Shown here in pieces: positions 1 through 64,000 of a DNA stretch of 64,000 bases. Made by a program: the position numbers and the translations under genes. Numbering within the stretch: the first letter of the stretch is position 1; the number at the start of each line of letters is the position of its first letter. Origin of the DNA: Loktanella sp. 5RATIMAR09 (GTDB taxonomy: Bacteria > Pseudomonadota > Alphaproteobacteria > Rhodobacterales > Rhodobacteraceae). Under the pieces are notes generated by a model, which was given only the letters and a program-made list of their open reading frames with translations, did no database searches and was not told where the DNA came from. The stretch is from contig NZ_LJAL01000012.1 of assembly GCF_001419985.1 (NCBI RefSeq), forward strand, positions 1 to 64,000, in the 5' to 3' direction.

Positions 1-111
1 GGCAGTGCCCCCTGTTCCGCATAGGCACACCACGACACAGCACCTGTGCAAAAACAGGATAGATGTACCGTCCCTCTTGCTCCTGCGCGCATCCGGTGCT
101 TTATCGGTCAT

Positions 112-1989
112 ATGCAAAAGCCATCTGACAATCCCGCCGACCCGTTCAAGAAAGCGCTCGCCGAAGCGACGAAAGTCATGGCGGACGATCCTGACTTGGC
201 CGTCACTTATTCGGTTGATCCCGCAGGCCAGACAGCAGAGACCATACGACTACCGCAGGTGTCGCGCCGGATGACACGCGACGAGGTGCTTTTGGCGCGT
301 GGCACCGCCGATGCCTATGCGTTGCGGCACAAATTCCACGACCCCAAGGTGTCGGCACGCTACATGCCGCAGGGCCAGATGGCGCAAGACCTTTATGAGG
401 CGATGGAAACGGCCCGCATCGAAGCCGTGGGCGCGCAGCATATGCCGGGCACCGCAGGCAATATTGATGCCAAAATCGGCAACGAGGCGATGCGCAAGGG
501 CTATGACCAGATCACCCAAGCCTCTGACGCGCCTCTGGCCGTCGCCGCCGGTTATCTGATCCGCCACCTTGCCACGGGACGTGACCTTCCCAAGGGTGCG
601 CAGAACGTCATGGAGCTCTGGCAGGGTTTTATTGAAGATCACTGCGGTGACACGCTTGAAGATCTGCAAACGACGCTGAATGACCAGCAGGCTTTCGCAA
701 AATTCGCCCGCCAGTTGATCAGCGATATGGGTTACGGTGATCAGCTGGGCGACGACCCCGACAGCCTTGATGACGATCAGGACGACGAGGCCGAAGAAGG
801 CAGCGACGATCAGGACGAACCCGATAGCACCGGCGAAGACGACAGCGAAGGCGAAGAAGCCGAAGGCACACCAGAGCAAAGCCAGGAAGACAGCCAGGAC
901 GCGAGCCAAGCACAGGTGAGCATGGATGATCAGGCAGACGCCGAAATGGGCGAAGAGGCAGAGATGCCAGAGGGAGAGGCCCCGTTGGAGCCACCTGCCC
1001 CGCAGCCTGTATCGGATGCCGATCCTGATTACCGCGTGTTCACAACCGAATTTGACGAGGAAATCGCCGCCGAGGACTTGGCCGAACCGGTCGAGCTGGA
1101 GCGCCTGCGCGCGTATCTTGACCAGCAGCTCGAGCCGCTGAAAGGCGCTGTGTCGCGCTTGGCCAATAAACTGCAACGCCGCTTGCAGGCCCAGCAAAAC
1201 CGCTCATGGGAATTCGACCGTGAAGAGGGCATTCTTGACGCGGGCCGGCTTGCGCGTGTCGTGGCATCGCCCACGACCCCTCTGTCCTTCAAGGTCGAAA
1301 AAGACACCGATTTCCGTGACACTGTTGTGACCCTTTTGCTGGATAACTCGGGCTCTATGCGCGGGCGCCCGATCTCGATCGCGGCGATCTGCGCTGATGT
1401 GATGGCGCGCACCTTGGAACGTTGCGACGTGAAGGTCGAGATTTTGGGCTTCACCACAAAGGCGTGGAAAGGTGGCCAGAGCCGCGAAAAATGGTTGGCC
1501 GACGGACGCGTGGCGACCCCCGGGCGTCTGAACGACCTGCGCCATATCGTCTATAAATCCGCAGATGCCCCTTGGCGCCGGACACGGCCCAACTTGGGTC
1601 TGATGATGAAAGAGGGCCTGCTGAAAGAGAATATCGACGGAGAAGCGCTGGAGTGGGCGCACCGCCGCATTGCAGGCCGCCAAGAGCAGCGGAAAATCCT
1701 GATGGTCATTTCCGACGGTGCACCAGTTGACGATTCAACCCTGTCTGTGAACCCCGCCAATTATCTTGAAAAACACCTGCGCGACGTCATCGCGATGGTC
1801 GAGAAGCGCAAAGCGGTGGAACTTGTCGCGGTGGGGATCGGTCACGATGTCACCCGCTATTACGAACGCGCGGTGACAATTACCGATGTCGAACAACTGG
1901 CCGGTGCGATGACCGAACAGCTGGCAAGCCTTTTTGACAGCGATCCGCGCAAACGCGCCCGTGTGATGGGAACGCGTCGCGCCAGCTAG
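112..1989 (+). CDS. cobT: Cobaltochelatase subunit CobT
   Basis: CobT is one of the three subunits of the aerobic cobaltochelatase CobNST, which puts cobalt into hydrogenobyrinate a,c-diamide in the cytoplasm. The 625-residue product has a CobT-type N-terminal part, a very acidic linker from about residue 214 to 310 (runs of D and E), and a C-terminal von Willebrand A domain with the MIDAS motif DNSGS at residues 411-415, the expected metal site. The frame is open back to a TTG at 46, but the ATG at 112 (MQKPSDNP) matches the usual family start. The partner gene cobS would be expected just outside the left edge; it is not visible here. Length and domain order are normal for the family. Confidence 0.93.
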
Positions 1990-2055
1990 GGTGTGATTTG
2001 AACGCCAAACCACCCAACGCATAAAAGCAACATAAAGAAGAGCAGGATTTTTCAA

Positions 2056-3840
2056 ATGTTTCAAAGCTTTGAAGTGTCATCTTCACCTGAGCAAGGCCCA
2101 CCACGGCTGGCAGCTATACGCGCCTTGATGGCACAACGGGGCGTTGATGTTTTTCTCGTCCCGCGTGCCGATGCCCATCAGGGCGAATATGTCGCCCCGC
2201 GTGATGCGCGTCTGGAATGGCTGACAGGATTTTCCGGATCGGCAGGGTTTTGTGCTGTACTCTCTGACGTGGCAGGTGTGTTCATCGACGGGCGTTACCG
2301 CGTGCAGGTCCGCGCACAGGTCGCGGATGATTTCACCCCTGTCCATTGGCCAGAAACACAATTGGCCGACTGGTTGCCCGCGCAAAGGCCGAACGGCGGC
2401 AAACTGGCCTATGACCCATGGTTGCACACGGTCTCCGAAATCGCGGGTTTACGGGAGAAGCTTTCCGGTTTTGAACTGGTGAGCATAGATAATCTGGTTG
2501 ATGCGATCTGGGCGGATCAACCTGCCGCGCCATCAGCGCCCTTTACAGCCCATGCGCTGGAACATGCGGGCGAGGCCCATGACGCAAAGCGCGCGCGGCT
2601 CTCGGCTGCACTCAAAGAAACCGCAGCGGTGCTGACATTGCCCGACAGCATCGCGTGGCTTTTGAACATCCGCGGCATGGATATCGCACGCAATCCAGTG
2701 CCACAGGCCTTTGCGATCCTTCACCAGAGCGGCCGCGTTGATCTTTTTGCCGGTGCTGGCAAAACCGCCGGGATTGCAGACCATCTGGGTCCGGATGTGA
2801 CTGTGCATGACTTTGACGATTTTATCCCGACTTTGGGCGGCCTTCAGGGTAAAGTCTTGATCGATAGTCGAACCTGCCCCGACATTGTGGCGACCACCCT
2901 CAAAGAGGCGGGCTGTGACGTCGTGCAAGGCCAGGACCCCTGCATCCTGCCTAAGGCCTGCAAGAACGCGACCGAAATAGCAGGTGCGCAAGCCGCGCAC
3001 GCGCGTGACGCGGTGGCGATGGTGCAGTTTCTGTCGTGGCTTGATACCGAGGCACCGAAAGGCGGTCTGACAGAAATTGATGTGGTCAAAGCGCTGGAAG
3101 GCTTCCGGACGCAGACCAATGCCCTGCGCGACATCAGTTTCGATACGATCTGCGGGTCCGGCCCGAACGGGGCGATTGTCCACTACCGCGTCAGCGAGAA
3201 AACAAACCGCCCAGTCCAAAACGATGAGCTTTTGCTGGTGGATAGTGGTGGCCAGTATATCGACGGCACAACCGATATCACCCGCACGATCGCGATTGGC
3301 ACGCCAACGGATGAACAACGCGCCTGCTATACCCGCGTGCTGCAAGGGATGATCGCAGTCAGCCGGATCCGGTTTCCCCAAGGCGTAGGCGGACAGCATC
3401 TTGATGCACTGGCGCGCGCACCGTTGTGGATGGCGGGCATGGATTATGACCACGGCACCGGCCACGGTGTTGGCAGCTATCTGAGCGTGCATGAAGGCCC
3501 GCAAGGGATTTCGCGGCGGTCTGAGGTCGCACTCAAGGCGGGTATGATCCTATCCAATGAACCAGGCTACTACCGCGAAGGCGCGTTCGGGATCCGTATT
3601 GAAAACCTGATCGTCACAGTCGATGCCCCTGCCCTGAGCGGTGCAGACGATCGCGCGATGTTGTCTTTTGAAACGCTGACCTATGTTCCGTTCGACAGGC
3701 GTCTCATTGACGTCGACCTACTGACAAATGCAGAACGGGACTGGATTGATCGTTATCATAGCGATACATTCGCGCTTCTGGCGCCGCGACTGGATACACA
3801 AACCCAAGACTGGCTGACAATCGCCTGCGCGCCACTCTGA
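2056..3840 (+). CDS. Xaa-Pro aminopeptidase (aminopeptidase P, M24B family)
   Basis: A cytoplasmic metallopeptidase that removes an N-terminal residue preceding proline. The 594-residue protein has two creatinase-like N-terminal domains (about 1-300), the pita-bread M24 catalytic domain, and the short C-terminal extension seen in the long aminopeptidase P group. All five metal ligands are in place: D396 (VDSGG), D407 (TDITR), H470 (GHGVGSY), E502 (NEPGYY) and E516 (RIENL), so it should be an active dimetal enzyme. It starts 66 bases after cobT with an AGGA-containing leader; no clear terminator separates them, so read-through from cobT is possible. Substrate is inferred from the family only. 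Confidence 0.93.
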   Translation: MFQSFEVSSSPEQGPPRLAAIRALMAQRGVDVFLVPRADAHQGEYVAPRDARLEWLTGFSGSAGFCAVLSDVAGVFIDGRYRVQVRAQVADDFTPVHWPETQLADWLPAQRPNGGKLAYDPWLHTVSEIAGLREKLSGFELVSIDNLVDAIWADQPAAPSAPFTAHALEHAGEAHDAKRARLSAALKETAAVLTLPDSIAWLLNIRGMDIARNPVPQAFAILHQSGRVDLFAGAGKTAGIADHLGPDVTVHDFDDFIPTLGGLQGKVLIDSRTCPDIVATTLKEAGCDVVQGQDPCILPKACKNATEIAGAQAAHARDAVAMVQFLSWLDTEAPKGGLTEIDVVKALEGFRTQTNALRDISFDTICGSGPNGAIVHYRVSEKTNRPVQNDELLLVDSGGQYIDGTTDITRTIAIGTPTDEQRACYTRVLQGMIAVSRIRFPQGVGGQHLDALARAPLWMAGMDYDHGTGHGVGSYLSVHEGPQGISRRSEVALKAGMILSNEPGYYREGAFGIRIENLIVTVDAPALSGADDRAMLSFETLTYVPFDRRLIDVDLLTNAERDWIDRYHSDTFALLAPRLDTQTQDWLTIACAPL

Positions 3841-3915
3841 GAAAGCGTACTGCTTGGCACAATGAACCTGCACCGGTGTTTCCGTGGCGGGCTGTCTAAT
3901 GAAAAGGAAGCGACC

Positions 3916-4257
3916 ATGGCTGATCATATCAAAATTCGTCCCGCAACGGGGACCTGGGTCGTGCGCGCAGCGGGTGCTGTGATCGGCGAAAGCACCAATG
4001 CGCTTGAACTTGTCGAAGGGGATTATCCGCCGGTGATCTATTTTCCCCGTTCGGATCTTGCGATGGCGTTCCTTGAGCCGACGGACTCCAGTTCGACCTG
4101 CCCCTACAAGGGTCAAGCGCGCTTCTTTACGATCGAAGCCAAGAGTGGGCCGATCGTAAATGCAGCATGGTCTTACGAAGATCCCAAAGAAGGCGTGGCG
4201 CAGATCAAGGAACATCTGGCGTTTTACACCACTAAAGTGGCGGTCGAGCAGGTTTAG
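3916..4257 (+). CDS. DUF427 domain protein
   Basis: A small soluble protein of 113 residues that is DUF427 over its whole length. The conserved core is visible: the opening about RPATGTWVVRAAG, the YFPRSDLAM block near residue 40, TCPYKGQARFF near residue 60, and AAWSYEDP near residue 80. No enzymatic role is established for the family; single-domain members are common in alphaproteobacteria and plants. The ATG at 3916 has GAAAAGGAAG just upstream; an upstream GTG/ATG in frame would add 18 residues without family similarity and is not used. The gene is convergent with the chloride channel gene, and the two stop codons overlap (4254-4257). Confidence 0.85.
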   Translation: MADHIKIRPATGTWVVRAAGAVIGESTNALELVEGDYPPVIYFPRSDLAMAFLEPTDSSSTCPYKGQARFFTIEAKSGPIVNAAWSYEDPKEGVAQIKEHLAFYTTKVAVEQV

Positions 4258-5978
4258 GAATGTTCTTCGGCAGCTGTCTCTGACAGAGCGCGATTCATCG
4301 CGCGCAAAGCATCGACATGGAACAACGCCCCCCAAAGCTCTGGTGGGGCATCTTCGCCGCCCAGCGTGACCACAGGGATAAACCGGTGCCCACCGCCGTC
4401 AAACATGGGCATGGCCTGTTCCAGCGTCGCATTCCCATCAATATAGACGCCATCGCGGATCATATCCCAGCACACGTCCTCTTCCGCGGCATTCGTGGCA
4501 TCCATTTCACGCATGATCGAGGACACCTTGAAGGTCGCGAGCAAATAGGCCTGAGGCCCTGCCGCCAGATGCACGTTGCGCCGTTCCAGCTGTGTCAGAA
4601 AGAACGAGCGGTCGATCAAGCGCGACGAGACTGCCGAAGAAAGCGAGACAGCGACCATGACAGCCAGACCTGTCTGCCAGTCACCTGTCAGCTCGAACAC
4701 GATCAGCGTGGTCGATATTGGCGCTCCCAGCACAGCGGCAGCAACCGCCCCCATCCCCGCAAGCGCATAGAGCGTGCCGCTGCCGGAGACATTGGGAAAA
4801 ATCGCCGTTGCAATAATGCCAAACGCAAGTCCGGTCAGCGCGCCCACCATGAGCGAGGGTGAAAAGACACCGCCCCCCATGCGGCCCCCCATTGTGATCG
4901 CCACGGCAACGACCTTGAGCACAGCAAAGATGATTGCTTCATGCCACAACAACTCGCCTGTCAGCGCCAAAGAGGTCGTCTCATATCCCACGCCGATGAT
5001 ATGGGGCCACCAGATGGCAAGCCCGCCCAAAAGTGCGCCCGCAATTGCGGGCCGCAAATAGCGGGGAATGCCGGTTTCCCTTTGCAGGTAAGTGCCGAGG
5101 TCTTCGGCCCAGAAGATAGACTTGATCAACGCGACCGCGACAAACCCGCAAACCAGCCCCAAAATCAGAAAGGCGGGAAGCTCGACATAGAACGCCAGCG
5201 CGTTCTGACCTGACAGCGTAAACTCGGTCACATCCCCGAAAGTCAGACGGTTAATCACGGTCCCTGCGGCAGACGCAATGACGATGGGTGCAAAGGCGTG
5301 CACCGCAAAGTGCCGCAAGACAACCTCCAGCGCAAAAAGCGCCCCTGCAATGGGCGCGTTAAAGCTGGCGGACACGGCAGCCGCGACAGCGCAGCCCAAG
5401 AGATCGCGCCCCGTGATGCCGTTGGCGTTGATCCAGCGACACACGGCTGTCGAAATAACCGCTGCAAGGTGGACCACCGGACCTTCACGGCCGGACGAGC
5501 CGCCGGTTGACAGGGTAATCATCGAGGCCGCAGCAGAGGCAAGCCCCCGCCGCACTTCGACGCGGCCTTCCGACAATGCGGCACCCTCGATCACATCAGC
5601 GACCGAGCGGACGCGGCCGTCATCTGTGAAACGGTCAAGGATCAGACCAACGATCAAGCCGCCGCAGATGGGAATCAGCAAGACCTGATACCATGCCAGC
5701 CCCGCCGCAAACGAGTGCAGCGTCAGGACATCGTCTGTGCCATAGGCGACGGTTTGAATTGCATAGATTCCAAGCCGGAACAGCACCGCAGCAAACCCCG
5801 CGGCAATCCCGATCGCGAGTGCGATGAACCAGAACTGGATTTGGTTGGGACCGTGGGTCTTCATGACCACTGCAGCAGTCTTGCAAGTCGTCGCAACACC
5901 AGCAATTCCTTGCTCTAGCAACGCTCTGGTTGACTTCCCCATCAGGTTTGCTCTCTTGCCGGCGGCTTTGGCGTTCAT
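4254..5978 (-). CDS. ClC family chloride channel/antiporter with C-terminal CBS region
   Basis: An inner-membrane protein of the ClC superfamily, moving chloride by a channel or Cl-/H+ exchange mechanism. The 574-residue product has the many hydrophobic helices of the family, with the ion-site motif GREGP at residues 163-167 (E165 being the gating glutamate) and the GGVFSPSL motif near residue 380. After the last membrane helix there is a soluble tail of about 100 residues resembling a CBS module. A stretch of 40 polar residues precedes the first helix, so translation could also start at internal ATG codons near 5942. It stands alone and is convergent with the DUF427 gene. Whether it is channel or exchanger cannot be told from sequence alone. 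Confidence 0.9.
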   Translation of the reverse strand: MNAKAAGKRANLMGKSTRALLEQGIAGVATTCKTAAVVMKTHGPNQIQFWFIALAIGIAAGFAAVLFRLGIYAIQTVAYGTDDVLTLHSFAAGLAWYQVLLIPICGGLIVGLILDRFTDDGRVRSVADVIEGAALSEGRVEVRRGLASAAASMITLSTGGSSGREGPVVHLAAVISTAVCRWINANGITGRDLLGCAVAAAVSASFNAPIAGALFALEVVLRHFAVHAFAPIVIASAAGTVINRLTFGDVTEFTLSGQNALAFYVELPAFLILGLVCGFVAVALIKSIFWAEDLGTYLQRETGIPRYLRPAIAGALLGGLAIWWPHIIGVGYETTSLALTGELLWHEAIIFAVLKVVAVAITMGGRMGGGVFSPSLMVGALTGLAFGIIATAIFPNVSGSGTLYALAGMGAVAAAVLGAPISTTLIVFELTGDWQTGLAVMVAVSLSSAVSSRLIDRSFFLTQLERRNVHLAAGPQAYLLATFKVSSIMREMDATNAAEEDVCWDMIRDGVYIDGNATLEQAMPMFDGGGHRFIPVVTLGGEDAPPELWGALFHVDALRAMNRALSETAAEEHS

Positions 5979-6632
5979 ACGGTCTCTGCCTCAATGACCG
6001 CCCCTGCAGGTCTAAGTCATGCGCCAGAGGCTTCCAAGCAGAATTTCCAAGATGATTCGCGTCGTTCGGCGGTAGCGCGCATCAGGATCGCTAGACAGGA
6101 CACTGGTTTGGGCAAAATGGGGCAACACCCTTGTCGCAACTCGGATAAAACTGGCAGGCCCCCAAAAAACTACCCAAGGGTGAATATCTCTTCTGCCGCG
6201 CCATTTCGCGCGGTCCGCTGAAAAACCGGATGGATAGTTCACGCGACAGCACGCAAATGACGAATTTCAGTTATTTTAACCGCATAGTTGCCTTGAATTG
6301 GAAGGACGACAGCCCGTACCAAAGGCCTCAAATTGCAACCGATGATAGTTAGGTCAACATTATTGATATACTTTCGTACAGGTTGCTCCTGCAAGCCGGT
6401 CTGTTACCTTTAGGTCAAGAGGCGTGTGTTGGCCTCGGACTGTGGTGAGTGTGACGGTGCTTTCGCATACATGTGCGATGCATCTGGTGTTATTTGAGGA
6501 CCCAGCAAGGTTCTCGGAAAATGGACAATGCATGTCGCGGAGGTGAGTGGCCGTGGTATGTAAGTGCGAGTGGGATTGGTAACCGGTGAATGTTCATGAG
6601 GGCGTCGCTTGATCGCGGCGCCCATTTCTGTC
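5979..6632. other. 654-base stretch without a recognisable gene
   Basis: Between the chloride channel start and the recN stop I find no ORF with coding character: the frames present are short, carry no family signature, and contradict each other. The right half (about 6400-6600) is unusually G and T rich on the plus strand, with repeated GTGAGTG/GTGCGAGTG-like strings and a small hairpin around 6463-6478. A TATACT hexamer lies near 6367 but has no fitting -35 element at 16-18 bases. It holds the clc promoter in its left part by position; the rest is unexplained. Confidence 0.5.
6600..6623 (-). terminator. Hairpin downstream of recN
   Basis: A 9-bp stem (one G-T pair) with a 6-base loop, arms at 6600-6608 and 6615-6623, lies 10 bases past the recN stop. 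There is no U run on the recN side, so it is a weak intrinsic terminator or an mRNA end stabiliser. Confidence 0.4.
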
Positions 6633-8285
6633 TCAGCTGTCAATAAGCGCGCGCGCCGCGTCCTTCGCCGCCTCTGTCACCTTGTCCCCTGACAACATTC
6701 TGGCAATTTCATCCACCCGCGCGTCAGCGTCCAAAGCCACAACCGTAGAGCGGGTCATATCCGCTGTCTGTTGCTTTTCGACGCGCCAGTGATGCCCCCC
6801 CAGTGCCGCCACTTGGGGCGAGTGTGTCACCACCAGCACCTGACCGTCTGCCGCAAGCTCTGCCAAGCGTCGCCCGACGGCATCAGCGGTCGCACCACCT
6901 ACACCGCGATCAATTTCATCGAAGATCATCGTCAACCCATTGGCGTCTTGCGTCAGGCACACCTTCAACGCCAACAGGAAACGGCTCAATTCGCCGCCCG
7001 AAGCAATCTTGTTCAAGGGGCCGGCCGGCGCACCGGGGTTCGTGGCAACCGTAAAGGCCACCGTGTCTATCCCATCTGGGCCGGGTTGCTCTGCGTCGGT
7101 CATCAATGTGGCAAAAACCGCCCGTTCCATCTTGAGCGGTGCCAACTCCTTGGCCATTGCGGCATCAAGCTTCTCGGCAGCCGTCCGGCGCTTGGCGCGT
7201 AGCGTCTGTGCAGCATCATCATAGGCCGCCCTTGCCGCGCTCACAGCGGCTTTCTGTGTCGCAAGATCACGCGCGCCATCATCCAAGACCGCCAAACGAC
7301 CACGCAATTCATCGGCAAAATCACTTAGGTCATCAGGCAGAACGCCATGCTTGCGCGCAAGACCGCGAATGGCAAAGAGGCGTTCCTCGACCTCTTCCAA
7401 TTCGGAGGTATTGAAAGACAAGGCGTCCAGACAATCCGAGACTTGCCGCTGCGCCTCGTCCAGCCCGAGCATCACACGCTCAAGCGCCTCAAGCGGCGCG
7501 TCCAGCCGCCCTTCGGCATCGCCTGCCACACCTTGCAACCAGCGCGACGCATCGCCGACCAAGCCTTCGGCACCTTGCAGTCCCAGCGCCTCGGCCGCCT
7601 TTGCAATATCGGTGCGGATCTTTTCTGCGGCCTGCATCAGGCGGCGCTGGACATCAAGCGTTGCTTCCTCACCGGCCTCGGGGGCCAAGGCATCCAGCTC
7701 GGCCACAGCATGGCGCAGGAAATCCTCTTCCGCACGCGCCTCGGCGATTTTTGCTTCTGTGGCGTCCAGCTTGCGCAGTGCGGCGGACAGCGCGCGCCAG
7801 TTGTCCCGCGTTATATCTAAAACAGCGCCCAGGTCTGCGTAGCTGTCCAGCATCTGGCGGTGACCACGCGGGTTCAACAAACCGCGGTCATCATGCTGAC
7901 CGTGCAGTTCCACCAGCGTCTCGGACAGATTGCGCAGGACCTCGCCACTGACGCGGCGGTCGTTGACCCATGCTGTTTTGCGTCCGTCACGGGTGTTGAT
8001 CCGGCGCAAGATCAGCTCGTCTTCTGCCGAAATTCCTGCCTGTTCCAGCACAGCATGTGCCGCATGACCCGCGGGCAGATCAAACCACGCTGTCACCTCA
8101 CCCTGGTCCGCCCCCTGCCTGACCAGTTCGGCACGGCCACGCCAGCCCAACACGAACCCCAAAGCATCCAGCAGGATAGACTTTCCCGCACCGGTTTCGC
8201 CGGTCAGCACGTTCAACCCCGGCTGAAACGCGAGTTCCAACCGGTCGATGATCAGCATGTCCCTGATATCTAGTCCGCGGAGCAT
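6633..8285 (-). CDS. recN: DNA repair protein RecN
   Basis: RecN is an SMC-like ATPase acting in double-strand break repair by recombination, on the nucleoid. The 550-residue product carries Walker A GETGAGKS at residues 29-36, a central coiled-coil arm rich in A, E, L and R (about 150-370), and a C-terminal Walker B around MIFDEIDRGVGG followed by the TH(S)PQVAA switch segment. Length matches the family. The frame opens at a TTG (8297), but the ATG at 8285 gives the standard MLRGLxIRDxxLI start. It follows bamD by 36 bases and lpxC before it, all on one strand, the usual lpxC-bamD-recN order after ftsZ in Rhodobacterales, so co-transcription with bamD is likely. Confidence 0.96.
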   Translation of the reverse strand: MLRGLDIRDMLIIDRLELAFQPGLNVLTGETGAGKSILLDALGFVLGWRGRAELVRQGADQGEVTAWFDLPAGHAAHAVLEQAGISAEDELILRRINTRDGRKTAWVNDRRVSGEVLRNLSETLVELHGQHDDRGLLNPRGHRQMLDSYADLGAVLDITRDNWRALSAALRKLDATEAKIAEARAEEDFLRHAVAELDALAPEAGEEATLDVQRRLMQAAEKIRTDIAKAAEALGLQGAEGLVGDASRWLQGVAGDAEGRLDAPLEALERVMLGLDEAQRQVSDCLDALSFNTSELEEVEERLFAIRGLARKHGVLPDDLSDFADELRGRLAVLDDGARDLATQKAAVSAARAAYDDAAQTLRAKRRTAAEKLDAAMAKELAPLKMERAVFATLMTDAEQPGPDGIDTVAFTVATNPGAPAGPLNKIASGGELSRFLLALKVCLTQDANGLTMIFDEIDRGVGGATADAVGRRLAELAADGQVLVVTHSPQVAALGGHHWRVEKQQTADMTRSTVVALDADARVDEIARMLSGDKVTEAAKDAARALIDS

Positions 8286-8321
8286 GTCAGAGCCCAAAGG
8301 GCGGGGATGTCCCCGCGATGA

Positions 8322-9170
8322 TTACAACCACTCACCAAGCAACACCTGCCGGTAAATCGAGGCAAGCCAGTTGTCGCCCGCTACCTCGGCGGCCAGGCCC
8401 TCACCTGTCAGCAAAGCAAAACTGGATTCGTACCATTCGCTGGATTGGTAGTTATAGCCCAAAATCGCACCAGCGGTCTGTGCTTCTTCCACAAGGCCCA
8501 ATGACAGGTAGCTTTCCACCAGACGGTGAAGCGCCTCTGGCGTATGGGTCGTGGTCTGGAAATCTTCGACCACCGTGCGGAACCGGTTGGCGGCGGCAAC
8601 ATAGTGACCGCGCTTGAGGTAGAAGCGCCCGATCTCCATCTCTTTGGCGGCAAGGTGATCGAAAGCAAGATCGAACTTGAGCACGGATGTACGCGCATAT
8701 TCGCTGTCCGGATACTGCTCGATCACGCGGCGCAGGGACTGAAGGGCCTGAAAGGTCAGACCCTGATCGCGACCAATTTCATCAATCTGGTCGTAATATG
8801 AGAGTGCCAAGAGGTAGGCTGCATAGGCAGCATCTTCCTCGGCGGGATAGAAATCCAGATAACGTTGCGCCGAGGCGCGGCTGTTGGGGTAGTCCTCATC
8901 ACGGTGATAGGCAAAGGCCTGCATGATCAGCGCGCGTTGTGCATATTCCGAATAGGGGTAAAGCCGCTCAATTTCACCAAAGGTAAAGGCTGCACGATCC
9001 GGACTGCCGTTCTCGATCTGCCGCTCACCGCGTTCAAAAATCTCTTGCGCGCTGAGACTATCAAGCGGTTCAACGCTGCTTTCAGTGCTGCAGGCCACCA
9101 AGACGGCCAAGCTGACGGCGGCGCCAACACGAAACACCCAACGGCTGGCGGTGCCCTTCTTGACTGACAT
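8322..9170 (-). CDS. bamD: Outer membrane assembly lipoprotein BamD
   Basis: BamD is the essential lipoprotein partner of BamA in the complex that folds beta-barrel proteins into the outer membrane; it sits on the periplasmic face. The 282-residue product has a lipoprotein signal peptide with lipobox LVAC (cysteine near residue 24), followed by TPR-like helical repeats (RLYPYSEYA, QYPDSEYAR and related blocks). The ATG at 9170 (MSVKKG) is chosen because it places a normal signal peptide at the N-terminus; the frame extends upstream without signal character. The 139-base gap to lpxC may hold its promoter. Family length is normal. Confidence 0.94.
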   Translation of the reverse strand: MSVKKGTASRWVFRVGAAVSLAVLVACSTESSVEPLDSLSAQEIFERGERQIENGSPDRAAFTFGEIERLYPYSEYAQRALIMQAFAYHRDEDYPNSRASAQRYLDFYPAEEDAAYAAYLLALSYYDQIDEIGRDQGLTFQALQSLRRVIEQYPDSEYARTSVLKFDLAFDHLAAKEMEIGRFYLKRGHYVAAANRFRTVVEDFQTTTHTPEALHRLVESYLSLGLVEEAQTAGAILGYNYQSSEWYESSFALLTGEGLAAEVAGDNWLASIYRQVLLGEWL

Positions 9171-9309
9171 TTTCGCGTCCTCACTCACACAATGGCTGCT
9201 TGACCTGCGGAGTAGCCCCGCGTCGTTCCGCCTTGGTCTAACATAGAAAAATCGGGTGCAAAATGCCTTTTGACAGCACTGGCGATCAACTGTCGGTGCG
9301 AGGTGGGAT

Positions 9310-10227
9310 TTAGGCGACTGCGTCCAGATCAGCCAGACTGACGCCCACGCCTGGCAATCGTGCGGCAATTTGCACATCACAGGTGACGAAACGCCATGCG
9401 TCAGGTTGATCGAACAAGGCATGCAACAGCTTGTTCGTCATTGCATGACCTGCACGCGCGCCTGTGTAGCGCCCAAGGATCGGCGCACCCGCAGTATAAA
9501 GATCGCCCAAGGCGTCAAGCATCTTGTGGCGCACGGCCTCATCGGCGTGACGCAGACCACCGGGTGTCAGCACCTTGTCCCCGTCAACAACCACCGCATT
9601 TTCATAGGTGCCGCCCAAAGCAAGACCGTTTGCGCGCATGGCATCAACATCAGCCGCGCGGCAGAATGTCCGGCTATCGCAGAGCTCGCGTACAAATGCG
9701 CCATTGGCCATATTCAATGTCTTGTGTTGACGGCCGATCGCGGCATCGGCAAATGCAATTTCAAAATCGATCTGCAACGTGGTGGAGGGCGACAGCCTTG
9801 CGTATGCTTCCCCTTCACTCACGGCGACATCGCGCAATATCTCAATCGCTTTGAGTGGCGCAGACAGACGCACCAGACCAGCCGCAACGATACCGCGCAC
9901 AAAACTGGCCGCGCTGCCGTCAAGAATTGGCACTTCCGGTCCATCTATGTTGATCAGCACATTATGCACACCGCAGCCGGCAAGGGCGGCCATCAGGTGT
10001 TCAATGGTCGAAACGATCGCGCCAGTGTCATTGCTGAGACGTGTATTCAGCGGCGACACAATCACACTGCGGAAATCGGCAGGCAGCTTGGGCTGGCCCG
10101 CAATGTCGGTCCGGCGGAACACCACACCCGTGTTGGCGGCTGCGGGCTTGAGAATGACACGCACGGCTTCGCCAGAGTGCAAACCAGTGCCCTCAAAAAC
10201 AACGTCAGATTTCAGTGTCGTTTGCAC
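9310..10227 (-). CDS. lpxC: UDP-3-O-acyl-N-acetylglucosamine deacetylase LpxC
   Basis: LpxC performs the committed step of lipid A synthesis, a zinc-dependent deacetylation of UDP-3-O-acyl-GlcNAc in the cytoplasm. The 305-residue product is full length. It opens with TTLKSDVVFEGTGLHSG, carries the zinc-binding EHLMAAL block near residue 78, the KMLDALGDLY block near residue 235 (zinc His and Asp), and the GHAMTNKLLHAL block near residue 260 with the catalytic histidine. It lies 221 bases downstream of ftsZ behind a good terminator, so it should have its own promoter in 10228-10375. Confidence 0.97.
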   Translation of the reverse strand: MQTTLKSDVVFEGTGLHSGEAVRVILKPAAANTGVVFRRTDIAGQPKLPADFRSVIVSPLNTRLSNDTGAIVSTIEHLMAALAGCGVHNVLINIDGPEVPILDGSAASFVRGIVAAGLVRLSAPLKAIEILRDVAVSEGEAYARLSPSTTLQIDFEIAFADAAIGRQHKTLNMANGAFVRELCDSRTFCRAADVDAMRANGLALGGTYENAVVVDGDKVLTPGGLRHADEAVRHKMLDALGDLYTAGAPILGRYTGARAGHAMTNKLLHALFDQPDAWRFVTCDVQIAARLPGVGVSLADLDAVA

Positions 10228-10375
10228 GCCTGTTTCGCCTTTGCAGCATTTTTCTTCGTGCTATTCATTTAGGGTGCGGCATCATATCACTCAACTCACT
10301 CTTTGCGACGGACTGAAACACTTGTGTTGCAAACGGTCGTGATCAGAATGCAGTCCGCATAAGCGCTTGATAAAT

Positions 10376-10404
10376 ATAAAAAAAGGCCGCACAACGGCGG
10401 CCTT
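10376..10404 (-). terminator. Intrinsic terminator of ftsZ
   Basis: Perfect 8-bp GC-rich stem (AAGGCCGC at 10383-10390 with GCGGCCTT at 10397-10404) with a 6-base loop; read on the minus strand it is followed by a run of seven T. It lies 45 bases past the ftsZ stop and closes the dcw cluster. Confidence 0.9.
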
Positions 10405-10448
10405 CTTATCAACACTGACGTCACATCAAAGCAACATAAGCGCGGTGC

Positions 10449-12038
10449 TTAATTTGCCTGACGGCGCAAGAATGCAGGAATTTCGATCTTATCCTGCTCT
10501 TCATTATGCTCTGGTTCCTCGCGAAGCGCGGTCACCTGTGGCTGCGCACGTGCTGGCTGACGCGGCGCAGTTTCGGCCTGTGCACCAGTCATGCGATTGA
10601 TCAAAGAGTTGATCCCAAAGCGCGGTTTATCGGCTTCTGACGCTGCACCGGCAGGTGCGGATGTCCGCTGTTGCGGTGCCGCGCCACCACTGTTCGGAAC
10701 GCGGTTTACCGCGGCCTGCAAGCGGGCAAGCGCCTCGGGCGAAGGTGTTCCCGGCGCCGCTGCTGCACGTGGTGCAACAAAGTTGTCGGCTTCGGTCATT
10801 TCCGGCTCTTGGCGGGGGGTGTATGCTGGCGGCGGCAGGTCATCGGCAACGGCCTGCGGCTGTGGCGCCGGCTTATAGGCTGCCGCTGCTTGCTGCACCT
10901 GCGCAGGCGCTTCGAATTCCTCAAAAAGCGTCCGCTCTTGCGCGACAGGCTCGGCAACAGTTGCAGCAGGTGCCTCGTGCAAGGTCTCTTCGACATGTGC
11001 TGCGACTTCGGCAACAGGTGCAAGCGGAGCCGCCATGGAACGACGCGGCACAGGTGTCACTGTCGTCTTGGCCAGCGCATCAATGCCGGTTGCAACAACA
11101 GACACACGCATCCGGCCTTCCATGCTCGGATCAAGTGTCGAACCAACGATAATGTTTGCATCACCATCGACTTTTTCACGGATCTTGTTGGCGGCTTCAT
11201 CCAGCTCAAAGAGTGTCAGGTCATAGCCACCAGTGATGTTGATCAACACGCCCTTGGCGCCTTCCAGCGAGATTTCGTCCAGAAGCGGGTTCGCGATAGC
11301 CTTCTCCGCAGCCTGAATGGCGCGGTTTTCACCTTCGGCCTCGCCTGTGCCCATCATCGCCTTGCCCATTTCGTCCATCACGGCGCGCACATCGGCAAAA
11401 TCAAGGTTGATCAGGCCGGGACGGACCATCAGGTCGGTCACACCTTTGACGCCCTGATAGAGGACATCATCGGCAAGCGCGAAGGCTTCGGTAAAGGTTG
11501 TGTTTTCGTTTGCGAGCCGGAACAGGTTCTGGTTCGGAATGATGATCAGCGTGTCGACAACTTTCTGAAGGGCCTCAACGCCTTCTTCCGCTTGCTTCAT
11601 GCGCTTGGCGCCTTCGAATTGGAAAGGCTTGGTGACAACACCGACAGTGAGAACACCGAGTTCACGCGCGGCCTGCGCTATGATCGGCGCCGCGCCTGTG
11701 CCGGTGCCACCGCCCATACCGGCGGTGATGAAACACATGTGCGCACCCGCAAGGTGATCAACGATCTGTTCAATGCTTTCTTCGGCAGCGGCTGCACCGA
11801 CCGATGCACGCGCGCCCGCGCCCAGCCCTTCGGTCACTTTTAGACCCATCTGGATTTTCGCAGTGGCACGCGACTGCTGCAGCGCCTGCGCGTCGGTATT
11901 GGCCACAACGAATTCGGTGCCATCAAGCTCTTGCTCGATCATGTTGTTAACGGCGTTGCCGCCTGCTCCACCAACACCAAAGACGGTAATCCGTGGCTTC
12001 AGTTCATCGTGTCCCGGAAGGGAGAGGTTCAATGTCAT
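10449..12038 (-). CDS. ftsZ: Cell division GTPase FtsZ
   Basis: FtsZ is the tubulin-like GTPase that forms the division ring at midcell. The 529-residue product has the tubulin signature GGGTGTG at residues 109-115, the T7-loop region NLDFADVR near residue 210, and the conserved C-terminal tail peptide IPAFLRRQ near the end, which binds FtsA and other partners. Between core and tail lies a long linker (about 320-515) rich in A, P, Q and E, as in other alphaproteobacteria, which explains the length over 500. A 176-base gap from ftsA leaves room for its own promoter; a strong terminator follows. Confidence 0.98.
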
Positions 12039-12214
12039 AACGCGATCCGCCTGTTTTAAATTTGCCCGTGCCCGCGGGCCGTTACTGCTTATTAAGACTC
12101 ACAATAACCAAGTGATGCCGAAAGGTCACGACAAAAACACAAAATCACCACCAAATCTGGACAAAAACCTTAGCTTTACCGCTCGATTTCGGCCAATGGG
12201 CAATATCTTGCGCA

Positions 12215-13549
12215 TCACCAGTTATCTTTAAACCATTTGACCGCCCGTTTGAGCGATCTTGCCGGATAATTCTCCGCCGGAATTTCGAAGTCCCACCACT
12301 CGTCTTGCGGGTTGGCCGCGAATAGCGTTAGCCCGACAGCACTGGAAAACGCGGGGCCAATGGCGGCTTGTGGCAGGCCTTGCACACGCAACGGACGTCC
12401 CAAACGAACCTGTTGACCCAGAATTTTGCTGGCCAATCCATCAAGGCCCGGAATCTGGCTGCCGCCCCCAGTCAGAACGATTTGTTGGCCCGGCAAATGT
12501 TCAAAGCCCGCCGCATCCAGACGCTCGCGCACCTCTTCCAGAATCTCTTCAACGCGGGGCCGCATAATGCCGATCAATTCGGCACGGCTGACGGTGCGGC
12601 GATCATGCTCCCAGTCGCCCGTATCGCCGCCGATTTCGATCATTTCACGGTCATCCATGCCGGTGGCCACGACACCGCCGTAGAATGTCTTGATCCGTTC
12701 AGCCGTTGCCGCAGGGATTTGCAGACCCATCGAGATGTCAGACGTGACATGATCACCGCCCATGCGCACGCTGTCGGCGAAAATCATGTGCTTCTTCATA
12801 AAGACCGAAATCCCGGTCGAGCCACCGCCCAAATCAATACAAGCCGCACCCAGTTCCTGCTCGTCCTCGACCAAAGAGGACATGCCCGACACGTAGGCCG
12901 AAGACGCAAGCCCTGCGAGTTCAAGATCGCAGCGCTTGATGCAGTAGAACAGATTGTGGATCGCGGTCGCATCCACGGTCAGCATATGCATATCGGTCTT
13001 CAGCTGGTTCCCGATCTGCCCGCGCGGATCAGCCAGACCGGAGCGATGATCCAGCGCAAAGTTCACTGGCTGTGCATGCAAGACTTCCCGGTCTGCGCCG
13101 TAGTCAGGCACATCACAGGATGCCATGACCTGACTGATATCCTGTTCGGTGACCATGCCACCGCTCACGTCCAGCGTCCCGTCAAGCCCGTAGGAGCGTG
13201 GCCGCGCACCCGACAAACACGCAATCACATGATCCACACGCACATTCGCCATTTTCTGCGCCGCCTGTACCGCCGTGCGGATCGCGCGCTCGGTTTCCTG
13301 CATCGCGTCGATCTCGCCAAAGCGGACACCGCGCGACCGCGTGGTTGCCGCACCGATCACGCGAAACTGCGATTGCCCCGCAAGCGAGCCGACACCATCG
13401 CTGCTGCGAAACTGCTCTGGCCCGTCAAAGCGCAGCACCAGACACGCGATTTTGGAAGTGCCCACATCCAGAATGGCCACAACGCCCCGCTGCATCGCCG
13501 CCTTACGCATTTGCCGCATTGCCCGCTGGCTGTCGTAAAGATCGCCCAT
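12215..13549 (-). CDS. ftsA: Cell division protein FtsA
   Basis: FtsA is the actin-like ATPase that anchors FtsZ to the inner membrane and recruits later division proteins. The 444-residue product shows the FtsA order: an N-terminal phosphate loop segment (VAILDVGTSKIACLV, about residues 25-40), the 1C domain, the ACIDLGGGSTGISVF block near residue 240, and the VLTGGGSQIPGL adenosine block near residue 365. A positively charged amphipathic end (RSLKRAVKWFKDNW) is the usual membrane-targeting helix. Its stop is followed by a 176-base gap before ftsZ. It begins exactly at the ftsQ stop, so the two are translationally close. Confidence 0.97.
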   Translation of the reverse strand: MGDLYDSQRAMRQMRKAAMQRGVVAILDVGTSKIACLVLRFDGPEQFRSSDGVGSLAGQSQFRVIGAATTRSRGVRFGEIDAMQETERAIRTAVQAAQKMANVRVDHVIACLSGARPRSYGLDGTLDVSGGMVTEQDISQVMASCDVPDYGADREVLHAQPVNFALDHRSGLADPRGQIGNQLKTDMHMLTVDATAIHNLFYCIKRCDLELAGLASSAYVSGMSSLVEDEQELGAACIDLGGGSTGISVFMKKHMIFADSVRMGGDHVTSDISMGLQIPAATAERIKTFYGGVVATGMDDREMIEIGGDTGDWEHDRRTVSRAELIGIMRPRVEEILEEVRERLDAAGFEHLPGQQIVLTGGGSQIPGLDGLASKILGQQVRLGRPLRVQGLPQAAIGPAFSSAVGLTLFAANPQDEWWDFEIPAENYPARSLKRAVKWFKDNW

Positions 13550-14449
13550 TTAGTTACCTGCCTCATTTGTGCTTATTGTTGTTGTGCTCCGGCGCAGGGC
13601 CTCTGCGGCCTCTTCATTCATCCGGAGTGTGGGTCTGTTGGTATTGCGCATGTCCACAACCGCCACATCGCGGCTGAGCATGTCTTGCGCATCATTCAGC
13701 GCGATCACGCGATCCAGCGCGGCAACGGGATTTTCGCTGGGCAAGAGAATGCGCTGATCCCGATCCAGCACCATATCCCACCGACGCTCGCCCATGCGGA
13801 CAAGGCCGCGCACGCGGTCAATCAAAGGCCCCGCCGCCGCAAAAAGGTGGAGCGCCTGCGCAATATTATCTTCGGCCCCGTCCCCTGCGATCAGCGGCAG
13901 ATCAAGACGGTCTGCACGTGCCGCGATTTCACCGGACTGGACACCATCGGCATCAATCAACCGCAGCACCGTGCCGTCACGCCAAAGTGCCACCGGCACA
14001 CGCGGGGTCAGCCGCACTTCCAGCGCGCCACCCTGCCCCACGCGCACAGACGCCGATTTGATCGGGTCAAGCGCTTCGATACGCGTGCGGATATTCTCAA
14101 GGTCGAGTTCGAACGAAGAGACGGGGAATTCAGAGGGGAGCAGTGCAGCCACATCTGTCAGATCAGCCAGATCGCCACCGGTCACATTCATGCTTTGCAC
14201 CATGAATTGGGGACGTTCCTGAAAGCTCTGTTTCGTTTCTGCAATCGTCGCAGCAAATGCTGCCCGGTTTTCAGGCTTGGAATACCAAGAACCTGCAATG
14301 ACAAGGATCAGCAGGATCGGTACACCGATCCGGACAGTTCCGCGAAAGCCCGGCGTCAGCATCATCCGCTGATAACGATACCCAATGCGTGAAGGTGCGG
14401 GATCCCGTGGGGCCGTATCGGGTGCTGTGCGGCGGATCAACGATCGCAT
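13550..14449 (-). CDS. ftsQ: Cell division protein FtsQ
   Basis: FtsQ is a bitopic inner-membrane protein that links early and late division proteins with FtsB and FtsL. The 299-residue product has a charged cytoplasmic N-terminus, one membrane span around residues 40-57 (GVPILLILVIAGSWY), a POTRA domain (about 85-155, with the LDLENIRTRIEAL block) and a beta domain. It overlaps the end of ddl by 13 bases and touches ftsA, so ddl-ftsQ-ftsA form one tight translational unit. No unusual length or missing region is seen. Confidence 0.94.
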   Translation of the reverse strand: MRSLIRRTAPDTAPRDPAPSRIGYRYQRMMLTPGFRGTVRIGVPILLILVIAGSWYSKPENRAAFAATIAETKQSFQERPQFMVQSMNVTGGDLADLTDVAALLPSEFPVSSFELDLENIRTRIEALDPIKSASVRVGQGGALEVRLTPRVPVALWRDGTVLRLIDADGVQSGEIAARADRLDLPLIAGDGAEDNIAQALHLFAAAGPLIDRVRGLVRMGERRWDMVLDRDQRILLPSENPVAALDRVIALNDAQDMLSRDVAVVDMRNTNRPTLRMNEEAAEALRRSTTTISTNEAGN

Positions 14450-15351
14450 GACGCGTCCTCCACCATCCAGCGGCAGAACTGCGGGAATGTAATACCCACA
14501 TGGGCGGCCTGTTCGGGCGTCAGCGACGTGGGTGTCATCCCCGGCTGGGTGTTTGTTTCCAGCAGGACCAGCCCATCAAGGCCACGGCTTTCATCCCAGC
14601 GGAAATCTGTCCGGCTGACACCGCGACAGCCCAAGGCCTGATGCGCGCGCAGGGCGTATTCCATGCAGGCGTCGAAAATCTCGGTCGGGACTTTGGCAGG
14701 CAGTTCGTGCCGTGACCCGCCCGGCGCATATTTGGCGTAGTAGTCATACCAACCATCCGTGATGATATCGGTGACCGTGAGCGCACGGTCGCCCATCACC
14801 GTCGTGGTCAACTCGCGCCCCGGCGCGAACGCCTCGACCATCACCATATCCGGCATATCATCAGCCAGCTGCGGCGGACCGCTGGCATCCTCGCCCACAA
14901 TATAGATGCCGACGCTGGAGCCCTCGTTGTAAGGTTTCACCACGTAGGGTGGCGGCATGACATGGGCGGCGCGTACTGCATCGGCAGACGCCAAGACGCT
15001 TTCAACAACGGGCAGGCCGACCTTACGATACACATCTTTAGTGCGCTGTTTATCCAGCGTCAGGGCCGAGGCCAGAATTCCGGAATGCGTGTATGGAATT
15101 TTCAGCCATTCCAGAACACCCTGAATGGCGCCATCTTCACCCCAGCGACCGTGGAGCGCGTTAAAGACAACATCGGGGGCAATCTCGATCAGACGCGCGG
15201 CGACGTCGGGGCCTGCATCGACCTCGATCACGTCACATTCTGCTTCCCGCAAAGCCGCTGCACATTCACGGCCCGAGCTGAGCGACACCTCGCGTTCAGC
15301 CGATGGGCCACCCATCAGAACAACAACTCTCGGGTTTGTCCTGCTCGACAT
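14437..15351 (-). CDS. ddl: D-alanine-D-alanine ligase
   Basis: Ddl makes the D-Ala-D-Ala dipeptide for peptidoglycan in an ATP-dependent reaction. The 304-residue ATP-grasp protein shows MGGPSAEREVSLSSG at the N-terminus, the NEGSSVGIY loop near residue 165, and the FRWDE...LLETNTQPGMT block near residue 260-275 that binds magnesium and the second D-Ala. Length is normal. It is 81 bases downstream of murB; that gap holds three short hairpins (for example arms at 15370-15375 and 15382-15387) but no clear terminator. Confidence 0.97.
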   Translation of the reverse strand: MSSRTNPRVVVLMGGPSAEREVSLSSGRECAAALREAECDVIEVDAGPDVAARLIEIAPDVVFNALHGRWGEDGAIQGVLEWLKIPYTHSGILASALTLDKQRTKDVYRKVGLPVVESVLASADAVRAAHVMPPPYVVKPYNEGSSVGIYIVGEDASGPPQLADDMPDMVMVEAFAPGRELTTTVMGDRALTVTDIITDGWYDYYAKYAPGGSRHELPAKVPTEIFDACMEYALRAHQALGCRGVSRTDFRWDESRGLDGLVLLETNTQPGMTPTSLTPEQAAHVGITFPQFCRWMVEDASCDR

Positions 15352-15432
15352 ACCCTACCGCCTTTAACGCAGGTCTTTTGCGACCTGTCATATTGATTTG
15401 ATCCTTGCCTCGGATCACGGCCTTTTGGCCAA

Positions 15433-16371
15433 TTATTTTACGGGTGTTTCATCCAGACGACGACCGACCCGCATAATTTCCCATTGTAGCTTGATCCCCT
15501 GGGAATCGTAAACCTTTTTCCGCACCAACTCGCCTAAATCCTCAAGGTCGGCGGCGGTCGCATCGCCTGCGTTGGTCAGAAAGTTGGAATGCTTGGTATT
15601 CATCACGGCACCGCCAAGCTGTGCGCCGCGCATGCCTGCTTCATCAATCACTTTCCATGCCTTCAGATCGTGGACATCATCGGCCTGTCCGGTAGACGAA
15701 AACCCGGCAGGATTGCGGAACGTAGACCCTGCCGTGCGGTCTTTGGTGGGTTGGGTTTCGTCACGTTTTGCCAGTTGATCGACCATGCGCTGATGCAGGT
15801 CCGCGGGCACGGCTGTGGGTGGCAAAAGCGTGGCCGAGACAATCACCGCCCCCTCGGGCAGTTCGCTTTGACGATAGGCTAGGTGCAGCGCATCGGCGGT
15901 CATTTCAATCAAGCTGCCGTCCCGCAGAACCACCTGCACCGCGCGCAGCACATCCGCCATATAGGTGCCATAGCAGCCCGCGTTCATGCGCAAAGCACCA
16001 CCGATTGTACCGGGGATTGTGCGTAAAAACGTCAGATCAAGCCCCGCATCGGCCGCTTTGCGTGCCACATGCGCGTCCAGTGCCGCCGCCCCCGCAATCA
16101 CAGTATCATCTCTGATCTCGATTGCGTTAAATCCGCGCCCCATGCGGATCACGACACCACTGATCCCGCCATCGCGCACAATCAGATTACTGCCCACACC
16201 CATCGGGAAAACCGGAATTTCAGGTTCGAGTGCTGCCAGAAAGGCAGACAGGTCCTGCACATCGGCGGGCTGAAACAACACTTCCGCCGGGCCACCCACA
16301 CGCATCCATGTCAGATCGGCCAGCGGGCGATTGGCCGTCAATGTGCCCCGCACCTCAGGGAGTGTGATCAT
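15433..16371 (-). CDS. murB: UDP-N-acetylenolpyruvoylglucosamine reductase MurB
   Basis: MurB is the FAD- and NADPH-dependent enzyme that reduces the enolpyruvyl group to give UDP-MurNAc. The 312-residue product has the FAD motif [11 protein letters not shown] near residue 60, the pyrophosphate segment [15 protein letters not shown] near residue 115-130, and the GSTFRNP active loop near residue 215. It lacks the extra insertion of type I enzymes, so it is a type II MurB. The ATG at 16371 (MITLPEVRG) is used; a longer in-frame start would run far into the preceding gene. It overlaps the preceding small membrane protein gene by 17 bases, so its expression should follow the promoter near 17030. 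Confidence 0.96.
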
Positions 16372-16654
16372 CCTCTGCTCTCTCTCGTTTCGTCCGCCCG
16401 ACCAGAGCGCCAAGCACGCCGCCAAGGACCGAAGGCGCGCTGATGCCGATCAGAAGTGCGACATAAACCAGTCCATCCCAAGTTCCTAGTGTGGCCACGC
16501 CAGAAAGCATCCCCATCGTCAGGAGGCCCCAGCCTATCCAGAAAATCTTGATGCCGGTGGAAAGGTGGCGCTTGGCCAACCAGTAGTTGCCAAAACCCGT
16601 TGCAAGAAAAATGGAAAACGGGACCCCGTAAGCCAAAAAATCACCAGAAGTCAT
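16355..16654 (-). CDS. Small membrane protein, paralogue of its upstream neighbour
   Basis: A 99-residue protein I do not recognise by family. It has three hydrophobic stretches (about 10-27, 37-54, 62-88) and a charged tail ([14 protein letters not shown]), so it should be an inner-membrane protein with the tail outside the lipid. Its last membrane segment, [20 protein letters not shown] and on, aligns residue for residue with the same segment of the upstream 111-residue protein (WDALLYVLLLLFVSAPAAVG), so the two are tandem duplicates. It lies 5 bases after that gene and overlaps murB by 17 bases. Its place between murC and murB suggests a link to envelope growth, but no function can be read from the sequence. 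Confidence 0.75.
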
Positions 16655-16659
16655 ACCGT

Positions 16660-16995
16660 CTATCCTTTTTGATCAAGACCGCCTGCTGAGACAACAGACG
16701 TCGCTTTTTCTGGCTGAGCCTGATCCGCCCTAGCCCATCCAACAAGGCCGCCAATCAGTCCGCCCACCGCCGCCGGCGCGCTGACAAAAAGCAGCAAAAG
16801 GACGTAAAGAAGCGCATCCCATCCTCCGGTGATACTTAGCTGAAAAAACATGAGCGCGGTAAATCCCGCCCAAAGGAAGGCCATCGCTGCCAGCGCCATC
16901 TTGCTTTTACGCAAGGCTGCCACAACGGTCAGACCCAACGGGATCAAAAAACTGGCACACCCCATCCCGATCAATGCAATTTCTTCGCTACCCAT
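16660..16995 (-). CDS. Small membrane protein, first gene of the murB transcription unit
   Basis: A 111-residue protein of unknown function with three hydrophobic stretches (about 5-27, 32-52, 60-88) and a polar tail rich in A, Q, E and K. The third stretch contains the APAAVGGLIGGLVGW glycine-zipper-like run shared with the next two small proteins of the locus. The ATG at 16995 has GGAG nine bases upstream; the frame also opens at a TTG at 17025, but that lies inside an operator palindrome and upstream of the ribosome site. It is led by the promoter at 17012-17054 and is followed closely by the 99-residue paralogue and murB. Confidence 0.75.
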   Translation of the reverse strand: MGSEEIALIGMGCASFLIPLGLTVVAALRKSKMALAAMAFLWAGFTALMFFQLSITGGWDALLYVLLLLFVSAPAAVGGLIGGLVGWARADQAQPEKATSVVSAGGLDQKG

Positions 16996-17011
16996 GATTC
17001 TACTCCATTTA

Positions 17012-17054
17012 TGAACATTGTTCAATTTATACGCGAAACGTGAACGATGTTCAA
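17012..17054 (-). promoter_or_regulatory. Promoter with two identical-arm palindromes
   Basis: Two 13-bp palindromes with the same arms, TGAAC-N3-GTTCA, lie at 17012-17024 and 17041-17053, 29 bases centre to centre. Reading leftward, TTGAAC (17049-17054) and TATAAA (17026-17031) are separated by exactly 17 bases and form a good sigma-70 type promoter. The distal palindrome covers the -35 box and the proximal one covers the expected start point near 17019. This is the geometry of a repressor operator pair. It drives the small membrane protein genes and murB. The repressor is not identified. Confidence 0.7.
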
Positions 17055-17103
17055 TATTTATTTGCAGCGATTGTGAAAATCTTTGCGGTCGCCCAACCGC
17101 CGT

Positions 17104-17391
17104 CTAGATCCGACGGTCATCCCGACGCCGCAGCAACCAGCCCAGCAGCGCCCCTGCCAAAGCGCCCAAAAGCGCAGGGACACAGACCAGCAGTGCGACA
17201 GTCATGGCAAGCACTGGATCAACGCCAAACGGGCGGCCGCTTGCGTAGATCGCGATGACCAGCACGGCACCAATGGCCGACGCGATCCCAAGCGACAGAC
17301 CAGACTGCCCCGCCCGCATCAACCTTGTCAGCGCAGTGAAAGGGATCATCGCGCAGAGCAGCATAAGAAGGAAAATCCACAGATCTGTCAC
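17104..17391 (-). CDS. Small membrane protein, third member of the local family
   Basis: A 95-residue protein starting at a GTG that overlaps the stop of the upstream DUF2484 gene in a GTGA junction. It has three hydrophobic stretches (about 3-20, 32-49, 57-86) and ends in a basic tail (WLLRRRDDRRI). The third stretch, with VCVPALLGALAGALLG, matches the AP..xGG..G.LVG pattern of the two small proteins on the other side of the promoter at 17030, though less closely than those two match each other. Longer frames upstream of the GTG overlap DUF2484 and have no coding character. Function unknown; position suggests an envelope role. Confidence 0.65.
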   Translation of the reverse strand: MTDLWIFLLMLLCAMIPFTALTRLMRAGQSGLSLGIASAIGAVLVIAIYASGRPFGVDPVLAMTVALLVCVPALLGALAGALLGWLLRRRDDRRI

Positions 17392-17642
17392 TCTGGCCTC
17401 GCCATGGTGTTCTTGATCCAGCGCCACAGATAGTAGACCGGCCAGCGCAACACGAGGCCGCCAACGAGCAATCCCAACAAGCCCATAGCAAACCCATGCT
17501 GAACCGTGATCCAAACCAGAAGCGGCCCACCGATTGCCAGCAGCACATAGGCCCGCCGCCAATGATTGTCGTTTGAGGGAAATGCCGACATGGCAAATGC
17601 CAGCACGACCCAAAGCCCGATCAGAATAACGGGGTCTGTCAC
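17388..17642 (-). CDS. DUF2484 family membrane protein
   Basis: An 84-residue protein of the DUF2484 type, a family known from Rhodobacterales and found next to murC and murB. It has two to three hydrophobic segments (about 3-20, 29-43, 47-63) with the features [24 protein letters not shown] near residue 45 and [10 protein letters not shown] near residue 65, and a short polar tail. It starts at a GTG whose sequence GTGA overlaps the murC stop, and it ends in a second GTGA overlap with the next gene, so murC, this gene and the 95-residue gene are translationally coupled. No function is known for the family. Confidence 0.8.
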
Positions 17643-19036
17643 GTCTCGAGGCGGGCCGGCAATGCATTCGCCCAAGTGCTGATTGTTCCCGCCCCGAGGC
17701 ATACAACCATATCACCCGGTCCTGCCTGCTCGCGCACCAGCCGTTCGAGATCGTCTTCGCTTTCCACCACGCGGGCGTGGCGGTGGCCGTGGCGGATCAG
17801 CCCTGCGACAAGATCACGGTGGCTCGCGCCATCAATCGGGGCTTCGCCCGCTGAGAAGACTTCGGCGATCCCAACGACATCGGCATCGTTGAAGCAGGCG
17901 CAGAACTCATCAAAGTGGTGCGACAGGCGGGTAAAGCGGTGCGGTTGGTGCACGGCAATCACGCGGCCATCAGTTGCCTGTCGTGCGGCTTTCAACACCG
18001 CTGCAATTTCAACAGGGTGGTGCCCATAATCATCAATGACTGTCACACCATTCACTTCGCCAACTTTGGTAAAGCGGCGGTTCACGCCCTTAAACCCTTT
18101 CAGTGCCGCACGAATTTCTTCTTTCTTCATGCCAAGGTGCCGCGCAACCGCGACAGCCGACAGCGCGTTCGACACGTTGTGGTCCCCCGGCATCGGCAAT
18201 TCGCAATCCTCAATCAACGCACCTTCGGCTTGAAGCGCGATATCGAAATGCGCCACACCCGCCTTATAGGTCAGGTTCACGGCACGGATATCTGCCTGTG
18301 CGTTAAACCCGTAGGTAATCACACGCCGGTCCGTAATCTTGCCGACCAGCGATTGCACATCGGAATCGTCCGTGCAGCAGACCGCCAGCCCATAGAACGG
18401 AATATTCGAGACGAAGTCGTAAAAGCCCTTGTGCAACGCCTCTTCGGTGCCCCAGTGCTCCATATGCTCGGGGTCGATATTGGTGACAATCGCGATGGTC
18501 GCGGGCAGGCGGTTAAAGGTGCCGTCGCTCTCGTCGGCCTCAACCACCATCCACTCGCCCTGCCCCATGCGGGCGTTTGAGCCATAGGCGTGGATGATGC
18601 CGCCGTTGATGACCGTGGGATCAATCCCGCCCTCATCCAATAGTGCCGCAACCATTGTTGTCGTGGTTGTCTTGCCATGGGTGCCTGCAACCGCAACATT
18701 GGATTTCAGGCGCATCAACTCGGCCAGCATTTCGGCGCGGCGCACGACAGGCAAACCTTTGGCACGCGCCTCGTCCAGTTCAGGGTTGCCCGGTTTGATG
18801 GCGGAAGAAATGACAATCACTTCCGCGCCTTCCAGATTTTCAGCGCGCTGGCCCTCAAAAATGATCGCACCCAAGGATTTGAGACGATCCGTGATTTTCG
18901 AGGCCTTCAGATCAGACCCCTGCACCGTATAGCCGTGGTTCAACAACACCTCGGCAATGCCGGACATCCCGATCCCGCCAATGCCGACAAAATGGATCGG
19001 GCCCACATCAAGTGGCAGTTTGGTTGCAGCGCTCAT
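17639..19036 (-). CDS. murC: UDP-N-acetylmuramate-L-alanine ligase MurC
   Basis: MurC adds L-alanine to UDP-MurNAc, the first peptide step of the peptidoglycan precursor. The 465-residue Mur ligase has the N-terminal nucleotide-binding segment [12 protein letters not shown] near residue 15-26, the ATP loop GTHGKTT at 118-124, and the [10 protein letters not shown] block near residue 330. The ATG at 19036 (MSAATKLP) is chosen; an ATG at 19054 overlapping the murG stop would add six residues and is also possible. It follows murG by 17 bases and is coupled to DUF2484 at its end. Confidence 0.97.
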
Positions 19037-19053
19037 TACAGGGTTCCCATCCA

Positions 19054-20148
19054 TTATTTCTTGCCCGCCTCTGCCAGATTATCAACCAGTTGCACAAGCC
19101 GCGTCGTGGCGTCCGGCACACCACAGGCCAAGGCCTTTTGCGCCATTTGCAGCATGCCTTTCTCATCGGACAAAAGCCCGGTCAGTTTGGCCGTCAGGGT
19201 CGCAACTTCAAACTCTGCCTCGGGCATCAGCACAGCCGCCCCCGCCGCGACAAGCTGGCGCGCATTGGCGGTCTGCTCGTCACGGATCGCACCGCCATAG
19301 GGCACCCAAATCGCGGGACGGCCTATGATGCTGACGTCTGCGACGGTCGAGGCACCCGAACGGGAAATCACCAGTTGCGCATCAGCCATCCGGCGCGGGA
19401 CATCATCAAAGAATGTCTGGACATCCGCCGAAATCAATTCCGACTCGTAAAAGGCTTGGACGCGCTCCAGATCTTCGGGCCGCGCCTGATGGCTGACCCG
19501 GACATTGCGCCGCAGATTTTCAGGCAGTGCCGCAATTGCGGGGGGCACGATGTCCGACATCACACGCGCACCCTGCGATCCCCCCATCACGAGGATCGAC
19601 ATGGGGTAATCCCCCGGCGGAATATAGGGCGATCCTGCATGCTCGAGGATTGCCGCCCGCACGGGATTGCCGGTATGCACAGCTTCTACGGCACCCGGCA
19701 ACTCGGTCGGCCATGTGCCACAGGCGATCTGGTTCACCCGCTTGGCAAAAAGCTGGTTCACGCGGCCAAGAACACCATTTTGTTCATGGATCATGCGCGG
19801 CACACGCAGCGCCCATGCCGCAGTCATGGCAGGGATGGCGGGATAACCACCAAAGCCGACAACGACAGCGGGCCGGTCACGGAGCATCCGCAACTTGGCC
19901 GCAGCAATGCCCGCTATAATACGGAACGGCACCATCAGTTTTTGCACGATCCCGCCACGGGCAAAGGTCGCGCTACCGACGACATTGACCTTGACCGCAT
20001 CAGGAAAACCGCCCGTGTAACGCGCACCGCGCGCATCAGTAGACAGATGCACACGCCAGCCTTTCTCAAGCATTGCTTCGGCCAGGGCCTGTGCAGGAAA
20101 CATATGCCCACCCGTGCCACCAGCGGCGATAATCAGCAGCGGCGGCAT
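19054..20148 (-). CDS. murG: UDP-GlcNAc transferase MurG
   Basis: MurG transfers GlcNAc from UDP-GlcNAc to lipid I, giving lipid II, at the cytoplasmic face of the membrane. The 364-residue GT28 protein shows the G loops [17 protein letters not shown] at the N-terminus and [16 protein letters not shown] near residue 190, and the sugar nucleotide block [19 protein letters not shown] near residue 265. The start ATG at 20148 shares its A with the ftsW stop (TGATG), so translation is coupled. Upstream in-frame extension lies entirely within ftsW and is not used. Confidence 0.97.
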
Positions 20149-21317
20149 CAGCGGTTCGCCCTGCGCATCAAAATATCGGCCATCTCGCCTTGCGGCCTGC
20201 TGCGCGTAAACGCCAAGAGCATCCCCACAGCAATCCCGCCCGCAATTAGGGACGATCCACCATAAGACACGAAAGGCAAGGTCATTCCTTTGGCAGGCAA
20301 CAGACGCACGGCAACACCCATGTTGATCATCGCCTGCACCCCGAAAATGCAAACCAGCCCCGTGCCCGCAAGACGGATAAACACGTCGCGTTCTTTCATC
20401 AGCCGCAGCAAGGAGCGCACCACAATCACCGCATAAAGGGCAATAATCACCAAGACGCAGATCAGTCCATATTCCTCGGCAGCGACCGCGATAATGAAAT
20501 CGGTATGGGCATCAGGCAGCGACCATTTGACTTGGCCTTCACCCACGCCCACGCCGAAAAAACCACCCTCACGAATTGCATTCGTCGCATAGCCCAGTTG
20601 GGTATTCGGATCGAGATCAGGCGACAGGAACCCGTCAATCCGGCGGGCAAAATGCTCGGAATAGGAATAGGCGACAGTTCCCCCAAACACCACCAGACCG
20701 GCCAGCAGGATCAGCAAAAACATTGACGCACCGGCCACAAAATACATCACCCCCCAGGCAAAGAGGATCAAGGCGGCTTGACCAAAGTCGGGTTGGAGCG
20801 CCAGCATCAGAACGATCATGATCGTCAGCACAAAAGAATAGGCCTTACCGGGCGGTCCGCCCAATTGCTGGGACGCCGCCAAAAGCCACGCCGCCATTAC
20901 CACAAAACCGGGTTTTAGGAACTCCGAGGGCTGCACCGATGCAAAGCCCAGTGAATACCAACGGGTTGCGCCCTTGCCGAAATCGGTTCCAAAGACCGGC
21001 AAAAAGGCCAAAGCCACAAACGCACACAAAAAACCCAAGACCGCCAGACGCCGCACCAGCGTGGGCGACATCATCGACACGATAAACATGACGATCATCG
21101 CCATCCCGCCAAAAATGGCCTGTCGCGTGACGTAGTGAAAAGGCTCAAGCCCGTTTCGGTCAGCCAAAGGCGGCGATGAGGCGAGACCCAACAACAACCC
21201 GATCCCGAACAGGATCAGGATGCAGGACATTGTCCATTTATCAATCGTCCGCCACCACCGGGGCAGAACCGGGTCGCCGGACTGCACCGGGACCGTCCCA
21301 TAGACCATTTCCGTCAT
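20148..21317 (-). CDS. ftsW: Septal peptidoglycan glycosyltransferase FtsW
   Basis: FtsW is the SEDS-family polymerase of septal peptidoglycan, working with FtsI in the inner membrane. The 389-residue product has about ten membrane spans and family blocks: [20 protein letters not shown] near residue 130-150 (with the conserved catalytic-loop region), the large periplasmic loop after residue 200, NPAMGV-like [15 protein letters not shown] near residue 330, and [11 protein letters not shown] near residue 350. It is the first gene after the plus-strand flavoprotein gene, so its promoter must lie in 21318-21500 rather than upstream in murD. Confidence 0.96.
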
Positions 21318-21450
21318 GGATCACCGCTCATTTGCCTACATCGCCCGTTTGCCGGGTCTGCTTTCACCTTAACCGTCAATTGACCACGATTCCACTGAAA
21401 AACCGCCCCCTGCCACTTTCCATGTCCGATCAAACTTCCGCCGGAGGCAT

Positions 21451-21473
21451 GATCAAATTTTCTGAATTTGATC
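21451..21473. promoter_or_regulatory. Perfect 9-bp inverted repeat before the flavoprotein gene
   Basis: GATCAAATT (21451-21459) and AATTTGATC (21465-21473) form a perfect inverted repeat with a 5-base spacer, ending 30 bases before the ATG at 21504, in the gap between divergent ftsW and the flavoprotein gene. It may be an operator or a leader hairpin. A partial extra copy of one arm (GATCAAAC) occurs at 21428-21435. Confidence 0.5.
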
Positions 21474-21503
21474 TCCCGCAGCGCTTGCGACATATGGGCC
21501 GAT

Positions 21504-22682
21504 ATGAAGGTAGAAACTCTGATCATCGGCGCAGGCGCCGCAGGCATGATGTGCGCGGCTCACGCGGGGCACGGCGTGCTTGTGGTGGACCACGCCAAAG
21601 CACCCGGCGAAAAGATCCGAATTTCCGGTGGTGGACGGTGCAATTTCACGAACCTCCACGCCAGTCCGCAAAATTTCATCAGCCAGAACAAACACTTCTG
21701 TAAATCCGCCCTTAGACGCTATACGCAATGGGATTTCATCGCGCTGGTCGACCAATACCGGATCGCATGGCACGAAAAAACGCTGGGCCAGCTTTTCTGC
21801 GACAACAGCGCCAAAGACATCATCGACATGCTCCGCGCGGAGATGGACAAGGCGGGCGCGCAGCTCTGGCTACAGACGTCGGTGGGTGAAATCAGCCACG
21901 ATGGCAACGCCTTTACTGTCGCCCTCACCCGCGACGGGCGCAGCCTAACCGTCACAGCGCGCAATCTTGTGGTGGCCTGTGGTGGCAAATCCATCCCGAA
22001 AATGGGCGCAACGGGGCTTGGTTATCAAATTGCTACACAATTTGATCTGCCTGTCATCGACCCACGCCCGGGGTTGGTCCCGCTGACCTTCTCGGACGAC
22101 AAATTCAAACCCCTGGCTGGCGTCGCAACACCAGCGCGCGTATCGGCAAACCACGCAAGCTTTGACGAAGCGATCCTTTTCACCCATCGGGGCCTGTCCG
22201 GTCCTGCAGTGTTGCAAGCCTCATCCTATTGGTACGAGGGCGAGGCAATTCGCGTGAACCTGATCCCCGAGGGCGATCTGCTGCCCGTACTGCAAACCCA
22301 ACGGCAAAGCGATGGGCGTAAAGCGCTCTCCACCGTGCTGGCCCAACACCTGCCTGCGCGATTGGTGGACCACCTGAAAGCCGAACTGCCCCTTGAAGGC
22401 AACATCGCCGATCAGAGTGATGCAAAGCTGACAGCACTTTGCGAAAGCTTGACGGACTGGACGCTGACACCTGCCGGATCAGAAGGCTATCGCACTGCAG
22501 AAGTGACACTCGGCGGGGTCGATACCGACGCTTTGTCATCCAAGACAATGGGTGCAAAATCCGTACCAGGGCTTTATTTCATCGGCGAATGCGTGGATGT
22601 CACCGGCTGGCTCGGCGGCTATAACTTCCAGTGGGCGTGGTCCTCGGGATGGGCCGCCGGGCAAGCGATTGCCAAACCGTAA
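21504..22682 (+). CDS. BaiN/HI0933-type FAD-dependent oxidoreductase
   Basis: A 392-residue flavoprotein of the HI0933/BaiN family (NAD(P)/FAD-dependent oxidoreductase). The dinucleotide loop LIIGAGAAGMM is at residues 6-16, followed by GEKIRISGGGRCNFTN near residue 35-50, a family signature, and the C-terminal YFIGECVDVTGWLGGYNFQWAWSSG FAD block (its key pieces are GECxDxTGxxGGYNxQ). The substrate of most members is unknown. The ATG at 21504 is used; the frame opens 12 codons earlier. It is the only plus-strand gene inside the dcw cluster and is convergent with murD. No sign of foreign base composition is apparent by eye. Confidence 0.88.
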   Translation: MKVETLIIGAGAAGMMCAAHAGHGVLVVDHAKAPGEKIRISGGGRCNFTNLHASPQNFISQNKHFCKSALRRYTQWDFIALVDQYRIAWHEKTLGQLFCDNSAKDIIDMLRAEMDKAGAQLWLQTSVGEISHDGNAFTVALTRDGRSLTVTARNLVVACGGKSIPKMGATGLGYQIATQFDLPVIDPRPGLVPLTFSDDKFKPLAGVATPARVSANHASFDEAILFTHRGLSGPAVLQASSYWYEGEAIRVNLIPEGDLLPVLQTQRQSDGRKALSTVLAQHLPARLVDHLKAELPLEGNIADQSDAKLTALCESLTDWTLTPAGSEGYRTAEVTLGGVDTDALSSKTMGAKSVPGLYFIGECVDVTGWLGGYNFQWAWSSGWAAGQAIAKP

Positions 22683-22704
22683 GGTGGATTTCAATCCACC
22701 TTAC
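22679..22704. terminator. Hairpin shared by convergent flavoprotein and murD genes
   Basis: A 12-bp inverted repeat with a 2-base centre (arms GTAAGGTGGATT and AATCCACCTTAC) spans both stop codons of the convergent genes. In RNA a stem of about ten pairs with a small loop forms on either strand. There is no U run, so it is a possible two-way terminator or mRNA 3' end stabiliser. Confidence 0.5.
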
Positions 22705-24101
22705 CCAATCGCATCCGTCACACACCGAATGAAATCCTCACCGCGTCGCTCAAAGCTGTCATATTGATCAAAAGAAGCCGCTGCCGGTGCCAAAAGCACC
22801 ACCTCGCCTGCTTCCGCCTCGGCCACAGCCTTTGCAACCGCTATCGCCATGGTGCCGCAAACCTCTGCTTCTGCGCCGGTTAACTGACGGGCGAAATCTG
22901 CGGCTTCGCGCCCGATCACATAGGCTTTGCTGACATGGCCCAGATGCGGCAAAAGCCCGTCAAGCCCGCCCTCTTTTTGCAAACCACCGCAAATCCAGCG
23001 GATCTTTGGAAACGCCGCAAGGGCCTTGGCGGCGCTATCGACGTTGGTCGCTTTGCTATCATTCACGAAACTGACGCCATCACGCACCGCAACCACCTGA
23101 CTGCGATGCGGCAATCCCGGATAGCTTTGCATCGCGGCCTCGATCCCTTTGGGCCCTAACCCCAAGGTCCGGCACGCCGCATAGGCCGCGCAAGCGTTTT
23201 GATGATTATGCGCGCCCGGCAAACCACCAACCGCACGCAAATCAATCGACCCCACCTGCCGCCCTTTGCGGTGTTCGGCCAAAAACCCTTTGCGCGCAAA
23301 CACGTTCCAGCCTTCGCCCGCCAGCTTTTGCCCCGAAGATATCCGTATCACCCGATCATCCCCCGGCCCTTCACTCAGCTGGTTGGCCATGTAGCGCCCC
23401 TCTGCCTCATCCACACCGATGATGGCGCGGTCGGGGCCACCTTCGGCAAACAGACGGCGTTTGGCGGCAAAATACCCGCCAAGTCCGGCGTGGCGGTCCA
23501 GATGGTCAGGGCTGAGGTTGGTAAAAACGGCCACATCGGGCGTGATATGGCGCGCAAGGTCGGTTTGATATGAGGACAGTTCCAGAACAACAACTTCGCC
23601 GTCATGGGCAGGTTCGATATCCAAAACACCACGCCCGATATTGCCTGCCAGTTGGGCGGGCCGTCCGTTCTCGACCAGAATATGATGGATCAACGCCGCC
23701 GTCGTCGACTTTCCGTTCGATCCGGTTACGGCAATGACACGTGGCATCGTGTCAAAACTCTCCCAGTCCTCGGTTGCGAATGACTTAAAGAACAAACCGA
23801 TATCGTTATCGACAGGCACCTGAGCATCCCATGCTGCCGCGATCACAGGGTTGGGTGCGGGATAGAGATGCGGAATACCGGGGCTGACGACCAAAAGGGC
23901 AACACCCGCAAAGGCACCGGGCTTTGTCAGGTCGCGCAGGTCAAAACCGGCGTCATGTGCCGCCTCTCGCGCCACGGCACTGTCATCCCAAACAACCGGA
24001 TGCGCGCCGCCTTCCTGCAATGCCGCCGCCGTCGCCCGCCCTGACCGGCCCAGCCCCAGCACGGCGACGGTTTGTCCCGCATATCCCTGAACCGGTATCA
24101 T
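22701..24101 (-). CDS. murD: UDP-N-acetylmuramoyl-L-alanine-D-glutamate ligase MurD
   Basis: MurD adds D-glutamate to UDP-MurNAc-L-Ala. The 466-residue Mur ligase has the N-terminal fold motif [14 protein letters not shown] near residue 12-25, the ATP loop GSNGKSTTA near residue 125, the [10 protein letters not shown] block near residue 195, and VNDSKATN near residue 340, all diagnostic for the family. Its ATG shares one base with the mraY stop (TAATG). It is the last gene of the first dcw segment and ends in the hairpin shared with the convergent flavoprotein gene. Confidence 0.97.
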
Positions 24102-25183
24102 TAGCGCACTTTCAGCGTTGCAAGGCCAATCATCGCGAGGATCAGCGAGATGATCCAGAACCGGATCACGATCTGCGGCTCGGCCCAGCCCTTTTTCTCA
24201 TAGTGGTGATGGATCGGGGCCATCAGGAACACGCGCTTGCCGGTCCGCTTGAAGTAAAGCACCTGAATGATGACCGAGAGGGCCTCAACCACGAACAGGC
24301 CGCCGACGATGGCCAGCACGATCTCGTGCTTGGTGGCCACGGCAATCGCACCCAGCGCACCGCCCAAAGCGAGCGAGCCAGTGTCGCCCATAAAAACAGC
24401 CGCCGGTGGCGCATTATACCACAAAAAGCCCAAACCGCCCCCGATCAGCCCCATGGTGAAGATCAGGATTTCACCGGTTTGTGGGACGTAGTGCACGTCC
24501 AGATATTCGGTAAAGTCGGTCCGGCCCACGGCGTAAGCAATCACCCCGAATGTGCCTGCCGCAATCATCACCGGCATGATCGCCAGACCATCAAGACCGT
24601 CTGTCAGGTTCACCGCGTTTGCCGCACCCACAATCACGATGATGGCAAAGGGGATAAACAAAATCCCCAGATTGATGAGCGTATCTTTGAAGATCGGCAA
24701 CGCCAGCTGATTGGTCAGATCATCGGGATGATAGGCCGCGGCCCAATACCCTGCGATCCCCGCGATTAAAATTCCCAGCAAAATCCGGACCTTGCCTGAC
24801 ACGCCCGAGGTGTTCTGTTTAGATACCTTTGCATAATCATCCGCAAAACCGATGGCCGCAAAAGACAGCGTGACGAAAAGGACCATCCAGACAAAGGGGT
24901 TATCCAGCCGCGCCCAAAGCAGCGTTGAAAAGGTCAGCGCACCCACGATCAGCAAGCCACCCATCGTGGGTGTGCCTGCTTTGACAAAATGCCCTTCGGG
25001 ACCATCATCGCGGATCGGCTGGCCTTTGCCCTGCTTGCGCCGCAGCACGTTGATCAGTGGCGGGCCAAAGACAAAGCCAAACAGCAGCGCCGTCATGAAG
25101 GCCCCACCTGCACGGAAAGTGATATAGCGGAACAGGTTGAAAAAATCGCCGCCGTCCGAAAGTGCCGTAAGCCAGTAGAGCAT
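24101..25183 (-). CDS. mraY: Phospho-N-acetylmuramoyl-pentapeptide transferase MraY
   Basis: MraY moves phospho-MurNAc-pentapeptide from UDP to undecaprenyl phosphate, making lipid I in the inner membrane. The 360-residue product has about ten spans and the family blocks GTPTMGG near residue 70, FADDYAKV near residue 113 (the aspartate pair), [13 protein letters not shown] near residue 190, [10 protein letters not shown] near residue 265, and [13 protein letters not shown] near residue 320. Length and order are normal. It is 18 bases after murF and overlaps murD by one base. Confidence 0.98.
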
Positions 25184-25201
25184 GTTGATACCTTAATCTT
25201 G

Positions 25202-26626
25202 TTACAGGCGGCGATGCCCCAGTTTTCGGATGGCGTCAACAATCAGGCTGACTTTGCTCCCCTTTGAGCCTTTGACCAGCACGACATCGCCAGCGTCGAC
25301 CAGTTGCGACGCTTGCGGAACAAGCTCGGCCGCCGTTTCGGCCCAGCGGCCGCGTTGTGCTTCGGGCAACGCCTCCCAGAGGTTGCGCATCAACGGGCCC
25401 GCGCAATGGATCAGGTCAAGCGACTGCAGATGCCCGTTTTGCGCGATATCGCGGTGCATTGCGACCTCGGCTGCGCCCAGTTCCAGCATATCACCCAAGA
25501 TCGCCACGCGCCGCCCCTTGATAATCCGTCCTACGTTATCGGCAGGTGTGGATGCGGCAAGAACCTCAAGTGACGCGGCAAGCGACGTCGGATTTGCGTT
25601 GAAGGCATCATCGAGCAGCTCAAGGCTTTCGCCGTCATTGGCCATATCTGTGACAATAATTTCGCGCGTGCCCCGTCCCGCAGGTGGCACCCAAGCGGCG
25701 ATATCAAGTGACGCCGCCACAGGATCGGCCCCGAGCGCCTCTGCCGCAGCAAGCACCCCCACAGCGTTCATCGCAAAGTGACGCCCCGGGACGGAGAGCT
25801 TGAATAAATACTCCACGCCATCGCCCGCAGCGGTGATGACCGTGATATCGCCTGCGATACGCACGTCTTTGACAACCCAGTCGGCGGCAGTCTCGCCAAA
25901 GTGGACCTGCGTGGCACCCAATGCCTTGGCACGGTCCTGCAAAATCTGGCTGGTGTCGATATCTGCGTTCAGGACGGCAATACCACCCGCCTCTAGCCCG
26001 TCCATGATGCAGGCTTTTTCCTCGGCAATCCCAGCAAGGCTTTCAAATGACGCCAGATGTGCCGCGGCCACTGTTGTCACCATCGCCACATGCGGGCGCG
26101 CCATTTGCGACAACGGCGTGATTTCGCCAGGGTTGCTCATCCCGATTTCGATCACGGCATAGTCGGTATCGGCGGGCATGCGCGCCAAGGTCAAAGGCAC
26201 TCCCCAATGGTTGTTGTATGACGCCTCTGCCGCATGGCATTTACCCTGACGCTCTAGCACAGCGCGCAGCATCTCTTTTGTCGATGTCTTGCCGACAGAG
26301 CCGGTGATCGCGACGACTTTCGCAGCTGTGCGCGCACGGGCGGCGCGGCCCATGGCGCCCAGTGCATCCAGCACATCCGGCACGATCAAAAGCGGCGCGT
26401 CGGCGGCCACACCCTCGGGGATATGCGTCACCAAAGCGGCAGCGGCACCTTTCTCCAAGGCTTGCGCGACGAAATCGTGGCCATCGCGCACATCGGCCAG
26501 CGCCACGAAAAGATCACCCTTTTGCAAGGTCCGCGTGTCAATCGAAACGCCTGTCGCTTGCCATGGTTGGGTGACACGTCCGCCCGTCGCCGCAGCCGCC
26601 TCGGCTGAGGTCCAGAGCGGGGTCAT
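25202..26626 (-). CDS. murF: UDP-MurNAc-tripeptide-D-Ala-D-Ala ligase MurF
   Basis: MurF adds D-Ala-D-Ala to the UDP-MurNAc-tripeptide, using the dipeptide that Ddl (also in this cluster) makes. The 474-residue ligase has the ATP loop GSVGKTSTKEM near residue 108, the NNHWGVPLTL block near residue 140, the EIGMSNPGEI block near residue 160 and DDAFNANPTS near residue 335. The ATG at 26626 overlaps the murE stop as ATGA; a GTG two codons earlier (26632) is an alternative. Length is typical. Confidence 0.97.
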   Translation of the reverse strand: MTPLWTSAEAAAATGGRVTQPWQATGVSIDTRTLQKGDLFVALADVRDGHDFVAQALEKGAAAALVTHIPEGVAADAPLLIVPDVLDALGAMGRAARARTAAKVVAITGSVGKTSTKEMLRAVLERQGKCHAAEASYNNHWGVPLTLARMPADTDYAVIEIGMSNPGEITPLSQMARPHVAMVTTVAAAHLASFESLAGIAEEKACIMDGLEAGGIAVLNADIDTSQILQDRAKALGATQVHFGETAADWVVKDVRIAGDITVITAAGDGVEYLFKLSVPGRHFAMNAVGVLAAAEALGADPVAASLDIAAWVPPAGRGTREIIVTDMANDGESLELLDDAFNANPTSLAASLEVLAASTPADNVGRIIKGRRVAILGDMLELGAAEVAMHRDIAQNGHLQSLDLIHCAGPLMRNLWEALPEAQRGRWAETAAELVPQASQLVDAGDVVLVKGSKGSKVSLIVDAIRKLGHRRL

Positions 26627-28110
26627 ACCCACCCCTCCAACGCGGCCACGGCCACGCTCGCCTGTTCCACGTCATCAAATGGCAGGACAGTATCGCCAAC
26701 GGTCTGGCCTGTTTCGTGGCCCTTGCCCGCGATCAATAAGGCATCTCCCGCCCCCAGCATATCAATGCCGCGCAGAATTGCCTCGGCGCGGTCGCCGACT
26801 TCGCTGATGCTTTGCGTCCCACCTGCGTTCAGCGCACCCGCCATGACGGCAGACCGGATCGCTGCGGGGTCTTCAGAGCGCGGGTTATCATCGGTCACAA
26901 TGACCGTATCCGCGTTGCGTGCCGCAGCGGCCCCCATCAAAGGCCGCTTGCCTACATCCCTGTCACCACCCGCGCCCACAATGACAACGATCCGCCCCAT
27001 CACATGCGGGCGCATCGCCTTCAGGGCGGTTTCGATCGCGTCGGGCGTATGGGCGTAATCAACAAACACAGCCGCCCCGCTTTCGCGTGTTGCTGCAAGC
27101 TCCATCCGGCCCCGCACGGTTGTCAGGTACTGCAAGGTATCGAACACATCGCCCGCATCTGCACCTGCTGCAATGACCAAGGCGGCAGCCAGCAAAACAT
27201 TGTCGGCCTGAAACCCGCCAAGCAGGTCAAGCCGCGTCTGGCGCGCGCGCCCCTGCCATTCAAACAAGAGGTCCTGTCCTGTGGCATCAAACCGCTGCCC
27301 GGTCAGGCGCAAGCGCGCATCAGGGTGGCGGCCCACGCCAATCACTTCTTGGCCGCGTGCGGTGCAGATTGCTGCCACTTCTGGCCCTTTGGGATCGTCC
27401 AGGTTGATGACTGCGACACCGTCTTCGGACAGGACACGGCGAAACAGCCCCATCTTGGCGTCGAAGTAGGCCTCAAAAGTCTCGTGGTAATCCAGGTGAT
27501 CCTGACTGAAGTTCGAAAACCCCGCCGCCGCCAAAATCACGCCATCCAGCCTGCGCTGGTCCAACCCGTGCGATGAAGCCTCCATCGCGACATGAGTGAT
27601 GCCATGCTGTGCCGCCTCGGCCAGCACACGGTGGAGCGTGATCGGTTCCGGTGTTGTGTGTTTGAGCGGATGGTTCCACGCCCCCTCAACTCCCGTGGTC
27701 CCGAGGTTGACGCCGGGCAGGTCCAGTTCTTCCCAGATCTGACGGCAAAAGGTTGTGACAGACGTCTTGCCATTGGTGCCGGTGACGGCGACGACTGTCG
27801 CGGGGTGCGCGCCGGACCAGAGCGACGCCGCTTGCGCAAGCGTTGCGCGCGGGTCTTGCGCCACAATCAGGGCAACATCCGTGCCAGCCAACTCTTTGGC
27901 GGCAATCTCGGCGCCTTGCACATCGGTCAGGATCGCGCCGGCTTTCATCCTGAGTGCATACTGGATAAATTCGCCACCGTGCACACGCGCGCCCGGTAGT
28001 GCGGCAAAGAGATACCCCGACTTCACCTCGCGGCTATCCACGGCCAGCCCCGTGATCTGCGCCTCGGCGCCACCGCGTGCTGTCAGCCCAAGTTCTGCCA
28101 GTGATTTCAT
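26623..28110 (-). CDS. murE: UDP-MurNAc-L-Ala-D-Glu:meso-diaminopimelate ligase MurE
   Basis: MurE adds the third residue of the stem peptide. The 495-residue product has the ATP loop GTNGKTSVTTF near residue 113, the MEASSHGLDQ block near residue 178, and the DNPRSEDP motif near residue 410, whose DNPR sequence marks enzymes that use meso-diaminopimelate rather than lysine; this is what a Gram-negative wall needs. It starts 13 bases after ftsI and is coupled to murF by an ATGA overlap. Confidence 0.97.
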   Translation of the reverse strand: MKSLAELGLTARGGAEAQITGLAVDSREVKSGYLFAALPGARVHGGEFIQYALRMKAGAILTDVQGAEIAAKELAGTDVALIVAQDPRATLAQAASLWSGAHPATVVAVTGTNGKTSVTTFCRQIWEELDLPGVNLGTTGVEGAWNHPLKHTTPEPITLHRVLAEAAQHGITHVAMEASSHGLDQRRLDGVILAAAGFSNFSQDHLDYHETFEAYFDAKMGLFRRVLSEDGVAVINLDDPKGPEVAAICTARGQEVIGVGRHPDARLRLTGQRFDATGQDLLFEWQGRARQTRLDLLGGFQADNVLLAAALVIAAGADAGDVFDTLQYLTTVRGRMELAATRESGAAVFVDYAHTPDAIETALKAMRPHVMGRIVVIVGAGGDRDVGKRPLMGAAAARNADTVIVTDDNPRSEDPAAIRSAVMAGALNAGGTQSISEVGDRAEAILRGIDMLGAGDALLIAGKGHETGQTVGDTVLPFDDVEQASVAVAALEGWV

Positions 28111-28123
28111 TGCCCGCCCTCGA

Positions 28124-29908
28124 TCAGTTTGAGGTCAGTGTTACACCGACCGGCTGAGGCCTGTCTACTTGTGGTCGCAGCCCCAGAAGAGGCGCTGTCC
28201 GCCGGATCATTTCAGCGGCAATCGGCACGGCAGTCCAGCCCGCGGTGCGGCGCGGCTCGGCCCCCGAATTTTCCGATGGCTCATCCAGCGTGACAATCAG
28301 GACATACTGCGGATCATCGGCCGGGAACACAGATGCAAAGGTCGAGATAACCTTGTCATCATAATATCCGCCGCCTGCAGCGCGCGGCTTGTCTGCGGTC
28401 CCCGTTTTCCCGCCAACAGCATAGCCGGGCACTTCACCGAAAGAGGCGGTTCCACGGGTTACGACCTGGCGCAGCATGCTGCGTGATGCGGCACTTACGG
28501 CTTCGGACACGACCCGCGGCCCTGGTTCTGTCGACGCCTGACGCAGCAAGGTTGGCGTCACACGCGTGCCGCCGTTCAAGAGCGAGGCATAACCCGCCGC
28601 CAGATGGACCGGCGATGAGGACAGACCATGGCCGTAAGAAATCGTCATGGTCGAAATTTCCGACCAGTTGGGTGGCAGCAAGGGACGCCCTGTTGGCGCC
28701 TCGACCATTTCCAATGGCGTCGGTTCCAGAAATCCAAGCGAAGCCAGAAATGCGCGCTGGCGTTCGGCACCGATCTGCATGGCAATGCGTGCCGTCCCGA
28801 TGTTTGAACTTTCGACAATCACGTCCGTCGTGCTGAGCTCGGGACCATAATCATGGAAATCACGGATCCGGAACCGGCCCCATGTCAGCGGACCTTGGGT
28901 GTCGATCATCGTATTGGCGTTCACAAGGCCGAGTTCCATCGCTTGTGCGGTGGTAAATATTTTGAAGACCGAACCAAGCTCATAGACGCCTTGCACCGCG
29001 CGGTTAAACAGGGGGCTGTCCGATTGATCGCCCGTCGTCAGAACACGCGGGCGGTTATTGGGGTCAAAATCAGGCAATGAGACCATCGAAATGATCTCGC
29101 CGGTGTGGATATCCATCAAGACCGACGCAGCCCCTTTGGCATTCATGATCGACATGCCACCGGCCAGCACCTGCTCGGCTGCGGCCTGTACTGTCAGATC
29201 AAGCGACAACTGCAGCGGTGCGCCCTCATTCGCGGGATCACGCAAATAGCTGTCGAACTGGCGCTCAACCCCTGCCACCCCAATGACTTCGGCGCTGGCG
29301 ACACCTTCACGGCCATAACTGGCCCCACCCAGAATATGCGACGCAACGGGACCGTTGGGATAAAGCCGCATTTCGCGCGGACCAAACAGCAGAGCGGGCG
29401 AGCCGATATCATGCACAGCCTGCATCTGCTCGGGGCTGATCTGGCGCCGGATCCAGAGGAAACGGCGGTCGCCCTGAAAATCCTTCAAAAGCTCGGCTTC
29501 ATCCAGCTCGGGGAAAATCTGCGCCAGTTGTTTGGCCGCATTGGCCGGATCAATCATATCGCGCGGATGCGCATAAAGTGAATGCGTTTGCAGGTTGGTC
29601 GCCAGAATACGCCCGTTGCGATCAACAATATCAGAGCGCTGCCCGATAATCGGGTTGCCAACAGCGGAGGCGCGCGGCTCTTGGGGCACGGAGGACGCCA
29701 AGGTGCCCATCCGCAATCCAATCACACCGAAGGCACAGAAAAACGCAAGACCCAGCACCAGCAGACGCCCTTCAGCACGGTGGCGTTGCTTGTCGGCCAT
29801 CGCCTCATGCCGGCGGGCACGGTTCTCGGCTTCGATCGCGTCGGGGTTTTCGCCACGCGCGCGTGCCTTGAGGATACGGGCCAGCGGGCGAAGGGGAATA
29901 CGGCTCAC
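28124..29908 (-). CDS. ftsI: Septal transpeptidase FtsI (penicillin-binding protein)
   Basis: FtsI cross-links septal peptidoglycan in partnership with FtsW. The 594-residue class B PBP has a cytoplasmic tail, one membrane span around residues 49-66, a pedestal domain, and a complete transpeptidase domain with the serine motif SVFK at 313-316, SSN at 367-369 and KTG at 501-503. The catalytic set is intact. It overlaps ftsL by 4 bases and precedes murE by 13, the standard dcw order. The C-terminus is slightly longer than the KTG region alone requires, as in other Rhodobacterales. Confidence 0.97.
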   Translation of the reverse strand: MSRIPLRPLARILKARARGENPDAIEAENRARRHEAMADKQRHRAEGRLLVLGLAFFCAFGVIGLRMGTLASSVPQEPRASAVGNPIIGQRSDIVDRNGRILATNLQTHSLYAHPRDMIDPANAAKQLAQIFPELDEAELLKDFQGDRRFLWIRRQISPEQMQAVHDIGSPALLFGPREMRLYPNGPVASHILGGASYGREGVASAEVIGVAGVERQFDSYLRDPANEGAPLQLSLDLTVQAAAEQVLAGGMSIMNAKGAASVLMDIHTGEIISMVSLPDFDPNNRPRVLTTGDQSDSPLFNRAVQGVYELGSVFKIFTTAQAMELGLVNANTMIDTQGPLTWGRFRIRDFHDYGPELSTTDVIVESSNIGTARIAMQIGAERQRAFLASLGFLEPTPLEMVEAPTGRPLLPPNWSEISTMTISYGHGLSSSPVHLAAGYASLLNGGTRVTPTLLRQASTEPGPRVVSEAVSAASRSMLRQVVTRGTASFGEVPGYAVGGKTGTADKPRAAGGGYYDDKVISTFASVFPADDPQYVLIVTLDEPSENSGAEPRRTAGWTAVPIAAEMIRRTAPLLGLRPQVDRPQPVGVTLTSN

Positions 29909-30264
29909 AGATCGTTCTCCATCGCCTTGAGTTGATCATACGACAGTTCGATCGGGTTTGTGATCGGCAGGATGGGCGGCAGTGGATAGATGATCTGATC
30001 AACCGCGCCGAAAGCGTCTGGCATCAGTGGCAAAAGGCCCAAGCGGTCAAAATTCAGGTCTGCAAGATCGGCCAGACGGTCAGGGCGGTTCAGATAGGCC
30101 CACTCGGCGCGCAACATGCTGATGCGTTCATGGGCTGCCCCGATTTCTCCGTGCAGACCGCGCACTTCGGCAATCGCCGCCTGGGTTTTGTAATTCTCCT
30201 GATAGGCCCAAAACGCGAGCCCCATGACGGCCAAAGCAGTCAGAACATAAAACAAACCACGCAC
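29905..30264 (-). CDS. ftsL: Cell division protein FtsL
   Basis: FtsL is a small bitopic division protein that forms a coiled-coil complex with FtsB and FtsQ. The 119-residue product has a membrane span at about residues 3-20 (LFYVLTALAVMGLAFWAY), a heptad-like helix at about 25-60 (QAAIAEVRGLHGEIGAAHER and on), and the RPDRLADLA block near residue 60 that is typical of alphaproteobacterial FtsL. It sits between rsmH (no gap) and ftsI (4-base overlap). The sequence is poorly conserved between phyla, so position carries part of the call. Confidence 0.9.
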   Translation of the reverse strand: MRGLFYVLTALAVMGLAFWAYQENYKTQAAIAEVRGLHGEIGAAHERISMLRAEWAYLNRPDRLADLADLNFDRLGLLPLMPDAFGAVDQIIYPLPPILPITNPIELSYDQLKAMENDL

Positions 30265-31245
30265 TTACCGGCCCCCCTTCTTCTTTTTCATCGGCATGCC
30301 CAAGTCAGCCGGATCAATCGGTTCGGCTGGTGCATCGGTACGGATGGCGACCCGTAACTTGGCCGAACGCGACCGTGGATTTTCGGCCAGTTCCTGTTCA
30401 TCCGGCCCAATTGCCTTGCGCTTTTCGATCCGCCATGCAGGCGTCACCTGCGCGGTTTCTGGCGCATATCGGTTCGCATTGGCCGTGTTGCCGGAACGGG
30501 CCTGCAAGAACCGTTTGACCATGCGGTCCTCGACGGAATGAAAGGTCACAACGGCCAGTTGACCACCGGGCTTCAAGGCGCGTTCAGCGGCCATCAGCCC
30601 CTCGGCCAATTCGCCGTATTCATTGTTTACCGCGATGCGCAGCGCCTGAAAGGTGCGCGTGGCCGGATGCGATTGGCCGGGTTTGGCGCGCGGCAGACAT
30701 CCTTCGACGATCTTGGCCAGTTGCAGCGTTGTTGTCAGCGGACGCGCCGCCACAATCGCCTTGGCAATCCGCCGTGATGCACGTTCTTCGCCGTAAAGAT
30801 AGATAATATCAGCGAGCGCGCTCTCGTCTGCGTCATTGCAGAGATCAGCCGCAGATGGCCCGTCTTGGCTCATCCGCATATCAAGCGGCCCGTCACGCAT
30901 GAATGAAAAGCCGCGCTCGGCCAGATCAAGCTGCATGGAACTGACCCCGAGATCGAGCACAACGCCATCAAGATCGGCGCCATATTCATCCAGTTTCGAA
31001 AAGACGCCTGCGACGGTTTCAATCCGGTCGCCAAAGTCGGTAATCCAGTCCGCAGCCATCTCAAAGGCCAAAGGATCGCGGTCCACGCCAATGACCTTGT
31101 CCGCGCCAGCCGCCAGCAATGCGCGGGTATAGCCGCCGTTGCCAAAGGTGCCATCCAACCACACCCCGGAAACAGGCGAGACCGCTGCAATGAGCGGCCT
31201 GATCAGTACGGGGATATGCGGTGATTTTTCAGCGGCAGCAGACAT
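30265..31245 (-). CDS. rsmH: 16S rRNA (cytosine-1402-N4)-methyltransferase RsmH
   Basis: RsmH (MraW) methylates N4 of C1402 in 16S rRNA, using S-adenosylmethionine. The 326-residue product has HIPVLIRP at the N-terminus, the SAM loop [14 protein letters not shown] near residue 30-45, the [10 protein letters not shown] block near residue 100, and the [14 protein letters not shown] block near residue 240. It is 3 bases after mraZ and abuts ftsL, the usual start of the dcw operon. Length is normal. Confidence 0.97.
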
Positions 31246-31248
31246 GGG

Positions 31249-31740
31249 TCATTCATCCAAGAGGATGAGCGGGTCAAAGTCTTCCCCCTGCTCGTCCAGC
31301 CAGCCGGTGACAGTCTCGCTCACCTTGCCAAAGACATCCGCTTTCCAGATCTCGAAATAGTCACCGAGACCCACAAACGTCAGTTCGCCATCTGTAAGAC
31401 CCAGCTTTTCGCGCTGCTTGAGCGGCATCACAGTACGTCCGTCTTTATCAATGTCGAGCTTGATGGACTGGCCCAACACCAGAAGGGACAATTTGTGCTT
31501 GCGCGCAGAGCCGCGCGGCAAGGCTTTGATCTGGGCGGCCAGCGCGTTGAATTCATCAACGGTATAGCCCTGCAAATTGTTTTTGAGGTGATCGCCGTAA
31601 AGCAGATACATGCGCGGGAAAAGGCCCGGGGTCCATTCAGGATCACCCGCTTCAAGTACACGACGGAAATCGGCAGGGATCGACATGCGCCCCTTTCCAT
31701 CCACCTTTTGGGTGTGTGTACCTGTAAAACTCAGAACCAC
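31249..31740 (-). CDS. mraZ: Transcriptional regulator MraZ
   Basis: MraZ is the DNA-binding repressor of the dcw operon, first gene of the cluster. The 163-residue product has two SpoVT/AbrB-like repeats, each with a D.KGR or D.DGR motif: VDGKGRMSIPADFRR near residue 14-28 and LDIDKDGRTVMPLKQREK near residue 100. The GTG at 31740 (VVLSFTGTHTQ) is chosen because the repeat begins ten residues later, as in other members; another GTG at 31809 would add 23 residues and lies in the loop of a hairpin, so it is disfavoured. MraZ binds near its own promoter in other bacteria, so autoregulation is expected. Confidence 0.9.
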   Translation of the reverse strand: MVLSFTGTHTQKVDGKGRMSIPADFRRVLEAGDPEWTPGLFPRMYLLYGDHLKNNLQGYTVDEFNALAAQIKALPRGSARKHKLSLLVLGQSIKLDIDKDGRTVMPLKQREKLGLTDGELTFVGLGDYFEIWKADVFGKVSETVTGWLDEQGEDFDPLILLDE

Positions 31741-31783
31741 TGTCCCGTGCGCCCTTATCCCCCCGAAATCTGCCCTGGATGTG

Positions 31784-31823
31784 AAAACGGCGGATTGATC
31801 TGCTGCCACTGATCAATCCGCCG
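31784..31823 (-). terminator. Terminator-like hairpin in the mraZ leader
   Basis: A perfect 13-bp inverted repeat (arms at 31788-31800 and 31811-31823, CGGCGGATTGATC and its complement) with a 10-base loop is followed on the mraZ strand by TTTT. It lies 43 bases before the mraZ start codon, that is in the leader if the promoter is upstream. It looks like an intrinsic terminator, perhaps an attenuator or the end of a short leader transcript. Confidence 0.6.
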
Positions 31824-32380
31824 CCTCGTCCCTTGAAGGGAAGTCCGACTGCGCGTGCCACCTGGGGGGATGTCTGCTCGCTCACGCGCCGGATCTAGTT
31901 TCGGTAATGGCGAAGCCTGTATGAAACCTGCTTTTGCCGGTTGGGGTTCTTAAGCTGCCCCTTTGAAGTTGTGTTCGTCATTACCGTGAAACAGTTGTGG
32001 CACCAGTTGCCGCCTCAAGCAACAGTTTTTTGGGATTTTATGGTACTACATGGTGTTTAACGGCAACGTCACGAACAACATCTGGGAGAAAACAGGCTGA
32101 TAGATCATATTTATGGGAATTATTTAGGATTACAGCACAACATGTAGTGCAAATGATTGATTTTCATGATGAGCCCCAAATTTTCACTTTTTTCAAAAAC
32201 CAGCAGCAACCGTCGTTCTCGAAGACAACTGAGACAGCCATTTGATTACCGTTGGCCGCTGAATCCCGATCGAATCCGATTCGTATCAGAGACGGATTCC
32301 ATGAAATCCCGAAATGAACCCAAAAGGAGATCGCCGGACCCGCTCGCTAGCGGTCTGACGCGGTTTTCATTGCCGGCGCG
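31824..32380. other. 557-base non-coding stretch upstream of mraZ
   Basis: No credible gene. It must hold the dcw promoter. The middle (about 32030-32250) is notably AT rich compared with the flanks. On its left end it has the perfect 13-mer palindrome CGAATCCGATTCG (32271-32283) and, overlapping it, an inverted repeat GAATCCG (32272-32278)/CGGATTC (32293-32299). I looked for RNase P RNA, which sits next to mraZ in some alphaproteobacteria, and did not find its conserved segments. Confidence 0.5.
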
Positions 32381-32863
32381 CTAGTTACTCAGGCGTTTAT
32401 GCATGACGTAGGCGTCAACAAAGCCCTGTGCCGGATGCGCAAACGCATCCGGGATCGTACCGACAGTGGCAAAACCCAACCGATGCCACAGCTGGACAGC
32501 GCCGGTATTGCTGGCAAGAACAAAATTGAACTGCATCGCGTGGTAGCCCAGCGCGCGGGCCATGTCCTGGCTGTGCACGCACATCTGCGCGGCCAGCCCC
32601 TGCCCGCGCGCGGCGGGTGCCACGATGTAACCGCAGTTGCAGATATGGGCGCCGCCGCCGGCCTGGTTTGTCTTGATATAATAGGTGCCGATAATCCCGC
32701 GCGCGTCCTCGGCCACGTAACAGGCCGCACCACCCGTCCAATAATGCAGCGCCTCCGCCTTGCTGATTGCGGGATCGACGGCATAGGTATCGCCGGCGCG
32801 GAATACATCATGCAGCAACGGCCAGACCGCGTCAAAATCCGCAGGCTGCACCTTGCGGATCAT
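32381..32863 (-). CDS. GNAT family N-acetyltransferase
   Basis: A 160-residue cytoplasmic acetyltransferase of the GNAT fold, using acetyl-CoA on an unknown amine substrate. Evidence is the fold pattern: an N-terminal IRKVQPADFDAVWPLL segment, strand GIIGTYYIKTN near residue 60, and the acetyl-CoA loop VAPAARGQGLAAQMC near residue 82-96, then the terminal NTGAVQLWHRLGFATVG block. Its ATG shares one base with the mrp stop (TGATG), so it is co-translated with mrp. A hairpin (32340-32353) lies 28 bases past its stop without a U run. Confidence 0.85.
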   Translation of the reverse strand: MIRKVQPADFDAVWPLLHDVFRAGDTYAVDPAISKAEALHYWTGGAACYVAEDARGIIGTYYIKTNQAGGGAHICNCGYIVAPAARGQGLAAQMCVHSQDMARALGYHAMQFNFVLASNTGAVQLWHRLGFATVGTIPDAFAHPAQGFVDAYVMHKRLSN

Positions 32864-33936
32864 CAGGCCATACCACCTTCGATAAAGCGGCGCGCCAAGG
32901 CACGGTAGGCATCGGCCATTGCACCGTCACCCGCCGCAATCGGCGTCCCACCATCCCCTGCAAGCCGCGTATCAAGATCAATCGGCAAAGAACCCAAGAA
33001 CGGCACGCCGATCTTTCCAGCTTCGGCTGCAACGCCACCATGACCGAATATCTGCGATTCATGCCCGCAGTTCGGGCAATGGAAAGTCGACATATTCTCG
33101 ATCAGCCCTAGAACAGGCGTGCCAAGGTTATTGAACATATCAAGCGCCTTGCGCGCATCAATCAGCGCCACATCCTGCGGTGTGCTGACGACAATCGCAC
33201 CGGTCAGTTCTGTTTTCTGGCAAAGCGTCAACTGCACATCACCTGTCCCGGGTGGCAGATCCACGATCAAAACGTCAAGCTCACCCCATTGGACCTGCCC
33301 GAGCATTTGCTGTAATGCCCCCATCAACATTGGTCCACGCCAGACAACGGCCTTGCCTTCTTCCATCATCAGACCGATGGACATCATGGTCACACCATGC
33401 GCCTGCAACGGAATGATGGTTTTGCCATCAGGGCTGCCGGGGCGTTTATTCACGCCCATCATCCGCGGCTGCGACGGGCCATAAATATCGGCATCAAGCA
33501 GGCCAACGCGGCGCCCTTCGCGCGCCAGTGCAACCGCCAGATTGGAAGACACGGTAGATTTGCCGACGCCCCCCTTGCCCGATCCAATCGCCAGAATGCG
33601 ATCGACACCAGACACCTTTGCGGGCCCGGCCTGCGGCGTCGGGTGCCGCCCGACCTTGAGCGAAGGCGGCGCGGCAGGTTTTGGCGCAGGACCATGCGCC
33701 GTGAGAACAACCGAGGCCGTCTCAACCCCGGGCAGGCGGCGCACGATATCCTCGGCTGCACGCCGGACCCCATCCATCCTGGACGCTTCAGTCGGATCGG
33801 CGGCCTCAATGACAAAGCGGACAGCACCGCCCTCAATTGTCAAAGCGCGGATCATATCGCGCGACACGAGATCTTCTCCACCCGGCAAAGTGAGTCGGGA
33901 CAAAGCGCCCAAAATTTCATCGCGTGTGACAGCCAT
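32863..33936 (-). CDS. Mrp/ApbC family iron-sulfur cluster carrier
   Basis: A 357-residue P-loop ATPase of the Mrp/ApbC/NBP35 family, which holds and passes on Fe-S clusters in the cytoplasm. It has an N-terminal MIP18-like (DUF59) domain (about 1-80), a proline- and alanine-rich linker, the deviant Walker [12 protein letters not shown] near residue 117-127, and the FHCPNCGHE segment near residue 275 whose CxxC bridges the cluster between two subunits. All key residues are present. It leads the two-gene unit mrp-GNAT and is divergent from the DUF1127 gene; 33937-34171 holds both promoters. Confidence 0.93.
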
Positions 33937-34171
33937 CGCAGGACCCCTGTTTCGTTTGTGTTCAAAGTCGCGCCAACATTTGGCAGGTTTGTGGCGAAGC
34001 GCAAGGGCTCGGACCCCGATGCCTAATTATGTGACAGTTTCAAGACGATAGGTCAGGTATGCTTATGCATTTGCCGCATGGCAGCATTGCAGAAAGGTCT
34101 ATTGTGCAACCGCAGCATCATCATACATCTTGGTCACAACACAGCGGCACAGACCGCAACGCAATTAGACA

Positions 34172-34399
34172 ATGAGTAGTACAATGACCGTTCGTACCGA
34201 AACATTCTTTGCTGGCACTTCTTTGGGTGAGCGCATTGCGTCATTCCGCGCAGGGCTGGCCGTCAGAGCTGAACAGCGCCGCGTTTACAACCAGACGCTG
34301 CGCGAACTGCAAAGCCTGTCGTCGCGTGACCTCGCCGATCTGGGCATGTCGCGCAGCATGATCCAATCTGTCGCCTACGAGGCAGCATACGGAAAGTAA
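34172..34399 (+). CDS. DUF1127 small protein, host gene of the CcsR-type RNA array
   Basis: A 75-residue basic protein of the DUF1127 (YjiS-like) family. The domain is the C-terminal part, from about residue 30 to 68, with the hallmark RELQSLSSRDLADLGMSRS. In Rhodobacter sphaeroides the orthologue (CcaF1) is an RNA-binding protein co-transcribed with the CcsR small RNAs under heat-shock sigma factors; the same arrangement is seen here, with the hairpin array starting 11 bases after the stop. The start is uncertain: ATG at 34172, or ATG at 34184 four codons later; neither has a strong ribosome site. No clear sigma promoter could be fixed by eye in 34020-34170. Confidence 0.88.
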   Translation: MSSTMTVRTETFFAGTSLGERIASFRAGLAVRAEQRRVYNQTLRELQSLSSRDLADLGMSRSMIQSVAYEAAYGK

Positions 34400-34409
34400 T
34401 TCACGAATT

Positions 34410-34443
34410 CAGATCTGCTTCCTCCTCCCTTTAGGCAGATCTG
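34410..34443 (+). ncRNA. CcsR-type hairpin 1
   Basis: Perfect 9-bp stem CAGATCTGC/GCAGATCTG with the CCTCCTCCC motif at 34421-34429 in the loop. Confidence 0.8.
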
Positions 34444-34445
34444 GA

Positions 34446-34482
34446 CCAAGGCCCATCGCTTCACCTCCTCCCGAGGCTTTGG
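34446..34482 (+). ncRNA. CcsR-type hairpin 2
   Basis: 7-bp stem CCAAGGC/GCTTTGG (one G-T pair), motif at 34464-34472 in the loop. Confidence 0.75.
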
Positions 34483-34490
34483 GTCAGCAA

Positions 34491-34532
34491 TAAGGTGGCG
34501 GCATCCACCTCCTCCCGGGTGCCGCCACTTTA
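34491..34532 (+). ncRNA. CcsR-type hairpin 3
   Basis: The strongest stem of the array: 13 bp (one G-T pair), arms 34491-34503 and 34520-34532, motif at 34508-34516. Confidence 0.82.
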
Positions 34533-34544
34533 TAAAACCAGTTT

Positions 34545-34577
34545 CGGAACCGCCCATCCTCCTCCCGGGTGGAACCG
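34545..34577 (+). ncRNA. CcsR-type hairpin 4
   Basis: Stem of 3 plus 6 bp interrupted by an AA/AA internal loop (arms 34545-34555 and 34567-34577), motif at 34558-34566. Confidence 0.75.
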
Positions 34578-34588
34578 ATGATACCGCA

Positions 34589-34618
34589 GGCCGCGCTCAC
34601 CTCCTCCCGAGCAACGCC
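34589..34618 (+). ncRNA. CcsR-type hairpin 5
   Basis: Weakest stem: GCTC/GAGC next to the motif (34600-34608) and an outer GGC/GCC across a 3-by-3 internal loop. Confidence 0.65.
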
Positions 34619-34627
34619 AGCGAGGAC

Positions 34628-34666
34628 GCGCCTTGCTTCTTCTCCTCCCGAGACGCAAGGAGGCGC
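34628..34666 (+). ncRNA. CcsR-type hairpin 6
   Basis: Stem GCGCC/GGCGC plus TTGC/GCAA with a bulge; loop motif at 34641-34649 is the variant TCTCCTCCC. Confidence 0.7.
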
Positions 34667-34678
34667 TGATAAATAAAG

Positions 34679-34712
34679 ACGGTCATGTCCACCTCCTCCC
34701 GGGCATGGCCGT
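34679..34712 (+). ncRNA. CcsR-type hairpin 7
   Basis: 9-bp stem ACGGTCATG/CATGGCCGT (one G-T pair), motif at 34692-34700; it doubles as the stem of the terminator. Confidence 0.8.
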
Positions 34713-34719
34713 TTTTTTT
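34679..34719 (+). terminator. Intrinsic terminator of the DUF1127-CcsR transcript
   Basis: Hairpin 7 followed directly by eight T (34712-34719). Confidence 0.88.
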
Positions 34720-34735
34720 GTCAAAAGCGAACCAC

Positions 34736-35299
34736 TCAGCCGTCAGTCTTGAACAGCTTCCAGATCTCTTCTGATAAAAACCCGTCCATGAAGACAGGTT
34801 TAATGTGATACCCTGCTGCTTTCGCATAAGGGACTGCGGTGCTGACAACGAAACCGCCGCCCGAAATCGACGTCACGATCCGACGCCCTGGCGGCGGGCC
34901 ATTGGTGTGCAATTCGACACCAAAGAAGCGCTTTCTTCCGGTCCCCAACAGCGCGTAGATCTCGGACCACGCGATCGTCTGACGCGCGAAGCGGGTCTTG
35001 CCATTTTGCGTTTCGCGAAAAGTGATCCCGGTCACGTCAAACGTCACTTCCGCCATGCGCATAGGCAGGAAACGCCAAGCAAGCCACGACAACGCCACAA
35101 GCAGGAACGTGGACCCCATCAAGGTCCTGACGACCGGATCACCTGAGCGCCAGCCCGTGAAGTACACCGTGAAACACAAAAGCATTGCGGGAAACGCCGC
35201 CATCAAAAGAAACAATGCGGCCGCGACAACGGCAGGGCCTTTCCTGCCTGACCGGATCGTCCTTGGTTCCAAAGCTGGCAAAACGCTACCCCCTGACAT
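34736..35299 (-). CDS. Two-span membrane protein of unknown function
   Basis: I do not recognise this 187-residue protein. It has a short proline-rich N-terminus, two membrane spans (about 24-50, AVVAAALFLLMAAFPAML, and 60-78, LMGSTFLLVALSWLAWRF) and a soluble C-terminal half predicted to be beta-rich (VTFDVTGITFRETQNGKTRF, IVTSISGGGFVVST), which has the look of a bacterial PH-like domain. It overlaps the Lrp-type regulator gene by 14 bases at its start, so the two are likely one unit, and it is convergent with the CcsR array (17 bases between the terminator and its stop). The coding character is good; the function is not known. Confidence 0.7.
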   Translation of the reverse strand: MSGGSVLPALEPRTIRSGRKGPAVVAAALFLLMAAFPAMLLCFTVYFTGWRSGDPVVRTLMGSTFLLVALSWLAWRFLPMRMAEVTFDVTGITFRETQNGKTRFARQTIAWSEIYALLGTGRKRFFGVELHTNGPPPGRRIVTSISGGGFVVSTAVPYAKAAGYHIKPVFMDGFLSEEIWKLFKTDG

Positions 35300-35738
35300 C
35301 CTTTGGCGACCCCATGACCATATAACTCGTGATCGACCGCACGTGCGGCACAGTCCCCAGCGTATCGGTATGAAAGGCCTTGTATGCTGGCAAATCGGCT
35401 ACCTCGACACGCAGCATGTATTCAAACGCCCCCGCCACATTATGACACTCTGTGACCTCGTCCGCGCGTGCCATCGCCTGCTCAAAACCGGTTTGCGCCG
35501 CTTTGGTATGCTCGGACAGCCCGACCGCGACGTACACAACATAAGCCCGCCCTGTCTTGTGCGGATCAAGACGCGCGCGGTAGCCTTTGATCACGCCACT
35601 GCGTTCCAGCTCCTGTACCCGCCTCAGGCAGGCAGAGGGCGACAGCCCGACCTCTTCTGCCAGTTGCAGATTGCTGATGCGACCGTCGCGCGACAAGACG
35701 CGCAATATCCTGTTGTTGGTTTGATCTATCTTCGCCAT
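35286..35738 (-). CDS. Lrp/AsnC family transcriptional regulator
   Basis: A 150-residue amino-acid-responsive regulator. The N-terminal helix-turn-helix (about 4-55, with ILRVLSRDGRISNLQLAEEVGLSPSACLRR pieces) is followed by the RAM ligand domain (about 65-145, with the GAFEYMLRVEVAD segment). The ATG at 35738 (MAKIDQTN) is the usual Lrp start; a GTG three codons earlier is possible. It is divergent from a RhtB/LysE exporter gene, the classic pairing in which the regulator senses an amino acid and switches on its export. The 72-base gap holds a palindrome at 35771-35789. Confidence 0.92.
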   Translation of the reverse strand: MAKIDQTNNRILRVLSRDGRISNLQLAEEVGLSPSACLRRVQELERSGVIKGYRARLDPHKTGRAYVVYVAVGLSEHTKAAQTGFEQAMARADEVTECHNVAGAFEYMLRVEVADLPAYKAFHTDTLGTVPHVRSITSYMVMGSPKDVRG

Positions 35739-35770
35739 AAGTTGCACAGTTACGGTAATCGGCCGTATCT

Positions 35771-35789
35771 TGGCAATTTAATTGTGCCA
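35771..35789. promoter_or_regulatory. Candidate Lrp-type operator
   Basis: Imperfect 19-base palindrome TGGCA-N9-TGCCA with an AATTTAATT centre, in the gap between the divergent Lrp-type gene and the exporter gene. AT-rich centre and flanking inverted arms fit Lrp/AsnC sites. It ends 21 bases before the exporter ATG. Confidence 0.5.
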
Positions 35790-35810
35790 GTTGACGCGTA
35801 TTGTTGCGCA

Positions 35811-36410
35811 ATGACCTATGAAATCCTTATCGCATTGATCGGCTTTGCCTTTGCAAGCTCTGTCACACCCGGACCTAACAACCTGATGCTCATGGCTTCG
35901 GGGGCGAACTATGGTTTGCGCCGGACGGTGCCGCATATGCTGGGCATTTCCATCGGCCATGCCTTTATGGTGGCGATGGTTGGCATCGTCTTGTTGCAGA
36001 TTTTTGCGACCTATCCTGTCCTGAATATTGCACTCAAAGTCCTGAGTGCGGCCTATATGCTTTGGCTGGCGTGGAAGATCGCCAATGCCGTGCCCCCCGA
36101 AGCCAAAGAAGTGACAGGCAAGCCGTTCACCTTTTTGCAGGCAGCGGCCTTTCAATGGGTCAACCCCAAAGCATGGTTCATGGCGATTACCGCGATCAGC
36201 GCTTATGCGCCGCAGGATCGGGGCCTGATCATCGGGTCTGTCGTGGTGGCTGTGGTCTTTGCTGCCGTGAACCTGCCGTCTGTCACGGTTTGGGCGTGGA
36301 TGGGGGTGCAGGTTCGCCGCTGGTTAGGCACCGCGCGTCGGCTCCGGGTCTTCAACGTGACGATGGCGGTTTTATTGGTGGTATCACTTTATCCTATGCT
36401 GACGCACTAA
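35811..36410 (+). CDS. RhtB/LysE family amino acid exporter
   Basis: A 199-residue inner-membrane exporter of the LysE superfamily with about six spans. The N-terminal signature [17 protein letters not shown] is at residues 14-30, and the [12 protein letters not shown] block near residue 117 is also typical. Exported substrate (a hydrophobic amino acid or homoserine lactone type compound) cannot be told from sequence. It is divergent from the Lrp-type regulator. Its last 17 bases overlap the end of the convergent ureG gene. Confidence 0.9.
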
Positions 36411-37017
36411 GCCCGCCCGCCTGTTTGATGAAATCGACAACCGCATCAATGCCTGTTCCGTGGCGCAGTGCGCAAAACACAAACGGGCCATCCCCGCGCA
36501 TGCGCTTGCTGTCGCGTTCCATGACCTCAAGCGAGGCGCCTACATGCGGGGCGAGGTCGGTCTTGTTGATCACGAGCAGATCAGACCGCGTAATCGCAGG
36601 CCCCCCTTTGCGGGGAATTTCCTCGCCTGCGGCGACGTCGATGACATAGATCGTCAGATCGGCCAATTCGGGGCTGAACGTGGCGGACAGGTTGTCGCCC
36701 CCGCTTTCGATCAACACCAGATCGAGCACGGCATGCCGGTTTTGCATCTCGGACACGGCCGCGAGATTGATCGACGCGTCTTCGCGGATGGCCGTATGCG
36801 GGCACCCGCCGGTTTCAACGCCAATCACACGGTCTTGCGGCAGGATTTGCATCCGCATGAGCGCTTCGGCGTCTTCTTGGGTGTAGATGTCGTTGGTGAT
36901 CACACCGATCGAATAGATTGGATGCAGCGCACGGGCCAAGGCCGCCGTCAGCGTTGTCTTGCCGGCACCAACAGGGCCACCGATGCCAACGCGAAGCGGT
37001 CCATTCATTCGGGTCAT
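36394..37017 (-). CDS. ureG: Urease accessory GTPase UreG
   Basis: UreG is the GTPase that powers nickel delivery to apo-urease, with UreD, UreE and UreF. The 207-residue product has the P loop [11 protein letters not shown] near residue 11-21, the [11 protein letters not shown] block near residue 70 (the CPH nickel motif), and the [10 protein letters not shown] nucleotide specificity segment near residue 152. The ATG at 37017 overlaps the ureF stop as ATGA; the longer frame upstream lies in ureF. It is the last urease gene and converges with the exporter gene. Confidence 0.97.
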
Positions 37018-37661
37018 GAGCGGAATATCCTTGGTTGTTGCGTTTCGTGCCGCATCGCGGCGATATCGGACAGAAAGGCGGTGCTTTGCAAATCGTCGCA
37101 GGTGAGCGCCATTGCCGCCTTCGCGGTCTCTTCGCATAGCGGCGAAAGTGCAGCAAGAACCGCCTGCCCTTCAGTCTGGCCCAGCGGCATCAAGCGCTGT
37201 GCGGCCGAAATCAGATTGCTGGTGATGGCGTGCAGATACATCGCAGCGGTCAAAGCCACATCAATCCGCAGCTTGGCAGCAGCGGCACCGACGGCAACAG
37301 GATAGAGGTACTCTGCCCCTTCACCGCGCCAGATTGCACCGGTCGTTTTGCAAAAGGCCGCACCCTGCAATGCTTGCTCCAACTGCCGCTCGGCTGACGC
37401 CGCAATCGCTTTTGCCATCGCATTCACCTTGGCCAAGTCTTGTGACCCGTCGGCATCATGGGCCGCGCGCAGCAAAATGCAGTCGTTGCGACCGCTGCCA
37501 TGCGCAATTACATCCTCCAGCCATTCCGCGAGGTCAGCCCCTGATGCGACCCACCCCGCCTGCACCGCGGCCTCAAGCCCGTGCGAATAGGCAAACGCCC
37601 CCACCGGAAACGCGGGCGACAGCCATTGCGCTAAGGTCAAGATTTCGCGGTTAGTGGTCAT
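37014..37661 (-). CDS. ureF: Urease accessory protein UreF
   Basis: UreF is a helical accessory protein of the urease activation complex that gates UreG GTPase action. The 215-residue product shows [21 protein letters not shown] near the N-terminus (only the core cited), a family signature, then the helical core with LLRAAHDAD near residue 70. The ATG at 37661 is used (11-base overlap with ureE); an ATG at 37676 would add five residues. Position between ureE and ureG is standard. Confidence 0.94.
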
Positions 37662-38124
37662 GGGCAGTGGCGACATGTTCGTGGCTATGCGTGCGCCCGT
37701 GACCGTATGCGCCACCTTCGGGGGTAAATGCCGCCGTGATGGGTGTGACCGTCGCACCAATATGTTCGAGCATATGCCCAATCACCGGATCGGCCTGAAT
37801 GACCAGATGATCCGCCGCAATCTGGCACGGTGTATGCCGGTTGCCCACATGCCAGGCAACGCGCGTCAGGTCCGTTGCCGTGACGCGGTAAAGCGCCTCT
37901 TGGGCGGCGCAAATTTCAATCAGCCGTCCGTCATCCAGTTCCAGCGCATCTCCATGATCGAGTGACATGGTTTTTGCCAGATCAATCAAAAACGGCTCTC
38001 CCGTTGTGGTCGTCAGCCGCTTGCGGCGCAGGAACCGCGCGGCATAGTCAAGTTCGCACTGCACGGCAGGGCCTGACCACTGGCCTGCGCGGTGAATGAT
38101 TTGGGCAATAGGAAGCTGTTGCAT
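37651..38124 (-). CDS. ureE: Urease nickel chaperone UreE
   Basis: UreE delivers nickel to the urease activation complex. The 157-residue product has an N-terminal peptide-binding domain, the metal-binding domain with YRVTATDLTRVAWHVGNRH near residue 75-95, including the conserved metal histidine in GHMLEHIG near residue 118, and a His-rich tail ([16 protein letters not shown]) with six histidines. The ATG at 38124 is used because it gives the family N-terminus MQQLPIAQII. It starts 8 bases after ureC. Confidence 0.94.
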   Translation of the reverse strand: MQQLPIAQIIHRAGQWSGPAVQCELDYAARFLRRKRLTTTTGEPFLIDLAKTMSLDHGDALELDDGRLIEICAAQEALYRVTATDLTRVAWHVGNRHTPCQIAADHLVIQADPVIGHMLEHIGATVTPITAAFTPEGGAYGHGRTHSHEHVATAHDH

Positions 38125-38132
38125 GGCGGGCC

Positions 38133-39842
<1,710 letters not shown>

Positions 39843-39843
39843 C

Positions 39844-40149
39844 TTACAGGTCTCCCATGATCTGTTGATTAAATCCGAAAATCCGCCGTGCGCCGCCGAT
39901 CGGTATCAGCTGCACTTCGCGGCGTTGGCCCGGTTCGAAACGCACAGCAGTACCAGAGGCGATATCAAGCCGCATCCCGCGTGCAGCGACGCGATCAAAA
40001 TCAAGCGCGGGGTTGCTTTCGGCAAAATGGTAATGACTGCCGACCTGCACCGGCCTGTCTCCTGTATTGGCGACCATGAGTGTGATGGCCTTGGCGCCTG
40101 CGTTCAGGACAAGAGTGCCATCGGCGGGAAAGAGTTCTCCGGGGATCAT
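39844..40149 (-). CDS. ureB: Urease beta subunit UreB
   Basis: The structural beta subunit of the urease trimer. The 101-residue product opens [11 protein letters not shown] and carries the [17 protein letters not shown] block near residue 30-45 and the [17 protein letters not shown] block near residue 65, both family marks. Separate ureA and ureB (not fused) is the usual Rhodobacterales form. Spacing is 6 bases to ureA and 1 to ureC. Confidence 0.97.
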
Positions 40150-40155
40150 ATGCGC

Positions 40156-40458
40156 CTACCTGATTGGGTTGTGAACTGTGACAAGCTTGGTGCCGTCGGG
40201 GAATGTAGCCTCGACCTGCACCTCGTGGATCATCTCGGCGATCCCTTCCATGCATTGATCTTTGGAAATGACGCGTCCGCCCGCCTCCATCATATCGGCA
40301 ACGGACCGGCCATCGCGTGCGCCTTCAACGACCGCATCTGTGATCAGGGCAATCGCCTCGGGGTGGTTGAGTTTCACACCACGCGCCAGCCGCTTGCGCG
40401 CCACCTCGGCGGCCATCGCGATCAGCAGTTTGTCTTTTTCGCGGGGGGTTAGTTGCAT
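40156..40458 (-). CDS. ureA: Urease gamma subunit UreA
   Basis: The structural gamma subunit of urease. The 100-residue product begins [13 protein letters not shown] and has the [11 protein letters not shown] block near residue 28 and the [20 protein letters not shown] end, all standard. It lies 3 bases after ureD. Confidence 0.98.
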
Positions 40459-40461
40459 GGC

Positions 40462-41316
40462 TCAAAGCCTCCATGAAATGGGCAGGGAATTGTTTGTCAG
40501 ATGACCAAGTATCGGCATCAGGTCGCGGCGCAGGGCAAAGCTGTCTTCGGCCAGCTGGCGTATGACCAACACATCATCGGCCAGCAGACTGGCCCCTGCT
40601 GTGGGCGGCAGCATAGCACGCAGCGTGTCCAGTTGTGCAGCAGCATCAGGGCGGACCAAGACAAGGCTTGCCATCGCGCGCGCGCCATCCGCAATCGCAC
40701 GACGGGCGACATGGGCGGCAGCGTCGCCAGAAAAGTCCATGCCGTCAATGTAGATCGGCGCACCATCACGATTGACGCGGATACGGTCCTGAAAATAGAT
40801 CTGGCGCAACGTTTCTTTCATCGCGGCACGCCCCAGCACGATGGGTTCAACCATCAGCAGGTTTGCGTTGCCTTGCAGGTCAATGTGCAAACTACGTCTA
40901 AGGGCGCAATGATCGAACAGGATCAATTCCTGTGGGAGCCAGTTGAGAGTGGCATCCGCGCCAACCGTCAACTTGCTGTCGACGCACCCAACCTCGCCGA
41001 CTTGCGCGCGGTAAGCACGCTCGGCGGCTTGTGTCGTCATGGTCAGCGTCCCGCCAGTCCGCACTGCCGCATCAAGCGTGTATTGATCACCGCCCGTAAT
41101 GCCGCCTGCGGTATTTACAAGGATTGCCTCTAAAGCGTTATTGAAATTGCGCGGAAAAACCAGTTTGGACGATCCGGCATGGCGCAGATGAACAAGCCCC
41201 GTCCGCCCCTTCAGCCCCCCTGCCACGATCAAGGACGCACTGCCCCGTGCACGGGGTTGTACGGGGTGTGAGTCCTGCGGATTGATATGAAGGGGGAGGT
41301 TGATAGTGCGCTCCAA
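40462..41316 (-). CDS. ureD: Urease accessory protein UreD
   Basis: UreD (UreH) is the scaffold that holds UreF and UreG on apo-urease. The 284-residue product shows LVFPRNFNNALEAILVNTAGG near residue 50-70 (only the core cited), TTQAAERAYRA near residue 95, and the LPQELILFDHC block near residue 130. The start is a TTG at 41316: a stop codon in frame two codons further up rules out any longer frame, and no ATG precedes the conserved region. It is the first gene of ureDABCEFG. Confidence 0.93.
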   Translation of the reverse strand: MERTINLPLHINPQDSHPVQPRARGSASLIVAGGLKGRTGLVHLRHAGSSKLVFPRNFNNALEAILVNTAGGITGGDQYTLDAAVRTGGTLTMTTQAAERAYRAQVGEVGCVDSKLTVGADATLNWLPQELILFDHCALRRSLHIDLQGNANLLMVEPIVLGRAAMKETLRQIYFQDRIRVNRDGAPIYIDGMDFSGDAAAHVARRAIADGARAMASLVLVRPDAAAQLDTLRAMLPPTAGASLLADDVLVIRQLAEDSFALRRDLMPILGHLTNNSLPISWRL

Positions 41317-41618
41317 AGATTCTTATTGCGCTTATAGTTTGCGCATAAGCAGCGACGCGAAGGCAGTGCTTCACTCTTCCTGCGACGCGTCTTTTATTGA
41401 ATGCCTAATTATTGCGCAGTAATCTCGGAAACTGCTTACACGATTGGCGGCGAACCCACTGATGCCATTGATCATGCGCAGAGGCCTAACAGGTCGCGAT
41501 ATGTAATTTACGTCCTTTGCCAATTATTCCGGAGACCTTGCTGTTCAGGCGGTTTACCTCTCGCCACTTTCGCTCTACGCAATTCAGGAATGTTAGCGCT
41601 AAAACAAGGAGCCGCATC
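41317..41618. promoter_or_regulatory. Divergent control region between ureD and the alpha-glucosidase gene
   Basis: No gene. The left end, just upstream of ureD, holds an inverted repeat TGCGC-N9-GCGCA at 41327-41345, with imperfect arm extensions (CTTAT and ATAAG). I see no sigma-54 element (TGGC-N9-TGC), so NtrC control by that route is not supported. On the right, TTTACC (41553-41558) and TACGCA (41576-41581), 17 bases apart, are a weak promoter pair for the alpha-glucosidase gene. Confidence 0.5.
41591..41606 (+). promoter_or_regulatory. LacI-type operator before the alpha-glucosidase gene
   Basis: The palindrome TTAGCGCTAA (41593-41602) with its CG centre is typical for LacI-family repressors. 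It ends 16 bases before the ATG, just after the weak -10 element, and shares all ten bases with the site upstream of glgB (51972-51983). Confidence 0.65.
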
Positions 41619-43229
41619 ATGCGCGAATGGTGGCGAAGTGCCGTGATTTATCAGGTCTATCCGCGGTCATATCAGGATAGCACCGGCGACGGCGTTGGGG
41701 ACCTGCGCGGCATTACCAGTCGCCTTGATCATATTGCAGGGCTTGGGGTCGATTGCATCTGGTTGTCGCCAATCTTCAAATCACCACAGGCCGACATGGG
41801 CTATGATGTGTCTGATTATCTGGCCGTGGATCCGCTGTTCGGTGATCTGGCCGCTTTTGATACATTGATTACAGAGGCCCATGCGCGCGACCTCAAAGTG
41901 ATCGTCGATCAGGTGCTGTCGCATACCTCTGACAAACATGAATGGTTCAAGCAATCGCGCCTAAGCCGCGACAACGAAAAGGCGGATTGGTACGTCTGGG
42001 CCGACCCGCTGCCCGATGGTTCGCCTCCGACAAACTGGCACAGCCATTTTGGTGGCCCCGCATGGGAATTCGACCCGCAGCGCGGACAGTATTACCAGCA
42101 CAATTTTCTGACCTCGCAACCCGATCTGAACTTCCATAATCCAGACGTCGTCGATGCGATCTTGGAGACCTGCAAGTTCTGGCTTGATCGCGGCTTGGAC
42201 GGGTTCCGTCTTGATACGGTGAACTATTATTTCCACGATCAAAAACTGCGCTCGAACCCGCCGGCACAGACACGCCCACAAGTAATGGCGACCGATCTTT
42301 ATGGGATGCAGCAGAACCTGTACAACAAGACACGGCCCGAGAACCTCGGGTTTCTTGAAAAAATGCGCAAGCTGACCGACCAATACGACGACATCATGAT
42401 GGTTGGCGAAGTGGGCGAAATGGGCCACCGCTCGATCGAGATTATGGGCGAATATACCGCAGGAAACTCCCGCCTGCACATGGCCTATAGCTTTGCGATG
42501 CTCGGCCCTGATTTCAACGCCGAGCATTTCCGCAATTGTATCGAAGGCTTCCAGCGCGGCGCGCCCGACGGCCACCCCTATTGGTCCTTCAGCAACCATG
42601 ATGTGCCGCGTCAGGTCACCCGCTGGGCCGATTATGCCGTATCAGAGGACAGCATGGCGCGGTTCGCCTGTGCAATGCTGATGTCTTTTGAAGGCACAAT
42701 TGGCATCTATCAGGGCGAGGAACTGGGCCAGACCGAAACCGAGATGGAATACGACGAGCTGACCGATCCGCCCGCATTGCGCTTCTGGCCGTCGGTCAAA
42801 GGCCGTGACGGCTGCCGCACACCGATGGTCTGGGAAAAGGATGCACCCAATGCGGGCTTTTCAACGGGTAAGCCTTGGCTGCCTGTCAAAGAACCGCAGG
42901 CGGCCAAAGCGGTGGACCAGCAGCAAGGGCCGGACAGCATCCTGTCCTACTACAAGGACATGATCGCCTATCGCAAAAACAGCCCCGCGCTGGCACGCGG
43001 CAAGACCACATTTATCAACCTGCCCGAACCGCTTTTGGCCTTTAGCCGCGAAGCTGACGATGAAACGCTGACATGCGTGTTCAATCTCTCCAAGGATACT
43101 CATGAACTGGCAATGAAAGCCCCCGCAGAGATTGCCGTGGGTCAAGCCGCCAGAATCGACGTGGATACGCTGACGCTGGAAGGCAACGGTTTCGCCTACC
43201 TCAAACACGGGACCAAAGTGCCGCTTTAG
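41619..43229 (+). CDS. Alpha-glucosidase, GH13 family
   Basis: A 536-residue glycoside hydrolase of family 13 that cleaves alpha-glucosidic bonds of short sugars, most likely in the cytoplasm, as there is no signal peptide. The catalytic set is intact: nucleophile D199 (GFRLDTV), acid E264 (MVGEVGE) and D328 (FSNHDVPR). The opening WWRSAVIYQVYPRSYQDS is typical of the AglA/oligo-1,6-glucosidase group. The ATG at 41619 follows AAGGAG; the frame opens 34 codons earlier without family similarity. It stands alone, regulated by the LacI-type site in its leader, and its stop overlaps that of the convergent pgm gene (TTTAGG junction). Confidence 0.93.
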   Translation: MREWWRSAVIYQVYPRSYQDSTGDGVGDLRGITSRLDHIAGLGVDCIWLSPIFKSPQADMGYDVSDYLAVDPLFGDLAAFDTLITEAHARDLKVIVDQVLSHTSDKHEWFKQSRLSRDNEKADWYVWADPLPDGSPPTNWHSHFGGPAWEFDPQRGQYYQHNFLTSQPDLNFHNPDVVDAILETCKFWLDRGLDGFRLDTVNYYFHDQKLRSNPPAQTRPQVMATDLYGMQQNLYNKTRPENLGFLEKMRKLTDQYDDIMMVGEVGEMGHRSIEIMGEYTAGNSRLHMAYSFAMLGPDFNAEHFRNCIEGFQRGAPDGHPYWSFSNHDVPRQVTRWADYAVSEDSMARFACAMLMSFEGTIGIYQGEELGQTETEMEYDELTDPPALRFWPSVKGRDGCRTPMVWEKDAPNAGFSTGKPWLPVKEPQAAKAVDQQQGPDSILSYYKDMIAYRKNSPALARGKTTFINLPEPLLAFSREADDETLTCVFNLSKDTHELAMKAPAEIAVGQAARIDVDTLTLEGNGFAYLKHGTKVPL

Positions 43230-44857
43230 GTGATCACATCGGGCGCTTTGCGTCCGGTGAGCGCCCGTAGGTCCGACAGGGCCAGAGCCGCATCGCGCAC
43301 CGGTGCCAAAACCTGCTCCGGCGCGTTTGCAAGGCGCGCAGGGTCGGTCTCCAGCTGTTCGAGATAAAGCCGGATCGTCGCCCCCTGCGTGCCGGTCCCC
43401 GACAGGCGGAACACAGCACGCGCGCCGCCTTCAAAATTGATCCTGATGCCTTGGCCTTTGGATTGTGATCCGTCCACAGGATCAAGATAGGCAAATTCAT
43501 CGGCCGTTTCGACGGTCATGACGTCCACCTTGTTCCCAGCAAGTGAAGTGAGTTTGGCACGCAGACCGTCAATCATGGTGCTGGCCTTGTCGCTCTCCAC
43601 ATCCTCATAGTCATGGCGCGCATAATAGCAACGCCCGTGCGCCTTCCACAGGTCCGCCATCAGGTCGGAGACGGATTGCCCGGTCTCGGCCAGAATGTTC
43701 AGCCACAAAAGCACCGCCCAGAGGCCGTCCTTTTCGCGCACATGGTCAGAGCCAGTGCCGGCACTTTCCTCGCCGCAAAGTGTGACCTTGCCCGCGTCCA
43801 GCAGGTTGCCAAAAAACTTCCAGCCGGTCGGCGTTTCAAAGCAATCAATCCCAAGGCTTTCCGCCACACGGTCCACCGCGCGCGACGTGGGCATGGACCG
43901 CGCCACACCCGCCAGACCACCGCGATAGGCAGGGGCCAGATGCGCCTTGGCAGTCAGCAGCGCCAGACTATCCGACGGTGTGACATAGGCCCCGCGGCCC
44001 ACGATCATATTGCGGTCGCCGTCCCCGTCAGAAGCTGCACCGAAATCAGGTGCGCCCGGTCCATACATCTTGTCCATCAGGGTTTTCGCCCAGATCGGAT
44101 TGGGATCCGGGTGGCCCTTGCCAAAATCGGGGCTTGGGACGCCGTTGATGACCGTGCCTTTGGGCGCGCCCAACATCCCCTCGAGGATCGCGTGGGCATA
44201 AGGGCCTGTTACCGCATGCATGGCATCAAAACACATGGTGAAACCACCGGCAAAAAGCGCACGGATCTTGTCGAAATCAACGATTGTTTGCATGAGGGCG
44301 GCATAGTCGGCAACCGGATCTACGATCTCGACCTTCATACCTTCGACTGACTGTTCGCCTATCGCACCAAGGTCGATATCAGAAGCCGCGACAATACGGT
44401 AAAGGTCGAGCGTTCTGGTGCGCTCGTAGATTTTATCCGTGACCGCCTCGGACGCGGGCCCGCCGTTTGGACCATTGTATTTCAACCCGAAATCCGCGTC
44501 CGCGCCACCGGGGTTGTGGCTGGCCGAAAGGATCAAACCGCCATCGGCTTTGCGCAGACGGATCATGTGCGACGCGGCAGGCGTGGACAAAATACCGCCC
44601 TGCCCCACGATGCATTTCGCCGCACCATTCGCAGAGGCCATTCGCAAAATAATCTGGATCGCGTCTTCGTTGAAGAACCGCCCATCACCACCGACGACCA
44701 GCGTCTTGTCCACGACACCACCGATGCCGTCAAAAATCGCCTGCACATAGTTTTCCAGAAAATGCGGGCGGCGGAACACGGCTGTTTTCTTGCGCAACCC
44801 ACTGGTTCCGGGCTTCTGCCCTTCGATCGGAGTGGTCCGTACATTTTGCATCGGCAT
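43226..44857 (-). CDS. pgm: Alpha-D-glucose phosphate-specific phosphoglucomutase
   Basis: Interconverts glucose 6-phosphate and glucose 1-phosphate, linking central metabolism to ADP-glucose. The 543-residue product has the phosphoserine loop LILSASHNPGG near residue 130, the metal loop DGDGDRNM near residue 300, the GEESAGTGSDH sugar loop near residue 365 and the RLSGTGTQGATIRLY phosphate-binding end near residue 490. GGGAGG stands 8 bases before the ATG at 44857. It is the last gene of glgB-glgC-glgA-glgX-pgm, 32 bases after glgX. Confidence 0.96.
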   Translation of the reverse strand: MPMQNVRTTPIEGQKPGTSGLRKKTAVFRRPHFLENYVQAIFDGIGGVVDKTLVVGGDGRFFNEDAIQIILRMASANGAAKCIVGQGGILSTPAASHMIRLRKADGGLILSASHNPGGADADFGLKYNGPNGGPASEAVTDKIYERTRTLDLYRIVAASDIDLGAIGEQSVEGMKVEIVDPVADYAALMQTIVDFDKIRALFAGGFTMCFDAMHAVTGPYAHAILEGMLGAPKGTVINGVPSPDFGKGHPDPNPIWAKTLMDKMYGPGAPDFGAASDGDGDRNMIVGRGAYVTPSDSLALLTAKAHLAPAYRGGLAGVARSMPTSRAVDRVAESLGIDCFETPTGWKFFGNLLDAGKVTLCGEESAGTGSDHVREKDGLWAVLLWLNILAETGQSVSDLMADLWKAHGRCYYARHDYEDVESDKASTMIDGLRAKLTSLAGNKVDVMTVETADEFAYLDPVDGSQSKGQGIRINFEGGARAVFRLSGTGTQGATIRLYLEQLETDPARLANAPEQVLAPVRDAALALSDLRALTGRKAPDVIT

Positions 44858-44889
44858 ATCTCGTCCTCCCTTTTCGTCGTTGTCGCAGA

Positions 44890-46974
44890 TTACCTCTCTG
44901 CGCTCTCTTGTGAAAATACCACAACACTGTCCGCCGCGACACGCAGGCCGGGCGTCACCGCGATGGCATCATCCTGACTGGTATCAAAGCGGCGCACCCA
45001 AGCATCGCCTTCAGGCAATTCCGGAGCCGTGATCTCAACCCCCGCCCCGCGGTTCAGCACCACCAGCAACGCGCCCTCACGTTTGACATATTCAGGTGAT
45101 CCAGACGCCATCCGCATCTCGACAACCAGCGTATCAAGGGCTGCGTTGTCCCAATCCTCTTGGCTCATCGGCGCTCCATCGACACGCCGCCAGAACAGAT
45201 CAGGCTCGCCGTCTGTCAGGCGCTGCCGCGAATGCAGAAACCGGGTCTGGCGCAACAACGGATGCATCTTTCGAAAAGCAATCGCCTGCTGACAGAAGGT
45301 AAAGAAGGGATCATCCTCTTCCGGCCAGTTCACCCAGCCGATTTCATTGTCCTGACAATAGGCGTTGTTGTTGCCACCTTGCGAATTGCTCAGCTCGTCC
45401 CCCGCCAGCACCATTGGGGTGCCTTGGGACAACATCAGCGTTGCCATCATATTGCGCTTGCGGCGCATCCTTGCGGCATTGATCGCTTCATCCTTGGCGG
45501 GGCCTTCAACGCCCATATTGTCGGAATGGTTGTTGGAATGCCCGTCGCGATCATCCTCGCCATTGGCCAGATTGTGCTTACGGCTATAGCTGACGGTGTC
45601 ATGCAGGGTGAACCCGTCATGGGCAGTCAGGAAGTTCAGCGACGATGTTGCCGCGCGCCCGTCATGGTCGAAATAGGGTGCCGATCCTGTCAGCCGCTCT
45701 GCCATATCCGGCACTTTGCCCGCATCCCCACGCCAGAATTCGCGCACGTTGTCGCGGTATTTGTCGTTCCATTCGGCAAAGGGTGCAGGGTATGCGCCCA
45801 GTTGATAGCCCCCCGGCCCGATATCCCAGGGTTCTGCGATCAGTTTGACCTGGTTCAAGACAGGGTCCTGCCCAATCGCGCGGAAGAACGGCCCGTCCCG
45901 TTCAAACCCACGCGCCGTGCGCCCAAGGGCCGTGCACAGATCAAAACGGAAGCCATCCACATGCATGACCTCGACCCAATAGCGCAGGCTGTCCATGACA
46001 AGCCGGATCACAAAGGGGTTTTCGAAATCAAGCGTGTTCCCGCAGCCCGCATCGTCGATGTAATAACGCGGGTTATCGGCCAAGCGGTAATAGCTGGCGT
46101 TATCCAGCCCCCGGAACATCAGCGTCGGCCCAAGCTCGGATCCCTCGGCAGTGTGGTTGTAAACCACGTCCAAGATCACCTCGATGCCAGCGGAATGAAA
46201 ACGCCGCACCATTTGTTGGAATTCAGCAATATCCGTGCCCTGCATATAGCGCGGATCGGGGGCAAAAAAACCGTAGGTCATATAGCCCCAATAGTTGGTC
46301 AGCCCGCGATCCAGCAGGAATTTATCATTGATAAACGCCTGAACCGGCAAAAGCTCGACGGCCGTCACACCTAGATTATTGAGATGCTCAAGGATCGGGT
46401 CCGACGCCATCGCCAGATAGGTGCCACGATTAGGAATATCGGTGCGGCCTGCAGTCAGTCCTTTGACATGGGCCTCATAGATGATTGTGCTTTCCAGTGC
46501 GTGGCGGGGTTCGTTGGCGTTGTGCCAGTTGAACGCGGGGTCAACAACAACACAGCGCGGCATGTATGGCGCGCTGTCGGTCTTGTCGAAACTGAGGTCT
46601 TTGTCTTTGTGGCCGGTTTGATAGCCGAACAGCGCATCGTTCCATTTGGGATGGCCTGTCAACTGCTTGGCATAGGGATCTATCAACAGCTTGTAGGGAT
46701 TAAAGCGATGACCCTCTTCGGGCGCATATGGCCCATCCATGCGAACACCATATTGCTGGCCTGCTTTCATTCCTGGAAAGTAGCCGTGCCACACATGGCC
46801 CTCGCGTTCGGGCAGAGTGATGATCTGGTGTTCGTTACCCTCTTCATCGAACAGGCACAACATAACCTTGGTGGCATGGCGCGAGAAGATGGCGAAATTC
46901 ACACCATCAGGGTCCAGCGTGGCCCCCAAAGGGGTCGGACGCCCGGGCCGGATTTCAAAAGGTCCAAGGTTCAA
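44890..46974 (-). CDS. glgX: Glycogen debranching enzyme GlgX
   Basis: GlgX is an isoamylase-type GH13 enzyme that removes alpha-1,6 branches left by phosphorylase. The 694-residue product has a CBM48-like N-terminal domain (PLGATLDPDGVNFAIFSRHA pieces), then the catalytic GFRFDLCTALGR (nucleophile), LIAEPWDIGPGG (acid) and FLTAHDGFTL blocks. The start is a TTG at 46974 overlapping the glgA stop as TTGA; longer frames lie inside glgA and no ATG is near the conserved start. The rare start coupled to glgA termination may hold GlgX low relative to GlgA. Confidence 0.93.
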   Translation of the reverse strand: MNLGPFEIRPGRPTPLGATLDPDGVNFAIFSRHATKVMLCLFDEEGNEHQIITLPEREGHVWHGYFPGMKAGQQYGVRMDGPYAPEEGHRFNPYKLLIDPYAKQLTGHPKWNDALFGYQTGHKDKDLSFDKTDSAPYMPRCVVVDPAFNWHNANEPRHALESTIIYEAHVKGLTAGRTDIPNRGTYLAMASDPILEHLNNLGVTAVELLPVQAFINDKFLLDRGLTNYWGYMTYGFFAPDPRYMQGTDIAEFQQMVRRFHSAGIEVILDVVYNHTAEGSELGPTLMFRGLDNASYYRLADNPRYYIDDAGCGNTLDFENPFVIRLVMDSLRYWVEVMHVDGFRFDLCTALGRTARGFERDGPFFRAIGQDPVLNQVKLIAEPWDIGPGGYQLGAYPAPFAEWNDKYRDNVREFWRGDAGKVPDMAERLTGSAPYFDHDGRAATSSLNFLTAHDGFTLHDTVSYSRKHNLANGEDDRDGHSNNHSDNMGVEGPAKDEAINAARMRRKRNMMATLMLSQGTPMVLAGDELSNSQGGNNNAYCQDNEIGWVNWPEEDDPFFTFCQQAIAFRKMHPLLRQTRFLHSRQRLTDGEPDLFWRRVDGAPMSQEDWDNAALDTLVVEMRMASGSPEYVKREGALLVVLNRGAGVEITAPELPEGDAWVRRFDTSQDDAIAVTPGLRVAADSVVVFSQESAER

Positions 46975-48401
46975 GATGGTGCCTCTGTCAGGCCTGCGTA
47001 GATGGCTTGATAAGCCGCCGCCGAGGTTTCCCAGCCAACAGGTTGTTTCATCGCATTGCGCTGCATGGATTTCCACGTTTTGCTGTCGGCGTAAAGGTCG
47101 CTTAGACGGGTAATGGCATTGGCCAGCGCTTGTGCGTTGATCGGGAAAAACTGCACGCCCGTTGCCACACCGCGCGCAAGTGCGGCCGGTGAAGCGTTGA
47201 TCACCGTGTCCGCCAATCCGCCCGTCAGTGCCACCAGAGGCAGTGCGCCATAGCGCAGTCCGTAAAGTTGGGTCAGCCCGCAAGGTTCAAACCGCGAGGG
47301 CACCAAAATCGCATCGCCCCCAGCCACCATCTTGTGCGAGAGCGCTTCATCATAGCCGATTTTGACCGCGACGTTGGGGTGGTTTGCCGCACATTCCAGC
47401 AATGCCACCTCAAGTTTCGGATCGCCCGAGCCCAACAGCGCCAGTTGCCCGCCGCGATCCAAGAGCGCAGGCAAGGACTCAAGCAGCAGGTCGATCCCCT
47501 TCTGTTCGGTCAGGCGTGAGACGAGGACGCACAGCGGGCCGTCGGCCTTACCAAGGCCGAAAGCGGCGCGCAGAGCCTTTTTGTTCGCGCCTTTTCCGGC
47601 GGCGGTTTTGTAGGGGGTGATATTGGGGTCGGTCTCGGGGTTCCACACATCAAGATCAATCCCGTTGACGATCCCCGTGAGATCCGCCTGCCGCGCGCGC
47701 AGGATGCCGTCCATGCCGATCCCGAATTCAGGCGTCAGCAGTTCTTCGGCATAGGTTTGTGAAACTGTGTTGATTTTGGCGGCACCGACCACCCCTGCTT
47801 TCAGCGCGGAAATATGGCCCCAGAATTCGAACCCTTCGGTCGTGAACCGTGCGGGATCAAGGCCGAGCGACTTGAGCTTGCGCGCATCCGCATTGCCGTG
47901 AAACGCGACGTTGTGAATGGTAAACACGAACGGCACATCGGCACCCAAGGCGCGCATATATTCGGGCGTTAGCCCCGCTTGCCAATCGTGGCCATGCACG
48001 ATGTCAGGTGTCCAACCCGAAACTCCATCCGCTGCGATCATTGCGCCTACTTTGCACAAAGCGGCAAAGCGTTCGGCGTTATCGGGCCAATCGCCGCCCG
48101 TCGCATCGCCATAAATCGCACCATCGCGGTCATAAAGATAGGGGGCGTCAAGGATCAGAAGGTCCAGCCCCGCGATGGTGCAGGCCCGCAGTTTTGCGGT
48201 GCCGCCAAAGAGGTCTTTATAAGTCGCCACCACCTTTGCCTTGCCAATCTGCCCCAGCACGACGCGGTATCCGGGCAACAGAACGCGCACAGCAACATTG
48301 TGCTGCGCCAATGCGCCGGGCAACGCGCCCGCCACATCCGCCAATCCGCCGGTTTTCACCAGCGGTGCGCATTCCGACACGACAAAGAGGGCCTTGGTCA
48401 T
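46971..48401 (-). CDS. glgA: Glycogen synthase GlgA
   Basis: Transfers glucose from ADP-glucose to the growing alpha-1,4-glucan. The 476-residue GT5 protein shows the nucleotide-binding [13 protein letters not shown] at residues 17-29, HGHDWQAGL near residue 155, [13 protein letters not shown] near residue 300 and [13 protein letters not shown] near residue 375. The ATG at 48401 overlaps the glgC stop as ATGA, so translation is coupled. Length is normal. Confidence 0.97.
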
Positions 48402-49654
48402 AAAGCAGCGGCCCTTTTATCCAGCATATCTTGGGTGATCAGCGTGATCCCGCGATCCGTCACACGGAACCACTTTGCGTCTTCGGCGGGGTCCTCACCC
48501 ACCACGAGCCCCTCGGGGATCACAACGCGGCCATCCACGACCACCTGACGCAATCTTGCAGAGCGGTGGACAACCACATCGGGCAGGATCACCGCATGAT
48601 CCAGCACGGCATAGGAATTTGTGTGCACATTCGTGAACAGCACCGAATTGCGCACCTCGGTCCCTGAAATAATGCACCCCCCCGACACCATTGATGAAAT
48701 CGCCATGCCGCGCCTGTCGCGTTCGTCGTGGATGAATTTGGCGGGCGGGACGCTCTCGTTATAGGTCCAGATCGGCCAGTTCGTGTCCCACAGATCCAGT
48801 TCCGGGGTGAAACTGGTCAGATCGATATGCGCCTGCCAGAAGGCATCAACCGTGCCCACATCTTTCCAATAGGCGGGCGCGCCTTCGCCACGGACACAGC
48901 TTTCATCGAAGCGGTGCGCCATGGCTTTGCCGTTCTTGACGATATCAGGGATCAGATCATTCCCGAAATCATTGGAGGAATTCGGATCTTCGGCATCTTT
49001 GATCAGCAGATCACGCAGGAATTTCCAATCAAAGACATAGATCCCCATCGAAGCCAGCGCGAGGTCAGGATCTTCTGGCGTGCCCGGAGGATCGGCAGGC
49101 TTTTCCAGAAAACTGGTGATGCGCCCGTCCTTGTCGGTGTCCATGACACCAAAGGCACTTGCCTCTTGGCGTGGCACAGTCAGGCAACCGACGGTCACAT
49201 CCGCGCCGGATTCCACATGCTGGCGCAGCATGATTTCATAGTCCATTTTGTAGATGTGATCGCCCGCAAGGATGATCACGTAATCCACATTATAGCTGTC
49301 CACGATATCGATGTTCTGCGTCACGGCATCGGCAGTGCCCTTGTACCAGCTTTCATTTCCGCCGCGTTGCGACGCGGGCAGCACATCAAGAAACTCGTTG
49401 CGCTCGGCGCGGAAAAAGTTCCAACCGCGCTGGGTGTGGCGGATCAGGCTGTGGGCCTTGTATTGCGTCGCAATCGCCATTTTGCGGATGCCGGAATTGA
49501 CGGCATTGGAGAGGGCAAAATCAATGATCCGCGCCTTGCCACCAAAGGGCACCGCAGGTTTCACGCGGCGGTCGGTAAGTTCTTTCAGGCGGCTTCCGCG
49601 CCCTCCGGCCAGCACGAAAACCATGGACCTTTGTGTAATACGTTTTGTCGGCAT
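48398..49654 (-). CDS. glgC: Glucose-1-phosphate adenylyltransferase GlgC
   Basis: Makes ADP-glucose from ATP and glucose 1-phosphate, the controlled step of glycogen synthesis. The 418-residue product has [20 protein letters not shown] near residue 16-35, WYKGTADAV near residue 103, the [12 protein letters not shown] metal loop near residue 130, and the IYVFDW and FLEKPA blocks for glucose phosphate, with a C-terminal beta-helix allosteric domain. All arginine/lysine effector positions are not judged here. It is 27 bases after glgB. Confidence 0.97.
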
Positions 49655-49681
49655 GTCGTCTCCCCCTCTTTTTTCTTCTCT

Positions 49682-51880
49682 TTATGTATCGCTTTTGCGC
49701 AGCACGACCACCGAGAGCGGCGGCAGTGTCGCCCTGATTGATTGCGCCTGTCCGTCAGCGGGGCTGTCTTGCGTGGCGCATCCTCCCAGATTGCCACGGT
49801 TGTCACCGCCATAGACCGCCGCGTCAGTATTCAGCACTTCCTCCCAGAAACCTGCCTCTGGCACTCCAACCTGAAAACCCTCACGGGTCACAGGCGTAAA
49901 GTTACAAACGACGACAACCGGCGCATCACCGGCGTTGCCATAGCGCACAAAAGCGATGGTGGATTGGGTTGGATCGTTGCTGATCCACCCGAAACCCGCC
50001 GCTTCGCAGTCTTTGACGTGCAGGCTGGGTGTGTCGCGGTAAAGCCGGTTCAGGTCGCGCACCAACTGCTGGACACCCTTGTTGGCGGGCTGTTCGGCGG
50101 CACCCCAGTTCAATTCGGCGTCGTGGTTCCATTCTTCGGGCTGGGCGAATTCGCACCCCATGAACAACAGCTTCTTGCCCGGTTGGGTCCACATAAACGC
50201 ATAGTAGGCGCGCAGGTTGGCGAATTTTTCCCAGTCATTACCGGGCATTTTCGCGATCATTGATCCTTTGCCATGCACGACCTCGTCATGGCTGATCGGC
50301 AGGATGAAATTCTCGGTAAAGGCCCAATCAATCGGGAACGTCATCAAGTGGTGATCGTATTGGCGATAGATCGGGTCTTTTTCCATGTAGCGCAGGGTGT
50401 CGTTCATCCACCCCATATTCCACTTGTACCCAAACCCAAGCCCGCCGGTGTGCACCGGTTGCGACACACCGGGGAAAGACGTGCTTTCCTCAGCGACGGT
50501 CATGATGCTGGCGTCAGCGCCGTAGGCTGCGATGTTCATGTCTTGCAGGAATGAAATCGCCTCATAGTTCTCGCGCCCGCCGTCTTTGTTGGGCACCCAT
50601 TCACCGTCGTTGCGCGAATAATCGCGGTAAAGCATGGACGCCACCGCATCGACCCGCAAACCATCCAGATGGTATTCTTCCAGCCAGTAGAGCGCATTCG
50701 CCATAAAGTAATTCTTTACCTCACGCCGCCCGTAGTTCGGGATCAACGTGTTCCAATCCTGATGAAACCCTTCGCGTGGGTCGGCGTGCTCATAAAGGGC
50801 GGTGCCATCAAATTGCGCGAGCCCGTGCGCATCTGTCGGGAAATGCCCCGGCACCCAGTCCAGCAGCACGCCAATGCCGGCGGCATGGGCCGCATCGACC
50901 AGATCGCGGAATTCGTTGGGTGGACCAAAGCGGATTGTCGGCGCGTAAAGGCCAACGGGTTGATAGCCCCAAGAGCCATCGAACGGAAATTCTGACACCG
51001 GCAGCAATTCGATATGCGTAAAGCCCATGTATTTGACGTAAGAGATCAGATCGCGGGCATGCTCTTTATAGCTCAGCGGGCGGCCGCCATCGTCATAGCG
51101 CCGCCGCCAAGAGCCCAGATGCACCTCATAAATCGCCATCGGGCTTGCGCGATCCGCGCGCGCGGCACGCGACTTCATCCATGCCTGATCTTTCCAGCCA
51201 TAGCCCGCCAGATCACGCACAATCGACGCCTGTTCGGGCGGGTGCTGAGAACCGAAGCCCATCGGGTCGGCCTTGTCACGCGACTGTCCGTCGATACCGA
51301 TGATCTGGTATTTGTAGAGGGCACCGTCGCCAACCTGCGGGATAAAGACCTCCCACACGCCCGTTTCACCGACAGGGCGCAGCGGGTGGCGGCGTCCGTC
51401 CCATGTGTTGAAATCGCCAATGACGCTGACACGTTGGGCGTTGGGTGCCCAAACGGCAAAATGGGTGCCCGTAACACCCTGATGTTTCATCACATGGGCG
51501 CCCAACGCGCGCCAGAGCTGTTTATGGGTGCCCTCGCCGATCAGGTATTCATCGACATCGCTTAGCACCGGATCGAAGGCATATGGATCACGTGTGGTAA
51601 AGGTGCTGCCATCTGGATAGCGCATGGTCAGCGTATAGGTTTTGCCCGCCACGGGTGCGGCAAAAACATCGCCCGCAATACGCAGCAGAGGGGTGTCTTT
51701 TCCTGCAACAGTTGCCCAGACCTCAACCGCGGCAGGCTGGAACGTGACAACCCAGCGTTTGCGGCCGCTTTTGTGCGGCCCCAAGACCTCATAGGGTGCC
51801 GCGTGTCCGCCGCCGTTCAGCGCCACTAACACATCCTGCGTCAGATAATCCGGTCTGTCGACGCGATCAGAATTTGCCAT
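49682..51880 (-). CDS. glgB: 1,4-alpha-glucan branching enzyme GlgB
   Basis: Creates alpha-1,6 branches in glycogen. The 732-residue product has two N-terminal beta domains (CBM48 type; the THFAVWAPNAQRVSVIG piece lies near residue 140), and a GH13 catalytic domain with GLRVDAVASMLY (nucleophile), VAEESTSFP (acid) and PISHDEVVHGKGSM blocks. The ATG at 51880 (MANSDRVD) is used; the frame runs far upstream into the control region and the AGE gene without family similarity. First gene of the glycogen operon, with a LacI-type operator 92 bases upstream of the start. Confidence 0.97.
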   Translation of the reverse strand: MANSDRVDRPDYLTQDVLVALNGGGHAAPYEVLGPHKSGRKRWVVTFQPAAVEVWATVAGKDTPLLRIAGDVFAAPVAGKTYTLTMRYPDGSTFTTRDPYAFDPVLSDVDEYLIGEGTHKQLWRALGAHVMKHQGVTGTHFAVWAPNAQRVSVIGDFNTWDGRRHPLRPVGETGVWEVFIPQVGDGALYKYQIIGIDGQSRDKADPMGFGSQHPPEQASIVRDLAGYGWKDQAWMKSRAARADRASPMAIYEVHLGSWRRRYDDGGRPLSYKEHARDLISYVKYMGFTHIELLPVSEFPFDGSWGYQPVGLYAPTIRFGPPNEFRDLVDAAHAAGIGVLLDWVPGHFPTDAHGLAQFDGTALYEHADPREGFHQDWNTLIPNYGRREVKNYFMANALYWLEEYHLDGLRVDAVASMLYRDYSRNDGEWVPNKDGGRENYEAISFLQDMNIAAYGADASIMTVAEESTSFPGVSQPVHTGGLGFGYKWNMGWMNDTLRYMEKDPIYRQYDHHLMTFPIDWAFTENFILPISHDEVVHGKGSMIAKMPGNDWEKFANLRAYYAFMWTQPGKKLLFMGCEFAQPEEWNHDAELNWGAAEQPANKGVQQLVRDLNRLYRDTPSLHVKDCEAAGFGWISNDPTQSTIAFVRYGNAGDAPVVVVCNFTPVTREGFQVGVPEAGFWEEVLNTDAAVYGGDNRGNLGGCATQDSPADGQAQSIRATLPPLSVVVLRKSDT

Positions 51881-51971
51881 GGTATCACTCCGACGAATTT
51901 CTTTATCTGCAAGACACTGCAACTTGACGACCCCAACGCAAGTAACGCCCCACCGCCGCGTCAAACAAATG

Positions 51972-51983
51972 GTTAGCGCTAAC
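51972..51983 (-). promoter_or_regulatory. LacI-type operator and -35 box upstream of glgB
   Basis: Perfect 12-bp palindrome GTTAGCGCTAAC with a CG centre. On the glgB strand it is followed 7 bases later by TTGACG (51959-51964), a good -35 hexamer, though the -10 at 17 bases is weak. The core ten bases equal the site in the alpha-glucosidase leader, so one LacI-family regulator probably controls both; that regulator gene is not identified in the window. Confidence 0.65.
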
Positions 51984-51998
51984 GCAACATGACCCGAC

Positions 51999-53240
51999 TT
52001 ATGCCCCGGGTGCAAGCGCCAGACGCGACAGACGGCCCGCCAAAGGCAACAGACAAGCCTGTAAAGAGTGGTAGATATCAGGTTTGCCGGTAAAGATCGA
52101 ACTTGTCGGCTGGCCATGATCGTCGATGGCAGGATACCAACCGCCGCGCTCGTGATCGATGAAATGCGCATCCGCGAAAGCCCACAGACGCCGGTACCAG
52201 ATCTCATCCGCAGGGTTGCGGTCCGTCACGATCAGGGCTGCCATCGCACCAATCGCTTCGGCAACCGGCCACCAGAACCGCGATCCATCGGCAACCTTTC
52301 CTTCAAAATCAAGCGTATAGGCAAGACCGCCATCCGGCAGCCATGCATCAGCAAGGGCACGTTCAATCAAAGATCGCGCAGCTTGTGGTGCCCCACTCGC
52401 AGGTCGCCCGGACAAATCCCAATGCTGCAAGGTCAAACGCCCCAATTCAAAAGAATGGCCCGGGGTTGTGCCCGCAGGGCGGAACATGTGATTGCCCGCA
52501 TAACTACGGTCAATCTGCCAGTGCTCCGTGTAATGCTCGGGCAATCGCCACGCATTCTGCTGTGCCATTTGATGGACAAAAAAATCGAGGATGCGCCCCG
52601 CGCGGTCAAGAAACAGCGCCTCGCCCGTGGCTTCATAGGCCGCAAGCAAAGCCTCTACGCCGTGCATATTGGCGTTCATCCCGCGATAGGTGGAAAACGG
52701 GGCCCAGTCGCGGTTCCATTCATCGCTGAACAGACCAGCACCCTGTTCCCAGAACCGTTGGTCCAGCACCTCGGCGATATCCGTGAGAAGCGCATCCGCG
52801 TCCACATGGCCCGCGATTTTTGCACTGCTCGCGGCCAGCAAAACAAAAACGTGGCCATAAGCCAGCTTGCGATCATCCTGCACACCGTGACCTGACAGCG
52901 CCCAGTAATAGCCCCCATGCACAGGGTCTTTGTGGTGACTGGCAAGATAGGCCATGCCGCGATCAATGATCCGGTCTGCCCCTTGATACCCGCGCAAGTG
53001 ACCAAGGCTGTAGGCATGGACCAGTCGGGTGGTCGCATGCAATTCCTGCACGTCCGAACCCAGCGGTTTCCCCGCATGATCCAACTGTAAAAACCCCGGC
53101 TCATCCCCCGCACTGGCCGCAAAAAACGCGAGCTGGCTGTCGCTTTGGGCGCCAAGCCAAGCGCAATGGTCGGGATCGTCTATCCAAAAGCCTTGCACAT
53201 CCGCCGGTCCGAGATTTTCACTTCGCATGTCAGTCACCAT
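51999..53240 (-). CDS. AGE family sugar isomerase/epimerase
   Basis: A 413-residue protein of the N-acylglucosamine 2-epimerase superfamily (alpha/alpha barrel). Family marks are RLVHAYSLGHLRGY near residue 70, the GGYYWALSGHG block near residue 105, NANMHGVEALLAAYEATG near residue 185, and TPGHSFELGRL near residue 255, with the active histidines in MHG and GHSFE. Members of this subgroup interconvert mannose and fructose or related free sugars, which would fit the neighbouring polyol operon that yields fructose, but the substrate is inferred. The ATG at 53240 is chosen; 53228 is possible. It is on the same strand as mtlK (81 bases after it). Confidence 0.85.
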   Translation of the reverse strand: MVTDMRSENLGPADVQGFWIDDPDHCAWLGAQSDSQLAFFAASAGDEPGFLQLDHAGKPLGSDVQELHATTRLVHAYSLGHLRGYQGADRIIDRGMAYLASHHKDPVHGGYYWALSGHGVQDDRKLAYGHVFVLLAASSAKIAGHVDADALLTDIAEVLDQRFWEQGAGLFSDEWNRDWAPFSTYRGMNANMHGVEALLAAYEATGEALFLDRAGRILDFFVHQMAQQNAWRLPEHYTEHWQIDRSYAGNHMFRPAGTTPGHSFELGRLTLQHWDLSGRPASGAPQAARSLIERALADAWLPDGGLAYTLDFEGKVADGSRFWWPVAEAIGAMAALIVTDRNPADEIWYRRLWAFADAHFIDHERGGWYPAIDDHGQPTSSIFTGKPDIYHSLQACLLPLAGRLSRLALAPGA

Positions 53241-53321
53241 GGTTCCGGCATCCTGCTTTGGCTGTCTTGCGCAACACGCCAAATATGCAGGGTTCCTTCA
53301 TCGTGTTGCAAGACCGGAAAG

Positions 53322-54821
53322 CTAGCCCGCGACCGCGAGATAGGCGCGGATCGTTGCTGTCGTGCCCTTTGTCCAGAGCATATCGAGCCACGCGGTAAAA
53401 GCATCGGCGAAACGTGCCTCTTGGCCGAGCGCGCCATAGTACTTTGCCTGTTTCAGCCACAGCACCGGATTTTCGCGCGCGTCTTGCGCCAATGACTGCA
53501 ACGCATCCCAATAGGGATCGTTTGGCGCAATCTCGCTGCCATCCTCGCGCACACCGGCACACATACGCGCCCAGATCGCCTCAACCAACGCGAGCCCGGC
53601 CACAGGTGTTCCTGCGGCAAGCCCGTCCTGAATGGACGGGATCAGGAATCCGGGGTGCCGCGATGAGCCGTCAAAAGCTACGCGCCGCGTCGTGTCGACG
53701 ATCCGCGCATTCGAGAACCGACGCGAGATCAGATCAACATAGGCATGCGGTTCCATGCCAGGCACCGCTTTGAGGTGCGGCAGGATTTCGTTTGTGGCGA
53801 CCTTTTCAAAGAGCGCTCGAATATCGTCATTGGCCATACAGCCCGAGATCGTTTCGATCGACAGCAGCTCGCCCGCATTCGCAATGATCTGGTGACCGCC
53901 GTTCAACACGCGGATCTTCATCGCCTCAAAGTCATGCACATCATCGGTGAAGGTCGCACCAACAAGGTCCCAATCGGGCCGGCCAGCGCAGAAATCATCC
54001 TCGATTACCCATTGGCGAAAGGTCTCATGGGTCACAGGGCAGGCATCATCAATGCCGAGACTGCGCACAAGTGCGAGCTCATTCGGACCGGTGGCAGGCA
54101 CAATGCAATCTACCATAGAGTTCGGGAAACTGGCGTTGTCGTTGATCCAGTCCGCAAGGTCGGGATCGGACAGGCGCGCCAAGGATACCACCGTCTGGCG
54201 CAAGATCGCGCCATTGCCTTGCAGGTTGTCACAAGACAGGCAGGTGAAAGGACCAACGCCTGCGGCACGGCGCATCTTGAGGGCCGCAATCATCGCGCCA
54301 AAAGCGGTGACAGGCATATCGGGCGTCTTTGCGTCATGCAGGATATCGGGGTGTGCGGCGTTGAATCCCTTGGTCGCGGGATCCAGATAATAGCCGCCTT
54401 CGGTCACGGTTAGCGCAACGATCCGGATTGCAGGGTCGGCCATCTGCGTAATCAATGCCGCGTTGCTTTCCTCGACCGGCACAAAGTCGATCATGGACCC
54501 CACAACCTCGGCAGTGCTGCCTGCCGGATCCAAAGCAATCAATGTGGTCAGGTAATCCTGTGCGGCCAATCGTTCACGTTGCGCAGCGTCGCCTGCCCGC
54601 ACGCCAGCACCGACAATCGCCCAGTCATGGGCCAAGCCTTTTTGCATCAGGGAATGCAGGTACCAGGCCTGATGGCCACGGTGAAAGTTGCCCAAACCGA
54701 TATGGACAATCCCCGCAGTGAGCGCAGAGCGGTCATAGGTTGGGCGCGCAACACCATCGGGCAGGGCTGCAAGCGCTGCATTGCCCAGTTTGATCAGATC
54801 GTTATTTTGCGGGATATTCAT
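53322..54821 (-). CDS. mtlK: Mannitol 2-dehydrogenase
   Basis: Oxidises D-mannitol to D-fructose with NAD. The 499-residue long-chain polyol dehydrogenase has the dinucleotide segment IVHIGLGNFHRGHQAWYLH near residue 40-58 and the catalytic block KIRVLNGGHQIIANAG near residue 300, with the conserved lysine two turns before HQ. This is MtlK of the Rhodobacter polyol operon. The ATG at 54821 shares its A with the smoS stop (TGATG); a TTG at 54833 would add four residues. Confidence 0.93.
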   Translation of the reverse strand: MNIPQNNDLIKLGNAALAALPDGVARPTYDRSALTAGIVHIGLGNFHRGHQAWYLHSLMQKGLAHDWAIVGAGVRAGDAAQRERLAAQDYLTTLIALDPAGSTAEVVGSMIDFVPVEESNAALITQMADPAIRIVALTVTEGGYYLDPATKGFNAAHPDILHDAKTPDMPVTAFGAMIAALKMRRAAGVGPFTCLSCDNLQGNGAILRQTVVSLARLSDPDLADWINDNASFPNSMVDCIVPATGPNELALVRSLGIDDACPVTHETFRQWVIEDDFCAGRPDWDLVGATFTDDVHDFEAMKIRVLNGGHQIIANAGELLSIETISGCMANDDIRALFEKVATNEILPHLKAVPGMEPHAYVDLISRRFSNARIVDTTRRVAFDGSSRHPGFLIPSIQDGLAAGTPVAGLALVEAIWARMCAGVREDGSEIAPNDPYWDALQSLAQDARENPVLWLKQAKYYGALGQEARFADAFTAWLDMLWTKGTTATIRAYLAVAG

Positions 54822-55588
54822 CAGCTCATCCAATTTCCGCCATCGACGTTATAGGTTTGCGCAACGATGTATTCTGCCGCATCGCTGGCCAGAAAGACGG
54901 CCATGCCTGTCAGGTCCTCGGCAGTGCCCATACGGCCAAAAGGGACCGCCTCGCCTACTTCTTTTTTCTTTTGCCCGGGCGCTTTGCCCTCGTATTTGGC
55001 AAAGAACGCATCCACGCCGTCCCAATGTTCGCCATCAACCACGCCGGGCGCGATAGCGTTGACGTTGATCCCGTGGGCGATCAGGTTCAGCCCCGCCGAT
55101 TGTGTCAGGCTGATCACCGCCGCCTTGGACGCGCAGTAGACCGCAACAAGGCCTTCGCCCCGCCTGCCCGCCTGCGAGGCCATGTTGATGATGCGCCCTT
55201 TGATGCCGCGTTCAATCATATGGTCCGCGACAGCCTGCATCGTGAAAAGCGTGCCCGCGACGTTGATATCAAAGACGCGCTGATAGTCGGCGCGCGTGAT
55301 CTCTGTAATCGGGGCCGCACTAAAAATCGCGGCGTTGTTGATCAGGATATCAATTTGCCCCAATGCTTTGGCAGCCTCGGCTATCGCCGCTTTGATGCTG
55401 GCCTGATCGGAAACGTCCATCGCTACCGCAACGGCACCATTGATTTCAGATGCCGCCGCCGTCGCCCGCGCCAGATCAATATCGGCAATCGCAACGCGCG
55501 CGCCTTCGGCCGCATAAGCCTTGGCAAAGGCAAGCCCGATGCCACGGGCGGCCCCTGTAATCAGCGCAGTTTTACCGGCCAGTTGCAT
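54821..55588 (-). CDS. smoS: Sorbitol dehydrogenase SmoS, short-chain dehydrogenase
   Basis: A 255-residue SDR enzyme, in this operon most likely D-glucitol (sorbitol) 2-dehydrogenase giving fructose. The cofactor loop TGAARGIGLAFAKAYAAEGA is at residues 11-30, with D36-D38 in IADID suggesting NAD rather than NADP, NNAAIF near residue 88, and the catalytic YCASK near residue 153-157. Both ends are coupled by TGATG junctions to smoK and mtlK. Substrate is inferred from operon position. Confidence 0.92.
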   Translation of the reverse strand: MQLAGKTALITGAARGIGLAFAKAYAAEGARVAIADIDLARATAAASEINGAVAVAMDVSDQASIKAAIAEAAKALGQIDILINNAAIFSAAPITEITRADYQRVFDINVAGTLFTMQAVADHMIERGIKGRIINMASQAGRRGEGLVAVYCASKAAVISLTQSAGLNLIAHGINVNAIAPGVVDGEHWDGVDAFFAKYEGKAPGQKKKEVGEAVPFGRMGTAEDLTGMAVFLASDAAEYIVAQTYNVDGGNWMS

Positions 55589-56592
55589 CAGTCGATCCGC
55601 AGGCCTTGGGCGTCAAAGCGGTGCAGTTCGTTCATGCGCGGGTTCAGATGGATCGTGTCACCATGTGTCAGGTTGATGTCACCGATGGCACGCACGGTGA
55701 TCATTTCCGTCAGACCGGTGTTGTGGATATGGAAAAAGGTGTCAGAGCCGAGGTGTTCGGCCACGCCCACAGTGCCCTGCCAGGTGCCGCCGCTTTCGAC
55801 CACGTCGATATGTTCGGGGCGAATACCGATCGTGGCCGCGTCATGCTTGGCAGCTTCTTCGCCGCTGATCAGGTTCATCTTGGGTGAGCCGATAAAACCG
55901 GCCACAAAGGTGTTGCGCGGACGGCGGTAGAGTTCGAGTGGAGAGCCGACTTGTTCGATCACACCGGCCTGCAGGACCACGATTTTGTCGGCCATTGTCA
56001 TGGCTTCAACCTGATCGTGGGTCACGTAAACCATGGTGGTCTTAAGCTTTTTGTGCAGTTCCGAGATTTCCATCCGCATGCCAACACGCAGCGCCGCATC
56101 AAGATTGGACAGGGGTTCGTCAAACAAGAAAGCCGAAGGTTCGCGCACAATCGCACGGCCGATCGCCACGCGCTGCCGTTGACCACCTGACAATTGCCCA
56201 GGGCGACGGTCGATGTAGGCCGCGAGGTTCAGCACCTCGGCTGCGGCATTCACGCGGCGGTCAATCTCGGCGGGGTCCATCTTGGCCATCCGCAGCGGGA
56301 AGGCGATGTTCTTGCGCACCGACATATGCGGGTAAAGCGCATAAGACTGGAACACCATCGCAAGGCCGCGTTTGGCTGGCACCAGATCGGTGGCATCTTT
56401 GCCGTCGATCTCGATATGGCCCGATGAGATATCCTCAAGCCCGGCGATCAGACGCAGAAGCGTGGATTTACCGCAGCCCGACGGGCCGACAAAGACCGTG
56501 AATTCGCCATCCTGGATGGTCAGATCAAGCGGTGGAATGACCTGAACATCGCCAAAAGACTTGGTCACCTGTTTAAGTTGGATTTGTCCCAT
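55588..56592 (-). CDS. smoK: Polyol ABC transporter ATP-binding protein SmoK
   Basis: The ATPase of a sugar alcohol importer, at the cytoplasmic face. The 334-residue MalK-type protein has Walker [10 protein letters not shown] near residue 36-44, signature [15 protein letters not shown] near residue 134, Walker [13 protein letters not shown] near residue 154, the H-loop in [13 protein letters not shown], and a C-terminal TOBE domain (about 240-334). It is 12 bases after smoG and coupled to smoS. Length and motifs are complete. Confidence 0.95.
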
Positions 56593-56604
56593 GTCTCTAG
56601 TTCC

Positions 56605-57435
56605 TTATTTCACCGCGCCGAACGTCAGGCCGCGGACAAGTTGTTTCTGGCTGAACCAGCCAAGGATGAGGATCGGCGCAATGGCCATGGTTGAGGCCGC
56701 ACTGAGCTTGGCAAAGAACAGGCCTTCGGGGCTGGAGTAGCTGGCGATAAAGGCCGTCAGTGGTGCGGCGTTGACCGCAGTCAGGTTCAGGGTCCAGAAG
56801 GCTTCGTTCCATGCCAGAATGAAGTTGAGCAGCATGGTCGATGCGATACCCGGAATGGCCATTGGCGTCAGCACATAGAGCAATTCCTGTGGCAGGGTCG
56901 CACCATCCATCCGGGCCGCCTCGAGGATTTCGCCGGGAATTTCCTTGAAGTAGGTATAGAGCATCCAGACGATAATCGGCAGGTTGATCAGCATCAGAAC
57001 AACCACCAGACCGGCGCGGCTATCGAGAAGACCCAATTCAATGAAGATCAGGTAGATCGGATAAAGCACCCCAACCGCTGGCAACATCTTGGTCGAGAGC
57101 ATCCAGAGCAGGATATCTTTGGTGCGCTTGGAGGGTACGAAGGCCATCGACCACGCGGCAGGCACCGCAATCGCAACACCAATCAGCGTGGACAGGCCCG
57201 CGATGATGATCGAGTTCCACAAGAAACGGGCATAGTCCGACCGCTCCAACACAACACGGTAGTTTTCCAGCGTCCATTCAAACCCGAGAAAGATCGGCGG
57301 CGCGGCAATCGCCTGTGCCTCGGTCTTGAAGCTGGTCAGGATTGTCCAAAGGATCGGAAAAAAGATCAGCAGGCCAATCGCCCAGGCGATGGTGGTGTTG
57401 ATCAGCTTCCGGCGGGGGGTAACAGAACGTGCCAT
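56605..57435 (-). CDS. smoG: Polyol ABC transporter permease SmoG
   Basis: Inner-membrane permease of the MalG type. The 276-residue product has six spans and the EAA loop that contacts the ATPase (EAARMDGATLPQELLYVLTPMAIPG pieces near residue 185-205). The N-terminal span begins at about residue 12. It lies 4 bases after smoF and 12 before smoK. Confidence 0.93.
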   Translation of the reverse strand: MARSVTPRRKLINTTIAWAIGLLIFFPILWTILTSFKTEAQAIAAPPIFLGFEWTLENYRVVLERSDYARFLWNSIIIAGLSTLIGVAIAVPAAWSMAFVPSKRTKDILLWMLSTKMLPAVGVLYPIYLIFIELGLLDSRAGLVVVLMLINLPIIVWMLYTYFKEIPGEILEAARMDGATLPQELLYVLTPMAIPGIASTMLLNFILAWNEAFWTLNLTAVNAAPLTAFIASYSSPEGLFFAKLSAASTMAIAPILILGWFSQKQLVRGLTFGAVK

Positions 57436-57439
57436 GATA

Positions 57440-58303
<864 letters not shown>

Positions 58304-58387
58304 TTGGATGCATCTCCTCTGGTCACAGGCGGAGGGATCTCACGCGCTGTTTTCAGGTGATAGTCTAGTTGAAGAAGGGGTCTTGTA

Positions 58388-58418
58388 CCAAGGGGCGACA
58401 AATTGCGCCGCCCCTTGG
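58388..58418 (-). terminator. Hairpin between smoE and smoF
   Basis: Perfect 10-bp GC-rich stem (CCAAGGGGCG 58388-58397, CGCCCCTTGG 58409-58418) with an 11-base loop, 14 bases past the smoE stop, no U run. It should protect the smoE part of the mRNA and lower read-through, the usual device for making more binding protein than permease. Confidence 0.7.
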
Positions 58419-58432
58419 CATGGGAAGAGTGC

Positions 58433-59749
58433 TTAGCGGTAGCCAGCAGCTTCCATGACTTCGTTCGTGATCGCCTGCGCCTTGGCAAGGGCCTCTTCCA
58501 CAGTCTGCTGACCAGCGTAAGCTGCCGAGAATTCCTGGCTGACTTCTGTTGCCATGCCCGCAAACTCCGGGATCGCCACAAACTGGATGCCGACGTATGG
58601 GACCGGATCAACCGTTGGGTCGGTTGGGTCAGCTGCGTTGATGCTGTCCAATGTCATCTGCGCAAACGGCACTTCGAGATACTCAGGTGTTTCGTACAGT
58701 GATGCACGCGCACCTGGAGGAACGTTTGCCCAACCTTCGTTGGCTGCAACCAGCTCGATGTAGTCCTTCGATGTGGCCCACTCGATGAACTGCTTGGCTT
58801 CAGCTTCTTGCTGTGTACCGGCAGGGATAGCGAGTGCCCAAGCCCAGAGCCAGTTTGCGCGCTTCTCAACGCCTTCGGCGTTTGGTGCCAGTGCGAAACC
58901 GACGCTGTCGGCTACAGTGGAATCTGCGCCAGTCACGAAGGATGCCGCGACAGTCGCGTCAATCCACATGCCGCACTTGCCTTGGTTGAACAGTGACAGG
59001 TTTTCGTTGAAACCGTTTGTTGCGTAACCTTCTGGACCATAGTCGTTCATCAGGTTGACGTAGAAGTTCAGCGCATCGGCCCACTCAGGCTGATCGAACT
59101 GTGCGTTCCACTCTTCGTCGAACCAGCGTGCGCCGAAAGAGTTACCTGTGACTGTGATGAAAGCGCCGCCCTCACCCCAACCAGCCTTGCCGCGCAGGCA
59201 GATACCGTTCACTTCGTTCGCAGGATCGTCCATCGCAGCCGCAGCTTCGCGAATGAACTGCCATGTTGGTGCAGTTGGCATTTCCAGACCAGCAGCTTCC
59301 ATCAGGTCAGTGCGGTACATCACCATCGAGCTTTCGCCGTAGAATGGTGCTGCATAAAGTGTGCCATCGTGGGACAGGCCGTTGCGCATGGCTGGCAGGA
59401 TGTCGTCGACATCATATTCGGCAGACAGGTCGTTCAGTGGGACGAGCCAGTCGTTGGCACCCCAGATCGGTGTTTCGTACATGCCGATTGTCATGATGTC
59501 GAACTGGCCACCGTTTGTGGTGATGTCCGTTGTCACGCGCTGACGCAGTACGTTTTCTTCCAGTGTCACCCACTCGACGGCAATTCCGGTCTGTTCGGTG
59601 AATGTGTCGGTGTAGCCCTGCATACGGATCATGTCGCCGTTGTTCACGGTCGCGATGGTGATCGTTGCGGAGTGGGCATCTGCAAACGCGCTGCCAGCTG
59701 TGATCAGCGTAAGCGCAGTTGCAGCACGAAGAGTGCTCTTCAAAGACAT
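58433..59749 (-). CDS. smoE: Polyol ABC transporter substrate-binding protein SmoE
   Basis: The periplasmic sorbitol/mannitol-binding protein. The 438-residue product starts with a signal peptide (MSLKSTLRAATALTLITAGS, cleavage expected after AFA or ADA near residue 24) and continues with a family 1 extracellular solute-binding fold (TEQTGIAVEWVTLEENVLRQ near residue 50; IMTIGMYETPIWG near residue 85). First gene of smoEFGK-smoS-mtlK, preceded by TTGACG and a palindromic operator. Confidence 0.94.
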   Translation of the reverse strand: MSLKSTLRAATALTLITAGSAFADAHSATITIATVNNGDMIRMQGYTDTFTEQTGIAVEWVTLEENVLRQRVTTDITTNGGQFDIMTIGMYETPIWGANDWLVPLNDLSAEYDVDDILPAMRNGLSHDGTLYAAPFYGESSMVMYRTDLMEAAGLEMPTAPTWQFIREAAAAMDDPANEVNGICLRGKAGWGEGGAFITVTGNSFGARWFDEEWNAQFDQPEWADALNFYVNLMNDYGPEGYATNGFNENLSLFNQGKCGMWIDATVAASFVTGADSTVADSVGFALAPNAEGVEKRANWLWAWALAIPAGTQQEAEAKQFIEWATSKDYIELVAANEGWANVPPGARASLYETPEYLEVPFAQMTLDSINAADPTDPTVDPVPYVGIQFVAIPEFAGMATEVSQEFSAAYAGQQTVEEALAKAQAITNEVMEAAGYR

Positions 59750-59819
59750 CCGGTGTTCCTCCCTATTGGACGTAATGACCTCACGCTAAGGGAAAGAGCA
59801 ACGCGACGTCAACAAAATA

Positions 59820-59833
59820 TTTACGCGCGTAAA
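59820..59833 (-). promoter_or_regulatory. Polyol operon operator and -35 box
   Basis: Perfect 14-bp palindrome TTTACGCGCGTAAA with a CG centre, a LacI-family type site. On the smoE strand it is followed 7 bases later by TTGACG (59807-59812), a good -35 hexamer. A second, imperfect copy (TTTGCGCGCGTCAA, 12 of 14 equal) lies upstream of the LacI-family gene, so that regulator is the likely binder. Confidence 0.65.
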
Positions 59834-59845
59834 GTATGTACTGAA

Positions 59846-60871
59846 TCAGGCCGAGTCACGCAGGATCAGCTTGCCTTCTATTCTTGTGCTTTTCCAAGGT
59901 GATACCTCACCGTCAATCGCCTCAAAAAGCGCATCTGCGGCGTGTTTGGAAACGGCGTCGTAATCGTGTGAGATCGTGGTCAGCGGCGGACAGGTATAGC
60001 GCGAATGGGGATGACCGTCCTGTCCCGCCACACGAATCGCGCAGTCAGGCCCGCGCCCAACGCTGACATTGCGTTCGTAGCAAGCCGTCAAAAGCCCAAT
60101 TGCCAAACGGTCATTGCTGCACAGGATCGTATTTGTGTCAAAGCGACGGTTTGCCAAGGCATCATGCCCCCCAAGGCGCCCGATTTCCTCAAAACCCCAC
60201 CCCTCCCCTTCTACGGAAATCACCTGCGGCTTATGGCCAAACGTTTCCATCGCGGTCAGATAGGCCTGCCTGCGGCGATGCGCGTTGGGGTTTGCGGGGG
60301 TCTTCATTTCAAAGAAACAAGGGGGCTCACCAGTGCGACAGAGGTAATCGGTAATGTGGGAGGTGAACTGGAAATTATCCGAACCGACAAAGGCCAGACC
60401 CAGCTCATCAACGCTACTGTCAAAGATCAAAGTTGGCACATCATCGCAGAATTTCTCCAAGGCGACACGGTCTGACGCGCGGCCCAGCGGGGCCAGCAAA
60501 ACACCCGCTGGCTTCATGGAGCGCAGGTTGTCGAGAACTTCAACTTCCAAGGCAGGATCACCATGCGCGCTAAACAGCGTAGGCCGATAACCTGCATCAA
60601 TGCAGCGCTGTTCAAGATTGCGGGCGATCTCGGCGAAATAGGGGTCGGTCAGCAAAGGCACCACAATACCGACATTCTTGGTCAGCTTGCGGTTCTGGTT
60701 CATCGCAAAGATATTTGGCCGGTAGTCGTATTTCTCTACAGCCGCCTCGATCTTGTCACGGGTCGACTGGCGCACACTTTCCGGGTTGTTGAAAAACTTT
60801 GACACCGTCGGACGCGAAATCCCACTGACGGCCGAGAATTCCTCCATGTTCCTGATCTTTTTCTCAGCCAT
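59846..60871 (-). CDS. LacI family transcriptional regulator of the polyol operon
   Basis: A 341-residue repressor or activator with an N-terminal LacI helix-turn-helix (about residues 8-50: SAVSGISRPTVSKFFNNPE pieces, with RPNIFAM hinge region near residue 52) and a periplasmic-binding-protein-like ligand domain (about 65-341). The HTH fits the LacI family, though KFFN replaces the more common RVLN after the recognition helix. It is immediately upstream of smoE on the same strand, so it probably senses sorbitol or mannitol. The ATG at 60871 has GGAG 8 bases upstream. A palindrome in its leader suggests autoregulation. Confidence 0.92.
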   Translation of the reverse strand: MAEKKIRNMEEFSAVSGISRPTVSKFFNNPESVRQSTRDKIEAAVEKYDYRPNIFAMNQNRKLTKNVGIVVPLLTDPYFAEIARNLEQRCIDAGYRPTLFSAHGDPALEVEVLDNLRSMKPAGVLLAPLGRASDRVALEKFCDDVPTLIFDSSVDELGLAFVGSDNFQFTSHITDYLCRTGEPPCFFEMKTPANPNAHRRRQAYLTAMETFGHKPQVISVEGEGWGFEEIGRLGGHDALANRRFDTNTILCSNDRLAIGLLTACYERNVSVGRGPDCAIRVAGQDGHPHSRYTCPPLTTISHDYDAVSKHAADALFEAIDGEVSPWKSTRIEGKLILRDSA

Positions 60872-60919
60872 GGCTGTCTGTTCTCCTCGCCGCAAATTTC
60901 TTTACATCCGAAACAATTT

Positions 60920-60935
60920 CTTTGCGCGCGTCAAG
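60920..60935 (-). promoter_or_regulatory. Second copy of the polyol palindrome, upstream of the regulator gene
   Basis: TTTGCGCGCGTCAA (60921-60934) differs from the smoE operator at two positions. It lies about 50 bases before the regulator ATG and may be its autoregulatory site. Confidence 0.45.
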
Positions 60936-60970
60936 AATGAAGTTCTTGAAAGGTCTCTTTATACCGCAAA

Positions 60971-61002
60971 CAAAAAATGCGCCGCGGTTTCCCGCAGCGC
61001 AT
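60971..61002 (-). terminator. Intrinsic terminator of the 5'-nucleotidase gene
   Basis: Stem of 6 plus 4 bp with one C-A mismatch and a TTTC-type loop (60977-61002), followed on the minus strand by six T. It starts 21 bases past the gene stop. Confidence 0.8.
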
Positions 61003-61023
61003 CAGTTGTTCAACCTGAAAGGC

Positions 61024-62586
61024 TTAGCGCATGGTAATGCGGCCATCCGTATAAGGCTGGTAAGGTGCGTTGGCGGCAAGATACTCTGCCGTCACATCAG
61101 CCAGGTCAGGGCCAAAGTCATAGGCGTTCATCGCATCCTCGAACATGCTGTAGCCGTCACCACCGTTGCGTACGTAGTTGTTCGAAACGACACCATAGGT
61201 TGCGGTCAGGTCAATCGGTTCACCGCCGACCATCACGTCAGAGACGCGCGAACCGGGCTCGGCTGCGGCATCCACCGTAAAGGACATGCCTGCGACCTGA
61301 GGGAAGCGACCTGCACCCTCTTCGATCTGACCAACACCATTTTCAAGTGCTGCAACGATAGCTTCACCTGTCACTTCGAAAGTCGAAAGTGTGTTCTGGA
61401 ATGGAAGCACTGACAGCACTTCGCCCATTGTCACTTCACCGGCGTCGATGGTTGCACGCAGGCCACCACCGTTCTGGATTGCAATCTGGATACCCTGATC
61501 CTTGACGCGATCAAGCATCGCATCCGCCACAAGATTACCCATCGGGCATTCCATCGCACGGCACACATCGCGATCACCAACGACAACATCTGCTGTCTCG
61601 GCAACGATGCGGGTCTTCATTTCCTCAATCGGACCGGCAAGTTCGGCGACACGCGCAACGGCAGCCTCATCTTCGGCCACGCTGGCATCCAGCAAAATCG
61701 TGTCACCAGTCGCAGATGTCAGATTGCCGGCATCATCGAAAACAAGCGTCAGGTGGCCAATGTATTTGGAATAAGCGTAGGCCTGCACCACGGGCACATC
61801 GCCGACCATCGTCGGATAGGCCATCGCGCCTTCTTCTGTGTTTGAAAACAGCGTGTGAGAGTGCCCACCCACAACTGCATCAAGACCGGCGACGCTTTCA
61901 GCGAGCGCCATGTCTTTGGTCACACCAACGTGGGTCAGTGCGATAATCTTGGTGACGCCGTCCGCTTCCAGAGTGGCCACGTCCGCTGCAAGGCTTTCAG
62001 CCTCAGGCGTGAAAATCACCGCGTCCGATGGGCTTGACGTCTCTGCCGTATCGACCGCCAGCGCCGAGACGATGCCAATCCGCTCACCGCCGACTTCGAG
62101 AACGACATGATTCTCCACCTGACCTGCCAGAATGTTCGAGCTTGAAACGTCGATATTGCCCGAGATGACGGGGAATGACACGGCATCGGTCAGCTTGCGC
62201 AGTCCGGCGTCGCCATCATCAAATTCGTGGTTGCCGACAGCCATGACATCATAGCCGATCTGCTCCATGAACTCGGCCTCTACGTCCCCTTTGTAGGTCG
62301 TGTACATCAGGCTGCCCTGATACTGGTCGCCCGCATCAAGAAGAATGACGTTTTCGCCTGCCAGCTCTTCGCGCAATTCGTTGATTTTCGTAATCACCCG
62401 CGCAATGCCGCCAAAGCATTCGCCCGCCGCGTTATCTTCGGCGTTGCAGGTCGAGTCGAAACGGTTGATCGGCTCGATCCGGCTGTGCAGGTCATTCGTG
62501 TGGATGATATGCAAAGTGTAGTCGGCCGCAGCTGTGCTTGCCATCATGGCCATGGCACAGGTCGTCGTCATGATACGTAACATCAT
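61024..62586 (-). CDS. Secreted 5'-nucleotidase / cyclic phosphodiesterase family
   Basis: A 520-residue periplasmic metallophosphoesterase of the UshA/5'-nucleotidase family, removing phosphate from extracellular nucleotides. A signal peptide is visible (MTTTCAMAMMASTAAAD, cleavage near residue 21). Metal ligand motifs are complete: THNDLHSR-like HTNDLH near residue 27, GDQYQG near residue 85, GNHEFDDG near residue 117 and GGHSHT near residue 220. The C-terminal nucleotide-specificity domain (about 330-510) includes QNGGGLRATID and NNYVRNGGDGYSMF. An adjacent ATG pair at 62586/62583 gives the start. It has its own terminator and no operon partners. Confidence 0.93.
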   Translation of the reverse strand: MMLRIMTTTCAMAMMASTAAADYTLHIIHTNDLHSRIEPINRFDSTCNAEDNAAGECFGGIARVITKINELREELAGENVILLDAGDQYQGSLMYTTYKGDVEAEFMEQIGYDVMAVGNHEFDDGDAGLRKLTDAVSFPVISGNIDVSSSNILAGQVENHVVLEVGGERIGIVSALAVDTAETSSPSDAVIFTPEAESLAADVATLEADGVTKIIALTHVGVTKDMALAESVAGLDAVVGGHSHTLFSNTEEGAMAYPTMVGDVPVVQAYAYSKYIGHLTLVFDDAGNLTSATGDTILLDASVAEDEAAVARVAELAGPIEEMKTRIVAETADVVVGDRDVCRAMECPMGNLVADAMLDRVKDQGIQIAIQNGGGLRATIDAGEVTMGEVLSVLPFQNTLSTFEVTGEAIVAALENGVGQIEEGAGRFPQVAGMSFTVDAAAEPGSRVSDVMVGGEPIDLTATYGVVSNNYVRNGGDGYSMFEDAMNAYDFGPDLADVTAEYLAANAPYQPYTDGRITMR

Positions 62587-62736
62587 AGGTTCAGGTCCCC
62601 CAAGTTGGAATAAAGGCAGAGTGGCGAGGCGCATTGCGAGAGTCAATTTTAATAAATGCCTCCTAAAGTGGCCCTTGCGTCAACTGCCTGTGCGTGGATG
62701 CTTGACCAACGGATGTGTAAAAGCCATGACACGCGC

Positions 62737-63069
62737 ATGCTGATCTATAAAATATTCCGGGCCGATGAATGGGCCACCCTGCAGGCCGATGGCGAAACCG
62801 TTGGCGCACCGATTGATGTGGCTGACGGCTATATCCATTTTTCGACAGCCGAGACCGTGGCCGAAACGGCCGCCAAATATTTTTCCGGCGCAGACGGGCT
62901 GGTGCTGTTGGCGCTGGAATCAGACAGGCTTGATCCGCTGAAATGGGAGCCAGCACGCGAGAACGTTTTGTTTCCGCATCTTTACCGCAAACTGCGCATG
63001 GATGATTTGCTTTGGAGCAAACCCCTGCCACTCATTGATGGCGTACATCAGTTTCCGGCGTTGTCATGA
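62737..63069 (+). CDS. DUF952 domain protein
   Basis: A 110-residue protein that is DUF952 throughout. Core pieces are [16 protein letters not shown] near residue 4-19, [18 protein letters not shown] near residue 27-45, [19 protein letters not shown] near residue 68-85 and DGVHQFP near the end. Family members act as small hydrolase-like folds of unknown substrate. The ATG at 62737 gives the family start; the frame upstream has no similarity. The stop overlaps the pyrD start as ATGA, so pyrD is coupled to it, a common pair in Rhodobacterales. Confidence 0.88.
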
Positions 63070-64000
63070 AACTTCTGGAACAAATCGGTCTGCCTGCCCT
63101 GCGCAGGCTTGACCCAGAGGTGGCACACGGGCTTGCACTCACGGCGTTGAATACGGGGCTTGGTCCGCGCGGGGGGCCTGTGACCTCACCACGCTTGCAA
63201 ACCGTGCTGGCCGGTCTTGAATTGCCAAATCCCGTTGGGCTCGCCGCCGGCTTTGACAAAAACGCCACTGCTCTGCGGGCGCTGTCAAAAACGGGCTTTG
63301 GTTTTCTTGAGGTGGGTGCCGCAACCCCCCGCCCGCAACCGGGCAACCCGAAACCACGCCTGTTTCGCCTGACCGATGACAAAGCCGCGATTAACCGCTT
63401 CGGGTTCAACAACGACGGGATGGACGCAATTGCAACGCGTCTGGTCCAGCGCCCCAAGGGTGCGGTGATCGGCCTGAACCTCGGCGCGAATAAAGACAGC
63501 GCCGACAAGGCCGCTGATTTCGCCAAGGTACTGACACGCTGCGCCGCGCTGGTGGATTTTGCGACGGTCAATGTGTCTTCGCCTAACACAGAAAAATTGC
63601 GCGACCTTCAAGGCAAGGCCGCACTTGCCGCGCTGCTCGACGGCATGATGCAGGCACGCGCGGCGTTGGCAAACCCGATCCCTGTGTTTCTCAAAATCGC
63701 ACCGGATTTGAACAACGACGAGGTCGCAGAAGTGGCCGAGGTTGCGAACGCATCAGGCATTGATGCCATCATCGCCACGAACACCACCCTCGATCGCGCG
63801 GGCCTGCATGGGCCCCATAAGGCTGAAATGGGCGGGCTATCTGGCCAGCCGCTTTTTGAAAAATCCACAAGGGTTCTGGCACAACTGTCAGGGCTGACCA
63901 CCCTACCGCTGATCGGTGTGGGTGGTGTCGGATCGGCGGAACAGGCCTATCAGAAAATCCGTGCGGGTGCTTCTGCGGTGCAGCTTTACACCGCCCTTGT
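63066..64000 (+). CDS. pyrD: Dihydroorotate dehydrogenase (quinone), cut by the window edge
   Basis: PyrD class 2 is the membrane-bound, quinone-linked enzyme of pyrimidine synthesis. The 311 codons visible run from [21 protein letters not shown] (amphipathic N-terminal helix for membrane contact) through [12 protein letters not shown] near residue 58, [12 protein letters not shown] near residue 80, [11 protein letters not shown] near residue 110, [13 protein letters not shown] (catalytic serine) near residue 170, and [26 protein letters not shown]. No stop is reached by 64000; family length near 350 means only about 40 residues are missing. Confidence 0.96.

Follow-up and report, generated by a model that had tools for sequence, protein, structure and literature searches.

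Organization of the locus

The window, a 64-kb stretch of DNA, carries seven consecutive hairpins on its + strand at 34408-34723, 3' of a short gene on the same strand. This gene (34172-34399, + strand; alternative start 34184) was identified as an open reading frame (ORF) encoding a CcaF1-like small protein of 75 amino acids. It matched the DUF1127 family in Pfam (PF06568) at 42.7 bits against a cut-off of 23.3, in agreement with the preliminary description, which had placed a DUF1127 gene before the array. In our scan, which may omit records close to the genome of the window, the named relative nearest to the protein came from Loktanella sp. PT4BL (92% identity), and the next relatives in the named-locus scan were from Yoonia maricola (65%) and then from another Yoonia. 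Upstream of the gene lies a conserved promoter block (34055-34130, + strand), which was delimited in an alignment of 23 of the 54 upstream regions of the genus (alignment A2).

Hairpins 1 to 5 were located by motif scan, folding and covariation at 34408-34445, 34450-34485, 34490-34533, 34544-34578 and 34585-34622 (+ strand), with loop motifs at 34421-34429, 34464-34472, 34508-34516, 34558-34566 and 34600-34608, respectively. Hairpin 6 (34628-34666, + strand) was placed by the minimum-energy fold and carries a variant motif at 34641-34649. Hairpin 7 (34667-34723, + strand; loop motif 34692-34700), placed by folding and covariation, pairs into a run of eight T, which bears out the earlier suggestion that the last hairpin serves as an intrinsic terminator. 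Hairpin 7 was missing from the output of a simple terminator scan, which permits only shorter loops. A convergent ORF lies at 34736-35299 on the minus strand, and hairpin 7 sits just beyond its end.

Two further observations were made in the window. The sequence CCAGTTTCGGAACCG (34538-34552), which starts ahead of hairpin 4 and extends into its 5' arm, is apparently more conserved in the alignment of arrays described below (A1) than pairing needs. At 39401-39689 (+ strand), the Rfam model 5_ureB_sRNA matched with 99.6 bits (gathering score 40). Since minus-strand ORFs at 36394-38184 resemble what we take to be ureG, ureF and ureE, this match is probably an antisense reading of conserved urease coding sequence and not a real antisense RNA.

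Loop motif and fold of the array

The nine-base sequence CCTCCTCCC occurs exactly at six + strand sites, starting at 34421, 34464, 34508, 34558, 34600 and 34692, and no further copy was found on either strand of the 64-kb window, where shuffling gave an expectation of 0.30. The seventh copy, in hairpin 6, reads TCTCCTCCC. The earlier claim that all seven hairpins share the same nine-base loop thus stands for six of them and fails for hairpin 6, while the core TCCTCCC is present in all seven. The motif starts are 43, 44, 50, 42, 41 and 51 bases apart, matching the described spacing of 41-51 bases.

Folding of the 326-nt region gave -141.1 kcal/mol, compared with -99.5 kcal/mol in shuffled sequences (z = -7.2), and none of 100 shuffles folded as well. 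The minimum-energy fold leaves all nine motif bases unpaired in hairpins 1-5 and 7, and in hairpin 6 it pairs the first four. A chance repeat was ruled out by the motif count relative to shuffling and by the fold z-score.

Conservation of seven units in the genus

We searched 56 genomes of the Yoonia/Loktanella group, treated here as the genus on the basis of the named relatives, with the DUF1127 protein and found a relative in 54 of them. The genus loci were anchored on the DUF1127 gene and not on the motif, and exact TCCTCCC cores were counted downstream of the best relative in each genome. An array was counted as a run of cores whose spacing lay between a minimum of 18-20 and a maximum of 110-115 bases. 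The results showed exactly seven exact cores in 43 of the 54 loci, a count of related species and not of independent events. Under this strict rule the other 11 loci had six cores (six loci) or 11, 5, 3, 2 and 1 (one locus each). Six of the non-seven loci were rechecked: three (L069, L089 and L093) showed seven sites at even spacing once a mismatch at one core base was allowed, two (L056 and L098) showed six sites each, and L102, near a contig end, showed fewer. The locus with 11 motif copies (L096, genome G174) has a spacing that suggests a block duplication of units 4-7. Another genome of the genus has three further motif copies that form a run of their own at a separate place (G003:C5:20150-20241).

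The preliminary description had also stated that the stems vary while the loop is constant. We aligned only the 43 arrays with seven exact cores, the window's included (alignment A1). In this alignment 96.6% of cells were paired, and 35 of the 54 drawn pairs had changed on both sides, with the core kept in all seven units, in line with that statement. None of 500 shuffles reached any of the five covariation measures. As a control, pairing fell to 36-47% when the partners were shifted by 1-3 columns. Hairpin 6 is not drawn in the consensus structure, probably as a result of misalignment caused by indels.

The motif core was itself the selection rule for the genus counts, the loop folding, the unit matching and the rows of A1, so its constancy in these analyses partly reflects how the data were chosen; at the two preceding positions, on which no selection was made, C was found in 86% and 96% of units. 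We then considered 98 arrays: the 54 of the genus, 43 chosen from 80 named loci, and the array of genome G166. Among their 798 units, 710 folded with the core in a closed loop with five or more pairs, compared with 135 of 798 when the flanks were shuffled. This fold was found for 289 of 359 genus units and 421 of 439 units elsewhere; for the remaining 70 genus units, no fold placed the core open in a closed loop.

In 691 of 840 comparisons, the best match of a unit in another species was the unit with the same number, indicating that seven separate elements have been inherited and not one repeat re-copied again and again. Across 250 random species pairs, unit identity was highest for hairpins 3, 4 and 7 (0.79, 0.78 and 0.88) and lowest for hairpins 1 and 2 (0.64 and 0.60).

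Relationship to known RNA families

These features identify the locus as a CIN1-type cuckoo RNA locus of the CcsR/alpha-r14 (NfeR1) kind, a family that is already known. The preliminary description had already recognised its CcsR/cuckoo-like character. Consecutive hairpins with a CCUCCUCCC loop and variable stems follow immediately on a short DUF1127 gene of the same orientation; in one of the seven loops, U replaces the first C. The loop sequence is anti-Shine-Dalgarno, again as described earlier, and this term is used in the accessible parts of PMC3927594 and PMC10746234.

Two Rfam models were compared with the array. The ar14 model (RF02344) scored 57.2 and 50.1 bits (57.2 and 46.2 on a shorter stretch), below its gathering score of 58.8, and the 57.2-bit match covers hairpins 1-3. 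CcsR1 (RF02791) scored 32.0 bits (E = 3e-6), below its gathering score of 65.3. Covariance scores under threshold had been named in advance as grounds against the assignment, and the scores do lie under the gathering cut-offs, yet the thresholds are poor tests here. In a sample of 150 genomes of the bacterial family, the CcsR1 model matched 126 at E <= 0.001 but passed gathering in 7, which shows that fixed-length models test a family of variable modules poorly.

Among the closest described systems is the CcaF1-CcsR1-4 locus of Rhodobacter sphaeroides (RSP_6037; RF02791). There, too, a DUF1127 gene has a 3' UTR with CCUCCUCCC hairpins in tandem, ending in a terminator, and the whole forms one operon according to excerpts of PMC10253847. 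It differs in layout: its CcsR1 model has two hairpins, and in the presumably equivalent CcsR-type cluster of genome G122 the motifs are paired, with spacings of 39, 65, 38, 66, 38, 64 and 37 bases, whereas the window has seven near-even hairpins. Alpha-r14/NfeR1 of Sinorhizobium meliloti (RF02344) is similar in that its several hairpins differ in their stems and all present the same CCUCCUCCC loop, but it has three hairpins and its own RpoD-type promoter (PMC10746234, in excerpt), unlike the seven hairpins after a DUF1127 gene in the window. The cuckoo family (CIN1; Reinkensmeier and Giegerich 2015) is cited for CCUCCUCCC hairpin RNAs with variable stems in the available text of PMC10253847 and PMC10746234, and nothing that excludes membership was found in these citing papers, through which we know the family. 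According to excerpts of PMC3927594, such hairpins number three in SmelA075, four in SmelA099 and two in RS0680a, an RNA of R. sphaeroides; in the two Smel RNAs the loop is anti-Shine-Dalgarno and the stems vary. A full-text literature search of partial coverage, run outside the cuckoo-family, CcsR and CcaF1 papers, met no array of more than four hairpins per RNA, no array without the gene and no PhaR at such a locus.

Copy number across the family

The sample of 150 genomes was drawn evenly, each from a different genus. At least one tandem motif pair was found in 126 of them. With the window's own genome left out, the remaining 149 had a median of 3 pairs and a maximum of 25, and 43 had six or more; these counts are rough, covering whole genomes on both strands and including some chance pairs (in some genomes a control with the reversed pattern also gave hits). 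They also miss wider gaps, as in G122, which has 5 pairs by that count but 8 motif copies.

The largest array, in G166, has 26 units (L120, 2438-3577). It consists mostly of a 140-bp three-hairpin block, repeated 6.5 times with 97% identity, and has grown by recent segmental duplication. Among the 80 named loci, between 0 and 23 copies lie downstream of the match, with 23 in Loktanella atrilutea, 20 in Oceanicola sp. m2, and 15 each in L. fryxellensis and L. salsilacus; a looser count that also accepted CTCCTCC gave higher numbers for L160, L188 and L200.

These numbers overturn the earlier view of the window array as expanded relative to four copies in R. sphaeroides. The CcsR1 Rfam model describes a two-hairpin RNA. 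Among the matches listed, the cluster that most plainly resembles CcsR1-4 consists of four adjacent matches in G122 and holds eight motif copies in four pairs. The comparison of four with seven had therefore set RNAs against hairpins: a CcsR-type cluster of four RNAs, which we infer G122 to hold in its R. sphaeroides form, carries eight motif copies. Seven hairpins are the normal number in the genus and nothing special, and they are few compared with the 23 and 26 found elsewhere in the family.

The DUF1127 gene and the array

Among 30 loci fetched from other genera, 18 have an array of at least four units, and 17 of these 18 arrays are preceded by a DUF1127 gene of the same orientation. This neighbourhood would suit the protein sponge considered in the preliminary description, in which the seven loops titrate an RNA-binding protein such as the DUF1127 product. 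Autoregulation would be the outcome in that case; CcaF1 of R. sphaeroides does bind RNA and affects CcsR maturation (PMC10253847 and PMC8307010, in excerpt). The gene and the array can be separated, however. In genome G007 (99% complete), the promoter block runs directly into seven motif copies with no DUF1127 ORF between (L119, 1440-1890), two other DUF1127 genes being located elsewhere in that genome. An array in another genus (L032) also has no DUF1127 ORF upstream. The arrangement in G007 indicates that the RNA can persist without its neighbour and weakens the sponge, and a protein site would not need exact Shine-Dalgarno complementarity. Sponging of the DUF1127 product is thus disfavoured as the main role, and we regard it as unlikely.

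We also compared the loop with start regions. GGAG or GAGG was absent from all 53 DUF1127 start regions of the genus in which the start could be set, compared with 23 of 89 other ORFs from the window and 24 genus loci (P = 8e-6 if the species were independent, which they are not); the baseline ORFs were taken to start at the first ATG. Pairing of the loop with the DUF1127 start regions had a median of -3.6 kcal/mol and never reached -8 kcal/mol, and 16 of 43 window ORFs reached -8 kcal/mol at their first start. For the other genera, 59 of the 80 named loci entered the test, six of them without a clear start. There, GGAG or GAGG was found in 3 of 42 start regions before arrays of four or more units, and 7 of these 42 regions paired at -8 kcal/mol or better. 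The tetramers occurred in 6 of 11 start regions before smaller arrays and in 40 of 218 flanking ORFs. Avoidance of Shine-Dalgarno sequences is thus milder in other genera than in the Yoonia/Loktanella genus.

Promoter region

Within the promoter block, a PhaR-like site, CCGCATGGCAG (34074-34084, + strand), differs by one mismatch from CTGC-N3-GCAG, and is followed on the same strand by TTGTGCA-N3-GCAGCA (34102-34117) and CATACAT (34122-34128). CTGC-N3-GCAG was found upstream in 43 of 54 genus loci (shuffle mean 0.4) and TTGTGCA-N3-GCAGCA, which the window matches, in 48 of 54 (shuffle mean 0), the shuffles ignoring common descent in both cases. Of the 38 genus loci that have both elements, 29 have TTGTGCA at a distance of 28 from the first site.

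CTGC-N3-GCAG is the PhaR site of R. sphaeroides (PMC12542648, in excerpt). A phasin gene of the window's genome (Pfam PF09361) has two perfect copies of it upstream of the start, 28 bases apart. Of the two PhaR forms, this one alone was enriched upstream of the 54 genus loci; the S. meliloti form, YGCRNYGCR, occurred in 10 of 54 (shuffle mean 10.2). A search for CTGC-N3-GCAG followed after 5-25 bases by TGCA-N3-GCAG hit just the array locus in each of G007 and G009; the genome of the window gave no hit. The sites offer a lead towards control of the locus by PHB status, with PhaR as the putative regulator. Separately, in genome G000, which has four exact TTGTGCA-N3-GCAGCA sites, one (C5:13876-13891; L123) closely precedes a second DUF1127 gene (13968-14192), which is encoded on the other strand.

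On reading, the block also shows a conserved TTG at 34102, followed 22 bases later by TAC. A legend in PMC10673084 gives the RpoHI/HII consensus as -35 TTG / -12 TAT, and a legend in PMC10253847 reports heat-shock-sigma (RpoHI/RpoHII) control of ccaF1 in R. sphaeroides; PhaR-type sites are what was seen at the window locus. A sigma-70 scan gave no match, and any sigma factor assigned to the block, RpoH included, would be a putative one.

Proposed function of the array

Taking the observed gene, hairpins, terminator-like end, covariation, and conservation of loop and copy number together with the characterised relatives, we consider it likely that this CIN1-type locus produces a 3' UTR array that is processed into anti-Shine-Dalgarno RNAs, which block ribosome sites. 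Homology predicts co-transcription, processing and target silencing in the window organism. One transcript would comprise the small CcaF1-like gene, the untranslated seven-hairpin array and the terminator, and the array would be cut into short RNAs, most likely by RNase E in A/U-rich linkers. Excerpts of PMC10253847 and PMC8625941 report processing of ccaF1-CcsR by RNase E. In the window, linkers 2/3, 3/4 and 6/7 have A/T fractions of 0.69, 0.64 and 0.74 (25-44% in three stems measured) and resemble candidate RNase E sites; linkers 1/2, 4/5 and 5/6, at 0.45, 0.56 and 0.35, are less A/U-rich or not so at all.

Each CCUCCUCCC-type loop would then pair with GGAGG-type Shine-Dalgarno sequences of target mRNAs and prevent ribosome binding. 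In the available text of PMC10746234, alpha-r14/NfeR1 silences ntrBC through redundant loops that pair at the start region, and NfeR1 lowers an ntrB reporter whereas a mutant in all three loops does not. The sole role of the stems would be to keep the loop open and protect the RNA, which would explain why they drift by compensatory change while the loop stays. Multiple loops would provide dose and redundancy, and the DUF1127 mRNA may be exempt from self-silencing through its non-canonical start region, a weaker part of the proposal. Full nine-base complements of the motif, GGGAGGAGG, occur at 13 genome sites outside the array on both strands, and by eye only about one of them (L109) stands ahead of a plausible start codon. 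Full complements were therefore uninformative for predicting targets, and with so few of them, targets must pair over fewer bases.

The loops could instead act as a ribosome or initiation decoy, mimicking the 3' end of 16S rRNA, capturing a binder of the tail and lowering translation globally. Several loops contain ACCUCCU, which is also part of the 16S rRNA tail, and many similar loops per transcript would fit a stoichiometric decoy; the exact 16S tail pattern was not found in the window's draft genome. We know of no factor for such a decoy, and the relative NfeR1 acts on mRNA through loop pairing (PMC10746234, in excerpt), which makes the decoy very unlikely. That the hairpins form a passive 3' end, merely protecting the DUF1127 mRNA and terminating transcription, fits the terminator at hairpin 7 and the general ability of stable 3' hairpins to protect mRNAs, but is highly improbable given a loop kept despite stem drift, seven separately maintained units and an array in G007 that stands without the gene.

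A bolder form of the anti-Shine-Dalgarno reading would make the locus a counted, self-exempting throttle on translation tied to carbon storage: a seven-loop transcript released by PhaR would silence mRNAs with strong Shine-Dalgarno sequences, the DUF1127 mRNA would escape by having none, and the number of loops would be set by lineage (seven here, 23-26 by segmental duplication elsewhere). As a whole this form is speculative, and we give it a small chance of being right.

The survey provides a natural series from two to 26 hairpins, one genus in which the number is kept at seven with orthology unit by unit, and one species that has the array and lacks the adjacent protein gene. Three questions can now be tested: whether copy number sets the dose, whether the DUF1127 protein is dispensable for the RNA, and whether the locus is under PhaR.
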